From Hysterangium stoloniferum (Eukaryota > Basidiomycota > Agaricomycetes > Hysterangiales > Hysterangiaceae): a DNA stretch of 64,000 nt. The notes beneath the pieces were generated by a model. It was not told the origin of the DNA, made no database searches, and saw nothing but the letters and a program-made list of their open reading frames with translations. Positions 1 through 64,000 of this stretch are shown here, in pieces. The position numbers and the translations under genes are program-made. Positions within the stretch are counted from its first letter, which is position 1, and the number at the start of each line of letters is the position of its first letter. The DNA is taken from the NCBI GenBank assembly GCA_015178975.1, contig WHVD01000023.1, forward strand, positions 124,001-188,000. Reading direction: 5' to 3'.

Positions 1-384
1 CCAACACATAGTCACTGCTTACATACTCACAACAATACAATATTACAACTAGGCTACAAAACCTCTATCACTACATCTACCCATAATCTATATAACTACC
101 AACAATTTTTCCACTTATAAAGATGATACCTGTACCAGTGACTTCATTCTATGGTCACTTTTAACTGATCTACCTGAGCTCTATATAAATATGATAGATA
201 GATAGATATGTTCCATTTTCATAGTAGCGTCAGGCCTGAAAGGCCTATATGGCTACTCCGATACCTATGTAATATTTAATTACATAGCTATCTGGGGAAG
301 AGTGGGTGATGGTGGGGTGGGGGCATTGAAAGCATGCGGTACTGGGGTGAGGTACAGTAGGTACCATGATATAGAGGAGCTGTA
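1..384. other. Flank upstream of copia remnant; no gene seen
   Basis: AT-rich sequence with a short GATA microsatellite near 190-210. It may be the decayed 5' LTR or leader of the copia element that starts at 385, but I cannot find a matching second LTR copy in the window. Confidence 0.4.
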
Positions 385-1236
385 ATGAATATAATTGTTA
401 GGAAAATGAGTATTGAAGAACCAAGCGCTGGTATGAAAAAGGTCAGACAGAATATCTTGAGAAGATGCAATAAGGGTCATAAATGTTCAATATCCTCTCA
501 AATATATGATTATATACATGTATTAATAGTTAGGCTCAAGTCGTTGGACCAATGGAAAGTTGTAACTGGAGAACTGGTGGATCCTGTACACACAGATTCG
601 AAGGTTCCTATGAAGGAGGAGCTTGAGATCGAGGAGGCCTGGGAACTTCATAAGAGGGCCTATAGTGAAATAATGCTGCATGTTGAAGATGAGCCCAGGG
701 TGGCTATAATGGTGGATAGTAATCCAGTTAATGTATGGGAAACTTTCAAGACAACCTACAGGACACAATTGGCCAATAGTCGAGTGATGCTACTTTCAGA
801 GCTTGTTCATATGCATTACGATGGGATGGGTATCATTGAATACAAGGCCCAGATGGATTCCATTAGGCTCAAACTGTTGGGGGCTGGACATGCTATCATG
901 AATGCCAATTATCTCAGTTTATTCATGAGTACACTGCCCAAGGATTTTGATATAATGTCAACAACAATCAATTATGATGTTGACACTGTTAAAGAAGTCG
1001 TCAATAAGTTACAACAAGTTGAAATTTGAAAAGAAATATGTCCCGGTTATGCTGAAGGTTCCATGTTTCATGCCCAGAGGGGTGTTAGTCCACAAAGAGG
1101 AATGTACCATGCTGCCATTCCATGTGGAATCCCAATCAGGAGCAGCAATCCTCAATCAGGTTGTTTCGAATGTGGATATTCGTCACATTGGGCAAGGGAT
1201 TGTCCTGAAAGAAGACAGATTTGCTCAGCAATCTGA
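385..1236 (+). pseudogene. Ty1/copia Gag, one in-frame stop
   Basis: This is the nucleocapsid precursor of a copia-type LTR retrotransposon, which would assemble particles and bind RNA. The first 214 codons carry the copia Gag helical region, including a block around codons 120-210 with the usual pattern of a leucine-rich RVMLLSEL helix, a GHAI turn and an STLPKDFD motif. A TGA at 1027-1029 interrupts the frame. The same frame then continues to a CCHC zinc knuckle at 1162-1203 (C-x2-C-x4-H-x4-C) and stops at 1234. So only a nonsense change separates this from an intact Gag. The protease and integrase pieces follow downstream on the same strand. Confidence 0.8.
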
Positions 1237-1343
1237 AAATCAGAAGAACCTAAATAAGAAAATGGACGACTCATCTGGGAGTACATCTTCTCCTTCTGGT
1301 ATGTTTACTGCCATTGAATCCACATTCTTCTTGAGTAAGGAGT

Positions 1344-1874
1344 GTGCAACATAGATATTTCTCAGATTCCACAGCATCAGGACATTATGTGCCAAGTATG
1401 TGCAACTTACACATTTTTATGGCATATAAAATCCCAAAGAAAATACAAATGGTGAATGGCACTTATATCCATGCCAAAGGTATTGGGACCTTGCAATTTA
1501 AAGTTGCAAAATTCAGACCGGAATTTATAGGCAAAATTCCCAATGTCGAATGGACCCCCAAAGTTAAGGCGTGACTCCTTAATCCCACACAGTTTTTGAA
1601 GGATGGATATCGTGTTATGTTGAGCAAAAGCGGTTCAAAAATTGTTGATTTGTCGGGCCACACACTCATTGAGATGAATGAGAGGGGTAATGTATACCCC
1701 TTTCAGCTGGATACAATTCCCACATCACTGACAGAACACGAATATACAAATTTATCAGATGATGAACTACCAAATAGGTTGGAAGACATATCTATAGTCT
1801 CTTCCATGAATTCGACATGTGATGTTATGCGATGGCATCAGCGTTTGGGGGCATTTGAATATGAATGCTATTAG
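1344..1874 (+). pseudogene. copia protease and GAG-pre-integrase remnant
   Basis: The reading at 1344-1574 has a DSTAS motif where active copia proteases have DSGAS or DTGAS, followed by the usual loop with VNGTYIHAKGIGTLQF. It is therefore the aspartic protease domain with a substituted active-site glycine. A second frame at 1596-1874 reads through the GAG-pre-integrase region and reaches the WHQRLG start of the integrase zinc-binding domain. Frames change between the pieces, so the polyprotein cannot be made. It sits directly between the Gag and integrase remnants in normal copia order. Confidence 0.7.
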
Positions 1875-2781
1875 GAATCTTGCACGTCATTTTGCGACTG
1901 GGATGGAAATTGAAGGTCTCAAAGACGATTGTATTGCATGTATTGAAAGTAAACAACACAGAAACCCATTTAAAACTGGACATACCAGAGCAATGAAATT
2001 GGGACAATTGCTTCATATGGATCTTGCAGGACCTATGGAAATGATCAGTTTCGACAAAAAGCATTATTTCATTATCATTGCCAACAATTTTTCCCATGCT
2101 ATATGGATTGAAACATTAGGAAGCAAATTGGAAGCAGTGTGAAAAATAAAGGAATATGTAGCCCAATTGAAGATGTTATTTAATACAAGAGTCCAGGGAG
2201 TTATGATGGATAATGGAACTGAGCTAATAAACTCAAAATTTAGAAGTTATCTGTTATAAATAGGAATAGCATTATTTATCTCAGTACCGTATACACCACA
2301 GCAAGATGGTTGTGGAAAGAGGAACATGCACCATTACTGAAGGAGTGAGAACTATGTTATATGCGACGAAAATAACAGAAGGATGCTCAAAGCTTATTAT
2401 GTATATGCGTCAAAACTTCCCAAATTTTTGTGGTCGATTGCAGTGAAAACAATGGTGTATTTGAGGAATCATAGTCCATCGCATGCAAACAATGGACAGA
2501 TGCCACTCGAACGAATAACTGGAGAAAAACCGGATTTATCACATTTGCATATATGTGGAAGTCCAGTTAGTGTGGCAATTCCCAAACAAAAATGCCAAAA
2601 GTGGGACTCACATTCAAAAATGGGTTATTTAGTGGGTTATGAGCCATATTCCTCTGGGTATTTAGTGTGGTTTCCTGGAACGAGAAGGATTGAAAAGGTA
2701 CGAGATGCAATATTCCATGAAGATACTATGACATTGCCATCCCTGGTGCCATATGGAGATGAAGTCAATTTAGGGATATAA
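1819..2781 (+). pseudogene. copia integrase remnant
   Basis: This is the copia integrase, which would insert element cDNA into the genome. Visible parts, in order, are the H-H-C-C zinc-binding region (WHQRLGHLN, then C-I-A-C), the first catalytic Asp in HMDLAGPM, the second in MMDNGTE near 2210, and a GCGKRN motif near 2310 where the catalytic Glu is expected but Lys is read. The C-terminal domain is at 2383-2781 and includes the LRNHSP and GYLVGY motifs. Stops at about 2140 and 2258 and frame changes show it is dead. Confidence 0.75.
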
Positions 2782-3121
2782 TTTACCTCCAATTCAACCT
2801 GGGAGTGAGCCTCAAGCTAGACTCACAATCTGTATCCCACCTCATCCTCGACCTATTGAATAAACAGAAGAAACTAAGCTAATCAAAGAATCTCAATTAG
2901 TATCGGACCTACCTGACTTTCCCCATGGAATATCAAGATCTGGAAAATTACAGGAAGGAATTCGGAGTTCATTGTCAGTTGAAGAAAAGGAACTAGAAGA
3001 TTACAATGTACCAGTTGTTTTCTCAACTTTGGGCAATCTGATGATAGGAGGCATTGAATATGCCAGGAGATGAATGATTAGTTTGGGAAGAAGCCAGACA
3101 AGCAGAGTGCATCAGTAAAAT
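2782..3121 (+). pseudogene. Degenerate copia integrase-RT linker
   Basis: Broken coding-like sequence between the integrase C-terminus and an insertion point near 3122. A short reading with a WEEARQAE-like stretch near 3080-3115 fits the region just before the copia reverse transcriptase. No intact frame is present. Confidence 0.45.
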
Positions 3122-4300
3122 GAGCATGTGCTCTGGAGCCTCCAGGAGGCTCCAGCGGCACTGGAGTATTCAGAGAACATCACCTGGTTTCAAATGCTCT
3201 CAGAGCACTATAGAGACGGCAATATTTCTTGCAAATATTTTTCTCTCACTACTCTCACTACTCTAGTTACTCTAGCTATATTTATAATATTTACAATAAA
3301 TATTCATTTAGAAAAAAAATTTAAAAAATTCAAATACAATTGTGATGTGGAAAGTGATTATTATTATTATCAAACATTAGTATCACCAGTTGCACAATTA
3401 CAAAACACAATAAAAAATATAAGAAAAAATGATCCATAAAATACATAAATAAATAAAAACATGCCATAAACAATGTTCACACTACAAGCAATGAAACAAC
3501 CAGTATAGTTGGCTGTCATGAAGACATGTAGAGCTTGTTGTTACAAAAAATATAACCCAGTGAGAAGGACAACAGTAACAATACTGCATCTTCTAGCACA
3601 GCAGGGACAGTAATGTGACAAGCAAAAAAACAAGAAAGAAAAAGGAGAAACAGTATATTCCAGGCAGAAGTAAGGACAAGTGTGGGGGTGAGGGCCAAGA
3701 TGAATCCAAAGTGTTGAGGCAGAGACAATGATGTGAATGTGAAGGAAGAGATGTGTATAGATGAAGGCAGAGATGAGGAAACAAGTGTGGATAGTGCTAG
3801 ATGCGCAGGCAGAGAAAGGATAAGGTCACAAAGAGGAAGGTGATGAGAGCACGAAGGGAAACTAAGCAGGGCCACACTGCTATAAGTATGTCACAGAATG
3901 TTTGAACTGTGACTGGTATGCTACTGTGACTGATGCATGTTTATCACATTATGTCACATTATTTCCCAGCAATATAGTGGCTCGGGATTCTAGCTGGCTG
4001 TATCTAAATCTATGTGAATGTATTTACTCTCTCTCAGAACCTCTGGGAGCTAGTGCCTATCCTCTATAGCCTATTGAATATGACAAATAAAGAAGAGATC
4101 TCAGGTTCCAAGTAATGAAACTCTGTTATATTTCTGCTTTAAATACTCTAGAAGTGATATTGGTACATTATCTGTTGTAAAATAATACATATTATTGATT
4201 TTTGTACTTTAAGCACTCTGGGAGTCAGCACCTATCCTCTACAGCCAAAAAAGGGATGGGAGCAAACTGGATCATGGCCGGCAGCTCCAGCAGCTAAACC
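3122..4300. mobile_element. Unidentified 1.2-kb insertion in the copia element
   Basis: Copia coding sequence stops near 3122 and resumes near 4335, so about 1.2 kb has been inserted or substituted. The insert is AT-rich with no recognisable protein. Two related segments of about 30 bp, each containing CCTATCCTCTA, lie near 4044-4075 and 4208-4242 as imperfect direct repeats. I could not identify terminal repeats or a clear target-site duplication, so the element class is unknown. Confidence 0.45.
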
Positions 4301-4334
4301 ACTTTACTGATGTGGAAGAACATGGTAGAACATA

Positions 4335-5495
4335 CATAACGTATTTGGCACACCTGAAGAACCACCGCTCGGGACATGTGTTTTAAAAACTGGAATGATG
4401 TGTTGCAGATCGTACAAAAATGGTGAACTAGTAAAAAGAAAAGTACGAATTGTTGTAAATGGGTTTAGTCAAATTCCCGGATTACATTTTAACGAAATGT
4501 ACACACCAGTTATGAAATGGGAAATGTTCTGAATTTTACTAGCCTAGCGCTGGGAGGAATAACGAATTCAGCCATCTGTCAATTTGATGTTAAATTGGCA
4601 TACTTACATGGGATGATGAAAGAAAGAGTTTGGGTTCAACAGCCAGAGGGGTTTGAAGATCCTGGAAAGGAGCACCTGGTATTGCTGTTATTGAAAGCTT
4701 TATATGGCACAAAACAAGGAGGCAATGAGTGGAGAAAAACTTTATATGATTTTATGGTTAAGGAACTTACCTGGTTCTGTTCCGATTTTGACAGCCCTAC
4801 ATTCTTCAAAACATGGGATGATGGAAGTTGGGCTGTAGTTGCATTTTGGGTGGATGATGCAACAGCCATAGGTGATGAAAAGCGACTTTTAGATCTCGAA
4901 AAAGTGTTTTGTGAAGTGAAGGAGAGGCTTACGATATTAGGAATAAGTATTCGTCAGGATGCTGGTTCCAAGTCAGTGTTCATATCACAGAAGGAATATA
5001 TTAAAATATAGCGAAGAAGTTTAATGTACAAAATTCCAAGCCCCTATGAACTCCCATATCACTTGGAATCAATTTTGCCTCTATTATTCACCCAGATACT
5101 AGAGAAGAACAACGAAGTTGCAGAATTGCCTTATTGTGAACTTATCAGAAGTTTGATGTTCACAGCTACAGTATCGCATCCAGATATCGCATATTCTGTT
5201 AACAAATTATCTCAGTATTCATCAAATCCCACAAGAATGTATCAGAACTTAGCTAAGCACATCCTGCAATACCTATATACTACTCACAATTTTGAGATTC
5301 AATTGGGAGGACAAGCCCTTTGTTTGCAGGGATACTCAGATGCAGATTTTGCAGGAGATAATGAAGATAGATGATCTACAGGTGGATACAATTTTTCTTG
5401 GTTTGGGGTGGTATCTTGGTCTTTGAGGAAACAGTCAACAGTCGCCCTTTTGTCTCTAATAATATCTCAGTCAACACATGGTGAGAATTGCCTGA
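4335..5495 (+). pseudogene. copia reverse transcriptase and RNase H remnant
   Basis: This is the downstream half of the same copia pol. The read starts with a GELVKRKVRIVVNGFSQIPG stretch before 4500. The long piece 4517-5011 carries the first catalytic aspartate in FDVKLAYLHG, the PEGFEDPG and LLKALYGTKQ motifs, and WVDDA in place of the usual YVDDM catalytic loop. The piece 5024-5374 carries the connection and the start of RNase H (GYSDADFAGDN). After a stop at 5371 a VVSWSLRKQSTVALLS stretch continues, then homology ends abruptly near 5495. Several stops and a frame change make it inactive. Confidence 0.8.
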
Positions 5496-5508
5496 TATAT
5501 TATATTCG

Positions 5509-5721
5509 TTACAGGCTATGGGCCCTGGGTTCGACACAAACTTTGAGTGTTGATACCATGTACAACAGATCAGGCCGCATTGCAATTTGCACATACATGA
5601 TAGAGCTAAGCAATTCGTGATACGGTTTGTTAGCCATGAAAGTACGATCCTCTCCTGTGGATGGCACCAGGTGGCAGAGGAGTACTGTGGGGATTACAGT
5701 CTGCCATCCCAAACCTGTCAA
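5509..5721 (-). pseudogene. copia RT-RNase H junction fragment, opposite strand
   Basis: A 70-codon minus-strand reading contains KPYHELLSSIMYVQIAMRPD followed by a VSTL motif. This is the conserved segment between copia reverse transcriptase and RNase H. It abuts the broken end of the plus-strand copia element, so the two remnants are joined tail to tail. No further copia motif could be placed with confidence on the minus strand up to 7360. Confidence 0.6.
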
Positions 5722-7358
5722 GGATGGACTTGAGGTCAGTGTATGATTTCCACATTATGGATGATAGGGAAGGCCTTCATCAACTTGTGGATTGGGGAGT
5801 GGTAGTGTTGTGGGTGATCAGGGGGGAGTGATGATAAATATGATAAGCTAAAGGACTGTCAGCTCTTGTACAAGAGGAAGAGGGAGATTATCTAGTAGGG
5901 CATCCATAGCACCGCTTGTAACATTGTGAGCATTCATCAATATTTTGTAACCCATGACTTTCTTACCCATAAGTGTATGTATACCTGCAGAAGTCATTAT
6001 TTGCGGAGTATCAATGTCTTGTAGCAATAGGACCTACCATTTCCATAATGCCTACAATCTGATCATTGAAAGGCTGCAAGATTATAGCCACTGCCCACTA
6101 CTGGAGGAGTGTCAATCTTAGCAGCAATAAAATTGGGGGTAGGATGAGCAATGGTGCCCCTATTGGAATGATCAGCAAGATTGAGTGCCTGTGATTGGGT
6201 GGACTGACATACATTGTGATGAAAATGACCAGTAAATTCAACCAGATAGCAAAGTGGGCCAGATCTAGCGAAGTCTCACCATCCAATTACTCTGGTATAA
6301 GTAAGAAGATCTTACTGCTGAAGTTTTGAAGAGATCTTATTTGACTGATGATTACAAAAGCGAAAATCCAGCATCCCAAAACTAAACCTATCCAAATGAA
6401 GCAACCAGCTCTGGTGGTCATTGGGGGACCAAGTCCAGCCAACTTAGTAGACGATTGTGCATTGTGAGTTATGTCCTACAGTAATAAGATGACAAAGTGA
6501 ACTGAGATCAGTGTAGCTGCGATGCCATAAGAACAACAATATGCTCTTACCCAGTACAGTATCAGCCTGTATCAATGTAGACGACTCCAGGGCAACAACG
6601 ATTCTTGGTGTAGGTGGTGGAACAGTAACAGGTGTCACAGCGGCCATAGGATTTGAGATGCTCTTCATCAAGGGCATCCTCACTTCATCTTCATCCTACC
6701 CACCCAACACATCCCCACCTCTGCTTCTTTTCCATCGTCATGGCTTTCTGCATAACATATCTTCTTTCTCACTATCATCTCCATTCTCCTGGTCTGTGGC
6801 GAGGGCTAGGATCAATTCTGATGTGGACAGTAATGAAGGAGGTGCCGGTATCTGGGGTGAAGATATGCTGGTATCAGTATTGATGATGGGGATGGGGACA
6901 TCAATGTCTACTAGTATGGGTGGTGCAGTTCAGGGTTACACTGTAACATAGGCATGATTGGTACATGTATAGAACACCCTGCCTGAACAGGAATGGGTTC
7001 AGAGAGACAGAAAATGGCCACTGTCAGCTCTTCCAAAAGCCAATGAAAATTATCACAGACCTAACACGCAAACCATGGTGAACCCCTATTCCCCACATTC
7101 TCAGATCAATACCTGTGTACATCAACTCCACCTGGTGAGACATGAAGGTAGATTTGAATTATAAGTGTACTCACTGGCTGCCAGAGGATGACTCACTTCA
7201 TATGCAAGAGAAGTTCACTTGTGAGGTATTATAGTATCCTCCTATTAAGAGGAAATATAGCAATGTGGGGTAGAAGACACTATGTCACACCACAATTTGT
7301 GAGTCAATGCCGAGTTGATGTCTTATGTAATGTGTCACAACTTACCATCGATTCGTCA
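5722..7358. other. No identified gene
   Basis: I could not assign this 1.6-kb stretch. Short open frames are present on both strands (minus 6098-6286 and 6444-6683; plus 6541-6951), but none shows a recognisable domain and all look like chance or badly decayed frames. It could be the upstream part of the minus-strand copia copy at 5509-5721, but I see no integrase or Gag motif to prove it. Confidence 0.35.
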
Positions 7359-7363
7359 GGCTG

Positions 7364-8192
7364 TGTTATGACTGTGTCGTAACCTGTGTTGCAACCCGAT
7401 AGTCTAACGGTCGATTCCAAGTGGCTGCTCGAGTGTAGAAAAGAGTAACAAGAGTCGAATGATAGAGTAGTGTGGATGTTGTCCATGCGGATTGAGATAT
7501 AAGTGGAGTTTCGACTGGCACAGTTCAAAACTATGATTGCGTAGATAGTTGAAGCCCATCTGTGATGGTCGAGATGATACCTCAATCATGACTTACAGGA
7601 CACTAACTGTGTGTCTGGGTAAGTCGTGGTTGCGAGGTAAAAAAGTGTCTGAGTTCTAATTACAGGTGCTAGAATACATGAGTCTGGCGTATACGCACCC
7701 ACAAGAGTCAATGAACCGCATACATAAGTCGTCGAACTAATATAAAAGTATAATAGAGAGAAAGAAGAAATCATAATGGGAATATAGTATGGGCTTATCC
7801 AGACTATATTTCCGAGCATATTTCGCCATACCTCTCACATGCTGTAATGTAACTACTAGACAATCAGAATATCAACTTAGATACCCCTCTAATCTCCGAC
7901 TCTATTATCTATTCACAACCACCACATTCTGACTCCATCCGATTTACGATTCAACCTACATTTACAACTTCAACCTCTAATCTCTGACTCTCTGACCCAA
8001 CCCTCAACTTATCCTTCAGTTTCTGATTGGTAGTTTACCGAGAGGTTTACTTGACAGGACTAGTTTCTGCCCACCTGAAATTTAAGGACACCTGACAGTA
8101 GCTTGTGAGGGTGCAGCACATAAGCTGAAGCCAAGTCCTTCCATTCAGTCCCCATTGGTCTACTGACATCTGTCAGTTTTCAGTTCTTAACA
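7364..8192 (-). repeat. Solo LTR, family A, TSD GGCTG
   Basis: It starts TGTTATGACTG and ends GTTCTTAACA, the two ends of LTR family A seen also at 9419, 28096, 32299 and 46774. Perfect 5-bp duplications GGCTG lie at 7359-7363 and 8193-8197. About 400 bp of the middle of the LTR is missing and replaced by a truncated family D LTR (7401-7839). No coding sequence belongs to this copy, so it is the product of LTR-LTR recombination. Confidence 0.85.
7401..7839 (-). repeat. Truncated LTR, family D, nested in LTR A
   Basis: It matches the family D LTRs in reverse orientation and ends in the exact family D terminus (CCTCTCACA). About 200 bp of the other terminus is missing, so it was truncated when the host LTR lost its middle, or by a later deletion. 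Confidence 0.8.
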
Positions 8193-8197
8193 GGCTG

Positions 8198-8899
8198 CCA
8201 GGCATCTGTGCAGACCTGATCAGGCTGCATGATCCTGGGCAGGTCCATGCAGAGCCTGGCTGGCTGATGTCTTGGCTGCACCAGGCACAACCAGTCTTCT
8301 GGGTGCCTGTTCAAACCCTGGGCAGCCAGGATCAGGCAAACTGGCACCTTGTCGGGCAACAGGCCCGATCAGGATATTTGGATTTTCCAACAAAGTTGAT
8401 CAACAGACAAAATCAGGATATTTGGATTTTCCAACAAAGTTGATCAACAGACAAAATCAGACATTTTGCATCCGAGTTTGGTTGAAGTATGCCCAATGCC
8501 AACCAATCACACACTCTCTAGCGAAGTTCAAAAAAATGGTCATTGGGCAAAAATGAGTATATCTTGCGCCTGACTCAGATTCCATATTTCGAGGGCCTGA
8601 GGTCTTTTTGCAAGGTTGAGATTAATCTGAGTTGAATAAAATCATGTTAATAGAATATTAAATTATTTGGAAAACTCATTTTATGCCTTCAAGTGGGAGA
8701 CCAATAAGAAGATGTTCATCTAGCCATTCAAGGTAAAGTGCAAGAATCAAATGGTATATCCGAACAAAATGTGAGATGGGTGGCAGTATCTGGCTCTTCG
8801 ACTTTGTCGTCCTCATTTGTTGTATTTTTCCAATTTCCCAACTATCGACCACTTTATTTGAATCTAATTCTTGAGCATCACATACTGATTGAGGGAGGG
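8198..8899. other. Unassigned stretch with a 44-bp tandem duplication
   Basis: No gene recognised. A 44-bp unit (8371-8414) is repeated immediately and almost perfectly at 8415-8458. The GC-richer part at 8198-8370 contains many short CAGGC/GCCTGG words. Coding-like copia sequence starts somewhere after 8740. Confidence 0.6.
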
Positions 8900-9418
8900 A
8901 ATGGACCCCCAGACACTCAGAACATCATACAAAACACACAAAAAGGCAAACCCAATGAGATGTTACCAACAGTTTTTATGTTGTGTGAAACTACCATGAC
9001 AACTGCAATGCAAGAATTTAATGAATCAGCAGCAAATGTCAAAGAGGCAAAATACAGCACTCAGAAACTCATAAGACCACCAGAAAATGTGGATGGTATT
9101 GATACATAGCAAGATCATTCTGCTGTATAAACATGGGTCAAATGGTGAAATTACCAAATATAAATCTAGGTTGACCATGCAAGGTTTTTTGCATGCCAGA
9201 GCCACTGCAGTTGACATTGATGATATGACAATGACTGGAAATTTGAAGTTGGTTATCATGCAATTAAAGGACAGGCTTGTAGAACAGCTTAAAATAAAAG
9301 ATCTAGGAGAAGTCAAGTTGTTATTTGGAATTCAAGTAAAAAAGGCTTACATTACATGGACAATCTTATTTTTACAACATACATATATTGAGAAAATCAT
9401 ACATCTCTCAATCCAACA
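8900..9418 (+). pseudogene. Second copia remnant, RT part
   Basis: A frame near 9120-9190 reads KHGSNGEITKYKSRLTMQGF, the N-terminal region of a copia reverse transcriptase. It jumps at about 9200 directly to VDDMTMTGN and a KDLGEVKLLFGIQV motif, which belong after the catalytic centre. The central RT, including the first catalytic aspartate block, is therefore deleted. The coding sequence breaks off at 9418, where LTR A is inserted, and resumes at 11797. Confidence 0.7.
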
Positions 9419-10046
9419 TGTTAAGAACTAAAACGGCTGGTTTGGGGAATTGATGGGGACCAAATGGAAGGACTTGGCTTCAGCTTATGTGCTGCACCCT
9501 CGCAAAGGTACCATCGAACATCCTTAAATTTCAAACATATAAGGTAATACTCAGTGATCAGAAACCAAGCCATATGTGAACAGTTGGAAACTGAAGTGAC
9601 AAATACCAGAGTCGAGGTTGAGGTCATAAATGTAGGTCAAGTTGTGAGAGTTGGATGGCATCGGGATGTGGGGGTTGTGAACAGATAGTGAAGTCAGAAA
9701 CTAGAGGTGTATCTAAATCGATATTCTGATTGCCCAGTAGCTACATTACAGTGGGTTTATATACAAGTTATCAGTGTCTAGAAAATACTAACTAAGGGAA
9801 GAGCAGAAATACCAATGACAAATAAACTTGACCAATAACAGGAAGGTTACTGTATGATAAGGTCGGAGGCCATGAATAACTGAAGGTGATAACTATGAAA
9901 AAGGAAACAGTCCACAGTATATATGATATAGGTGAGACATAGAATAAATGGATCATCAAAGGATAAAAGGATGTATCAGAGTATAACCAGATAGTACAAG
10001 TATAATTTGACAGGGGCTGTAGTGGGGTTTGATTGCCGTGAGGGTG

Positions 10047-11682
10047 TGTTAAGAGTCATTCATGGAGCTTATCAGAGGGTTTCCAGAGAAACCTGTGGGA
10101 AGGCCAGTAGGACTTGGCTTCATCTTATAGGCTGCACCCTCACAAGATTGTCTTGTCCAATTTCAGACAGGCAGACGGGAATCCTGGGGAGTCTGGGGAT
10201 GGGTGATAGGTCAGGAGTTGGGGAGGTTGATGGCGGGAAACCTGTGGAGTCGTGGATTAGTTGGGGAGGTGGAGTGATGATAGGTCAGAAGTCAAGTGAT
10301 AGATGGGTTGGAGCCCATGGGCTCCGATGAGGTAAAGTGGTGTGTTTCAAAGAGGAGATTAGAGTGGAAAATATACTTGAGATTACTGGGGGGAATCTAA
10401 GCTGATTTTCTGACTGGATTGTATGTACAACATCTTCCAGACTATACTGTGGAATGGATAACATACCAAATCCAGTAATAATGAAAACTAACTAGCAAAC
10501 ATGAAACAAGATAAGTAAACACCAAACTTGGTGTTAGGAATGGAATGGAGTGGAGTGGAGTCCGAATCATGACAGGTCATAAAACCATAATGGGAATGGG
10601 TGCTCAATTAGAGAGCTGTCAGATTTTCTGAGCAGAGTCCGGTGACTGGTGCATGGGACAGGGTCAGAGATAGACAGGAGTGGAGTCTGGTGGGTATTCT
10701 GGTGACTGATACATGAAGTAACAAAGGTTGAGCATGGACAGGTCTGACGTACAGAGTCTGGCAGGTATTCCAGTAAATTGATAATTGGTATGTACATATA
10801 GTGTTAGGATACACACTCAGGCCGGGTTTCCGGAGAAACCCGCGGGATATCCGGTAGGACTTGGCTTCAGCTTATAGGCTGCACCCTCGCTAGATCGTGT
10901 TGTCCAATTTCAGACAGGCGGACGGGAATCCCGGGGAGTCCGGGTGGGGGTTCGTGGGTCGTGAGTCGTAGGTCGTGAGTCGAGAGTCGTGAATCGAGAT
11001 AGTCGAGAGAGATAGATGCACTGGAGCCCGTGGGCTCCGACTAGTGCGAGCGGTCTGATAAGAGTAGGGTTTTAGAGAGGAAAATGTATTAGATTACTGG
11101 GGGGAATCTAAGCTAATTTTCTGACTGGATTGTATGTACAACATCTGCCAGTTTATATAGACCGTGGAATGCATGACATACCGAATCCAGTAATAATGAG
11201 ACGAAACGAGCAAAACATAAAATGGGAATAGTAAACACCAAATTGGTGTTAGGAACGGGACGGAACGGAGCGGAGTCCGAATCGTGACAAAGCATAACCC
11301 ATAACGGGAAACGGAGCGGGAGCGGAGTCCTAAATCGTGACAGGTCGTTTGACTAAAATGGGAACGGGGCTCGATTAGAGCGGTGACGGGATTCTAAGCG
11401 GGTTCCGGTGACTGATGCGTGGGACGAAGACGGACATAGACAGAGACGGGGTCCGGGGGAGGTCCGGTGACTGATATGTGTCTTAATGAGGTCGAACGTA
11501 ACGAGTCTTGACGTAACGGAGTCCGGGCGGGAAATCCTATAAACAGACGATTGGTGCTTGTAGCGCGTGGGGGCGTACGAGTTAGTACCCGGAGTCCGGC
11601 GGGATTTGTCCGGTTGTAACATATAGGGTGCAGGTGCATATAAGTTAGTGCCCAGAGTCCAGCAGGATTTCCAGTCATAACA
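10047..11682 (+). repeat. Solo LTR, family C (C1), TSD GGGTG, nested in LTR A
   Basis: Begins TGTTAAGAGTC at 10047 and ends CAGTCATAACA at 11682, flanked by GGGTG at 10042-10046 and 11683-11687. It is interrupted by a second family C LTR at 10802-11621. It shares the GGACTTGGCTTCA block and the GATTACTGGGGGGAATCTAA block with the other C copies at 38053 and 50945. Confidence 0.85.
10802..11621 (+). repeat. Solo LTR, family C (C2), TSD TATAG, nested in C1
   Basis: Begins TGTTAGGATACAC and ends CCGGTTGTAACA, with TATAG at 10797-10801 and 11622-11626. It keeps far more CpG than C1 around it (for example repeated GGTCGTGAGTCG words near 10950-11000), which agrees with it being the youngest of the three layers. 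Confidence 0.9.
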
Positions 11683-11796
11683 GGGTGTACATCAGTGTCA
11701 GGTTTTCCAACGGTGGCCGATATGTTGATGCAATGATAACTTGAGGTGATAGGGTTGTCAGATATCTTTGGGTTGCAACATGGTCATAACACAACA

Positions 11797-12321
11797 CCAA
11801 AACATGTCCCATCAACACAAAGATATACAAAATGGAGCATATTGCAAAGCAATTATATCACTATTGTCACAATACATGCAGAACCCCAGCCATCCACATT
11901 GGGAAACCATAAAGAGAGTCTTCCAGTACCTGAAAGGAAAGTGAGACAAATGGTTAGTGATTGGTAACAAGCATGACAACTCACACAATGGCATCAGTAT
12001 TTGATATCTGGATATGTTGTCAACATGGATAGAGGCACAATTTCCTGGAATTCGAAAAAGAAACCTATCACTGCACAATCATTGATAGAAGCAGAATATA
12101 TAGCTGTGAGTCACATTACAAAGGAGTTCTTTTGGACACAGGCATTTAAAGCCAAAATCACTCACTCACTCACTCATCCTATCACTGTCAATTGCGATTG
12201 CCGATCCACAATTCCAATTATCAAGAATGGTAAATTTCACATTCGCTGTCACAACCATCACAAGTCACAACATTGTCACAAACAATCAAAGGTAATATTC
12301 AACAACTCTTCGACTCGATAA
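11797..12321 (+). pseudogene. Second copia remnant, RNase H part
   Basis: This is the continuation of the copia element broken at 9418. Near 11870-11940 it reads a PSHPHWETIKRVFQYLKGK stretch (RT-RNase H connection). At 12001-12321 it reads ISGYVVNMDRGTISW, SLIEAEYIAVSHITKE and an NCDCRSTIPIIKNGKFH stretch, the RNase H core with the conserved Glu in EAEY and an Asp in the CDxRS motif. One frame change separates the two parts. The element ends near 12321; no matching LTR pair was found. Confidence 0.8.
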
Positions 12322-13085
12322 ACCCAAACATTATTCAACAACATTGAATCTCTTTTGACATGTTTCATTTTGATGTCACAAATGATTTCATTATTAGTTC
12401 ATAATATAGTCATAACAATACAAATAAAAGCATAAAAGGGCCATGAAAGAAGTGAGGGAAGTCAGTCAAAGTATCTGTAAATTAGTGATACTAGTAATCT
12501 AACTTGTCATAACTTCTTCGACAAATACTTCCATGAGTTCTCGCAACTGGTAATAGCCTCTTACTTCATTGACAGGGCAAATATATACTTCGTTGAATGA
12601 GGCTTTCAAGTTCAAACAGTAGAATATTATTTGACTTTATTGAAGAATAATTGATTTGTGACATTCACACAAAACTCACTGATAATCAAAATCACTTTAT
12701 TTGTGATGTAGCTATGAGATGACTTAGGGTTTAAGGTTTTAAGGTAATAGGCTTATGTCAGGCATATTAGTTAAGCTGGAATGTAATAATGTTGGGCAAC
12801 TGTATAGTTCATATTAAGTGAACTATACTATATATATGGAAGTATGACTGATAGCATAATCTCTTGTATGAAAACCTTCATTGAGATATATGCTCCACTA
12901 AGAGGGACGCAAAGCTATTATACAAGCTATTGATGAAATAAGATCTTAAAGCTCATGAATTTCAAGCAATGATGAATATAATTTCCATTTGCCCCTCTGT
13001 GTCTCATAGGAGGCAAACAGATAGTGTAAGTACAAGAAATCTATACTAGTTATATACGCCTTGAGAACAATAGATATATAGCAAC
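12322..13085. other. AT-rich, no gene seen
   Basis: Probably includes the 3' untranslated part of the copia remnant, then unassigned AT-rich sequence up to the sharp left edge of the palindrome at about 13086. No open frame with a recognisable domain. Confidence 0.4.
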
Positions 13086-13811
13086 AAAGTGTACTTGATT
13101 CTTTGTTTCAAATCCTTTGTTCGTTATTGAAGTTGAATTACCCGCTTCGGTTTTGATATCGCTTTATTTATACCTCGCGACATCTCGCTTATATTACTTG
13201 GCTTTCTTCTCTGATTGGTCTGCTCTTCGTCTTCGATCCGATTTGCACTCCCTTCGTTGCATTGAAGATACTCAATGAATTATGATCTGAATCACATCGA
13301 TGTAGAGTTTTACATAGAATCTAGATACCCCTCAGTGCCTTCCCGATAATACATAATTGTCCAGGTTTGCATTGCACTGTATACTCGGCCAAAGTTTGTC
13401 TGCAAACGGGTATTATTAACGCAATTTATAGTGTTCTACTAGTAATAGGGTGTTTCATTATATTAGGATGCCGCGTAAAATCCTAAACATAGTGAGCGCT
13501 GGTATGATGCCGCATAAAAAATTAAATCCTGCAGGCCGACCCATTGATGACTGCGTTTAAAGTTCATTTTTGATCTGTGTCACATCTGTTCAAAATTCGG
13601 TATGCTTCCTTAACTTAATCGGCAGGTCTGTGAGGCTTAATTTATTTGACTAATCGTGATCACAGTCTGGATATATTATCAGAATCAGTCTGAAAGTGTG
13701 ACCCTTAATGTAGCAGTTTCTAGCAGGCATGTCTTTCTATCACTGTAACCATCATCTATGTCTAGGATTTAGTCCATCTAAAATATCCCGCCCAAGAAAA
13801 CATTCTCACCT

Positions 13812-14205
13812 TTAACAATCCTTGAGGCCCCTCGCGCAACACTTAAAGGCGCTGGTGCAATGTCCATCACAACAGGCTTGCAATGAAACACATCATTAGC
13901 TTGTATGGTCTACTCTTTCATAAATTGTTTTTCTTACTATCTCCGCAGCAAGTGTCGGTGTCCAGGCAACACCCCACATTAGACACACAAAATTTTCTGC
14001 CTTGCTTGCACCAAAACCCTCTAGGAAGCAACCCCCCAGGACTCCACAGAGGATCGGACGGGGCATGCCTAACGGATTCCACAGCAGGAACCCGAATGCC
14101 TGTTAGTGCCACAGGGTGCTCTCCCGTCTCAGTATCCGTACAAGAAACAAGGTAAGGGAGCGCGAGGAGGAAAAGATAGCTGACAGTAGAGCGGAAGGTG
14201 AGCAT
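13812..14205 (-). CDS. Small secreted 12-cysteine protein, left copy (two exons)
   Basis: Exon 1 is 14205-13938, the intron 13937-13877 (61 nt, GTAAG donor, GCTAATG branch-like site, GCAAG acceptor) and exon 2 13876-13812; phase 1, 110 residues. The ATG at 14205 is chosen because a hydrophobic signal peptide (residues about 1-21, ending VSC-TD) starts there. Residues about 25-60 form a Cys-free spacer. The C-terminal 45 or so residues hold 12 cysteines in single and CC pairs (CCLDTDTCCG, then CCDGHCT and FKCC), enough for six disulfides. I expect an extracellular or host-apoplast protein, possibly a symbiosis or virulence effector or a defence peptide; no family was recognised. It is divergent (head to head) with the paralogue at 18825. 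A TATA-like element lies at 14256-14262. The frame is intact, unlike nearly all surrounding sequence. Confidence 0.8.
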
Positions 14206-14255
14206 GGCCGTTCGATGAGGGGCTGAGGATGCAGTGGAACGCAACAAAATGAGGT

Positions 14256-14262
14256 GTTATAA
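14256..14262 (-). promoter_or_regulatory. TATA-like box of left secreted-protein gene
   Basis: On the minus strand CTTATAAC lies about 50 bp upstream of the ATG at 14205. The equivalent position in the right copy is a canonical TATAAAA. Confidence 0.5.
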
Positions 14263-14865
14263 GCGAACGAGGCTAGAATCGGTTATATTTTGGTGTACTA
14301 AAGTGGTAACCATTTGTATTTCATCGCGCCTGAGCTCAAAGATCATACTTAAGCTTCTGGCCATTAAAAAGAAAACTTTTTGGCTTGAATTCCTACTTCC
14401 ACGTCAACAATTTTTCTGCGAGAAGTGGGAAACTAATTTTAATGAACCCCTGGGGGGCGACAATCGAAGGACTACTGCTGGATCCCTATAGAGGCCGGGT
14501 CCCGCACAGGCGTTTTTGAGGCCTTAAGCCAGCCCAAAGTCTGGCTCAATATCATGGGAAGGCCAGATTTTTTGTCTGGCTGGTCTTGGGACGGAGAATG
14601 CGCTCAGGACTGATTATTTGTCCGGGTGTGAGAGGTACGTGTGAAAGGTCGAGTGTTCGGTCTCGGTATCTGTATGGTTTTTGAAGAGTCCGATTCGATT
14701 GGGAAGGTCTTTGAGGTAGAGGGTGCTGTAGTAGGTGTGGTGTCTGCAAGTAGGTTTACGAGGAGAGGTAGTCCGAGCTGGCGTCTCCTTCTCCTTTCTG
14801 CGCGAGTGAGCAGTGGTGTCGGTGTGGATGGTGAGCGAGGCACGGTGGATGGTTGTCCTTAGTCG

Positions 14866-15214
14866 ATGACAAAAAAAAAGTGCAGGAGCAAATTTGAGTT
14901 AACAATGCTGCCCGAGCACTCCGCCGTAATGAGAGAAGGGACTTGGCTTCCCGCTTATCTGAACCCTCTTCCAGTTCCACATCTACGACAAAAATCAGTG
15001 TCAAACTCCCATGATTGGCCATTGACCAATGAAGAAAGGAGACTACTCCAAGAACACCAAGGCTGTATTCGTTGTAGCACCTTCTACGCTGTCCGATTCC
15101 TGCCCTATGAAGATAAACAATTCCTGGCCAGATGCTAGCACCTACACACCACTTACCATATCAATGACCCGTGCAGCTGCACCTCGTACCACTGGGATGA
15201 ATGTGGAGGAGTAA
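14866..15214 (+). pseudogene. Gag-like zinc-knuckle fragment, left arm
   Basis: The plus-strand frame contains LTNEERRLLQEHQGCIRC, then a frame change, then SDSCP, WPDASTYTPLT and ARTTG-like sequence. It is the segment around a CX2CX6HX4C knuckle of a type I recall from agaricomycete gypsy Gag proteins. The knuckle is broken here by a frameshift that removes the GHR stretch still present in the right arm. Its direction is opposite to the secreted-protein gene in the same arm. Confidence 0.55.
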
Positions 15215-16026
15215 GTGGTTCATGGATTTTCTCCTATCATGACACGAAGGCTGAAAACAATGTTTAGCTTCCCTGCATTATAATATCCTCCAAGTCCTCA
15301 TGAGCACCAGCAGAACCCCAGAGGCGGAAATATTTATTTTATTTTAGGAATTGCAGTCAGCTCGGTTCAAGACGAAACACAATATTGTTCGTACCTTCTG
15401 AATATATTGGCTGATATTAATTTTCCACTTCTCGGGTTAAAAAAAACTTTTTATTCGCGTAGGAGCTTGTTTGTAGACGACGAGTGTTCTTTGTAATTCT
15501 TTGTAATAGGAATGTTTTCGTTTTTAAGCTCCGCCATCATGGAGTCAGCTCCCGCCACCTTTGTCTCTCGCCACCAGGCACTACTCAGCCCTCCCTGAGT
15601 AAATTTCTTTTTCTTGGAATATCCAGGACACAGCTCTAAAGTTTATGGCGCGCGCCGGTATCATGCGAGGAATGCAGTATGATGCTCGTCATATATCCGA
15701 TCTCAATTTGTCGCAGAGTTATGGCATTCACACCTGAAACCAGCAGGATGCCCACTGCTAGCACCCTGATATTTTCATTTGGCACGAACAATGTTTAGCT
15801 ACCAAGTCTCCGTTAACGGGCCGCTCCGCATCTCAACCTGACATACGAGCAGTCCAAGGAGTGCATGATGCAAGGTCTGTGTTTCATACCATCATAGTCG
15901 CCACATCATCCTCTTCCACTTTCCCAACCCATACAATCCTCATATATATCGCATTTGTACCCTCCAATGCTGTCTCACAGGAATCCACATCCTATCTTCA
16001 ACCCCCACAAACTTCGAGTGTCAATG
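15215..16026. other. Palindrome arm, non-coding
   Basis: No gene seen. It is mirrored at 16990-17835. It includes a GC-rich GGCGCGCGCCGG patch near 15647 and an AAAAAAACTTTTT tract near 15440. Short frames such as 15861-16058 have no recognisable domain. Confidence 0.4.
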
Positions 16027-16317
16027 CAGCCATCATACTTGGGAAACTACAATCTTGAAACGCATCAACCCATGAATACATATGATATACAATTTCCAAC
16101 TCATCAGGTCCACCACACACAGCCTTCAGGTCAGCCGTCTCCCTTCACCAATATAGCACCAGGACTCTGTAATGTACCCAACCCTGTAGCTTATTTGAGT
16201 GCGGAATGCCTTGATTTATATAGTGTGTGATCCCGAGTGAGTACCCCATCCTACACTGGCCCAAACATTGATATCGTACCAAAGATGTGTGCCAATGTGC
16301 TTTGGAAAGTGTGTTAT

Positions 16318-16816
16318 AGCATTTACTCTTGTATTTGTTCCATGCCTCCAATGGGTCAGGCGCTGAGACTTTCCAAGCCCAGAAAGGCGCTGCACTCGTC
16401 ATGAAGTAAATGGATCTCGTCGATGATGGTCAAACAAACGAGATTTGTATACCTGATGTCATTTCGTTTATGTACGATGACATCCATGTTTCGGGAGTGT
16501 AACAATAGTTTGTGTTTTAGCAACCTGCTGGCATTTCGTGTTGCTATTGATAATGGTTGTACACTCTATTGGATTCGCGACCTGTTGCTTTATCTCTGTG
16601 GTTGGACGACTTCCCATTGCAACAAGCATGGGTGGAAGGTTTTAGGTGTATTTTGATGCATTGACAATCATCTCTCAAATTTAAACATCATTCATATCCC
16701 ACAGTCCATATGGCACCTTTACGCAACATATCACTGCCATACAACCGAGTCATTCATTAAGGACAGCATTTTATCCACACATTAGAATGGTGTAATGTAT
16801 CCTTATTTTAATATAT
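16318..16816. other. Palindrome centre (spacer)
   Basis: About 500 bp of unique sequence between the two arms, large enough to act as the loop of the inverted repeat. A 77-codon plus frame (16423-16656) has no recognisable domain. Confidence 0.6.
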
Positions 16817-17837
16817 AACACACTTTCCAAGCATACAAAAACCAACCATTTCAAATCTCTAAGCACACGCACAGTGAATGTCAAAACACCATCAACGGCA
16901 ATTGCGTGATACATTGGCACACATCTTTGGTACGATATCAATGTTTGGGCCAGTGTAGGATGGGGTACTCACTCGGGATCACACTATACATTGACACTCG
17001 AAGTTTGTGGGGGTTGAAGATAGGATGTGGATTCCTGTGAGACAGCATTGGAGGGTACAAATGCGATATATATGAGGATTGTATGGGTTGGGAAAGTGGA
17101 AGAGGATGATGTGGCGACTATGATGGTATGAAACACAGACCTTACATCATGCACTCACTCCTTGGACTGCGCGTATGTCAGGTTGAGATGCGGAGCGGCC
17201 CGTTAACGGAGACTTGGTAGCTAAACATTGTTCGTGCCAAATGAAAATATCAGGGTGCTAGCAGTGGGCATCCTGCTGGTTTCGAGTGTGAATGCCATAA
17301 CTCTGCGACAAATTGAGATCGGATATATGACGAGCATCATACTGCATTCCTCGCATGATACCGGCGCGCGCAATAAACTTTAGAGCTGTGTCCGGGTGGA
17401 TATTCCAAGAAAAAGAAATTTACTCAAGGGAGGGCTGAGTGGCGAGAGACAAGGTGGCGGGAGCTGACTCCATGATGGCGGAGCTTAAAAACGAAAACAT
17501 TCCTATTACAAAGAATTACAAAGAACACTCGTCGTCTACAAACAAGCTCCTACGCGAATAAAAAGTTTTTTTAACCCGAGAAGTGGAAAATTAATATCAG
17601 CCTATATATTCAGAAGGTACGAACAATATTGTGTTTCGTCTTGAACCGAGCTGACTGCAATTTCTAAAATAAAATAAATATTTCCGCCTCTGGGGTTCTG
17701 CTGGTGCTCATGAGGACTTGGGGGATATTATAATGCAGGGAAGCTAAACATGAAACATAATCGTAATATATGATTCCCAATTACGTTAGAGATATGTTCA
17801 GCCTTCGTGTCATGATGTGAGTAAATCAATGAACCAC

Positions 17838-18120
17838 TTACTCCTCCACAGTCATCCCAGTGGTACGAGGTGCAGCTGCACGGGCCATTGATATGGTAAG
17901 TGGTGTGTATGTACTAGCATCTGGCCAGGAGTTGTTTGTCCTCGTCGGGCAGGAATCGGACCGATGTCCAGCGTAGAAGGTACGACAACGAATATAGCTC
18001 TTCGAGTAGCCTTCTTTCTTCATCGGTCAATGCTCAACCGTGGGAACTTGACACTGGTTTTTGTCGTAGACGTGGAACTGGAAGAGGGTTCAGATAAGCG
18101 GGAAGCTAAGTCCCTTCTCT
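17838..18120 (-). pseudogene. Gag-like zinc-knuckle fragment, right arm
   Basis: The minus-strand frame 18023-17838 contains the complete knuckle IRCRTFYAGHRSDSC (C-x2-C-x6-H-x4-C) followed by WPDASTYTPLT. The upstream frame with PAYLNPLP and LRQKPVSS-like residues lies in the next frame near 18030-18120, so there is a frameshift just before the knuckle. The left arm is broken at a different place, so the ancestral copy was less damaged than either. Confidence 0.6.
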
Positions 18121-18768
18121 CATTACGGCGGAGTGCTCGGGCAGCATTGTTAGCTCAAATTTGCTCTTTTTTTTGACATCGACTAAGGACAACCATCCAC
18201 ACCGACACCACGACTCACTCGCGCAGAAACGAGAAGGATGCCAGTTCGGACTACCTCCTCTCCTCGTAAACCTACTTGCAGACACCACACCTACAGCACC
18301 CTCTATCTCAAAGACCTTCCCAATCGAATCGGAATCTTCGGAAACCGATACAGATGCCGAGACCGAATACTCGACCTTTCAAACGTACCTCTCACACTCG
18401 GACAAATAATCAGTCCTGAGCGCATTCTCCGTCCCAAGACCAGCCAGACAAAATATCTGGCCTTCCAATGATATTGAGCGCCTCATAGCCAGACTTTGGG
18501 CTGGCATAATGCCTCAAAAACGCCTGTGTGGGACCCGGCCTCTAGGGATCCAGCAGTAGTCCTTCGATTGTCACCCCCAGGGGTTCATTAAGATTACTTT
18601 TCCACTTCTCGGGGAAAAATTGTTGACGAGGAAGTAGGAATTCAAGCCAAAAAGTTTTCTTTTTAATGGCCAGAAGCTTAAGTATGATCTTTGAGCTCAG
18701 CCGGGATGAAATACAAATGGTTACCACTTTCGTCCACCAAAATCTAACCGATTCCAGCCTCGTTCTCT

Positions 18769-18775
18769 TATAAAA
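18769..18775 (+). promoter_or_regulatory. TATA box of right secreted-protein gene
   Basis: TATAAAA lies 56 bp upstream of the ATG at 18825, a normal distance for a fungal core promoter. Confidence 0.65.
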
Positions 18776-18824
18776 CCTCATTTTGTTGCTTTCCACTGCA
18801 TCCTCAGCCCCTCATCGAACGGCC

Positions 18825-19220
18825 ATGCTCACCTCCCGCTCTACTGTCAGTTATCTCCTCTTCCTCGCGCTCCCTTACCTTGTTTCTTGTACGGATATTG
18901 AGACGGGCGAACACCCTGTGGTACTCACAGGCGTTCGGGTTCCTGCTGTAGAACCCGTTAGGCATGCCCCGTTCGATCCTCTGTGGAGTCCTGGGGGGGG
19001 GTTGGCTCCTAGAGGGTTTGGATGCAGCAAGGGCAGAAAATTTTGTGCGTCTAATTTGGGGTGTTGCCTGGACACCGAAACGTGCTGCGGAGAGGGTACG
19101 AAAAACAATTTATGAAAGAGCAGAACATACAAGCTAATGATGTGTTTCATGCAAGACTGTTGTGATGGACATTGCACCGCCACATTTAAGTGTTGCAAGA
19201 AGGGCATCAACAAATGTTAA
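18825..19220 (+). CDS. Small secreted 12-cysteine protein, right copy (two exons)
   Basis: Exon 1 is 18825-19095, the intron 19096-19155 (60 nt, GTACG donor, GCTAATG branch-like site, GCAAG acceptor) and exon 2 19156-19220; phase 1, 111 residues. Without splicing the frame ends at 19115 and loses the last six cysteines. The signal peptide is residues about 1-21. The mature protein has a Cys-free spacer followed by 12 cysteines with the same spacing as the left copy (CCLDTETCCG, CCDGHCT, FKCC, terminal C). Exon structure, intron phase and all cysteines are shared with the left paralogue. Many other residues differ, most densely in exon 2. Function unknown; a secreted effector-like or defence role is an inference from size, signal peptide and disulfide richness only. 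Confidence 0.82.
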
Positions 19221-19938
19221 AGGTTTAAAGGTGAGAATGTTTTCTTGGGCGGGATATTTTAGATGGACTAAATCCTAGACATAGACGTTGGTAACAGTGA
19301 TAGAAAGACATGCCTACTAGAAACTGTTGCATTAAGAGTCACACTTTCAGACTGATTCTGATATATCCAGATTGTGATCACGATTAGACCTGCCAATTAA
19401 GTTAAGGAAGCATACCCAATTTTGAACAGATGTGACACAGACCAAAAATGAAACTTTAAACGCAGTCATCAATTGGTCGGCCTGCAGGATTTAATTTTTT
19501 ATGCGGCATCATACCATCGCTCACTATGTTTAGGATTTTACGCGGCATCCTAATATAATGAAACACCCTATTACTAGTAGAACACTATAAATCGCGTTAA
19601 TAATACCCATTTGCAGACAAACTTTGGACGAGCATACAGTGCAAGGCAAACCTGGGCAATTATTTATTATCGGGAAGGCACTGACAGGTAGGGGTATCTA
19701 GATTCTATGTGAAACTCTACATCGATGTGATTTAGATAAAAATTTATTGAGTATCTTCAATGCAATGAAGGCAGTGCAAATCGCATCGAAGACGAAGAGC
19801 AGACCAACCAGAGAAAAAAACCAAGTAATATAAGCGAGGTGTCGTCGAGGTATAAAATAAAGCGATATCAAAACCGAAACGGTACTTCAACTTCAATAAC
19901 AAACAAGGGATTCGAAACAAAAAATCAAAGTACACTTT

Positions 19939-20792
19939 TCTTCAAAAAACACACTATCACATCACATAATCACATACTCCTTCTCCTGCGTGTTGTAATC
20001 CTGGCCGTCTTACCACAGTCACATATTACCGATCAGTCACTGCACCACAGGCACATTACGGATCAGGCCTCTATTGTTCAAATGAATTCCTTTGTCCTTC
20101 GACGGGACCGGTTCCTTTTCGATCAAGCCTCTATTGTCTGAACGCATTCCCTTTGTCCTTCAATAGGACCGGTTCCCTTGTTCTTCCGTTTTCGACGTAT
20201 CTTTTGTTCTCCAGTCTGTGATATCGACACCTCATTGTTCTGTGAAAGATATATTAATCCTCAGGAAACATAGCTAGAAAGTAGAAGCTTCCACTTGTAT
20301 TTTCCACCTTACACTACTATTTGAACAAAGAAAGCTTAGTCCTGTTTGCATCGATTGAGTGAGGTCACACCGCGACCTTACACGTGTCCTCATTCTGGAA
20401 GGAAGATTCATGGCTAAACAGTGTTGACCTTTGGAATCCTCCAGCTTTATTGAGAGCATACAAGTCACTTTATGGAACCTAGCAGACTATATGTGGTTCC
20501 TCTGACAGTTAAACATTCATTTTTTCTCCATTGTGAGGATGTCTGAATTTTCTACTTCATTTCCTTCTGTTCTTTGTTCTTTTGTAATGACTTACATCCC
20601 ATTATTCATTTCTATCACTTCCAGACTTCACCAATCCTCATATTTCAGCCCAATCTCTTCATGCTAGCAACTGAGGGGAGTTTTCATTAAATATGTAAAT
20701 ACAGGAAACATAAATTTGCCAAACCTTTCCTATCTTGCACCACCATCATTGCCTTTTTTGAACCCTATTAAACTACTGTACCATACCATTGT
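19939..20792. other. No gene seen; contains a direct repeat
   Basis: AT-rich stretch between the palindrome and a broken ORF3 copy. The 60-bp duplication at 20061-20180 is listed separately. The stretch 20181-20792 holds no recognisable protein; its last part may be the promoter and leader of ORF3 copy 1. Confidence 0.4.
20061..20180 (+). repeat. 60-bp imperfect tandem duplication
   Basis: The units are 20061-20120 and 20121-20180, each starting GATCARGCCTCTATTGT and ending with a GGACCGGTTCC block. Several differences are C/T or G/A. Confidence 0.75.
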
Positions 20793-21690
20793 ATGATGTC
20801 TCTAAACAACCAAGCCAAATCAAAACTCCCTAACTTCAAGAGAATCCCAAGAACTCCAGCAGCTAGTCCCCCTGCAGCTGTGATTTCTGGCCCAGTTTAC
20901 TTGCCTCATATGGAACACATTGAGAGCAGTTGGCCGAGCCTAGGGCCTCCCAATCAACTACATGGCCATTGTCATGAGGAAGATGGGGTAGTATTGAAGG
21001 CAATTGGGACACCCCTATCAAGCTCCTCTGTCCTGTTCCCACACCTGAGGAGGAAGCTATTTAGCAAATGGAGGGTGAGGAGTTCAGAGAGAGGAGCCAG
21101 AGGGAAGCAAATGGAATTAAGAAAAGGAAAAGAGTTGAGTGTGGGGAGACACAAGGGGAGTGGCACACCTGGAAGGAATACCATCTAAACACAAAAGGAG
21201 GGCATTAAGGAAGAAAGAAGGAGCAATGAATCTTACCCCCATTGCTCCACCAGAAGGATAGAAGTGGACTAACCTTGCAGAGGCCAACCCTAGCAATAAC
21301 AGAATCCCCTGCATCAGAGTGGTTGGTAGTCAGAAGGAAAAGGAAACGACCATGCTCTATGATTGGGAGCTCATCAGGAGGATCAAGCTATGAGATCACA
21401 CTAAGGTAGAGGGATGGAAATGAACTGCTCTCAAGGCTTACCCACAGGCACAGTCCCATAGAAAAGACCTATTGAATAGGGTCAGTAGACTCTTTGTCTG
21501 ATTTAGATGAGAGTCAGCAAGAGAATTCCACTTTGGACTTAAATATTTGGGTGAGGACTGTCATGAGGGATTTCTGCTCCTGAAACAAATTCATTTCACA
21601 TCCAGTGACCACAACCAATATCTGTATCCAAGTACACTGTCACCAGCACCTAACCTAATTGCCTTTACATTGGCTTCTTTATTATTGTGA
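20793..21690 (+). pseudogene. Gypsy D/E-lineage ORF3, copy 1 (broken)
   Basis: The first frame (20793-21188) begins with the conserved N-terminal motif KLPNFKRIPRTP, then a VESSWPSLGPP-like block. Further down, a broken frame near 21225-21400 reads IAPPEG, KWTNLAEA, IPCIRVVG and a LYDWELIRRIKL motif. These match, in the same order, the ORF3 copies at 47739-50270 and 56454-58371. Function unknown. The copy lacks the proline-rich and C-terminal parts and has several stops. Confidence 0.65.
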
Positions 21691-22050
21691 GGGGTACCCC
21701 TCTGGGGAATGTAACCATTTCATTGTATTATATTTCCTATATATTTCCTTATTTTTCTACTATTTTTTGACTAGATAATTCTTTGTTTACATGGATTTGC
21801 ATTAGTTCAAAGATCTATGTACATCTGTGGGTGGGAAGAGTCAAGTAAATTACCACTCAATGTGTGAGCAATATTGACTTGTAACAGTGTGATAGTGAGA
21901 TTGACTTATTAGAATAGTAGAAATTAAATGATATAAGAGTCTACTACTCTAATGATAGAAGTAGGATTGCCCTTCAAGGTGCAATCAATGAGATGAAATA
22001 CTTAAGAATGGAGATCGACCTCAAGGTACAATTGGGCTGATGGTAGTCAG
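21691..22050 (+). repeat. Possible truncated LTR downstream of ORF3 copy 1
   Basis: It begins TGTGAGGGGTACC, like family D (TGTGAGAGGTA), and follows an ORF3 remnant where a 3' LTR is expected. It diverges from D after the first bases and is cut by the family D LTR at 22051. There is no second copy to confirm it. Confidence 0.35.
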
Positions 22051-22421
22051 TGTGAGAGGTACTATAAAATATATTCTGAAATATAGTCAGGATGGACCCA
22101 CACTATATTTCGATTATTATTTCTATTTTTCTCTCTATTTAATCATACACATATATTAGTTTGATGATCTATGTATTCATATGGTACATAGACTCTTGTG
22201 GGTGCATACATACTAGACCTATGTACTCTAGCACCTATAGTTAGAACTCAGACACTTTTTACCCTGTAACCATGACTTGCCCAGACACCCACTTAGTGTC
22301 CTGCAAGTTGTGATTGGGGTATCATCTCGACCATCACAGATGGGCTTTAAATATCAGCACAATCACTGTTTCGAACTATATTAGTCGAAACTCAAATCAT
22401 TATCTTAATCCATGCAGACTA

Positions 22422-24023
22422 CAGTGAGGGACAAAACCCTTCCAATGGTTTTTAGTTGTGAAAAGATCCTTGAATAAATCAAGAACCACTGTAGATACAG
22501 ACCTGAACTTTGGGGGTTGGTTAGGTCTATATGTTATCTATACACCCTTAAAATATTATGACATAAGCATTAGTACTTCCCACACTATAAACAAAACACT
22601 AATAAAATCACATTGGAAGGGTTTTGTCCCGGTATAAAAAGAACACAAATCAAACAATCTAGTACTTGGTATAGCCTCTCTTGGCCTTCAAAACAGCCTC
22701 AACCCTTCTAGGAATACTCTCTATCAAGTTCTGACAAGTAGAGGCAGGGATATTCTCCCACTCTGTCTGAACCCTCTCCCACAACTTATGGGTACTCTTG
22801 GGTGCCACTTCATACTCTCCCAACCTCCTTTTGAGGTAATACCACAGGTGTTCAATTGGATTAAGGTCAGCAGACTGAGGTGGCCATACCATGACCATAA
22901 ATCCATTGTCTTTGAATCAATTAATGGCCTTTGTGCTCTTGTGTTTGGTATCATTGTCCTACTGAAAGACCACATCTTCTGTGTTCTTGCTATAATACTC
23001 CACAGTTGCTTGAAGTTCATCTTCCAAAATGCTACCATAAAGGTCAGTATCCATTCTCCCATTAATATTGGTGGAATATCCTGGGCCTTCCCACAACATA
23101 CAGCTCCACAACATCAGATTTCCTCCCCCAAACCTGACCGTGCCCTTGACCAGCCTACCACTGAGCCCCTCTCCTGCCCTTTTCCACATCTAATTCCTCC
23201 CATATGACCCAAACAATTGATTTTTGTCTCATCTGACCAAACAACCCTCTTCCAATCATCCACAGTCCAGTCCTTGTGTGCCAGAGTAAAGTCCATCTTT
23301 GCCTTCCTATACCTCTTATTGAGTAAAGGCCTTTTTCTCTTCACCATAGCCCTCATTTCAGCCTTCTTGAATGCCCTATGAACAGTTCTAACTGAGATAG
23401 ACTCTCCAGTCATATCTTGAATGGTTTGGTGACCTCAGTGGCATTTTCAGCCTTTTGAGAAGTGATTTGTTGAATAGAATAATGAATATCTGAGGAGGGA
23501 AGCTTGCATAAACAGCCACCAGATGAGTTGGCAAGTGATGAGCAATGGGTAGAATGAATTCTGGATATAGTGGACAGATCCTGGCCAGTGATTTCAGAGA
23601 TCTGAGGAGCAGACTTGCCCTTATTGAGAAAAGTGAGAATATGGCTAAGCTGAGGAGGAGTAAGAGCCTTCATGGTGTAGAATGTTGAGCTATGGGGATG
23701 TTTTTGGATTGGAAAGTAAACAGATGTATATATATATAATTTTGACAGGTCAGATGATTTTTATTTGCACTTATTTGCATATAAACAATATGGTTATATG
23801 TCAATCATGTGACAGGGACAAAACCCTTCCAATGCAGTTTAATTAGTATTTTATTTATAGTGTGGGAAATACTGATGCTTATGTAATAATACTTTAAGGG
23901 TAAATAGATAACATATAGACCTAACCACTCCCCAAATCTTAGGTCTGTAGCTACAGTGGTTCTTGAGTTATTCAAGAATCTTTGCACAACTAGAAATCAT
24001 TGGAAGGGTTTTGTCCCTCACTG
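22422..24023 (-). mobile_element. Tc1/mariner-type DNA transposon, TA target site
   Basis: The 1602-bp element is flanked by TA dinucleotides (22420-22421 and 24024-24025). Terminal inverted repeats of 209 bp (22422-22630 and 23815-24023) start CAGTGAGGGACAAAACCC. Inside each TIR the same 20-bp motif recurs at the inner end in inverted orientation, so each TIR is bounded by two facing copies. The transposase gene in between runs on the minus strand and is broken. Confidence 0.9.
22659..23673 (-). pseudogene. Tc1-family transposase, frameshifted
   Basis: Reading from 23673: an N-terminal helix-turn-helix (LSHILTFLNKGKSAPQISEI), a second paired-type domain (SISVRTVHRAFKKAEMRA), the first catalytic Asp in VVWSDETK, GGGNLMLW, the second Asp in a QDN motif near 22950, and the catalytic Glu in SADLNPIEHLW near 22870. 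The C-terminus RVEAVLKAKRGY ends at 22659. So all DDE landmarks are visible, but the protein is spread over at least three frames. Two of the frame changes (after EVTK and before WKRAGEG) also occur in the copy at 53391-54254. Confidence 0.88.
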
Positions 24024-24303
24024 TATGTCCATGCTACTCTATCTTTGCTCGACCCTCTTATTATTTCCTAAATCATTAGAGCAGTCATCTAGAATCATAC
24101 TGTAAGGTCAATTCTCCTTCCAGTCATCTTAGTGATCTATTCAGTACTTAAGATAACTAATCATTTCAATTGTATTGAACTTAGACAGTCAATACATATT
24201 TTAACCTGTATTAGACTTAGATTGTCAATACATTGTCGTGTTGCACTTGAACGGTCAATATTCTTCATATATAGAATGGTCAGAACTTCCACGACTCTTC
24301 TCA

Positions 24304-25480
24304 GTGGTGATCCGAGCTGGACCATCGTTTCCCTATGAAGAAAACATCTATTAAAAGTAGCATACTCCTTTACATACAATGACTATGGGCAAAGAACAGG
24401 CCATAAAACCTCCAGTGGGATCAAGTAGTTCCTTCCCACAATGAAGACCTGCTAGTCTCAAACCACCTGGAAATGTTACAATGAGAAAGCCTTCGCTGAC
24501 TTCCCAAAAAAAAACCTCTGTCAGAGGCTCTCCCCGAACTGAAGTTGAACCAGTGATGGCCAGCCAATTAAGACCACTTTCATGCCAGGAACTATTGAAA
24601 ACACCAGAAAAAAACCTTTCACCTACCCACAATAAGGATGTGATTCTGGAATTTCCACCACATCAAGTAATGCTTCAATGTGCCTACCACAGACAACTGG
24701 TTTATGGTGAACCAATGAATGACAAGTGGGACATGTACTACACCTCTCAGATTTTGGAGGAGGAAGTTATGGTGATTATGCAGGACTATCAAATGAGATA
24801 CCCCACTGTGTGAGAGATGCTGCAAACTATACTCCAAAATATAGTCCAGAAGAGCCCATGCTATATTTCCATTATTATTTCTATTTTCTCTCTATTTTAT
24901 CATACACATTTATCTAGTTTGACAGTCTATGCATTCAGTACATTGACTCTTGTGGGCACATACACACCAGACTTATGTATTCTAGTGCCGGTAGTTAGAA
25001 CTCAGACACTTTTTACCCCACAACCATGACTTACCCAGACACCAGTTAGTGTCCTGTAAGTTGTGATTGGGGTATTGTCTCGACCATCACAGATGGGCTT
25101 TACTATCTGCGCAATCAGAATTTTGAACTGTATTAGTCAAAACTCAATCTTTATCTCAATCCGTGCTACTCTGTTATTTGACTCTTTCGTTACTCTCTTC
25201 TACACTCAAGCAGTCATTCATAATTGTACTTTACAGTCAATTCTCGTTATTCGTTTTAGCTCTCTATTCTACTTTAGATAGCTATTTCACTCAACCATAT
25301 TGAACTAAACAGTCAATACTCGTTCCTGTATTAGACTTAGATAGTCAATACATCTTTGTGTCATACCTAAACCGTTGATATTCTTCGTATATAGAATGGT
25401 TAGAACTTCCACCACTCTTCACACTATGCCTCCATCAATTGCAACCTGGTTAGGTAGGTATCATGGGATTCTATCAGCTC
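24304..25480 (+). pseudogene. Gypsy family D Gag remnant
   Basis: It follows the 5' LTR and starts at about 24379. The stretch 24481-24806 matches the start of the intact-looking Gag of element D (40285-41499): the MRKPSLTSQK start, EFPPHQVMLQ, LVYGEPMN and WDMYYT motifs are in the same order. A family D LTR splits it at 24809; after that LTR the match resumes with PPSIATWLGRYHGILS at about 25428-25480. Then the element is cut and joined to minus-strand pol of another copy. Confidence 0.75.
24809..25423 (+). repeat. Solo LTR, family D, nested in Gag
   Basis: Starts TGTGAGAGATGC and ends CCACTCTTCACA. It interrupts the Gag reading between residues YPT and MPPS. The flanks CACTG and CTATG are only partly alike, so no clean target duplication can be claimed. 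Confidence 0.8.
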
Positions 25481-25723
25481 AAACCCTCTTCATGTGATCA
25501 AGGACTCTGGGAGAGGTCAATCCTTTTGCAGATAAATCCAAGGTCATAGGCTCATAAATTAAGAAATGCATGAGTTTATCCACAGCGACAAAGATGGCTG
25601 AGTAAGCACCCTCTGCAGAAGGTGGCAATCTGGTAATCAGGTCCATTGAGACAACCTCAAATGGCCTTAAGGGTACTTCTGCAGGTCGAAGAGCTCCTTG
25701 TCGAGTGGAATGATCAACCTTAG

Positions 25724-26319
25724 TGTGAGAGGTATGGTGAAATATGCTCGGGAAATATAGTCTGGATAAGCCCATACTATATTTCCATTATTATTTCTTC
25801 TTTCTCTCTATTCTATTATACACTTATATTAGTTCAACAACCTATGTATGCGGTACATCAACTCTTGTGGGCGCATATACACCAGACTCATGTATTCTAG
25901 CACCCGTAATTAGAACTCAGACACTTTTTATCCCGCAACCACAACTTACCCAGACACACAGTTAGTGTCCTGTAAGTTGTGATTGGGATATTGTCTCGAC
26001 CATCACAGATGGGCTTCAACTATCTACACAACCAGAGTTTCGAACTGTGCCAGTTGAAACTCCACTTATATCTCAATCTGCGTGAACCACATCCACGCTA
26101 CTCTATCATTCGACTCTCATTATTCTTTTCTACACTCGAGCAGTCTTTCGGAATTACACCTAATGGTCGATTCCCTTTATTCATTTCTATCTACTCTACC
26201 TTAGATAGTTACTTCGCTCAGATGTATTGAACTAAAATAGTCAATACAACTACGTGTCGTACCTAAACGGTCGATATTCTTTGTATATAGAATGGTTAGA
26301 ACTTCCACCACTCTTCACA
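25724..26319 (+). repeat. Solo LTR, family D, TSD CTTAG
   Basis: Starts TGTGAGAGGTATGG and ends CCACTCTTCACA, flanked by CTTAG at 25719-25723 and 26320-26324. It splits the integrase between CQKTK and VDHSTRQG. Confidence 0.9.
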
Positions 26320-26480
26320 CTTAGTTTTCTGGCATATGTCACAGCTGCAAGCGTATGCCATGCAGTCCTGCAACATCCTCAGCCAGAAAAACCGGTCCTT
26401 CATCAGCTGGAAAAGTCTGTGACTGCCTGCATGTTTGAAGGGATTGTCATGTATCAATTTGAGTATGGTTGACGTCGTGC

Positions 26481-27118
26481 TGTGAAGAGTGGTGGAAGTT
26501 CTAACCATTCTATATACGAAGAATATTGACCATTTAGGTATGACACAATGATGTATTGACCATCTAAGTCTAATACAGACCAAACACGTATTGACTGTTT
26601 AGTTCAATACGGTCAAGTGAATTAGCTATCTAAAGTAGAATAGAGAGCTAAAACGAATAAAGGAGAATTGACTGTAAAGTACGATTCTGAATGACTGCTT
26701 GAGTGTTGAAGAGAAGAATGAGAGAGTCAAATAACAGAGTAGCATGGATGTAGTCCATGCGGATTGAGATAATGGTTTGAGTTTCAACTAGTATAGTTCG
26801 AAGCTCTGATTGCACTAGTAGTTAAAGCCCATCTGTGACGGTCGAGATGATACCCCAATCACAACTTACAGGACACTAACTGGGTGTCTGGGTAAGTTGT
26901 GGTTGCGGGGTAAAAAGTGTCTGAGTTCTAACTACTGGTGCTAGAATACATAAGTCTGGCACAAATGTGCCCACAAGAGTCAATGTACCAAATGCATAGG
27001 TCGTTGAACTAATTATATGCATATAACAAAATAGAGAGAAAGTAGAAATAATAATGGAAATATAGTATGAGCTCGTCCAGACTATATTTCTGGAGTATAT
27101 TTTGCCGTACCTCTCACA
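26481..27118 (-). repeat. Solo LTR, family D, TSD CGTGC/CATGC
   Basis: Reverse orientation (starts TGTGAAGAGTGG, ends GTACCTCTCACA). Flanks are CGTGC at 26476-26480 and CATGC at 27119-27123; the single difference is a CpG-to-CpA change. It lies in the same pol remnant as the plus-oriented LTR at 25724. Confidence 0.88.
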
Positions 27119-27765
27119 CATGCTGCTAGGCATGCAGATTCGACTTTTCCAGTCCAAATCTCGAAAGAACAATAGCTTATTCTTGCCAATGAAATAGTGT
27201 GAAGGGGTAGCTACCATGTTTGGGGAAATGGGATTGGCAGCATAATGATTTCTGAAGGCAGGATCTTTCTGATATCCGTCACAAAGTTCCTTAGCATAAT
27301 TCTCGTCAATTTCTATAAGCAATTGGGGGTTCGAGAGAGTAAAGTTTGCCTCGTCAATTTCATCATTTCTGGGAAGGTTGTGCAGATCCCATTTCATTTT
27401 GGGGGACCTCTTCCATTGTTCCAATTGGTTCAACTAACTTGTGATGAGTGAGAAAGACAGCCTTTTCTGCTGGTTTGTTCTCCCATAATGTCCCATTGTC
27501 ATTCCGGTTGTAAGAATCTGCTACGATTGGTAAGAGGTCATCTCTTGCAGGACTAGCACAGTCAGTTACTCGAGGGAGTCTAGACAGTGGGTCAACATTG
27601 CTGTGTAGTTGTCCCACTTGATGTAGGATTTCCAGACCGGGGTATGCAGTATATAGCTGCATATACCGCCCCCCATGTGGCGAGTCGATGATTGGTATTC
27701 TCGTAAGATCTGGCCCATTGTAACACCACATGGTCAGTGATCAGAAGTATACTGTATATCATTGG

Positions 27766-28079
27766 CACCTCTAAATATATATGTAAGGCCATAGGATGAA
27801 AAATTTCCAGTGACATCTCACATATTTTACTAGGAAATAACTACAGTTTAGCTTTTAAAAAACAAATTACTAACAAAAGTATTAGCAAGTATTTACATAA
27901 CTTGGAAAACTATATACAATAGGTTCTATTAATTGACTCTGAATTGTTTAGGATGTAATATGGAGAATTGTTTCTCATGGTTGGTTGTTAACAATATAAT
28001 ACTTTCAGAATAGATACTGCTATTTAAAGATGAAGTTTTGTAGCAATTTTGCTTTTATTAGTAAAAATTTGATATTATA
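27766..28079. other. AT-rich upstream region of unrecognised gene X
   Basis: The gypsy match ends near 27765 and is followed by strongly AT-rich DNA with no long frame. It directly precedes the first codons of gene X and may hold its promoter and leader. No TATA box can be singled out in such AT-rich DNA. Confidence 0.4.
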
Positions 28080-28095
28080 ATGATTACGGACAACC

Positions 28096-29385
28096 TGTTA
28101 AGAACTGAAAACTGACTAATGTCAGTAGGCCGAAGGGGACTGATCGGAAGGACTTGGCTTCAGCTTATGTGCTGTGCCCTTGCAATTATCCATCGGGTGT
28201 CCTTAAATTTCGGACAGGCAAAGACTAGTCCTATTGAGTACCTCTCGGCGAGCTACCAATTGGAACTGAAGGATAAGTTGAGTGTCGGGCCAAGGGGTCG
28301 GGAACCGAGAGTGGGCGAGTGCACATGAAGGTGGATAGCGGGATACTTAGTATGAGACTTCTAGAGGTGTGTGTTAAGTGCTGTGTCGGGAACTTATTCC
28401 AGAACTATCAGAAAGTCACCGGGAAGTTGGGAACTATCGGATAGGGTCAGGACGTCGGCTTCAGCTTATGTGCTGCACCTCTACGCAAACGCTCAAAGTC
28501 CTTAATTTCAGAGGTGAGACTTACAATGGAGGCTACAGATATTCAGAGTTCTGAAGAGTTCCGAATATCGAGTGTAGAGAAAGATGGGAGAAGGAATAAG
28601 AAACTAAGTCGATATCAGATCTAAGGTAAAGTACAAATTCGCGGGAACTAATATAAGTCTTCTCGTTATTGTACTACAAACTAAGACCATAATAAGACGG
28701 AAATGGAAATAATATTAAAACGGAAATACAATAAGACATATCAGGGAGACAATATTCCGAAATGGGAATATAATAAACAAATGAGTGAATACTTGTCAAC
28801 AGACAAATTACCAAATGTGGAACAAGGGAAGAATGCGGAAGATACGGTAACTATGATGTTCCATAGTCAGTGATCGGAAGTCGGATATTGAAACATCCGG
28901 GAATGGGTTGTAACAGTGTGAGAGGGTATTCTGAGTCAATATTCTGATTGCCTAGTAACTACAACTACAGCAGGTTCATATACAAATATTCGGCATCTAG
29001 AAAATACTAACTAGGAGAAGAGTGGAAAATGGTATTGACAAATAAGCTTGACTAGGAACGGGAAGGTTATTATTAGTTCAGAGGCCATAAAATAACCGAG
29101 AGCAGGATTATGAGAAAAGGAAATAGTCTGAGGGTTACAAGTATATATAGACATATGTGAAACACAGAGTAGAATGGATCATCATAATAAAAGGGACATA
29201 TCAGAGTTTAACCAGATAGTACGAGTATATTTTGACATGGGTGTAAATGGAGTTTGATCACCATGAAAGCATACGTCAGCATCGGGAGACTGACGGTTTC
29301 TGATGTGATGACTTGAATGATGACTTGAATTGTTGATAGGTGGCAATAATCTCGGGGATCGTCGGGTTGCAACACAGTTGTAACA
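28096..29385 (+). repeat. Solo LTR, family A, TSD CAACC
   Basis: TGTTAAGAACT to CAGTTGTAACA, with CAACC at 28091-28095 and 29386-29390. It holds a nested solo LTR of family B (28372-28915). Without that insert it is about 740 bp. Confidence 0.92.
28372..28915 (-). repeat. Solo LTR, family B, TSD GTGTG, nested in LTR A
   Basis: Starts TGTTAAGTGCT and ends GGGTTGTAACA, flanked by GTGTG at 28367-28371 and 28916-28920. At 544 bp it is slightly shorter than the LTRs of element B and more CpG-depleted, so it comes from an older insertion than 29505-37710. Confidence 0.92.
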
Positions 29386-29504
29386 CAACCTCCTTAATGA
29401 AGGTCTTGATTTTCAAATTGAAAAAAATGTAATGAGTGTACTACTGGTACAGTCTCCCATGGCAAATGAGGCAATTAAAGAATGTATTGATATTCTAAAA
29501 GAGT

Positions 29505-30076
29505 TGTTAAGTGCCGTGTCGGGAACTTATTCCGGAACTATCGGGAAGTCACCGGAAGGTCGGGAACAACTAGATAGGGTCAGGACATCGGCTTCAGCTT
29601 ATGTGCTGCGCCTCTACGCAAATGCTCAATGTCCTTAATTTCGGAGGTGAGACTTATGATGGGAGTTACGGATATTCAGAGTTCCAAAGAGTTCCGAATA
29701 TCGAGCGTACAGAAAGACGGGAGAAGGAATAAGAAACTAAGTCGATATCAGATCTAAGGTAAAGTACAAATTCGCGGAAACTAATATAAGTCTGCTCGTT
29801 ATTGTACTACAAACTAAGACCATAATAAGATGGAAACGGAAATGTTCTTAAAACGGAAATACAATAAGACATATTAGGAAGGCAATATTCCGTAACAGGA
29901 ATATAACAAACAAACGAGTGAATACTTGTCAACGGACAAATTACCAAATGCGGAACAAGGGAAGAATGCGGATGATACGGTAACTATGATGTTCCATAGT
30001 CGGAGGTCAAAAGTCAGAAGTCGGGGATCGGAAGTCGGGAGTCGGATATTGAAACATCCGGGAATGGGTCGTAACA
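29505..30076 (-). repeat. Element B 3' LTR
   Basis: 572 bp, TGTTAAGTGCC to GGGTCGTAACA on the plus strand. It contains the block GGCTTCAGCTTATGTGCTG shared with LTR families A and C. It lies upstream of the antisense gene at 30261 and could contribute to its transcription. Confidence 0.95.
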
Positions 30077-30204
30077 GTACCCCCCTGTTAGGCCGAAATC
30101 CCATAGAGGCGATTAGGTACTAAGTGTTTGAAGCGACGGCTGATTGTTATGTGTCGTGAAATTTACGCAAATATGGAGGTGAGAGTTTCGGCTGTTATTC
30201 TGAG

Positions 30205-30212
30205 TATAAAAA
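30205..30212 (+). promoter_or_regulatory. TATA box of the antisense gene in element B
   Basis: TATAAAAA lies 56 bp upstream of the ATG at 30261, outside the LTR. The spacing is the same as at the secreted-protein gene at 18825. Confidence 0.6.
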
Positions 30213-30260
30213 CCTCCAAATATTCGAATTAACGTTTTTGTTTCTTCAACCACAACTTGT

Positions 30261-31403
30261 ATGTCGATTCGTCGGCCGTTGTTCATCACTACCCCGGAAG
30301 ACTCAGATACCGAAATATCCGTACTTCAAAAGATGTCGAAGGTCGCAGAACTTCAACAAAAACACCAGAAAATGGAGGAGTTGAAGCGACGACAGGAGGA
30401 GGAGGAAAGAGTGTTGATGCAGGAGTTGAAGGATGCGGAGGAGGCGGAAAAGCGGGAATTGGAGTGGGTGAAGGTGGAAAAAGAAGCATGGATACGGAAA
30501 ACGGCGGAGGCGCAGAAAAAGAAAGAGGAGATGGAAAGATTACAGCGGGAGTCGGAGGTGGCGGAAAAACTGAAGGAGATAAGGGAAGGAAAGGTAAGTT
30601 TGACCCATACATTCCGTGATTCCAACCGATAACTATTGATGCAGCGAAAAGCCGTGGAGGTGGAAGTAGAGGGTGAAGCTGGACCTTCGAGTCCTAAAGT
30701 GAGTGCATCTGTAAAGGAAACGATAGTCATTTAACTTCCGAAACAGAAACCAAAGGTCAAAGCTCCAGAACAAATGGAAGTCGTCCACGAAACTCCATGT
30801 TATCGATGTTCCATACGGAACATGACGTGTTGGAAACAGAAGGTAAAATGGGGTGGAACTTGCTATCCCTGCGCGGTTCTCAAACTTCCGTGCACCCTTG
30901 CCTCAAAAAGGGTTCCGAAAGGTGAGAAGACTCCGAAAACTAACGACGCGGGAAGTTCAGGAGCAGCCAAAGCTACGGAAACTGAAACGTCGAAAATGGA
31001 TAGTACAGGCATTGAGCTTCTCAAGGAAACCGTCGACGCGTTGGTTTTTATCGGGACGGAAGTCATGAAAATGCGGGATACAATGGATCGCCATAATGAT
31101 ATCCAGGAGAAAGGTTTCCGTTCGTTGGTCCGGAATTTCCGGAGGCAAAACGATTTCCTGGAGAAGATAATGGTTAGCATTGGTGTAATCGCAGTATCCG
31201 AGGGGTTTTCCGATAAGGCACGGGAAAACGCTAATGATCTGTTGGCGGAATGTGTTGAAAAGAGGTGGGTGTCGGGAAAAGGGCCGGAAGAATCAGAGAG
31301 TGAAGATGAAGAGGTACAGGATATGGTGGAAAGTGCGGAAATTGCTGAAGAGCCGGAAGTTGGGACGGAAGGTGGATTTGGGGTGTCAGAGACTTTGAGA
31401 TAG
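30261..31403 (+). CDS. Antisense accessory gene of element B: coiled coil, Cys6 zinc cluster, acidic tail (three exons)
   Basis: Exons are 30261-30593, 30645-30698 and 30747-31403. Introns are 51 nt (GTAAGT...GCAG) and 48 nt (GTGAGT...ACAG), both phase 0, giving 347 residues. Residues about 25-110 are a highly charged heptad-rich helix (KHQKMEELKRRQEEEER and onward), likely a coiled coil. Residues about 142-170 contain C-x2-C-x6-C-x10-C-x2-C-x6-C (CYRCSIRNMTC, then CYPCAVLKLPC), the spacing of fungal Zn2Cys6 clusters. A helical middle and an acidic C-terminus (ESESEDEE) follow. The layout resembles a DNA-binding regulator, but this is inference. It is convergent with pol, which ends at 31498, and lies inside the LTR-bounded element. 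Neither exon 3 nor the splice sites are damaged, in contrast to the element's own gag and pol. Confidence 0.78.
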
Positions 31404-31497
31404 ATTTAATAATATATTATTTTTTTTTTGACTTGCAAAACCTAAAACGAGTGTGAAAACGGAAGTGTCGGAAACTGAACAGAAAAGAACAGAAGGA
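31404..31497. terminator. Convergent 3' ends of antisense gene and pol
   Basis: About 90 bp between the stop of the antisense gene and the stop of pol. It contains an AATAATATATTATT palindrome-like stretch followed by a T10 tract at 31422-31431, a plausible polyadenylation region for either strand. Confidence 0.4.
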
Positions 31498-32293
31498 TTA
31501 GAGTGCTGATAAAGGTCCGGGTTTGCCTGGATAAGCCGTGTGGAAGTCAGTAACAATTTCCATAGCATGTCCAAGTTCCGTGGCCAATATCCATGAAGTT
31601 TCCTCGTCAGTACCTTCATAACCTGCCCATTTAACTAAATAGAGCAATTTACAAGTACGTCGGCGATTGTCGATTTTAGAATCCAAAATTTCGGAAACTT
31701 CGAATTCGGGTTCTCCATCAATGATGACCGGAGGGGACGGAGGTTGAATACGTTCCGGGAATGAGTTAGGAACACAAGGTTCTAACATGGAAACGTGGAA
31801 AACGGGGTGGACTGCTCGCATACTGTCGGGAAGACGGAGAGTCCATGAAAGTGAACCGGCTTGTGCTATAATTTCAAAAGGTCCTAAGAATTTCTCAGCG
31901 AGTTTTTAGAAGGTCAGGTAGTACGGAAGAATTGAGCTTTTACAAAAACCTGATCACCAATTTTAAAATTAGGAGGTGGGATCCTGTTTTTGTCCGCGGA
32001 ACGTTGATAATATTCCTGTGCGGAAGAAATAGCTTTCCGAAGTTCTTGATGTAATTCGTCGAGATCGGTAATAAATTCTTGAGCACGGACAGAAGCCAAA
32101 TCTCGTTCGGAATGTACTGTGAGATTCGGATTATAGCCTTTATTGGCGAAGAAGGGAGATATGCCGGTGGTTGCATTCAGAGAGTTATTGTAGGCGAATT
32201 CCGCGATCGGAAGAAGGGATTTCCAGTTGTCCTGTTGGTAATTACAATAGATGCGGAGATATTGTTCCAGTGTTTGATTAACGTGTTCCGTTT
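31498..32293 (-). pseudogene. Element B integrase C-terminus and chromodomain
   Basis: Minus strand from 32293: the integrase part after the catalytic Glu region, with AYNNSLNATTGISPFFANKGY near 32150, then the GDQVFVKAQFF motif near 31940. A frameshift near 31910 follows, then LAEKFLGPFEI and the HPVFHVSMLEP motif. The chromodomain is at about 31590-31700, with EFEVSEILDSK, LYLVKWAGYEG and SW. Chromodomains of this kind direct integration to modified chromatin in chromoviruses. It ends at 31498. Confidence 0.85.
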
Positions 32294-32298
32294 GTCCA

Positions 32299-33003
32299 TG
32301 TTAAGAACTGGAAACTGACTAATGTTGGTGGCCGACGGGGACCGATCGGAAGGACTTGGCTTCAGCTTATGTGCTGCGCCCTCGCAAATATCCGTAGGTT
32401 GTCCTTAAATTTCAGACAGGCGAAGACTATATCCTAAGAAGGACCGATCGGAACCGAAGGACAGGTCAAGTGTCGGGCCAAGGGATCGGGCCGAGAATGG
32501 GCGAGCGCACGCGAAGGCGGAAGGGGGTTCTTCTAGTATGAGACTGCTACAGACGTATGAGGGTATTCTGAGTCGATATTCTGATTGCCTAGTAACTACA
32601 ATTACAGTGGGTTCATATACAAGTAACAGGCGTCTGGAAAATACTAATGGGGAGAAGGGCGGAACACGGTATTAACAATAAGCTTGACTAGGAACGGGAA
32701 GTTTATGATTAGTTCGGAGGCCGATGATAACCGAGAGTGGGATTACGATAAAAGGAAATGGTTCGAGGACTACAAATATAGATAGACATATGCGAAACAT
32801 AAGATTGAACGGATCAACATAATAAAGGGGACGTATCAAAGTTTGACCAGACAATACAAGTTATTTGACGTGGGCGTAAATGGAGTTTGATCTTCGCGAA
32901 ACATTCGTCAGCTTCGGGGCCGATGGTTTCTGAGAGGATGACTTGAAACATTGACAAGTGGCGATAACCTCGGGGCCGATAGGGTTGCGACACGGTCGTA
33001 ACA
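32299..33003 (+). repeat. Solo LTR, family A, TSD GTCCA, nested in element B integrase
   Basis: 705 bp, TGTTAAGAACT to CGGTCGTAACA, flanked by GTCCA at 32294-32298 and 33004-33008. It is inserted just after the YHLEGDG motif of the integrase, before the catalytic Glu. It is the CpG-richest family A copy here, so probably the youngest. Confidence 0.95.
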
Positions 33004-33008
33004 GTCCA

Positions 33009-34387
33009 TCACCTTCCAGGTGATATCCCGAGGTGAAGTGTAGTTTCATGTCGAGGGCTTTTCCGAGGGCCTGGAAGAAATGGGAGACGAACTTGGAGCC
33101 TCGATCGGAAGTTACGTGAGATGGAACTCCGTGTTTGGAAAATACGTGAATAATGAAAAGTTCCGCTAATTGTAAGGACGTGATTGTATCATGAGTGGGT
33201 ATGAAAATGCCTTGTATCGAGAATCGGTCCACAACAACTAGAATGGATGTAAAGCCTTCGGAAGTCGGGAGTTGTTCGATAAAATCCATGGAAATTGAAT
33301 TCCAAGGTTTTTCTGGTATCGGGAGTTGCTTGAGAAGGCCGTACGGCTTATGCCTCTGGGTTTTGGAGCGTAAGCAGGTGGTGCATGACTTACAGAACTG
33401 AGTTACGAAATCTCGGAGGTTGGGCCAAGTATATTCTCTACGGATTAAACCAAGAGTATTGTTGATGCCGTAATGTCCAGAGATTGGATGATCGTGTTTA
33501 TACTGAAGTACGCAGAGTCGAAGATTGTCGGAATCTGGAACGTAGATACGTCCATCGAGACGGATAAAACCTTGAGAGTCTTGTGACCATCGGGGTTGGT
33601 CGGGATTGTCGGGAATGTCTAAATGTGGCTTGAGGGCCGGGTCGGAAGTGAGTGCGGAAAGGATATCTTGATGTAATTGCTCAATGTCCATAATCATGAC
33701 GCTACGCATAATTGGATAGTAAAGGGAAGTTGCTCGGATAGATGCGGAAAGTTGTTGCATTGTAAAAACCGGTTTCAAGTTATGCAGATTAACAACAGTG
33801 TAGTTACTTTCCCCCTCTTTAGGATAGATGTCCCATCATCGAGTCATGGCATCTGGCTTTCCACCAAGACGTCCGGGTCGGAAACGGATAATCATGTTGA
33901 AAGCGGAAAGGAATTCAGACCAACGGGCCTGCCGGCAGGTTAAAAGTTTAGTGGTAGAAAAATATTCGAGATTTTTGTGATCGGTAACAACGTCAACGGG
34001 AGTTGCAGAACCTTCGAGATAATGGCGCCAATGTTTGAAAGCTTCAAAAATAGCCAAAAGTTCCTTATCATGAATGTCGTAATTGAGTTCGGATACTGAA
34101 AGTGTCCAAGAAAGGAATGCGACCGGATGAATTTCACCGTCAGAATCTTGAATGGAAAGGATCGCGGCAATTGCATAATCGGAAGCATCGGTTTCCACAA
34201 TAATCGGAACATCAGGTTTCCAATGGGAAAGGATCGGGGCAGAAGTGAAAGCATTTTTTAAAGTCTGGAAGGCGGAGCGGCATTTATCGTCAAAAACCCA
34301 TGGTTGAGTTTTACGGGTAAGACAAGTGAGCGGTACTGTAATATCCGAGTAATTCCGAATAAAACGATGGTAAAAGTTGGCGAAACC
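33009..34387 (-). pseudogene. Element B RNase H and integrase N-terminal part
   Basis: One minus-strand frame, in phase with the RT, broken by a TAA at 34388 and a TGA at 33836. It contains RNase H (VETDASDYAIAAILS, DKELLAIFEAFKHWRHYLEG, TDHKNLEYF), then the integrase H2C2 domain (GHYGINNTLGLIRREYTWPNL, C-x2-C). The first catalytic Asp is in ISMDFIEQLP and the second in VTSDRGSKFVSHF. It runs to YHLEGDG, where LTR A cuts it. Apart from these stops the domains look complete. Confidence 0.87.
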
Positions 34388-35482
34388 TTAAAATGATTGA
34401 ATGTCCTTGACCTTCCGTGGTTTGGGCCAGTCACAGACAACTTGAACCTTGGTTTCATCCATACGGAGACCATCAGGGCCGATGATGAAACCTAAGTATT
34501 CAATAGAATCCATGTCGAAATAACATTTTTTACCGTTGGCGAAAAGACTGTTTTTACGGAGTCTTCGGAAGACTTCACGGACCTGTTCATCGTGAAGAGC
34601 GGGATCCTCGGAAAATACCAAAATGTCGTCCAAATAGACTATAACACATACGTCAAGCATGTCGGAAAATATATCATTAACAAAACGTTGAAAAGCGGAA
34701 GGGGCGTTGGTAAGGCCGAATGGCATAACCAACCATTCAAAGGATCCATAGTGAGTCCGAAAAGCAGTTTTCCATTCGTCGCCCTCGGCAATTCGGACCA
34801 AATGATAGGTGTGTTTGAGGTCTATTTTGGTATAAATCCGAGCTTTCCGTGGGGCATCGAGTAAATCGGTAACGAGTGGCAGTGGATACTTATCTTTCCG
34901 TGTGATGGAATTTAATCCTCTGAAATCGACACAGAGTCGAAGGGAGCCATCCTTTTTACGGACGAAAAGGACGGGTGCTCCATACGGAGACTTTGAGGGA
35001 CGGATAAAACCTATCGACAAATGTTCATCCAGGAACTCCCGAATAGACGAAAGTTCCGATTGGGATAATGGGTAAATAGGTCCTAGCGGAGGGTTTGAAC
35101 CGGGCTCAATATCGATTTTTAAGTCGTAGGGCCTATGTGGTGCAAGCCTGTCAGCTTTTTGCTTACTGAAAATGTCCGCGAAATCATGGTATTTTTCGGG
35201 AACTCCTTCCAGGTCGGCTTTTAGCTCAGATAATTCTGGAGTCGCAAAACGACCAGATGCTTCATCAACTTTTAAGCTGATTGAAAAACATTGCGAACCA
35301 TCCAGTTTACTCGCCCTAACAAATGCCGAAGCATTGATGAGAGAGATTTTTTGGAGGCTCGGAAGTTTCGGTAGAAGCCGGAGGTGCCATTGATGCCGAA
35401 AAGGCGTTGGCCGGAAAAGACGCTGCAGGAGGAACGGAAGTGTGGGGAGTCCGGAAAGTAATACTGCCCAATACCCAGTCAA
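34388..35482 (-). pseudogene. Element B reverse transcriptase
   Basis: This is the Ty3/gypsy RT. A 364-codon frame covers the connection after protease ([20 protein letters not shown]), fingers and palm ([20 protein letters not shown]), [20 protein letters not shown] with the first catalytic Asp, [13 protein letters not shown], and the catalytic [10 protein letters not shown]. It ends at a TAA within the QSF-GFANFYHRF motif, one codon change from open. A frameshift near 35350-35480 separates it from the protease frame. Confidence 0.92.
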
Positions 35483-35753
35483 TCAACGGATTATATCGGG
35501 TGAGCCAGTTGTATCCAAGAACTACCGAACAGCTAGAGTCCAACTGTGTTACGAAAAAGGTAACCGTCTGGGATGTTCCACAAGGGAACCGGATAGACAT
35601 GTCGCAGGCTTGAGTAATTGCCGTATTGCTAGTGCCGTCAAACAAACGTAAGGAAATTGTGGGAACAGAATGGAGTTTCAGATTATGTTTCATGGCAAAG
35701 GTGGTATCTACAAAACAGTGTGTGGAGCCGGAATCTATTAGAGCTCGGAACAC
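35316..35753 (-). pseudogene. Element B protease
   Basis: Retropepsin-like aspartic protease that would cleave Gag-Pol. [13 protein letters not shown] carries the catalytic Asp (DSG variant), followed by [11 protein letters not shown] and [17 protein letters not shown], the typical second half. The frame runs on past the domain in the wrong phase, so a frameshift to the RT frame lies near 35350-35480. It could have been a functional ribosomal shift, but the position is not one I recognise. Confidence 0.85.
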
Positions 35754-35893
35754 TAAATTTCCAAGAAAGTCAGAGACGGGTTTTACAAATAATGAATCGG
35801 GATTAGAGAGAGCGGACGCGTTGAGGCGGATAACCTCGGAAACACAGAGAGAGTCAATGCAACCCTCTGTCCGTGCAGATTCCGGAGGGTTGC

Positions 35894-37104
35894 TTACTCT
35901 TTTTTCGACTCCGTGGCGGGTTTTTCCTTAGACGTTGTAGTCGTAGTGGAAGTTGCCGCGCGAGCCTTGGAAGAGCTAGATTTAATGGTACAGTCGGAAA
36001 CCTTGTGTCCGCCTTTTCCACAGAAAAGGCAGAGGTCGTTGTCCATACGCCGTTGTTTCTCCTTCGGGGTGAGTTTACCGTCGGTACCCAACAAATGGGA
36101 AATGTCGGGTTTGTCGGAAGATGACTGTTTCTCCTTGTTGGATTTCTTGTCTTTCTTCCGGTTGGAATTTGATTTGCCAGTATTAGTGCCAGAGCCGGTA
36201 TTATTGCCTGAGTTGTTGCCGGAAGACTTGCTAGTCGACGCCTTGTTGTTCTGAGAACGTTCCATCGGGTTCTCTCGAGAAACCTCAGCTTTTCGTTCCC
36301 AATAACGGGCATTGGATGTTTGAGCTTTCATCCGCATGAGTTGGAGAGTTTTTGGCTTTCCATCTTTGCAGATTTCGTCTTTAAGGCGTGACGGAAGTCC
36401 CATATAGAAATGGTGCCTGAGGGCGGAATCGTCCCATCCACATCGTGCGGCGAGGGTATTGAACTTGACGAGATAATCGGAAACTCGTTGATTGTTCTTC
36501 ATCTTGAGCGTCATTAGTTCATTTTCTGCTTTGCCGGATTGATCGTAAGGTCCGAAATTAGTTTCCAGTTCTTCCACGAAAGCATCCCAGTCGTCGAGCC
36601 ATGCGGGTGTCTCGTCGGATATTCTGGATAGTCCGGGTTCGAACCAATCCTGAGTGGTATCCTTGAGATAAGAGAGTGCAAAATTGACTTTTCGGCATTG
36701 GGTCGATCACGGAAACTGAAACGGCATTGGAGAAGGAAATTCTTCAATTTTTTCGGATCTTTGCCGGTAAAAGGTTCGGGTTCTTTGACTCCGGTGCGGG
36801 ATGATTCTTTATTATCCTCAGCGGATTTCAAATAGTCAGCGAATTTCACAATGGAGTTGATAAACAACATTTCAGTCGGTTCGTCGGAAGATTTCTTTTT
36901 CGATGTCTCCGGCTGATCTTCTGCTTCGTTGTCGGAAGTGTGGGGAACATTGGGATCCTTTGTTACCTCGGTAACCTCCTCGGTAACTTCTTCGACTGAA
37001 GCTGATGGTGTCGGCTGAATTGGGGTTTCAGGTTGAGTGGTGTAAAGTTGCAATGGGGATTGAAGTTGGGATGGTCCTTCGGCAGCTTTGTGTTTGGGAC
37101 CCAT
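35894..37104 (-). pseudogene. Element B Gag, single frameshift
   Basis: It starts at the ATG at 37104, about 35 bp inside the 5' LTR. The first frame (37104 to about 36690) reads a Pro/Glu-rich N-terminus and the capsid start EPEPFTGKDPKKLKNFLLQC. The second frame (to 35894) continues NFALSYLKDTTQDWFEPG, the capsid helices, a Ser/Asn-rich linker and the zinc knuckle CLFCGKGGHKVSDC (C-x2-C-x4-H-x4-C). Loss of one T in the run at 36688-36692 (plus strand) explains the frame change. Confidence 0.87.
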
Positions 37105-37138
37105 GATGAGCGAGTCGCAGAGTTGAGATCTGATATAC

Positions 37139-37710
37139 TGTTAAGTGCCGTGTCGGGAACTTATTCCGGAACTATCGGGAAGTCACCGGAAGGTCGGGAA
37201 CAACTAGATAGGGTCAGGACGTCGGCTTCAGCTTATGTGCTGTGCCTCTACGCAAACGCTCAATGTCCTTAATTTCGGAGGTGAGACTTATGATGGGAGT
37301 TACGGATATTCAGAGTTCCAAAGAGTTCCGAATATCGAGCGTACAGAAAGACGGGAGAAGGAATAAGAAACTAAGTCGATATCAGATCTAAGGTAAAGTA
37401 CAAATTCGCGGAAACTAATATAAGTCTGCTCGTTATTGTACTACAAACTAAGACCATAATAAGACGGAAATGGAAATGTTCTTAAAACGGAAATACAATA
37501 AGACATATTAGGAAGGCAATATTCCGTAACAGGAATATAACAAACAAACGAGTGAATACTTGTCAACGGACAAATTACCAAATGCGGAACAAGGGAAGAA
37601 TGCGGATGATACGGTAACTATGATGTTCCGTAGTCGGAGGTCAAAAGTCGGAAGTCGGGGATCGGAAGTCGGGAGTCGGATATTGAAACATCCGGGAACG
37701 GGTCGTAACA
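37139..37710 (-). repeat. Element B 5' LTR
   Basis: 572 bp, same length as the left LTR. Differences from it are eight transitions, every one at a CpG in one of the two copies. The primer-binding region would be just left of 37139 (minus strand), but I cannot name the tRNA. Confidence 0.95.
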
Positions 37711-38052
37711 AGAGTTCAGTATACCTGATGTTCTGGATACCAAATACCACAATCCTTTAGAAGCCATTAGACTATCTTTTGAATCTGCTCATACTTCACA
37801 TATTTTCTGTGATAATATAATTCTATGGTCTATTGGAGGAGACTTTAGAAATAATATATATGGAAAATGTAAAGTATATTTCTCACTTTCCTTTAAGATC
37901 AAGTTACTATGCTCAGATACTCTCAAGAATAATGATATTGCACCTACAAATACTCCTTACTTTTCTTATAAAATTTCATTATCTGAGATACCAATCAAAA
38001 ATATAATAAAATTCCTAAGAGAAACCATTTGTGATGAAATTATATTACATGA
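37711..38052 (+). pseudogene. Gene X, fragment 2
   Basis: After the target duplication of element B the frame from 29504 continues without a shift (FSIPDVLDTKYHNPLEAIRL) for about 112 codons. It contains SHIFCDNIILWSIGG and KISLSEIPIKNIIKFLRE, and is cut at 38052 by LTR C3. Strongly AT-rich. No domain recognised. Confidence 0.7.
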
Positions 38053-38877
38053 TGTTAGGATACACACACAGGGTGGGTCTCTGGAGAAACCCGCAGGATA
38101 TCCGGTAGGACTTGGCTTCAGCCTTATAGGCTGTGCCCTCACTAGATCGTGTTGTCCAATTTTGAACAGGCAGACGGGAATCCTGGGGAGTCCGGGCAGG
38201 GTTCATGGGTCGTAGGTCATAGGTCGTAGGTCGGAGGTCGTGGGTCATGAGTCGAGAAAGTTGAGAGAGGTAGATGTGCCAGAGCCCATGGGCTCTGACT
38301 AGTGAGAGCGATGTGAATCAAGCAAGGGTTTAGAGTGAAAAATGGATTAGATTACTGGGGGGAATCTAAGCTAATTTTCTGACTGGATTGTATGTACAAC
38401 ATCTGCCAGTTTATATAGACTGTGGAGTGAATGACATACCAAATCCAGTAATGATGAAACAAAACTAACAAAACATAAAATGGGAATAATAAACACCAAG
38501 TTTGGTATTAGGAACGGGATGGAACGGAGCTGAGTCCAAATTGTGACAAAGCATAACCCATAATGGGAAACGGAGTGGGAGCGGAGTTCAAATCGTGACA
38601 GGTCATTTGACTAAAATGGGAACAGGGCTCAATTAGAGTGGTGATGGGATTCTGAGCGGGGTCTGGTGACTGATGCATGGGATGAAGATGGACATAGACA
38701 GAGATGGAGTCCGGGGGACATCTGGTGACTGATATGTGTCGTAATGAGGTTGAACGTAACAAGTCTTGATGTAGGGAGTCCAAGCGGGAATTCTTATAAA
38801 CAGACAATTGGTGCGTGTAGGGCGTGGTGGTGTACAGGTTAGTGCCTGGAGTCCAGTGGGATTGTCCGGTCGTAACA
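38053..38877 (+). repeat. Solo LTR, family C (C3), TSD CATGA
   Basis: TGTTAGGATACAC to GGTCGTAACA, flanked by CATGA at 38048-38052 and 38878-38882. It interrupts gene X. Confidence 0.93.
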
Positions 38878-39574
38878 CATGATATAGATATCTCCCAAGA
38901 TATGTATATCCTATGTTACTACTAGAAAAGATGTTCTTAAGCATATATTAAATCTTGGAATAAGAAAAGAAGATATTATAGATGATAGAAAAAAGGTTGG
39001 AGATAATTGTATATCCTTTTATAATGAAGATCATGTAAGATCAAAGTATATATCTAACAAATTTGTACAAATGCTAGAAAGCTGTGATGTGATGACTACT
39101 TTAGGATCTAGAATCCACAATTTATATGTTGATCCTACTGAGTCAATGTCACAATCACTAGAAAGATTAAAGGATGTGGGAATGACAAGGATTGAAGTTA
39201 TGTTTTGTGGTGACAAATTATTTTCAAAATCATGGTATATAGACAACTTTATTAATATTAGAAATAATTTTAATGGATGTAGAGTCTATAGAAGTTCCTT
39301 TGAAGAGCAGTGGAGAGCACTTGTAGATAGCATCTATTCCAAATCAACAATAATGGTTTACTTAAAAGATAGAAAGTTTTTTTCATATTGGCATTGGTGG
39401 AATTCTTTGACAGGAAAGATTAAAGGAGGTTTCCAAAAAAGTGTAAATGAAGAAGATATAATTTAATTAGTTTCTAACTACAGTTTTAATGGAAATACTA
39501 CCAAATTTGTTAGGGTTGATGATGGGATAACCATAGTAAAGGAATACAAAAGATCACAAAAGGGTATTACACTT
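38878..39574 (+). pseudogene. Gene X, fragment 3 (central part)
   Basis: It opens with DIDISQDMYIL in phase with fragment 2, then a 1-nt shift near 38910 leads into VTTRKDVLKHILNLGIRKED. The long stretch that follows (to 39466) includes LGSRIHNLYVDPTES, GMTRIEVMF, SFEEQWRALVDSI and SYWHWWNSLTGK. A TAA at 39464 is followed in phase by NYSFNG and GITIVKEYKRSQKGITL up to the insertion of element D. The D-x-D and later R-x-E motifs loosely recall plasmid-type replication initiators, but the evidence is weak and I do not assign a function. Confidence 0.65.
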
Positions 39575-40208
39575 TGTGAGAGGTATGGCGAAATATGCCC
39601 AGGAAATATAGTCTGGATAAGCCCATACTATATTCTCATTATTATTTCTTCTTTCTCTCTATTCTATTATACACTTATATTAGTTCGACGACCTATGTAT
39701 GCAGGACATTGACTCTTGTGGGCACATACATGCCAGACTCATGTATTCTAGTGCCCATAATTAGAACTCAGACACTTTTTACCCCGCAACCACTTTTTAC
39801 CCAGACACCCAGTTAGTGTCCCATAAGTTGTGATTGGGGTATCATCTTGACCGTTACAGATGGGCTTCAACCATCCACGCAATCAGAGTTTGAACTGTAC
39901 CAGTCGAAACTCCATCTATATATCAATCCGTGTGGACTACATCTGGACTACTCTATCATTCAACTCTCTTGTTACTCTTTTCTACACTCAAGCAGTCATT
40001 TGTAATCACACTTAACAGTCAATTCCCTTTATTTGTTTTAGCTCTCTACTTTACTTTAGATAGCTACTTCACTCAAACATATTGAACTAAGTAGTCAATA
40101 CCTGTTCGGCCCGTATTAGACTTAGACAGTCAATACATCTACGTGTCATACCTAAACAGTTGATATTCTTCATATATAGAACAGTTAGAACTTCCACCAC
40201 TCTTCACA
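39575..40208 (+). repeat. Element D 5' LTR
   Basis: TGTGAGAGGTATGG to CCACTCTTCACA, followed by GTGGTGATCTGGGCTGGACC, presumably containing the primer-binding site. Confidence 0.95.
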
Positions 40209-40284
40209 GTGGTGATCTGGGCTGGACCGCTCTTTCCCTACAAGGAAAACGTTACTCTATGACTATTAATTTCTAAGCACATAA

Positions 40285-42610
40285 ATGACCACTGGCAAGA
40301 ACCAAACACCAAGATCTTCAACAACCCTGAGTAGTTCAAAACCTCATCAAAGACCTGCAAGTCTGGAACCACCCCATAACGTCACCATGAGGAAGTCTTT
40401 GTTGACTTTTCAAAAACCAGTTCCTCCTGGAAGTTCCCCTGGAGCAGCAGCTGGACCATCAACGGATACTCCCCCAGGTCCACATGAGGAATGTCCATCA
40501 ACCAGGCAGTTGAGCACTCCTGGAGCTAATGCCGAGCCTACCCGTGCTCTCGAACCCATTCTCTCATTCCCACCTAGGCAGGTCATCCTCAAGCAATTCT
40601 TTGGGGGTCATATGGTTTACGCTGAGCCCATCAATTTGCAATGGGATATGTACTACACCGATCGAATCTCCACAGATCAGATTACTCCCTTCATGGAGGA
40701 GTACAATACAGATTACCCTTCTTTACCAGTGACTGTAGCGGTCTGGTTAGGTCGTTATCAGGCCATCTTATCGGTGCAGGACTTATTCACGCAACCAGGA
40801 ACTCTTGAGGATCTGACCTGCTCGATTCCTGAATGGCTGAGTGGGGTTACTTCTGTTATGGAAGGAGGAAGGATGATTTTTAAGCAGGAAGTGTTCTCTT
40901 TATTCCTCAAAGTGCTCTGTGCACACGATGATGCGTTGCAAATCCTTCACATCCTACTCAGTGGGGATCACATCGTGCCCAAGGTTGACTACCAGTATAT
41001 ATACATCTGGATGTTGGAGGAATCTCTTAACGGGGTCACTCGAAATTCATCGTTCACGTATTTTACTCTAAGGGGTTGGTTGAGGCAAAATCAGAGGAGA
41101 CTCGATAAGATGGTTTTGGAAGTGCTCTACCCTTATAATAACTCAATCCAAGTGCCCAATTTGCCCATCTCCACAACTAGTTCATTTGTTCATAACCTAA
41201 ATGGGTCTCCCAACACTCATTTCCTTCATTCGCTCAATTGTCCCGTTATTTTGCAAGACTTCCCATTGGATATGAGGTTGCAGGTTGCAGACTGTCTTCA
41301 GGAAAAGGGGATGGAAATCTGCACTCCCTTCCACCAACCTCAGCCGCGTCAGCCTTTTAATAAAATCAAAATTGAGAGAGAAATCTCGAAGGAACCCAGC
41401 CCCACACCCCACCAGGGGATTCATCGCTCTCGCATCATGTTCATACAAATTCCAGATAATCCTAACTTTGGTGATGAACTACTCACGACTAGGAATTGAT
41501 CAGTCGCCAACAGGGGTCGACTGTCCTTCTCTACCACATTCACCGAGGGCATAGCTGGTCAGGTTGCTGGTCGAGGATCTCTGAATCCAGACGATCCCTG
41601 CCATTCCCTGCTGATCTCCTCAAATCCCTTTCTGCCACCAGGAGGACCCCCTAGCAGTTCATTTGGGAGCTCTAGTAGTTCAGACTATGGAGGGAATTCG
41701 GGAGGTGGGGGGTGTCATGGTGGAGTACATAACTCTCCCTTTCAAACTCTGATGCAGCCTCGAGCCAGTGCACCTATCGATGACTTACCTAAGGATAAAA
41801 AGATCTCTCTTAACACCAATGACATCAAGATAAAATGGTCTGACCTTCCTGAATACGATGGAACTCAATCCAAAGCCTTGGACTACATCATAGATATCAT
41901 GAGTCTCTTGGAGATCTCAGACTCCATGAGCACGTTGTTAGGAGTCGCTCTGCCAAGATGACTCACCGGCAATGCCAAGATCTGGTGGAGCACTCTAGAC
42001 TGTGAACATCGCACTGAATTCAGTCGATCTCATGGATTGTTCCTTTGGGGTATCATAGAGGGATTACTTGGAACTCATTGGTGCGAATCCTTAGCCTTAG
42101 AATGGGAAGCCATGAAATTTCGACAAGTCAGCCACGATCGTGAGACACCTGTTCACTATATTCAATGGAGAATTAAGCTTTATTGATTCTTGTATGGCTT
42201 CCACCAAAATCGAAAAGATGAAACGTGCAGACTCATCCTCACACTACCCATGGAATGGCTTTACCTTCTACAAGGACAACCCATTGACGACATCATGAGC
42301 TTACAGACTTATGCTAACAATCTGCAAGAGGCTCTGATTAATGCTTGGGTCCAAACACATTGAGAGCATTATCGGTTTCAGAAGCCCAGAGTCATGATCA
42401 CCGAGCAGGAAGAATCAGATCTCTGGCATGAAGAAGAGCACCCCAGGGGAATCGATTCCACTAAACCACCCCTAGGAGATCCAACACAAAACAGGGTAAG
42501 AAACATGGCAAGTTCTTTTTCAAACGAAGTGACAAGAAAAGCGTCACTAAACCCCCGAAGGACTGCTGGATCTGTGGGAGCTTAGAGCATTTTAAGATTG
42601 ACTGCCCGCA
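40285..42610 (+). pseudogene. Element D Gag, with zinc knuckle
   Basis: The first 404 codons (40285-41499) are open and carry a Pro-rich N-terminus, FPPRQVILKQFFGGHMVYAE, WDMYYTDRIS and WLGRYQAILS. After a frame change the capsid core continues at 41752-42360 (LPEYDGTQSKALDYI, WEAMKF, HYIQWRIKLY) and is interrupted by several TGA codons. The CCHC knuckle CWICGSLEHFKIDC is at about 42565-42606. The 404-codon N-terminal frame is unusually long for gypsy Gag and is conserved in the copy at 24304. Confidence 0.8.
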
Positions 42611-42620
42611 TGCTGGTAAG

Positions 42621-43184
42621 ATGTCGCACTATGTCTCTATTAACAAATGCTCCACGCAGAACCCAACCGAGGAGGTGGAGGATCAGAGGGCTTATGAAAC
42701 AGTTTATGGATTAAGCATACAGGGACAAGTACATAACGTTGATGAGGAATTGATTTTCATTTCTGTCTACCTTCCTCAATCAGAGGATGACATTGTTTTA
42801 GATGCAAGTTCATCCCCAAATGAGACTGAAGCATCGCAAGTCTATGTTTCTATATCAGACTGTGATTTCCTTGAGAAAGGAGACTGGCTAGATGCTCATC
42901 GTCAGAACCGGAAAGGTCTGACTGAGACGGGAGCCTTATTGCGATCTAAACCTCCTACCATTGAGGAAATCGTCAACGAGGAAGTATTTGCAAACTGATC
43001 TAAAGAAATAAGTCAGACCTATGTTATAGAAGACCCCTCTGAGTTAGAGGGATCGGAGGAGGAGAACTTCCCCTTCGACCAAGGGCAGTTACCCAACCTA
43101 ATTCCTTGTGACGAATCGGATTCTGAAGCAGACGGCTTTGTTCCGAATGTACCTAACAGTAGACCTGTCAGGAGGGATGTCAAA
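42621..43184 (+). pseudogene. Element D Gag-protease linker
   Basis: An open but short frame (42621-42998), rich in Asp/Glu, between the zinc knuckle and the protease, ended by a TGA. No domain recognised; it is probably the linker of the Gag-Pol polyprotein. Confidence 0.5.
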
Positions 43185-44136
43185 GTGGCTGTAAGAAAGG
43201 AAAGCAAAAGACCCAGGGTCCAATACCGTCGATCCAGTCGGCTTATGAAAGAGGATTTGACCATTATCTACTGCAGAAGGGATCCCCTGGGTGGATACTC
43301 CAGTATTGGGATTTCAGCATTACACATCTATGGATGCGTAGGGGACTCTGAAGCCTCTAATCCTATTAAAATCAGGTTGGACGCCGGAGCCGATCTTTCC
43401 TTAATTTCGGAGGATTTCTATAAGGAACTAGTGGACCGCCCCAAGCTCAAGCAAGGACTCAAATTATGCCTCATACAGCTTACCGGTAATGCTAAGGTCT
43501 TAGGATATATTAATATCCCCATTTACCTTGAGGATGACACTGGTATGCTCCTTAAATTTACCACCGAAATGCATGTTGTCTGAGGCATGACTGTCCCCAT
43601 TCTTCTCGGTGAGGACTTTCATGTGAACTATGAAATCGGAACACTACGAGACCAGCCATTGGGCTCTAGATTGATTCTGCCAGGGAGGGCATACTGAAAG
43701 AGTCGCACGGGCCCTACAGGATTGTACTATAGAGCCGGAATCAGCTCGACTAGTACCAGTTTTTGTTGGTGATCTTATTGGTGACCAATGGATAATTGAG
43801 GGAGTTGTGCTGCAGAATGACGATGGGAGTATACTAGCCGCTCCCACCACTGCTATCTCTAGGGAACGTGTCACGATACCTCTCGCTAACCCCTCTCTGA
43901 CACCAAGAATCATTCAATGAGGGGAAACCATTGGATTAATTCACGATGCAAATGAATGGGCCCAGACGCCTAGATCTTCAACTGAGAAAGCATCAATGCA
44001 GTCAATGGCAACCAAGATCACTCACCTCATGGAGAGCCTATCGAGAATAGAAGAGGAGTGTGCCCTTAATCCTTAACCTTCTGGACAGCCCCCAGAATGG
44101 GAACTCGCAGATGATTTTGACCCAGCAGGCCCTAAA
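43185..44136 (+). pseudogene. Element D protease and downstream linker
   Basis: The protease reads GGYSSIGISALHIYG, then KIRLDAGADLSLISEDFY, where the catalytic DTG of the sister copy in element E (MDTGADLSLI) is DAG. IPIYLEDDTGMLLKF follows, then a TGA where element E has an Arg codon. The linker to the RT has further TGA stops and at least one frameshift (43690-44137). Confidence 0.82.
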
Positions 44137-45528
44137 ATGTCAGAAGTCGCCACCACGGAAACATTTCAAGTGGAGGACCTACATAAGTTGGTCAATTTAG
44201 GACCTGACATTCCTGCTGACATCTCCTCCCTCCTAGAGTCGGTACTGACTAAGAATGTTCAAGCCTTTGGAGTAGATGGGTGTTTAGGACAAGTAGACGT
44301 CAAAGTCAAAGTCCCATTGAAAGAAGGTGCACAACCTATTTTGATGTCAATGTTTCCAACTTCCCCAGCCAATAGGAAGGTCATCGATGAACAAATGGAT
44401 ACTTGGTTTCAACAGGGAGTAATCAAACCGTCCAAAGGTCCTTGGGGGGTGCCAGCCTTCATCATCTATTGTAATGGGAAACTGAGAGTGGTGATTGACT
44501 ATAGAAAATTGAATAGCCTAACAGTTCCTGATGAATTCCTGTTGCCACACCAGTCCGAAATCATGCAAGCACTTTCAGAGTCCAACATCCTGTCTTCCTT
44601 TGATGCATTAGCTGGCTTTACCCAACTCGAAATGTTAGAAGAAGATAAACCAAAGACCGCTTTCAGATCCCATTGAGGACTCTGGCAATTCAGGTGAATG
44701 CCCTTTGGACTTCATAATGGACCCTCTATAATCCAGAGAGTTATGCAAACTGTACTTGCACCTTACCTATGGATATTCTGTCTCATTTATATTGACGACA
44801 TCGTGATCTTTTCTAAGACATGGGACGATCATTTAGAGCATCTAGATCAGGTTTTACAAGCCATAATTGCAGTGGGAATCACTCTCTCACCCAAAAAATG
44901 CTACGTTGGGTATAACTCAATTCTATTACTAGGTCATAAGGTGTCTAGACTTGGTTTTTCAACCCACCAAGAGAAGGTTGCTGCCATACTGGAACTAGCT
45001 ACACCTTCCAAGATAGCAGATCTTCAACGCTTCCTAGGGATGGTTCTGTACTTTTCAGCTTACATACCATTTTATTCCTGGACAGTTGCTCCGCTCTTTA
45101 ACCTCTTAAAGAAAGGAGTCCGTTGGACTTGGGATTCAGAACACACCTGAGCTTTTGAAGACATCAAGGTTGCATTGAGCTCTGCTCCAGTACTTGGACA
45201 CCCTGCTAGTGGCATGCCTTTTCGGTTATACACAGACACTTCGGACTTCACACTGGGATGTTGTCTTCAGCAAATGAAGAAAATGATGCTCAGGGATCTA
45301 AAGGACACTAAAATCTATGCCCAAGCAAGATCAGCCTTCAATCATCTCAAGATGTGCCCACATTCGTTACTCATTATAAAACCAAAGAGCCGGAATTCAC
45401 TTGGGCAGATTCCTGGGCCTCAGATTTTGATGACACCAGTGTCACGGTTGAGTGCATCATTGTATATTGGAGCTCCACACTCAAGAAAGTGGAATGTAAT
45501 TATTCAGCCACAGAGTGAGAAGTGTTAG
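44137..45528 (+). pseudogene. Element D reverse transcriptase and start of RNase H
   Basis: One frame interrupted only by TGA codons at 44674, 44695 and 45148. It contains PANRKVIDEQMDTWFQQGVI, GVPAFIIYCNGKLRVVIDYR, SSFDALAGFTQLEM with the first catalytic Asp, MPFGLHNGPS, the catalytic IYIDDIVIFSK, and LQRFLGMVLYFSAYIP. RNase H begins with LYTDTSDFTLGCCLQQ. Each TGA aligns with an Arg codon (SHRGLWQF, KRMPFG, HVRSYED) in element E. Confidence 0.9.
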
Positions 45529-46145
45529 CTGCCAAGGAGGGACTAGTCCATTTCCAGCCCTTTATCAAAGGAGAACACATCCTTTTGATCACTGACCATG
45601 TGGCATTACAATGGGCCAGATCTTATGAGAATACCAATCGTCAACTGGCCACATGGGGGGCAGTATATGCTGCATACCCCGGTCTGGAAATCTTACATCG
45701 AGCGGGGCGGGTACACAGCAATGTTGACCCACTGTCTAGACTTCCTTGAGTACCTGACTGTGCTAGTCCCATGAGAGACGACCTCTTACCAATCGTAGCA
45801 GATTCTCACAACCAGAATGACAACAAGACATTATGGGAGAACAAACCAGTGGAAAAGGCCATCTTCCTCACTCACCATGAGTTAGTCGAACCAGTTGGGA
45901 CAATGAAAGAGGTCCCCCAAATGAAATGGGATTTACACAACCTCCCCAGAAATGATGAAATTGACGAGGCGACCTTTAATCTCTCGAACCCCCAATTGCT
46001 CATAGAAATTGATGAGAATTATGTCAAGAAACTTCGTGATGGATATCAGAAAGATCCTGCCTTCAGAAATCATTACACCCCTGATCCCATTTCCCCAAAT
46101 ATGGTAGCTACCCCTCGCACTATTTCATTGGCAAGAATATGCTAT
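45522..46145 (+). pseudogene. Element D RNase H end and linker
   Basis: A frame change from the preceding piece. LLAAKEGLVHFQPFIKGEHI, TDHVALQWARSYENTN and LSRLP are RNase H and its tail. After a TGA the linker continues with LLPIVADSHNQND and DPISPNMVATP. The match to family D pol stops at about 46145, in the codons before the integrase zinc domain. Confidence 0.82.
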
Positions 46146-46773
46146 TATCACTGGAGGCATCCCAAGATTTTTGGAGTTGGAAAACCTTCAGAAAATCTTG
46201 TTATTTGGCCAAATTTTCTAAGTGTTTTGTGAATTGAAAAACTCTTTGAAAATTCTGAGTTTTAGTAGGTTTTTCTGAGGCCAAAAATTGGATCTGAAAA
46301 TTCTAAAAATTTGCATCAGGAAATTATGAGGAAATATTGTTGGAAATAGCCTATTCTTTATGGATTTTCTGAATAAGAAAACTTTTAGAAAACCCTGTAT
46401 TTTGTTAGGATTTTTCCACCTAACAAAATCCTATGAAAACTGTAATAATGTGCCTAGAGAAATCAATTGAAAACCACATATTTCTACTTAATTTTGCCTC
46501 TGAGGGAATTCAGTGAAAACGTTCTCTGCCTGAAAAAATCTTGAGCCAAGACAAAGTTTTTTTAATGTTTTGTCAAGGGGAAAACCATGATGAAATTTAC
46601 AATTTAATTATACATAAAATCATTGAATAATTATATATTTCAACAAAATTTTCCTTGGTCACAAACACTATGGAAATTCAAAAAATCTGTTTGTGAAATC
46701 ATGAAGAAATTGATGATTTTCCATGAGTTTCTTAGAGGTTTTTCAAGGTGAGAAACCCTGAACTGATGGTTTG
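46146..46773. other. AT-rich insert replacing integrase
   Basis: About 630 bp with frequent GAAAA and TTTTC words and no open frame of note. It starts where the integrase should begin and ends at LTR A. It may be an unrecognised non-coding element or filler DNA; no terminal repeats were found. Confidence 0.4.
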
Positions 46774-47496
46774 TGTTACGACTGTGTCGCAACCCTTCGC
46801 ACGCCGATGGTCCCCGATGGAATACCCTCATTATACGTCTTCGACAATACAAGATCTCGGAAGCCATCGGTCCCCCAACGCTGACGTATGCTCTCCGGTC
46901 AATCAAACCCGACTACGCCTTTCTGTCTGGTTATGCTTTGATATGTCCCTTTCATCATGTTGATCCGTCTCATCTTATGTTCCACATATGTCTATCTATA
47001 TTTGTAGTCCTCGAACTATTTCCTTTTATCGTAATTTCCATTCTCGGTTATCATCGGCCTCTGAACTAATCATAAACTTCCTGTTCCTAGTCAAGCTTAT
47101 TGTTAATGCCGTTTTCCGCCCTCCTCCCCATTAGTACTTTCTAGACGCCTGTTACTTGTATATGAACTCGCTGTAATTGTAGTTACTAGGCAATCAGAAT
47201 ATCGACTCAGAATACCCTCATACGTCTGTAGCAGTCTCATACTAGAAGAATCCCCCTTCCGCCTTCGCGTGCGCTCGCCCACTCTCGGCCCCGATCCCTT
47301 GGCCTGACACTTGACTTGTCCTTCGGTTCCAATTGGTATCTCGCCGAAAGGTTCTTCTTAGGATTTAGTCTTCGCCTGTCCGAAATTTAAGGACAACCTA
47401 CGGATATTTGCGAGGGTGCAGCACATAAGCTGAAGCCAAGTCCTCCCGATCGGTCCCCGTCGGCCACCGACATTAGTCAGTTTCTAGTTCTTAACA
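46774..47496 (-). repeat. LTR, family A, reverse orientation, no matching TSD
   Basis: TGTTACGACTG to GTTCTTAACA. Flanks GTTTG and ACCTG do not match, unlike all other family A copies here except where noted. Together with the missing integrase this suggests a deletion or recombination between two insertions. Confidence 0.88.
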
Positions 47497-47571
47497 ACCT
47501 GGTTAAACGGCAATGACCTTCGTAATGTGCCTGCTCTTCTCAGAGCTTACAAAACTATTTACCGAATCTAA
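47497..47571 (+). pseudogene. Element D chromodomain tail (end of pol)
   Basis: Reads WLNGNDLRNVPALLRAYK and then stops, matching the end of element E pol (WLNGANLRNAPVLLRAYK). It shows that D once had an integrase with a chromodomain, now lost. Confidence 0.75.
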
Positions 47572-47683
47572 CAATCATTTCACCTTTTCATGATGACAAC
47601 ACTGTTTATTTACTTTAACTCTACTCCTTACTATTCATCCCCCTTGGCCTTTCACCTCAATAACCGAGTGGAGCTTGAATTTA

Positions 47684-47692
47684 ATATAAAAA
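47684..47692 (+). promoter_or_regulatory. Candidate TATA box of ORF3 in element D
   Basis: AATATAAAAATG lies about 55 bp before the first ATG of ORF3 (47739), after the end of pol. It suggests that ORF3 has its own promoter rather than being part of the polyprotein. Confidence 0.4.
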
Positions 47693-47738
47693 TGTAAAAC
47701 CGCTAAAAGAAAATTTTATCCCCCTATCTCTTCCCTCC

Positions 47739-50270
47739 ATGTCAAGCTCTCAAACTAGTGCACTCTGTCACAGGACCAACAACCCAAACCCAAATTCCCT
47801 AACTTCAAAAGAATACTGCAACACCAACCTATTAATACTTCTACCACATCGTCTCGTACTGCAAACGTCGAGCATGGTATGGGTAATTCTGGGATGCCAT
47901 CATCGATGCACCCCACCTCATAGGACAACATGGCAGGCACCTCCACCAACTCAGGAAGCAGCACTGCTTTCACTCCATATACTCCTTCCCCCAGACCCTG
48001 ACTCCCCAATTTCAAAAGAATACCTTGACCTCAAATGATGGTTTCTCTTCCCCCACCACCTCGAACAGAAATTGTCGAGCGCCTGGGAGAAGCCTCTTCG
48101 TCCATATACCCTACATGGATGGACCCCGTTCCAGAAGCCGCATCCCAGCCTTCTGATACTTTGGGGGCTCCCTCAGGAACGTGGAGCGAAACCCCCACCC
48201 CCCTCGTAATATCCTCCCTTCCACTGAGAAGGAGATCAAGAAGAAATGGCAGTCCAAGGCTTTCTCCACGCAGGTTCAGGAGGAATTGAAAATGCTCAAG
48301 AGGAAGAGGAGAGAGGAGTACTTGGAAGGACAGTGAAAGAGGGGTGCTAGGGATAATGTCTCCTCAAAGCTGACACGGCAGGAATGGAGGAGAATGGAAG
48401 GAAACAGCAACCCTTCAATCATCACTCCCCCCCCGGGCCATAAATGGACGGATTTCGCTGAGACAGATTGCAGTGATGGGGGTACACCATGTGTTCAGAG
48501 CGTAGGACAGAAAAGCAGGAAAGGAAAGGACAGGGTCACCTTCTATGATTGGAACAAAGTACAGAGGATCAAGCTACAAAGCATTGCATTGCGACATGGG
48601 GACGGAGTCACACTACCTCCCAGACCTCAACGAACCTACCGGATGGGACCCATCGACTTCTCATCCGATTCAGAGGATAACCGATCGTGCTACCCCTCCT
48701 ACGACAACAGGTACCTCAGTGCTGATTGCCACAAAGGGTTCTTACTTCTGGACAACATTCACTTCTTCACAAGTGACCCTAATCAATGATGGAAACTGCC
48801 AACTTCCATCAGAGTTTGGAGGGGGTATCGTCCAGCCAATCCTGCGATGCCACCCAGCTCCACTCATCTCCCTCCACCTCTGTCAGTTTCTTCTGCACCC
48901 ACACTGCAACGCTTTACACCCTTTTCAGAGCTGCCGGGAGGTCGTGAACCATCCACCGATCCACCTTCTCTTCCCCATACCATTGCCCCTCCTCCTAGCA
49001 GAATCTTCCCTCATACCACCGCCTTCTCCCGCACCCAAGCCCTCTCCAGCACCGCAGCCAACCCCACCCCTCTGCATGTCCCCTGAACCCCTTGTTGTCA
49101 CCTGCTCTACCCCAGTGCCAATCTTCCCCGTGGTGTTGGACGCTTCCCTGATTCCCCTGCCAGCACGGAGCCCACATCCCATCTCTCCCTGCTCACCTTG
49201 CATTTCTCTGGGGAGCCCCATTCATCAACCCAATACTACATTGATGGATGTCGACCACCCTGTCCAGGACATCCTCGCAGTGCCCTCCTCAGTCATGGAG
49301 GAAGTCCTCGAGGTGCCTCCCCCAGCCATGGGTGTCTTTGAGGAACCCCCCTCTGCCACGGAGGTCTTCAAGGAACCTCCCCCAGCCATGGAAGTCTTTG
49401 AGCAGCCTCCCCCCTTAAGCGAAAAGTGAAGGGGAAGCAGAAGGCTGACGTTCAGGTGGATGGGCCCCTTGACCTTTTCCTGGCTGACCCCATTTGCCGC
49501 CCCCCATCACAGCCACCCTCTCCCCCTCACTCTCGGGACACAGCCGACTCGGCTCATTTCCTACAGGCCAGGTGGATGCGTGTGTCCATCAACTACCCCT
49601 CCAACATTTTCATGGTGGGACGCTTGTTAACGTGCCTGGGACCAACCTTGTGGCACCCCCTTCTTAAAGGACATGTCCAAGGGTATAGTGGATCTCTCAT
49701 GTTGTCGGATCGCATGGGTACCTTTTACATACTTGTGCGTCAATGATCCTAAGGAACAGCTGTGATTAGTGGAGGATATTGAGCGGGTTGAGCTCTCCAT
49801 GTTTCGGTCCCTGCTTGTTGACTCCTCCTGTATCCTTCCTGAGAACATGCTGATCCACTCGGCTGTCGACCTAGTTGACCTGTTGGAGTATCTGTTGTCG
49901 GATTCCGACACCTCGGGAGGACTTCCCTCTGGTGGAGATGCGAGCTGCGCGCCTCTTCTCACTCCTGCCCCACCGTCACTACACCCCGGCCTCCTCTCAT
50001 TGCTCACCTCACTGACACCTCTGCTGACCACATTTGTGCTGTCATTCGCACATGCCAGAAGGCCTATGGCCATTGGGTCTCTTCAATCCAGAAACTGGAT
50101 GGGTTGACATCCGCCAGTGACATTTCAAAATGGGAAGACATTGCCCTCTCCTTTCGTGCCAAGCATCTCGCCTGGGGAAATGCTATCCTACACCTCGGAG
50201 GTTCCTTGCAGGACACATGGGGAGGAGTTCCAAGCATCCTTCGCCACCTTCTTTGACATAGCTCTTCGAC
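47739..50270 (+). pseudogene. Gypsy ORF3, copy in element D
   Basis: An extra gene between pol and the 3' LTR, in sense orientation. Pieces in order: N-terminal KPKFPNFKRI near 47790; SKLTRQEWRRMEG and PPPGHKWTDFAETD at 48360-48470; VTFYDWNKVQRIKLQSIALR and GPIDFSSDSED at 48540-48680; and a Pro-rich stretch of about 250 codons (48840-49420). The helical C-terminal domain is at 49560-50270, with RWMRVSINYPSNIFM, MFRSLLVDSSCILPENM, LVDLLEYL, and at the very end WGNAILHLGGSLQDTWGGVP. No known domain, signal peptide or clear membrane span is seen. The blocks match the copies at 20793, 55589 and 56454. Several frameshifts and stops are present. Confidence 0.72.
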
Positions 50271-50281
50271 CTGGGGGGCAC

Positions 50282-50916
50282 TGTGAGAGGTATGGCGAAA
50301 TATGCTCAGGAAATATAGTCTGGATAAGCCCATACTATATTCCCATTATTATTTCTTCTTTCTCTCTATTCTATTATACACTTATATTAGTTCGATAACC
50401 TATGTATGGGGTACATCGACTCTTGTGGGTGCATACACGCCAGACTCATGTATTCTAGCACCCGTAATTAGAACTCAGACACTTTTTACCCCACAACCAC
50501 AACTTACCCAGACACCCAGTTAGTGTCCCGTAAGTTGTGATTGGGGTATCATCTCGACCATTACAGATGGGCTTCAACCATCCATGCAATCAGAGTTTCG
50601 AACTGTACCAGTCGAAACTCCATCTATATATCAATCCGTGTGGACTACATCCACACTACTCTATCATTTGACTCTCTCGTTACTCTTCTCTACACTCGAG
50701 CAGTCATTTGGAATCACACTTAACAGTCAATTCCCTTTATTCATTTTAGCTCTCTACTTTACTTTAGATAGCTACTTTACTCGATCATATTGAACTAAGT
50801 AGTCAATACCTGTTCAGCCCGTATTAGACTTAGACAGTCAATACATCTACGTGTCGTACCTAAATGGTTGATATTCTTCATATATAGAATAGTTAGAACT
50901 TCCACCACTCTTCACA
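50282..50916 (+). repeat. Element D 3' LTR
   Basis: 635 bp, same ends as the 5' LTR, immediately after the purine tract. Compared with the 5' LTR it has many C/T and G/A differences and few transversions. Confidence 0.95.
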
Positions 50917-52117
50917 CACTTATACCTCATCCCAGAGGGGACTCTGTTGCAACCAGAATTCCCACCGGACTCTGGGCACTAACCTATACGCACCCATGCC
51001 CTATATGCACCAATTGTCAGTTTACCGGAATTCCTGCTGGACTCTGTACATCAGACTTGTTTACGTTCGACTTCATTACATTGTGTTCAGTCACAGGAAT
51101 ACCCACCGGACTCCGTCCCTGTCTATGTCTGACCTCGTCCCACACATCAGTCACTGGACCCTGCTCGGAAAACCTGTCATCCCTCTAACAGAGCCCCATT
51201 CCCGTTTTAGTCAAATGACCTGCTCCATTCTGTCCTGTTCCTAACACCAAATTTGGTGTTTACTATTCCCATTTTATGTTTTGCTAGTTTCGTTTCATTA
51301 TTACTGGATTTGGTATGTCATTCATTCCATGGTCTATATAGTCTGGCAGATGTTGTATATACAATCCAGTCAGAACATTGGCTTAGATTCCCCCCAGTAA
51401 TCTAATACATTTTCCACTCTAAACTCCTATTTAAATCACACCACTCATGCTAGTCGGAGCCCATGGGCTCCAGCGCATCTATCTCTCTTATCTATCTCAA
51501 CTCACAACCTCTCGACCCACGACCTCCAATCTACAAGCCCCCAACCCACGGACCCTGCCTGGACTCCCCGGGATTCCCGTCTGCCTGTCTGAAATTGGAC
51601 AACACGATCTCACGAGAGCACAGCCTATAAGCTGAAGCCAAGTCCTGCCAGATATCCCGTGGGTTTCTCCAGAAACCCGCCATGTACGTACCCTAACAGA
51701 CTCTATCCTAGGATTGAGAGTTCATTTTCGCCAAGTCATATAGGCCTTGTGGAATACAGAGGAGTAAAGCTTGGTTGGGTAGATACTTGTATAACTAAAA
51801 TATCAGCTCCCCTTGTCCCACTTCATAAAGTTAGTAAGAATTTAGAAGAGGTGAGTGATTTGGGGGTATCTAGTTATAAGGCAGGATACTCAATTCTTAA
51901 AGAAAATTCAAAATATCAAGTTATATCAAAAGGTCAACTTTCATATAGGGGAAAGAATTGCATTGTTATAGAAGTCTTAGACAAGAATTCAGAAGTATTG
52001 AAGGTAAAATGTGGAGAATCCTTACAAAAAGTGGTAGAGGATATGAAAGATAAGACTTATATAAGAACTGGTAGAATAGTAAAAAGGCATGGACAGAAAG
52101 ATATACATATAACATGA
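50917..52117 (+). pseudogene. Gene X, fragment 4 (C-terminal part)
   Basis: A 28-bp sliver (50917-50944) lies between element D and LTR C4. The long piece resumes at 51704 and stays open to 52117 (IESSFSPSHIGLVEYRGVKL, GWVDTCITKISAPLVPLHK, VEDMKDKTYIRTGR). One base shift is needed between the sliver and the long piece. After the TGA at 52115 a weaker AT-rich frame follows. Confidence 0.65.
50945..51698 (-). repeat. Solo LTR, family C (C4), TSD GACTC
   Basis: Reverse orientation, TGTTGCAACCAG to TACCCTAACA, flanked by GACTC at 50940-50944 and 51699-51703. It contains the reverse complement of the shared GGACTTGGCTTCAGC block. Confidence 0.92.
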
Positions 52118-52690
52118 AAAAAGTTCAGTCTACTACTTCTGTACCAGAATGGATCTCCTTGAGACCAATATCACTAACCTCAATGAACAACATATAAATA
52201 ATATATGTGAGATAGTAAGTAGTCTTATCATTGTCACTAGATCTCAAAATGAAAAAGATCCTTATAGCAGTTGTAGAACTTAATATCAAACTTGTCAAGA
52301 AAGGTTCTTCAAAACTTAATGAGGAATCTTGTGGTAGTGATGTTATATTCTTCTTCTTAATATTGGAAAAGATCTAGAATATAAATTATTTTCCAAGGTA
52401 AATATAGATGATGAGGTACTGGAGAAATTAGTTGAATATGTAAGAATAACTGAAGATCCCTAAAATATTACTACAATATTTAAAACTATTTCCCCCTAAA
52501 TCCTCTTTTTAAAAGTAATCCAAAAATCCTTTAAAATCCAATAATAAAATTAAAAATTAATAAAGGGAAGTAGTGGTGACATAGGCTTAGAGGCTATGTT
52601 CCCAGTTAATCTTAGTGGATCTCATACATCAGTAATTTACCCAACTTTCAGTTATATTCTCACCATAATTATTCAGTAGGGTAGTAGCTA
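52118..52690 (+). pseudogene. Possible second AT-rich ORF after gene X
   Basis: Broken frames with the same codon style: MDLLETNITNLNEQHINNIC at 52151 and NIGKDLEYKLFSKVNIDDEV near 52365-52460. They may be a C-terminal extension of gene X or a separate small gene of the same source. The rest to 52690 is AT-rich and unassigned. Confidence 0.4.
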
Positions 52691-52754
52691 TTACCATCCA
52701 ACCTTTTTTATTTTCAGGATTTACCAATATCTCTTTCTTAGATCTTCAACAGTA

Positions 52755-53166
52755 TAAAGTGGCACCCAAGAGTATGAAGTGGCACCCAAGAGTATTCATG
52801 AGTTGTGGGAGAGGGTTCAGACAAAGTGGGAGAATATCCCTGTCTCTACTTGTCAGAACTTGATAGAGAGTATTCCTAGAAGGGTTGAGGCTGTTTTGAA
52901 GGTCAATAGAGGCTATACCAAGTACTAGATTGTTTTATTTGAGTTCTTTTTATACCAGGGACAAAACCCTTCCAATGTGATTTTGTAATTATTTTATTTA
53001 TAGTGTGGGAAATACTAATGCTTATGTCATAATATTCTAAGGGCATATAGATAACATATAGACCTAACCAACCACCAAAGTTCAGGTCTGTATCTACAGT
53101 GGTTCTTGAGTTATTCAAGAATCTTTACACAACTAAAAATCATTGGAAGGGTTTTGTCCCTCACTG
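52755..53166 (+). mobile_element. Truncated mariner copy: transposase C-terminus and one TIR
   Basis: Plus-strand coding reads ELWERVQTKWENIPVSTCQN and RRVEAVLK, ending at about 52926. A complete 209-bp-type TIR follows, ending in CACTG with TA at 53167-53168. The orientation is opposite to the larger piece at 53401, which lacks exactly this end. Confidence 0.82.
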
Positions 53167-53400
53167 TATTTAGGCTGCCACTGATTAATATCAAATACTT
53201 AAATTATTTTACCTTGCAGTGAATTGAGTATTTTCACATTTTGATAGAGCACTGGACTCCTTTTTCAGAAGATAGTATTAAAATAAGGCTAATACATCAC
53301 AATTACCATCCAACCTTTTTTATTTTCAGGATTTACCAATATTTCAACTATGGTTCCTAGCTTACTAAACGAAATGTAGTCTCCAACTCACTAATTAGAC

Positions 53401-54605
53401 ATTATACTCTCCCAACCTCCTTTTGAGGTAATACCAGAGGTGTTCAATTGGATTAAGGTCAGCAGACTGAGATGGCCATACCATGACCATAAATCCATTG
53501 TCTTTGAACCAATTAATGGCCTTTGTGCTCTTGTGTTTGGTACATTGTCCTGCTGAAAGACCACATCTTCTGTGTTCTTGCTATAATACTCCACAGTTGC
53601 TTGAAGTTCATCTTCCAAAATGCTACCATAAAGGTCTGCATCCATTCTCCCATTAATTTTGGTGGAATATCCTGGGCCTTCCCACAACATACAGCTCCAC
53701 AACATCAGATTTCCTCCCCCAAACCTGACTGTGCCCTTGACCAGCCTACCACTGAGCCCCTCTCCTGCCCTTTTCCACATCTAATTCCTCCCATATGACC
53801 CAAACAATTGATTTCTGTCTCATCTGACCAAACAACCCTCTTCCAATCATCCACAGTCCAGTCCTTGTGTGCCAGAGTAAAGTCCATCCTTGCCTTCCTA
53901 TCCTCTTATTGAGTAAAGGCCTTTTTCTCTTCACCATAGCCCTCATTTCAGCCTTCTTGAATGCCTTATGAACAGTTCTAACTGAGATAGACTCTCCAGT
54001 CATATCTTGAATGGTTTGGTGACCTCAGTGGCATTTTCAGCCTTTTGAGAAGTGATTTGTTGAATAGAATAATGAATATCTGAGGAGGAAAGCTTGCATA
54101 AACAGCCACCAGATGAGTTGGCAAGTGATGAGCAATGGGTAGAATGAATTCTGGATAGATCCTGGCCAGTGATTTCAGAGATCTGAGGAGCAGACTTGCC
54201 CTTATTGAGAAAAGTGAGAATATGGCTAAGCTGAGGAGGAGTAAGAGCCTTCATGGTGTAGAATGTTGAGCTATGGGGATGTTTTTGGATTGGAAAGTAA
54301 ACAGATGTACATATATATAATTTTCACAGGTCAGATGATTTTTATTTCCACTTATTTGCATATAAACAATATGGTTAATATGTTAATCATGTGACAGGGA
54401 CAAAACCCTTCCAATGCAGTTTAATTAGTATTTTATTTATAGTGTGGGAAATACTGATGCTTATGTAATAATACTTTAAGGGTAAATAGACAACATATAG
54501 ACCTAACCACTCCCCAAATATTAGGTCTGTAGCTACAGTGGTTCTTGAGTTATTAAAAAATCTTTGCACAACTAAAAATCATTGGAAGGGTTTTGTCCCT
54601 CACTG
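53401..54605 (-). mobile_element. Truncated mariner copy: transposase without C-terminus
   Basis: Minus strand from the right TIR (ending CACTG, TA at 54606-54607) through the N-terminal HTH (54254), SISVRTVHKAFKKAEMRA, VVWSDET and a VVFQQDN motif with the second catalytic Asp. It breaks off at about 53401, before the catalytic Glu region. It shares two frameshifts with the full-length copy at 22422. It and the piece at 52755-53166 together make up one element. Confidence 0.82.
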
Positions 54606-54607
54606 TA

Positions 54608-55184
54608 GACTTAGAACCCCTGAAGTCAAGAGTTTACTTGAATATATGCACCCTACTTCGCAAAGAAGGTTTTGAGAGCTGCTTGTGCAAGCTTGTTCTT
54701 TTTCTGTGAAAATATGTACTTAAAATATGAATAACAATTCACTGATTCAGAATCTAGATTCAACTTCGATTCTGCTAGTTTATATATATATTATACTATT
54801 TATCAAACAATAAAAATATTAATAAACAAGTCAAAAGATTAGATATAGAATAAAACACTATTTGGCTAATATATGCTTTATTTACACTAACCTACAGGGT
54901 CTATTGTGATACTAACTTATCAGGATCTTAATGTAGTCTCAAAGATTCTGCAAGAATATTCTCAGTATTTATTTATGCCTAAAACTGGGTAGAAATTAGA
55001 AATGTATGCCTAATCTCAACAATGATAACCAAAATTGTTTATTACTTTAATTTATAACCAACAACTCAACTAGAGGTGGATAAGTAATAAAGGATAGCCA
55101 CTCAACTAAGAGGTGGCAAAGGGAACAGTTGATATGTTTATTTATTTATTATTGATTGATAACCAACAGCTCAACTAGAGGTGG
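54608..55184. other. AT-rich, with a diverged tandem repeat
   Basis: No gene. The phrase CTCAACTAGAGGTGG occurs at about 55065 and 55170, with a variant (CTCAACTAAGAGGTGG) near 55097, suggesting decayed tandem units. Confidence 0.45.
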
Positions 55185-55588
55185 TGTGAAGAGTGGTGGA
55201 AGTTCTGACCATTCTATATACAAAGAAATGAGTAGAATGGGAAGAAGGATGATTCAAGTGGAGGCCTCGACTGTTATAGTTCAAGGTTAGAAGTGTTCGC
55301 TAGCTCAGATAATGCTACCTATATGGTAGCTGACATGTTACCCTGATCACTGCTCACTGTAGACCTAGTTTGTGTCTTACGAGTGGTGGTGCTTGGGTAA
55401 AAGTGTGTCTGAGTTTCATTTGGTGCTGAGTGCACCCACAAGTATACACAAAGCTTCAAACTAATGAAATCATGCAATATTTAAAGAATATAAAGGATAG
55501 AAAAATATGAATAGAATGTGTAAAATATAAATAAAATAAAAGGAGTGTTTTACCACAATAAAAATGTGGTAAAAGCATACTCCTCACA
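55185..55588 (-). repeat. 3' LTR of a gypsy fragment (family F, related to D)
   Basis: 404 bp, starting TGTGAAGAGTGG on the plus strand and ending ACTCCTCACA. It is directly followed by GTGCCCCCCAGG, the complement of the purine tract. Its first 35 bp match the family D end, but the interior differs. Confidence 0.75.
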
Positions 55589-55787
55589 GTGCCCCCCAGG
55601 TGTCTTGTGTGGAGCCCCCCAAAATGCAAGGTGCCAAGACCCCAGTATTCAAAGAGAGGTTGGTGAGTTTAGGGGTGGTGAGGGGAGATATTGATGTGGA
55701 AAGGGGGGAAAATAATGGATCCATTCTTTTCCTTCCAGGACCTAGTCGAGCACTCCTCCAGTCCTTGAACAGCAAATGGACTACTTG
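55589..55787 (-). pseudogene. Gypsy ORF3, C-terminal fragment (family F)
   Basis: The minus-strand frame ends with LAPCILGGSTQDTWGAL, aligned with the WGNAILHLGGSLQDTWGGVP terminus in element D. It is cut at 55788 by the 3' LTR of element E, so E inserted into, or recombined with, this older element. Confidence 0.6.
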
Positions 55788-56428
55788 TGTGAAGAGTCGA
55801 TAGATTCTGACCACTCAATATATGAAGAATAGTGTTTATTCAACTACTATTAGTAAGTATTGACCATTCAGTACAATACAGTAGGTTACTAGACTGATAG
55901 TACTAGTAGAGAGATGCACTACACGTCACAAGAGCAACTGTACAGTTGCTCATGACGACTAGAACAAGAGAATAGAAGAGTTCACCTTTACGGTACAACT
56001 TGTAGCTAGAAGTGAGAGAGATAATCAGTGAAAGACTGAATACCTAGGGTAGAGAGATAGCAGCATGAGTTGACTACAGTGTCGACGAGTGCAAAGACTT
56101 GAGAGTGGGACTCAACCTTTGTGGTTCGAGTCCAAAGACTATTAGTATGCAAGAAAACACTACCTTTATAGGTAGCTGAGATGTTACCCTTCACACCTCT
56201 CGCTATTCGACGTCTGGGTTGTTATGAGGTGGTGTCTGCTGGGTAAAAAGTGTCTTGTCTTCTGGCACCGAGTGTGCCCACAGGTATACACAAAGCTTCG
56301 AACTAAGAAATAAAGGTACACTCGAAAAGTATAAGGAATTAAAGAAAGGAAACAATACTAGATTAATAATGTACTATAATATGTCTAATATTCAACAGCC
56401 TGATCATGATATATGCATACCCTTCACA
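55788..56428 (-). repeat. Element E 3' LTR
   Basis: 641 bp, TGTGAAGAGTCG to CATACCCTTCACA on the plus strand. No second copy is present in the window, so its boundary with the flank (ACTTG) cannot be checked by a duplication. Confidence 0.8.
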
Positions 56429-56453
56429 GTGCCCCCCAGTTCGAAGGGATGTG

Positions 56454-58371
56454 CTATACAAGGTGCCGAAGAGCATTTGGGACACCACCCCAAGCTTCCT
56501 GTGAGGATCCCCCAAGGTCCAAAATGAAGTTTCCCCAGCATTCCCTTTTCACTCTGAAGGATTTGGCTATTCTCGCCCAAGCTAAATTACTAGAGTCCCT
56601 GTGCAAGGAGTCGGCCCAGGGTCTGTAGGCCTTCTCTCTGCAGTGAATGACTGCACAGACACTAACCGGCGGAGCAGAAATCCATGTGAGAAGAGGAGCA
56701 TTAGGAAGGGGAGATGAAGATGTGGGTAGTGGGGCAGGAACATGTGGCTGCGTAGTAGTCTCTGTGGGAGGCGTCAGGGTGAGGGCCTCAAGTAAATCTA
56801 CAAGGCCAGCGATAGAGAGAACACTCACTGAGTCTGGGGACAGACGGTGTGGTTCCACTATGATGTGCCGGAACATAGAGAGTTTAATATCCCGAGCTGC
56901 TCACGCAAGGTTCTCCCCCTCCGCAGGATCCTCGAAGGAGAGATAGAAGTCCTCCATAATCTCAGATGACAGAGCAAGACTGCGACAACCCTTAAGGCTC
57001 TCTTGAAGGAGCAGTTGCTGGAGTACCGGCACCAGCTGCGATAGCACCCTTCCGACAGGAAACTATTCAGAAGGGTAGTTGACAGCTACTCACATCCAGA
57101 AAGTGGTGCAGATGGGCTCAGTTGGGGAAAGCAAGTTGTCAGGGATGGGAATAGGGGATCGCTCTGGAGAGGGGTGGTAGCCTTCTGTATCTCCTGTGCC
57201 TTTCCGCTCCTTGGGGGAATGATGACGTCCAGTGTAAGAGGGTCCAAGTCGACGTCCATTCACTCCTGTGGATGGTCATGGATAGGACTACCTAGGGACA
57301 CGCAATATGAATATGGAGAGTCGGGAGGGATAGCCAGTGACGGCAGAAGTGGGGTAGGTACTGGTATAGCCTTGGGGGAAGGGGGTAGATGAGGTGCTAG
57401 AATTGGGGCCGAGGGAGTGTGTGCTGGGTTGAGGATGGGAGGGGGCCTCGAAGTTGGCGAAGGGTGTGGGACTGGAGTCGGGGAAGGTTCACGTTCCTGT
57501 GACAGTTGACTAGGGCGATGACCCCTCCATACTTTGGATGATGGTTTCCGCATTTGTTGCTGATTGGGGTCACTGGTCACAAAGCAAACTTTCGAGGGGA
57601 GGAGGAACCCTTCATGACAATCCTCTCCCAGATATCAAATGCTATACACATCATTCCTATCCTTGTCTTCCTCCTCATTCTCATCCGAGGAAAAATCAAT
57701 TGGTCCCCTATGATATCCTTTTTCTCTTTGGGGCAGTGCTTGACCGTCCCCTCGAGTAAGGGTTATCCGTCGCAGCTTAATACACTGAAGCAATTCCCAG
57801 TCATAGAAGATGGTGCCCTCCTTTTCCTTCCAGCTCTTGGTTCCCGTCATTCTAATGCAAGGCATCCCACCCTCACTATCATCTGTCTCTGCAAAGTCGG
57901 CCCATTTCTCTCCTGGGGGAGGAAGGATCAGCATGGAGGTTCTGTCTCCAAATTGTACTTGGTCCTCACACTGCTGTCGCTTGGAGGGGACTCCCTCTCT
58001 TGCTCCCCTTGCCTCCTGCCGACTCCTATACTCAGTGCATCTTTATCTTTGCGGGTGAGCCCCCTCGCGTTATGTTCTTCTATAAACATTTCCTGCTGCC
58101 GCATTGTAGCAGCGACTTCCTCTGATGACAGTCTGAAGGAAGGCCCTAACGGCTTACTCCAGTCAGTACTGCTGTCTCCCCCCAGCTCAGCACCCAAGGG
58201 AAAGGTCAGCAGAGGAGTTGGTCCTAGGGTACCCCAACTGCTCTCGACATTGTCTGTATGAGGCACACGGGTAATGAATGCCCCACCAGTCGTGGACATA
58301 CTACCTACTGGGGCCCACGGGACCTTTTTGAACTTAGGGAGGACTTGCTTGTTTTGTTGGAATGGGAGCAT
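56454..58371 (-). pseudogene. Gypsy ORF3, copy in element E
   Basis: Best-preserved copy; function unknown. From the ATG at 58371: KQVLPKFKKVPWAP, VESSWGTLGPT, an EVAATMRQQEMFIEEHNA helix, PPPGEKWADFAETDDSEGG, TIFYDWELLQCIKLRRITL, GDG, GPIDFSSDENEEED, a SDPNQQQ stretch and a Pro-rich block (57480-57300) ending CVSLGSPIH. The C-terminal domain has MFRHIIVEPHRLSPDSV, GLVDLLEAL, REKAYRPWADSL, IAKSFRVKRECWGNFILDLG and GGSSQEAWGGVPNALRHL. At least two frameshifts (near 57935 and between 57260 and 56876) break it. It starts 360 bp after pol ends. Confidence 0.75.
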
Positions 58372-58732
58372 CGTAGCGTGGCAAGGTGGTGGAGTTGAAA
58401 GTGGGGGAAGAACTGCAGATAGGTGAAGGATGTGGTATGAAAGATAAAGAAAATTTATGCAAATTTACGTGTACTTTTTATATATATATATTGAATTAAA
58501 ACTCCGCTCGGCTGGACGTTAAACGAGATTCATTAATTGTGGCTGGGTTTTGGGTAAATGTGTCTGCCGCCAATGAATGATCGTCCCCACTGATCAGAAG
58601 GAGAGAAAAAATGAAAGAGAATAAAAACCCCATGAAATGGCTCACTGAATGACTGAGATGTTTCTGAAAGGAAGTTATAAAAGAAATGGAATAAAAGATA
58701 GAATAGATGGCTCCTCAATCGCCTATATTCCA
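58372..58732 (-). promoter_or_regulatory. pol-ORF3 spacer with TATATA tract
   Basis: A 360-bp non-coding gap between the pol stop (58733) and the ORF3 ATG (58371). It holds a TATATATATATA tract at about 58477-58489, some 110 bp upstream of ORF3. This fits a separate ORF3 promoter. Confidence 0.4.
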
Positions 58733-60067
58733 TTAGATTTTGAACAGCGCCTTGTATGCCCTCAGAAGTACTGGAGCATTTCTGAGATTAGCACCATTTA
58801 ACCACGAATCCTCTTCAGGTCCATAACCTTTCCAGTGCACCCTAAATAGCAGACAGTTTTGCTGTTTTTGATGTCCAACAATAGCTTCGACCTCATATTC
58901 TTCATGATCTGGGTTCAACTCTCTTAGGTTCTGGAGTTGGGGTCTTGGACCGAGGTTGGGAGGAGAGGGTTGGTATTTCCGTAGATGGTCCCGGTTAATG
59001 ACTGGATGCATCAGATACTCTGGGGGAATCTTAAGCCTAAATACTTGAGGGTTCAGTTTCTCCAGGACCTCGAACAGTCCAATCCATCTTTGTATTAGTT
59101 TCTTCCCAGTTCCCTTGACTTCCACCAGTTTGAGGGAGTGGGGGTTCACCAATACGAGGTGTCCCTCAGAGATGTCTTCTACAGGTCTTTGCTTCTTGTT
59201 ATACGCTCATGCTTGAATTTCTTGGGCTCGAGCGATTGAATCCCACACCATCTGTCGATGATTTTCCAGTTCGAGAATCCATTGGTTGGCCATAGGGCTG
59301 TCTGATAGTTCTCTAGGGACTAGGGGTTCGTCACCTCCTAGAACTTGAGACATTCCTCTTGGAAGGTATCCCATTAATAGGAAGGCTGGAGCGTAGTTCG
59401 TGGAACTGTGAACAGTTGAGTTGTACGTGTGGACAACCACCTCAATCCATTGGGACCAGCTCTCCCTAGCAGAAGCACAATAGGCTCGAAGCATCTGTTC
59501 TATGGTAGCATTCGTGTTCTCTGTTTGTCCATCTGTCTGGGGATGGTGAGCTGAAGATACCGCGAGGGTGGTACCATAAATCCTACAGACTTCCCACCAG
59601 AATCTGCAGGTCCATCTCTTGTCCCGATCACAGATTATTCGAGAGGGGAGTCTGAAGGGGCTGGCTACCCGTTTGACAAATATTCATGCAAATCCTTCTG
59701 CCGTAAGATTCAAGAAGGTAGGTATTGAAATAGCAAAATGAGTCAATTTATCAACAGTGATGAAGATTGCAGAATACAAGTCCTTTCCTGAGTCGGGTAG
59801 ACCAGTGATCAAATCCATAGAAACTACTTCGAAAGGCCTAAATGGTATGTCAGCAGATCTGAGGGCTCCTTGTCGAGCAGTGCGATTGACCTTGGTCTTT
59901 TGGCAGATGTCACAAGTACACACATACAACATGCAATCTTGCAGCATTTTTGGCCAAAAGAACTGGTCTTTCATTAACTTGAACAGCCGCTGACCTCCGG
60001 CATGTGCTCCCTCAAAAGGGTTATCATGTACCAACCTTAAGATAGAGTTAGTCATGGTACCGGGCAC
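58733..60067 (-). pseudogene. Element E integrase and chromodomain
   Basis: One frame with TGA stops at 59684 and 59207. The H2C2 zinc domain has HDNPFEGAHAGGQRLF and CDICQKTK. The catalytic triad is complete: Asp in VSMDLITGLP, Asp in IICDRDKRW, Glu in DGQTENTNATIEQM. The C-terminal part has VVHTYNSTVHSSTNYAP, VNPHSLKLVEVKGTG and HPVINRDHLRKYQPSP. The chromodomain has EYEVEAIVGHQ, FRVHWKGYGPEEDSW. It ends at 58733. Confidence 0.9.
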
Positions 60068-60979
60068 ACAGACTCAACTTTTCCAGTCCAAGTCATGAAA
60101 GTACAGAAGCCTGTTTGCTCCCACAAAGTAGTGAGAAGGAGTAATGACCACATTGGGTGAAGGGGTATCAAGGGCATAGAGATTCTTGAAAATGGGGTCT
60201 TTCGAGTAGCCCTCTAGAAATTTCTTTATATATCCCTCCTCGATACTGATTAGCAACTGCAGGTGATGCAATGCAAAGTCAGACTCATCTTCCTGATCAT
60301 TCCTTACTATATTATGAGAATCCCATTCTGACTGTCAGACCTTTTGAGTCGCTCCAAAAGGTTCCATAGAATCGTATATGATGGAGAAGACTGCCTTCTT
60401 AGCAGGTTCATCCTTCCATAGATTTTCCTCGGTACTCTTGTCCAGAGAGGTCAAGGTGATAGCTGGCAAGTCGTCTCTAATAGGGCTCATGAAGGCCGGT
60501 ACTCGAGGGAGTCTGGACAGTGGGTCCACATTGCTGTGAACTCTTCCTGCTCAGTGTAGAATCTCAAGACCTGGAAATGCAGCGTATATCACCCCCCATG
60601 CGGCTAGTTGATGATTAGTGTTCTCATACGATCTAGCCCATTGCAGAGCTGCATGATCCATAATGAGCAGGACATGTTCACCTTCAATGAATGGTTGGAA
60701 GCGGACTAGTCCCTCCTTTGCTGCTACCGCTTCCCATTCAGTAGCGGAATAGTTACATTCAGCACTTTTCAGAGTGCAACTCCAATATGCAATGACTCAT
60801 TCAATGGTAACCTTGGTCTCCTCAAAAGTGGGACCCCATGAGTCCGACCACTCAATCTCGGGCTGCTTGGTTTTATACCAATGAATGAAGGATGGCACAT
60901 CCTGCACACGGTTGAAAGCCAACTTGGCTTGGGCATAGATTTTAGTATCCTTTAAGTCTCCTAAAGCCATCTTCTGGAC
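60068..60979 (-). pseudogene. Element E RNase H and linker
   Basis: In phase with RT and integrase, with stops at 60980 (TAA) and TGA near 60795, 60557, 60335 and 60074. Contents: AKLAFNRVQDVPSFIHWYKT, the AAKEGLVRFQPFIEGEHVLL and DHAALQWARSYENTNHQL RNase H motifs, LSRLPRVPAF, WKDEPAKKAVF and HYFVGANRLLYFHDLDWKS before the zinc domain. Confidence 0.85.
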
Positions 60980-62539
60980 TTATTGAAGACAACAGCCTAG
61001 GGCGAAATCCAAAGTGTCCATATACAGCTGATAAGGCATCCCCCTAGCTGGATGTCCCAGCACCAGTGCTGATCCTAGTGTGGCTTTAACATCTTCATAA
61101 GACCTGACATGTTCAGTGGTCCACATCCAGGGTGTTCCCTTTCTTAGAAGCGAGAATAAAGGGGACACTTTCCATGAATAGAATGGTATATACACCGAAA
61201 AGTAAAGGACCATCCCAAGGAACTGTTGCAGTTCAGAAACCTTAGTGGGTGGGGCCAGTTCCAATATGGCACGAACTTTCTCTTGGTGGGTCGAGAAACC
61301 CAACCTGGATACCTTATGACCCAACAACAAGATCGAATTATATCTGATAAAACATTTCTTGGGAGAGAGAGTGATGTCGCCCGAGGCAATAGCGCCGAGC
61401 ACCTGATTTAGGTGGAGCAGATGATCATCCCAATTCTTAGAGAATATTACTATATCATCGATGTAAACAAGACAAAAAATCCATAGATAGGGTGCTAAAA
61501 CTGTGTGCATAACGTGCTGAAATGTGGAGTGGCCATTTCTGAGCCCAAATGGCATCCTTTTAAATTGCCACAGCCCTCTGTGAGATCTGAAGGCTGTTTT
61601 GGGCTTATCGTCCTCCAACATTTCTAATTGGGTGAACCTGGCTAACACATCAAAAGAAGAGAGGACATTTGACCCCGACAGCACTTGCATGATCTCCAAT
61701 TGATGTGGTAAAGGGAATTCGTCTGGAACGGTGAGATGATTGAGTTTCTGGTAGTCAATAACCACCTGTGGTTTACCATTGTGATATACCACGAAGGCCG
61801 GCACCCCCCAGGGACTTTTAGATGGCTCAATGACACCCTGTTCGAACCAGGTATCCATTTGCTCGTCTATAACTTTCCTATTGGCAGGGGAAGAGGGGAA
61901 CATAGGCATGGAGATGGGCTGGGAACCCTCTTTCAAGGGGATAGGGACTCTACATTCCACTTGCGCTAACCATCCGTCAACTCTGAAAGCCTTAACGTTC
62001 TCAGTCAAGACTGATCTGAGATGTGGCAGGACTTCCATTGGCATATCTGGTCCCAAATTGACTAGCTTGTGGAGATCCTCTGAGGCAAGTTTCTCATTAT
62101 CAGCCACTGCAGCCGTCTTAGGACTGGGCAGTTCAAAATTGTCTGCAATCTCCAGTTCAACAGGTGGCTTAGGCCTTTCTGAGGTGAATTGACAGTCCTC
62201 CTCAAGTTGAGAGAGACTTTCAATAAGGTGTGTGATCTTGGTCGTGCTTGCTGCCATTAAGCCCCTCTCCTCAAGTGACCTGGGCTTGTGAGCCCAATGA
62301 GTGGGGTTGTGGATTATCCCAATTGTCTCCCCTCGTTGGATAATCTTAGGGGTTAACAATGGGTTGGCAAAGGGTACTGCCACACTATTCCTTGAAATTG
62401 TCATGATTGGGGTGGCTAATATGGAACCGTCCTCATTTTGCAATACGATTCCTTCAACAATCCACTCCTCACCCATTAGGTCTTCGACAAAAATAGGCAC
62501 TAGTCTCGCTGACTCTGGGTTGATGGTGCAGTCTTCCAA
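60980..62539 (-). pseudogene. Element E reverse transcriptase
   Basis: A 519-codon uninterrupted frame. It starts in the linker after protease (TINPESARLVPIFVEDLMG). RT motifs are PANRKVIDEQMDTWFEQGVI, GVPAFVVYHNGKPQVVIDYQ, SSFDVLARFTQLEM with the first Asp, HRGLWQFKRMPFGLRN, the catalytic VYIDDIVIFSK, LLLGHKVSRLGF and LQQFLGMVLYFSVYIP. RNase H begins at LYMDTLDFALGCCLQ, where a TAA ends the frame. It served as the reference for placing the stops of element D. Confidence 0.93.
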
Positions 62540-62689
62540 GGCTCATGCAACTCTTTCAGTACACACGCCTTTATCGGGAAGAGAGGTGAGCTTGGGTTGC
62601 TCCTTCTGATGCTTCCTGAAAGGGGCCTTGTTGACGGTGAAGGTCAAAGGTTGGGGTTCCTTAGAAGAACTGGCTGGAATAAAACCCTG

Positions 62690-63110
62690 TCATCCAGGGA
62701 GAATAAGCCTAGATCCCAACGGCTGATCTCTTAGAGTACCAATTTCGTAGTTAACATGGAAATCCTCTCCTAAAGGAATTGGCACCGTCATTCCTCTCAC
62801 GACATAAGTTTCTGCTGCAAACTTCAGTAGAATTCCACTGTCATCCTCCAGGTAAATAGGAATATTAACATATCCCATAACCTTGGTGTTACCCGTGAGC
62901 TGGATTAGATGTAGCTTGAGTCCCTGTTTCAACTTGTACTGGCCCTGCAGCCCCTTGTAGAATTCCTCCAATATGAGAGAAAGATCTGCTCCTGTATCCA
63001 TTCTGACTTTAACACGTTCAGGTGAATTGGGAGTTCCTACATGACTGAAAACATGGAGCACTGCAACTCCTATGCTAGAGTAACCACTGGGAGGGTCCCG
63101 TTGTAAGTTT
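62690..63110 (-). pseudogene. Element E protease
   Basis: Same frame as RT, with TGA codons at 62690 and about 62540. GYSSIGVAVLHVFSHVG, VKVRMDTGADLSLILEEFY with an intact DTG, GLKLHLIQLTGNTKVMGYV, IPIYLEDDSGILLKF and VPIPLGEDFHVNYEIGTL. The upstream end at 63110 is abrupt, so Gag is missing from this copy within the window. Confidence 0.87.
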
Positions 63111-64000
63111 GTTACTAGGAAAAGACCTAATAACCTGCGTGCAACGGTCAAGTCTTTATGACGGTCACTAACACAGTCGTTCGTGAAACCAGTCTATAAC
63201 CAAACACACTCGGAGCGAGAGGCTAGAGATCAGACCTTGGATGACATAAACGAAGATGATATCAAAAGGCTGACATAAGCCCAATGTCGAGGAGTGTAGA
63301 ACTTCAACAATAAGAGACACCACAGTATCCCTTACTGGCCATAGGAGTGAGACTGAGAGTAAGACTTAAGAGATTCTCCTTAAGAATGAGCTTTGAAATG
63401 AGATACAACGAAATTGCTTGTCCAATAGTGGGCAAAAGAGCAGCCCTTATATACATGAGGAAGCACAGGTCAAAACAAACATCTACAAACAACGACACAA
63501 TAACGATGCGATATGGTGTGAGTCATCTCTGAGTCATCACAATAGGAGTGTTAGTAAAGCTGTGAACAAAAAATAGGGGGAGGCTGCACTGAACAATAAG
63601 AGAATGACAAACAAAAGATGAGATCAGACATGTGATACGGATAAATGGGGAAACACAATAGAACAATAGGGGAGGTGAGTCAGACAATAGGGATGATGGA
63701 GTAATAGAACTGATAGCTGATGAAACATTGATGATATGAGTCAGAAACACAAGAATCTCACGATAATGCGTCACCCTCAAATGCTATGCTTGATTTCGAA
63801 ATCTTGACAATATTACCAATCGATGAACCGAGATTGGACGTATTGTGTTCCTAGTTTTGCAGTATAAGGAGGGGACACAATCAATCACCATTTAGAACCA
63901 GGTGGTGAGTAGGCTCCACAACCATGCAAGGAACATGAATCGACGAGGCTCTACTTGACTTCCCTCTGGAACCGGGGTCCTAAATAACTTGGGTCCTCTG
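63111..64000 (+). repeat. Probable start of another LTR element
   Basis: Gypsy E homology stops where TGTTACTAGG begins on the plus strand, a normal LTR start. A TTATATA box lies at about 63449. Short frames here have no domain. No end or second copy lies within the window, so this is tentative. Confidence 0.35.

Follow-up and report, generated by a model that had tools for sequence, protein, structure and literature searches.

Retrotransposition usually erases introns, which raises the question of how a gene with two introns could have been kept inside an LTR retrotransposon, and what such a gene would do there. The question is posed by a 64,000-nt stretch of the Hysterangium stoloniferum genome (contig WHVD01000023.1; hereafter the window), in which a minus-strand retroelement, here called element B, carries on the plus strand, in the interval from pol to its 3′ LTR, a gene (30261–31403) with two introns and a 347-residue product.

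Structure of the element and its antisense gene

Element B is bounded by two LTRs of 572 bp each (29505–30076 and 37139–37710) that are 98.6% identical (1.4% of sites differ), and it is flanked by the 5-bp target site duplication (TSD) AGAGT at 29500–29504 and 37711–37715. We assigned it to the chromoviruses because its minus-strand frames match gag, reverse transcriptase (RVT_1), SH3_Tf2-1, and Chromo in Pfam; LTRs, gag, reverse transcriptase, and a chromodomain at the integrase end occur together, as in Ty3/gypsy chromoviruses. The pol gene is split into several frames, partly through insertion of a solo LTR. The 29-mer spanning the LTR end and the polypurine tract (PPT) has 411 genome matches at ≤2 mismatches, compared with 0 for a reversed control. 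An extra fragment of the family B LTR, about 90% identical, is located just outside the 3′ LTR of the element at 28372–28885.

The features of the locus are collected in Table 1. The TATA block of the antisense gene is internal to the element, 126 bp beyond the LTR end in the window. Each intron contains a branch-like motif: ATAACT in intron 1, which doubles as an in-frame stop, and TTTAAC in intron 2, also with an in-frame stop. The TATA box, three exons, two phase-0 introns of 51 and 48 nt, and 347-residue product proposed by a first-pass annotation of the window were thus all recovered, with GT-AG boundaries that recur in the other copies aligned below.

Table 1. Coordinates of element B, its antisense gene, and repeats discussed in the text (window positions)
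Feature	Position	Strand	Details
Element B, Ty3/gypsy chromovirus	29505..37710	-	LTR pair, TSD, Pfam
3′ LTR of element B	29505..30076	-	U3 end (about 29990-30060) with CGG-containing direct repeats
Probable polypurine tract	30077..30090	-	read by eye
TATA block GAGTATAAAAACCTCC of antisense gene	30202..30217	+	TATA at 30205, 56 nt before ATG at 30261
Exon 1	30261..30593	+	charged helix, coiled-coil-like (by reading)
Intron 1	30594..30644	+	51 nt (50-54 in other copies), GT-AG, phase 0
Exon 2	30645..30698	+	encodes RKAVEVEVEGEAGPSSPK
Intron 2	30699..30746	+	48 nt (47-48 across copies), GT-AG, phase 0
Exon 3	30747..31403	+	six-cysteine cluster, conserved helical stretch, acidic tail, stop
pol C-terminal end (SH3-like + chromodomain)	31498..31905	-	Pfam; tail to tail with antisense gene
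Solo LTR within element B pol	32299..33003		TSD GTCCA; sequence equals sister-family LTR end (L062), by eye
Roughly 640-bp repeat	22061-22400, 24804-25423, 25723-26321, 26480-27120, 39570-40208	both orientations	copies or parts

Distribution and conservation of the gene

We searched the 111-Mb genome for further copies. At least 40 full or nearly full gene copies, at 88–100% identity, were recovered at the DNA level (the best 40 of 354 candidates, the window's own included). The search with the exon 3 protein sequence returned at least 150 relatives at 71–100% identity (the best 150 of 895 candidates, again including that of the window), and 110 of the 150 listed are free of stops. Beside 101 of the 150 listed exon 3 matches lies a pol C-terminus on the opposite strand, at a gap of 83–784 bp (median 96 bp). 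None of the 150 pol ends listed (the best of 2985 candidates) lies near one of these exon 3 matches on the same strand. The gene shares with antisense accessory ORFs (aORF-3R) its placement between pol and the 3′ LTR, its orientation opposite to gag-pol, and its conservation across many family copies, and its TATA block would provide a promoter of its own. The first-pass annotation had argued that the gene moved with its element and had named absence from other family B copies as the observation that would count against this; the gene is present in those copies, and the LTR pair, the TSD, and the recurrence of the same placement in many copies all agree with joint movement.

Both introns retain GT-AG boundaries in 42/42 copies of the gene alignment (the window, L009–L047, L060, and L061). 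A 43rd copy, L057, has an intact intron 1 and an intron 2 without its 3′ part and acceptor, bringing the tally among copies read to 43/43 for intron 1 and 42/43 for intron 2. Across copies, the donors alternate among GTAAGT, GTGAGT, and GTAGGT, and branch motifs resembling TAAC or CTAAT are retained (by eye). The exon 2 donor motif GPSSPK/GTRRGT (the slash marks the junction) has 331 genome matches, compared with 0 for a reversed control. Every copy long enough to include the TATA block keeps it (42 in all: 39 of the first 40, plus L060, L061, and L057; L046, which starts at a contig end, was left out), and the 16-mer of the block occurs in 195 exact genome copies, compared with 1 for the reversed sequence.

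Several smaller features of the copies were also recorded. The 3′ half of intron 2 in L057 is deleted at about 1480–1515, apparently between short AAAAGGTC repeats (by eye). Among L009–L028, the TCGG repeat array by the LTR end (U3) differs in repeat number, and the antisense TATA lies 132–133 bp from the LTR-end motif in the 16 of the 20 copies that allowed the measurement. The reading frame is intact in 26 of the 42 aligned copies; one of the remaining 16 is cut by a contig end. Some stop codons are shared between copies, at codon 43 in L015, L019, L030, and L041 and at codon 138 in L017 and L022. Substitutions among gene copies are rich in transitions (233 vs 88), with G>A and C>T common. 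The shared stops and the transition richness could reflect either decay linked to methylation or defective copies mobilised along with others.

A sister family with introns at the same positions

A sister group accounts for 17 of the 150 listed pol ends, at 86–87% identity, and the region beyond pol was read in one of its copies, L062. The antisense gene there encodes 292 aa, with introns of 50 and 51 nt and a TATA 57 nt before the ATG. Its product aligns with the window protein at 91 identical residues out of 281, with a score of 152, whereas the highest score among 300 shuffles was 69. The two introns fall at exactly matching points of the alignment (REGK/RKA and GPSSPK/K), and the six cysteines have the same spacing. 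When the sister exon 3 protein was used as the query (best 150 of 530 candidates listed), an antisense exon 3 was found, among the matches listed, beside 14 of the 17 sister pol ends, on the opposite strand and at a distance of 102–108 bp. In two of the remaining three, C14 and C101, the exon 1 donor motif follows the pol end at about 220 and 277 bp, the pattern expected of a gene that has lost an internal segment. The sister family, whose LTR end matches by eye the solo LTR in the pol of element B, looks younger; its 17 pol ends have nearly equal scores among the matches listed, and several pol frames reach up to 1302 aa.

Given that genes so diverged have their intron positions in common, the introns appear to be ancestral, which argues that they were present in the common ancestor of both families and were retained through many cycles of reverse transcription. 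They would persist because, on the sense genomic RNA, they are reverse complements that go unspliced, so the cDNA returns them to the genome. This explanation had been offered by the first-pass annotation for the window alone, and the positions common to the sister family support it.

Recombining gene versions on one backbone

The antisense gene exists in divergent versions. Two copies, L060 and L061 (group IV), are 95% identical to the window over the upstream 60 bp and 95–99% identical over the aligned near-downstream stretch, yet their exons 1 and 3 are only 83–85% identical, with a dS of 0.43. Likewise, 15 listed pairs combine a gene identity of ≤78% with a pol-end identity of ≥97%. Judged by the LTR end, promoter, and pol end, the differing gene versions thus ride on one nearly uniform backbone. 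A tie between gene version and LTR type found no support, as the exact group I LTR-end/PPT 29-mer lies 707–709 bp before exon 3 in at least 11 of 15 group IV-like genes (100 of the 411 places listed).

Group II (L029–L046) is 97–99% like group IV at 30461–30700 and 94–97% like group I over 30761–31180, and this mosaic identity marks its members as recombinants. Recombination between co-existing elements would swap the gene and thereby place divergent versions on one backbone; the mechanism of exchange is probably template switching.

Selection on the antisense protein

Variants shared among the first 40 copies fall at codon positions 1, 2, and 3 in counts of 57/62/121 over the exons (p = 1e-7) and 34/30/76 over exon 3 alone (p = 9e-7), and shared variants in the introns of the 40 copies have no codon-like periodicity (p = 0.58); the p values of these codon-position tests are optimistic because recombination links some variants. 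Non-synonymous and synonymous changes in the first 40 copies number 103/101 among shared variants, or 0.41 of the neutral ratio, and 100/60 among singletons, or 0.68 of the neutral ratio. Pooled dN/dS for the 26 intact copies is 0.51 at dS < 0.03 (7 pairs) and 0.27 at dS 0.2–0.6 (147 pairs). For the window, dN/dS is 0.19 against L047, 0.34 against L060, and 0.32 against L061. A simple neutral model predicts about 318 stops in the 150 listed exon 3 matches, or 159 when half of the divergence is assigned to the window's branch, and 49 are observed. Under the same two assumptions, 30 or 59 of these matches would be free of stops, compared with the 110 observed. Together, these comparisons demonstrate purifying selection on the predicted antisense protein.

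The strength of this selection was compared with that on gag-pol in 20 close copies with longer flanks. By shared variants, the gene has a ratio of 0.58, pol one of 0.38, and gag one of 0.34, so that in these copies the gene is the less constrained; the corresponding singleton ratios are 0.56, 0.55, and 0.58. Small disabling lesions in 19 copies amount to 13 in 19.8 kb of the gene (12 without a 7-nt loss near the gene start in L028), 67 in 66.4 kb of pol, and 16 in 20.2 kb of gag. Events >50 bp, tallied separately, number 0, 4, and 1, respectively. Across these 19 copies, lesion density did not differ significantly between gene and pol (p = 0.18 with 13 gene lesions, 0.11 with 12) or between gene and gag (p = 0.57 with 12). 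The first-pass annotation had singled out the gene as conspicuously intact beside broken gag and pol, and a lesion density like that of pol and gag does not support this.

Features and homology of the protein

The window protein contains six cysteines spaced C-x2-C-x6-C-x10-C-x2-C-x6-C and has an acidic C-terminal end. An NLS-like stretch, KRK...SPKKPKVK, is assembled from the end of exon 1 (REGK), exon 2, and the start of exon 3 (KPKVK), and a conserved stretch of exon 3 reads as helical. The consensus spacing of fungal Zn2Cys6 transcription factors (PF00172) is C-x2-C-x6-C-x5-12-C-x2-C-x6-8-C. This canonical six-cysteine spacing is common to the antisense protein: none of the 26 intact copies departs from it, and the sister copy L062 has it too. 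The basic residues typical of the first half of Zn2Cys6 clusters are mostly missing in the window protein; CNRCTKRGRTC in the sister copy more nearly resembles the first half of Gal4-type clusters, which is basic. Against the Pfam Zn_clus profile (PF00172), the window protein scored 7.4 bits vs a cutoff of 21 (E = 6.6), and the sister protein had no listed match. Because the score falls below the cutoff, we do not file the protein under Zn2Cys6. The earlier label of Zn2Cys6-like therefore holds for the cysteine spacing, whereas membership in the family is weak.

Pfam, PDB-sequence, and protein-database searches matched the protein to no family of known function. At E values up to 10, Pfam gave no PF04195 (TRP28) match for the window or sister protein; it listed no bZIP match for the antisense protein and no fungal transcription factor domain for the window protein. 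The two matches in the PDB sequence search were both at chance level, and a single-sequence structure prediction of exon 3 was unusable (pLDDT 47.6). The protein-database search with the window protein found no homologue outside this genome, although such negatives are weak evidence of absence because annotation often masks repeats. The sister protein retrieved two relatives and a six-row alignment three (the best 7,991 candidates by word sharing were scored), all of them hypothetical proteins of H. stoloniferum. The annotated relatives P0001 and P0002 read across the exon 2/3 junction (GP-SPK/KQK), as predicted.

The charged helix, NLS-like stretch, six cysteines, and acidic tail suggest a nuclear, nucleic-acid-binding, dimeric protein. 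On these features, with the cysteines invariant among the intact copies, the regulator-like character proposed at the outset remains a fair reading.

Comparison with known antisense genes

The literature treats additional antisense ORFs in the interval from pol to the 3′ LTR as an established class in plants, and the product of the Grande antisense ORF is cited as nuclear and expressed from its own promoter (PMC7264820, PMC11963269). As described there, the plant ORFs resemble the gene in element B in place, orientation, presence in many family members, and a conservation like that of other element genes. In contrast, the plant Retand lineage is non-chromoviral and encodes a TRP28 protein, whereas here an unrelated protein is carried by a fungal chromovirus (PMC7264820, PMC11963269). 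A further difference is the two conserved introns; the word "intron" is absent from the main text of PMC7264820 and PMC11963269. A fungal antisense case cited by PMC7264820 is Boty with brtn, from Botrytis cinerea (Zhao et al. 2011). Compared by its description, brtn likewise adds an antisense gene to an LTR retrotransposon of a fungus, but the host of Boty is an ascomycete and that of element B an agaricomycete.

Outside the retrotransposons, HBZ of HTLV-1 and APH of HTLV-2/3/4 are expressed, as is predicted for the gene here, from an antisense spliced message that begins on the 3′ side, and HBZ is reported to be nuclear and to lower 5′ LTR expression (PMC10186651). According to the same source, HBZ is a bZIP protein and the HBZ/APH antisense promoters lie within the 3′ LTR, unlike the antisense protein without a bZIP match and the internal TATA block described here. 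From what that source describes, a trans-regulator of the element's own LTR, as with HBZ/APH, would be the nearest working analogy. Antisense accessory genes are thus already known in plant elements and Boty. The literature searched, largely outside subscription journals, showed neither this family nor any antisense gene of a fungus whose introns are conserved; the conserved-intron fungal form is new among that literature, and this is no proof of novelty.

Proposed function and competing readings

That the antisense gene occupies the interval from pol to the 3′ LTR, has a conserved TATA block of its own, and contains two introns whose predicted positions match in two families is well established by the comparison of copies. 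Its role is a further step. We propose, with a probability of roughly 0.55, that it is an accessory chromovirus gene whose antisense spliced mRNA encodes a nuclear six-cysteine regulator, most likely of the element's own LTR/U3. The mRNA would start at the antisense TATA and then be spliced. The protein would enter the nucleus, pair through its charged helix, and bind nucleic acid through the cysteine cluster, acting in trans, most likely on the element's own LTR/U3. By analogy, it would tune sense transcription much as the HTLV antisense proteins do, from an unrelated domain.

A candidate target was sought in the LTRs, since CGG is the triplet read by Zn2Cys6 proteins. The CGG direct repeats of the LTR/U3 lie about 145–215 bp from the antisense TATA, and the family B LTR contains 28 CGG + CCG triplets vs 15.5 in shuffles (z 4.5). 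The sister LTR has no CGG enrichment (z 0.5), and another neighbouring repeat, which contains a family B LTR fragment, is enriched (z 4.3). As evidence for CGG sites in LTRs as the protein's target, the result is mixed.

Of the competing readings, the one we rate highest, although still improbable at well under half the weight of an LTR/U3 regulator, is that the protein counters host silencing as a chromatin factor on the element's own chromatin rather than binding a promoter. The NLS-like stretch, the charged helix, and the divergent gene versions would suit conflict with the host or other elements, and the transition-rich changes (233 vs 88) are compatible with methylation. However, no family of known function resembles the protein, dN/dS is <1 in the listed pairs (a pair-level estimate), and the divergent versions look recombined. 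Somewhat less probable again is a role in the particle or at integration, for instance as a nucleic-acid chaperone, in nuclear import, or as an integrase cofactor. The gene is conserved together with the element, and its product combines a cysteine cluster with a basic stretch and a coil, as would suit a protein that binds nucleic acid; on the other hand, a separate antisense promoter would uncouple production from gag-pol, and the gag of element B already has a CCHC-like match of its own (below the Pfam cutoff).

The antisense transcript itself might be the functional product, through dsRNA or transcriptional interference with the genomic RNA, with the protein secondary. By geometry, about 1.2 kb at the 3′ end of the genomic RNA would be complementary to the mRNA. 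We consider this unlikely because the codon-position bias and the dN/dS of 0.19–0.34 (window vs L047, L060, and L061) call for a protein, length differences between groups keep the frame, and stops are far fewer than under neutrality.

We attach very little credence to the true coding frame being a 180-aa minus-strand ORF opposite exon 3, of which the plus frame would be a shadow. That ORF is open in 20/40 copies with an equally low dN/dS, a measure that cannot separate the two frames because their third positions coincide. The plus frame is open in 34/40 (two frameshifted copies left out); the TATA, ATG, both introns, and exons 1–2 are all on the plus strand; and the sister copy keeps the plus gene, its minus frames over exon 3 reaching no more than about 106 aa. 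It is openness, splice sites, and the sister copy that tell the two frames apart, and on these the minus-strand frame was rejected as the true gene. Finally, the gene might have been captured from the host recently, in a single event, and be drifting neutrally now, a reading to which the broken copies (16/42 lack an intact frame, one because of a contig end) might point; this is refuted by the gene's presence in other family B copies and in sister elements, its fixed place in both families, its conserved introns, and the selection on it.

If the protein is a nuclear regulator of the LTR/U3, its divergent versions might have a further meaning. Tentatively, and with clearly less confidence than in the regulator itself, we suggest that a multi-exon gene kept on the opposite strand serves as an exchangeable, multi-version control module, in which new versions of the nuclear regulator are favoured by frequency-dependent conflict among elements or with host silencing. 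Such conflict would be expected to yield what is seen, namely gene versions at a dS of about 0.43 in elements whose LTR ends and pol C-termini are almost the same, together with recombinants. The gene versions on one backbone invite functional comparison, and the system offers a natural test of antisense accessory protein function in LTR retrotransposons, alongside plants (TRP28, Grande) and other fungi (brtn). More broadly, because two introns occupy the same positions in two diverged families, the antisense strand appears to be a refuge in which a gene with introns can long persist as part of a retroelement.

Other repeats in the window

Two further repeats were observed outside element B. 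At 22420–24025, inverted repeats of 214 nt that are 89% complementary surround a broken frame, which reads like a Tc1/mariner-type transposase (by eye). A solo-LTR-like repeat of roughly 640 bp is present in both orientations in at least five copies or parts (Table 1), four of them within about 5 kb.
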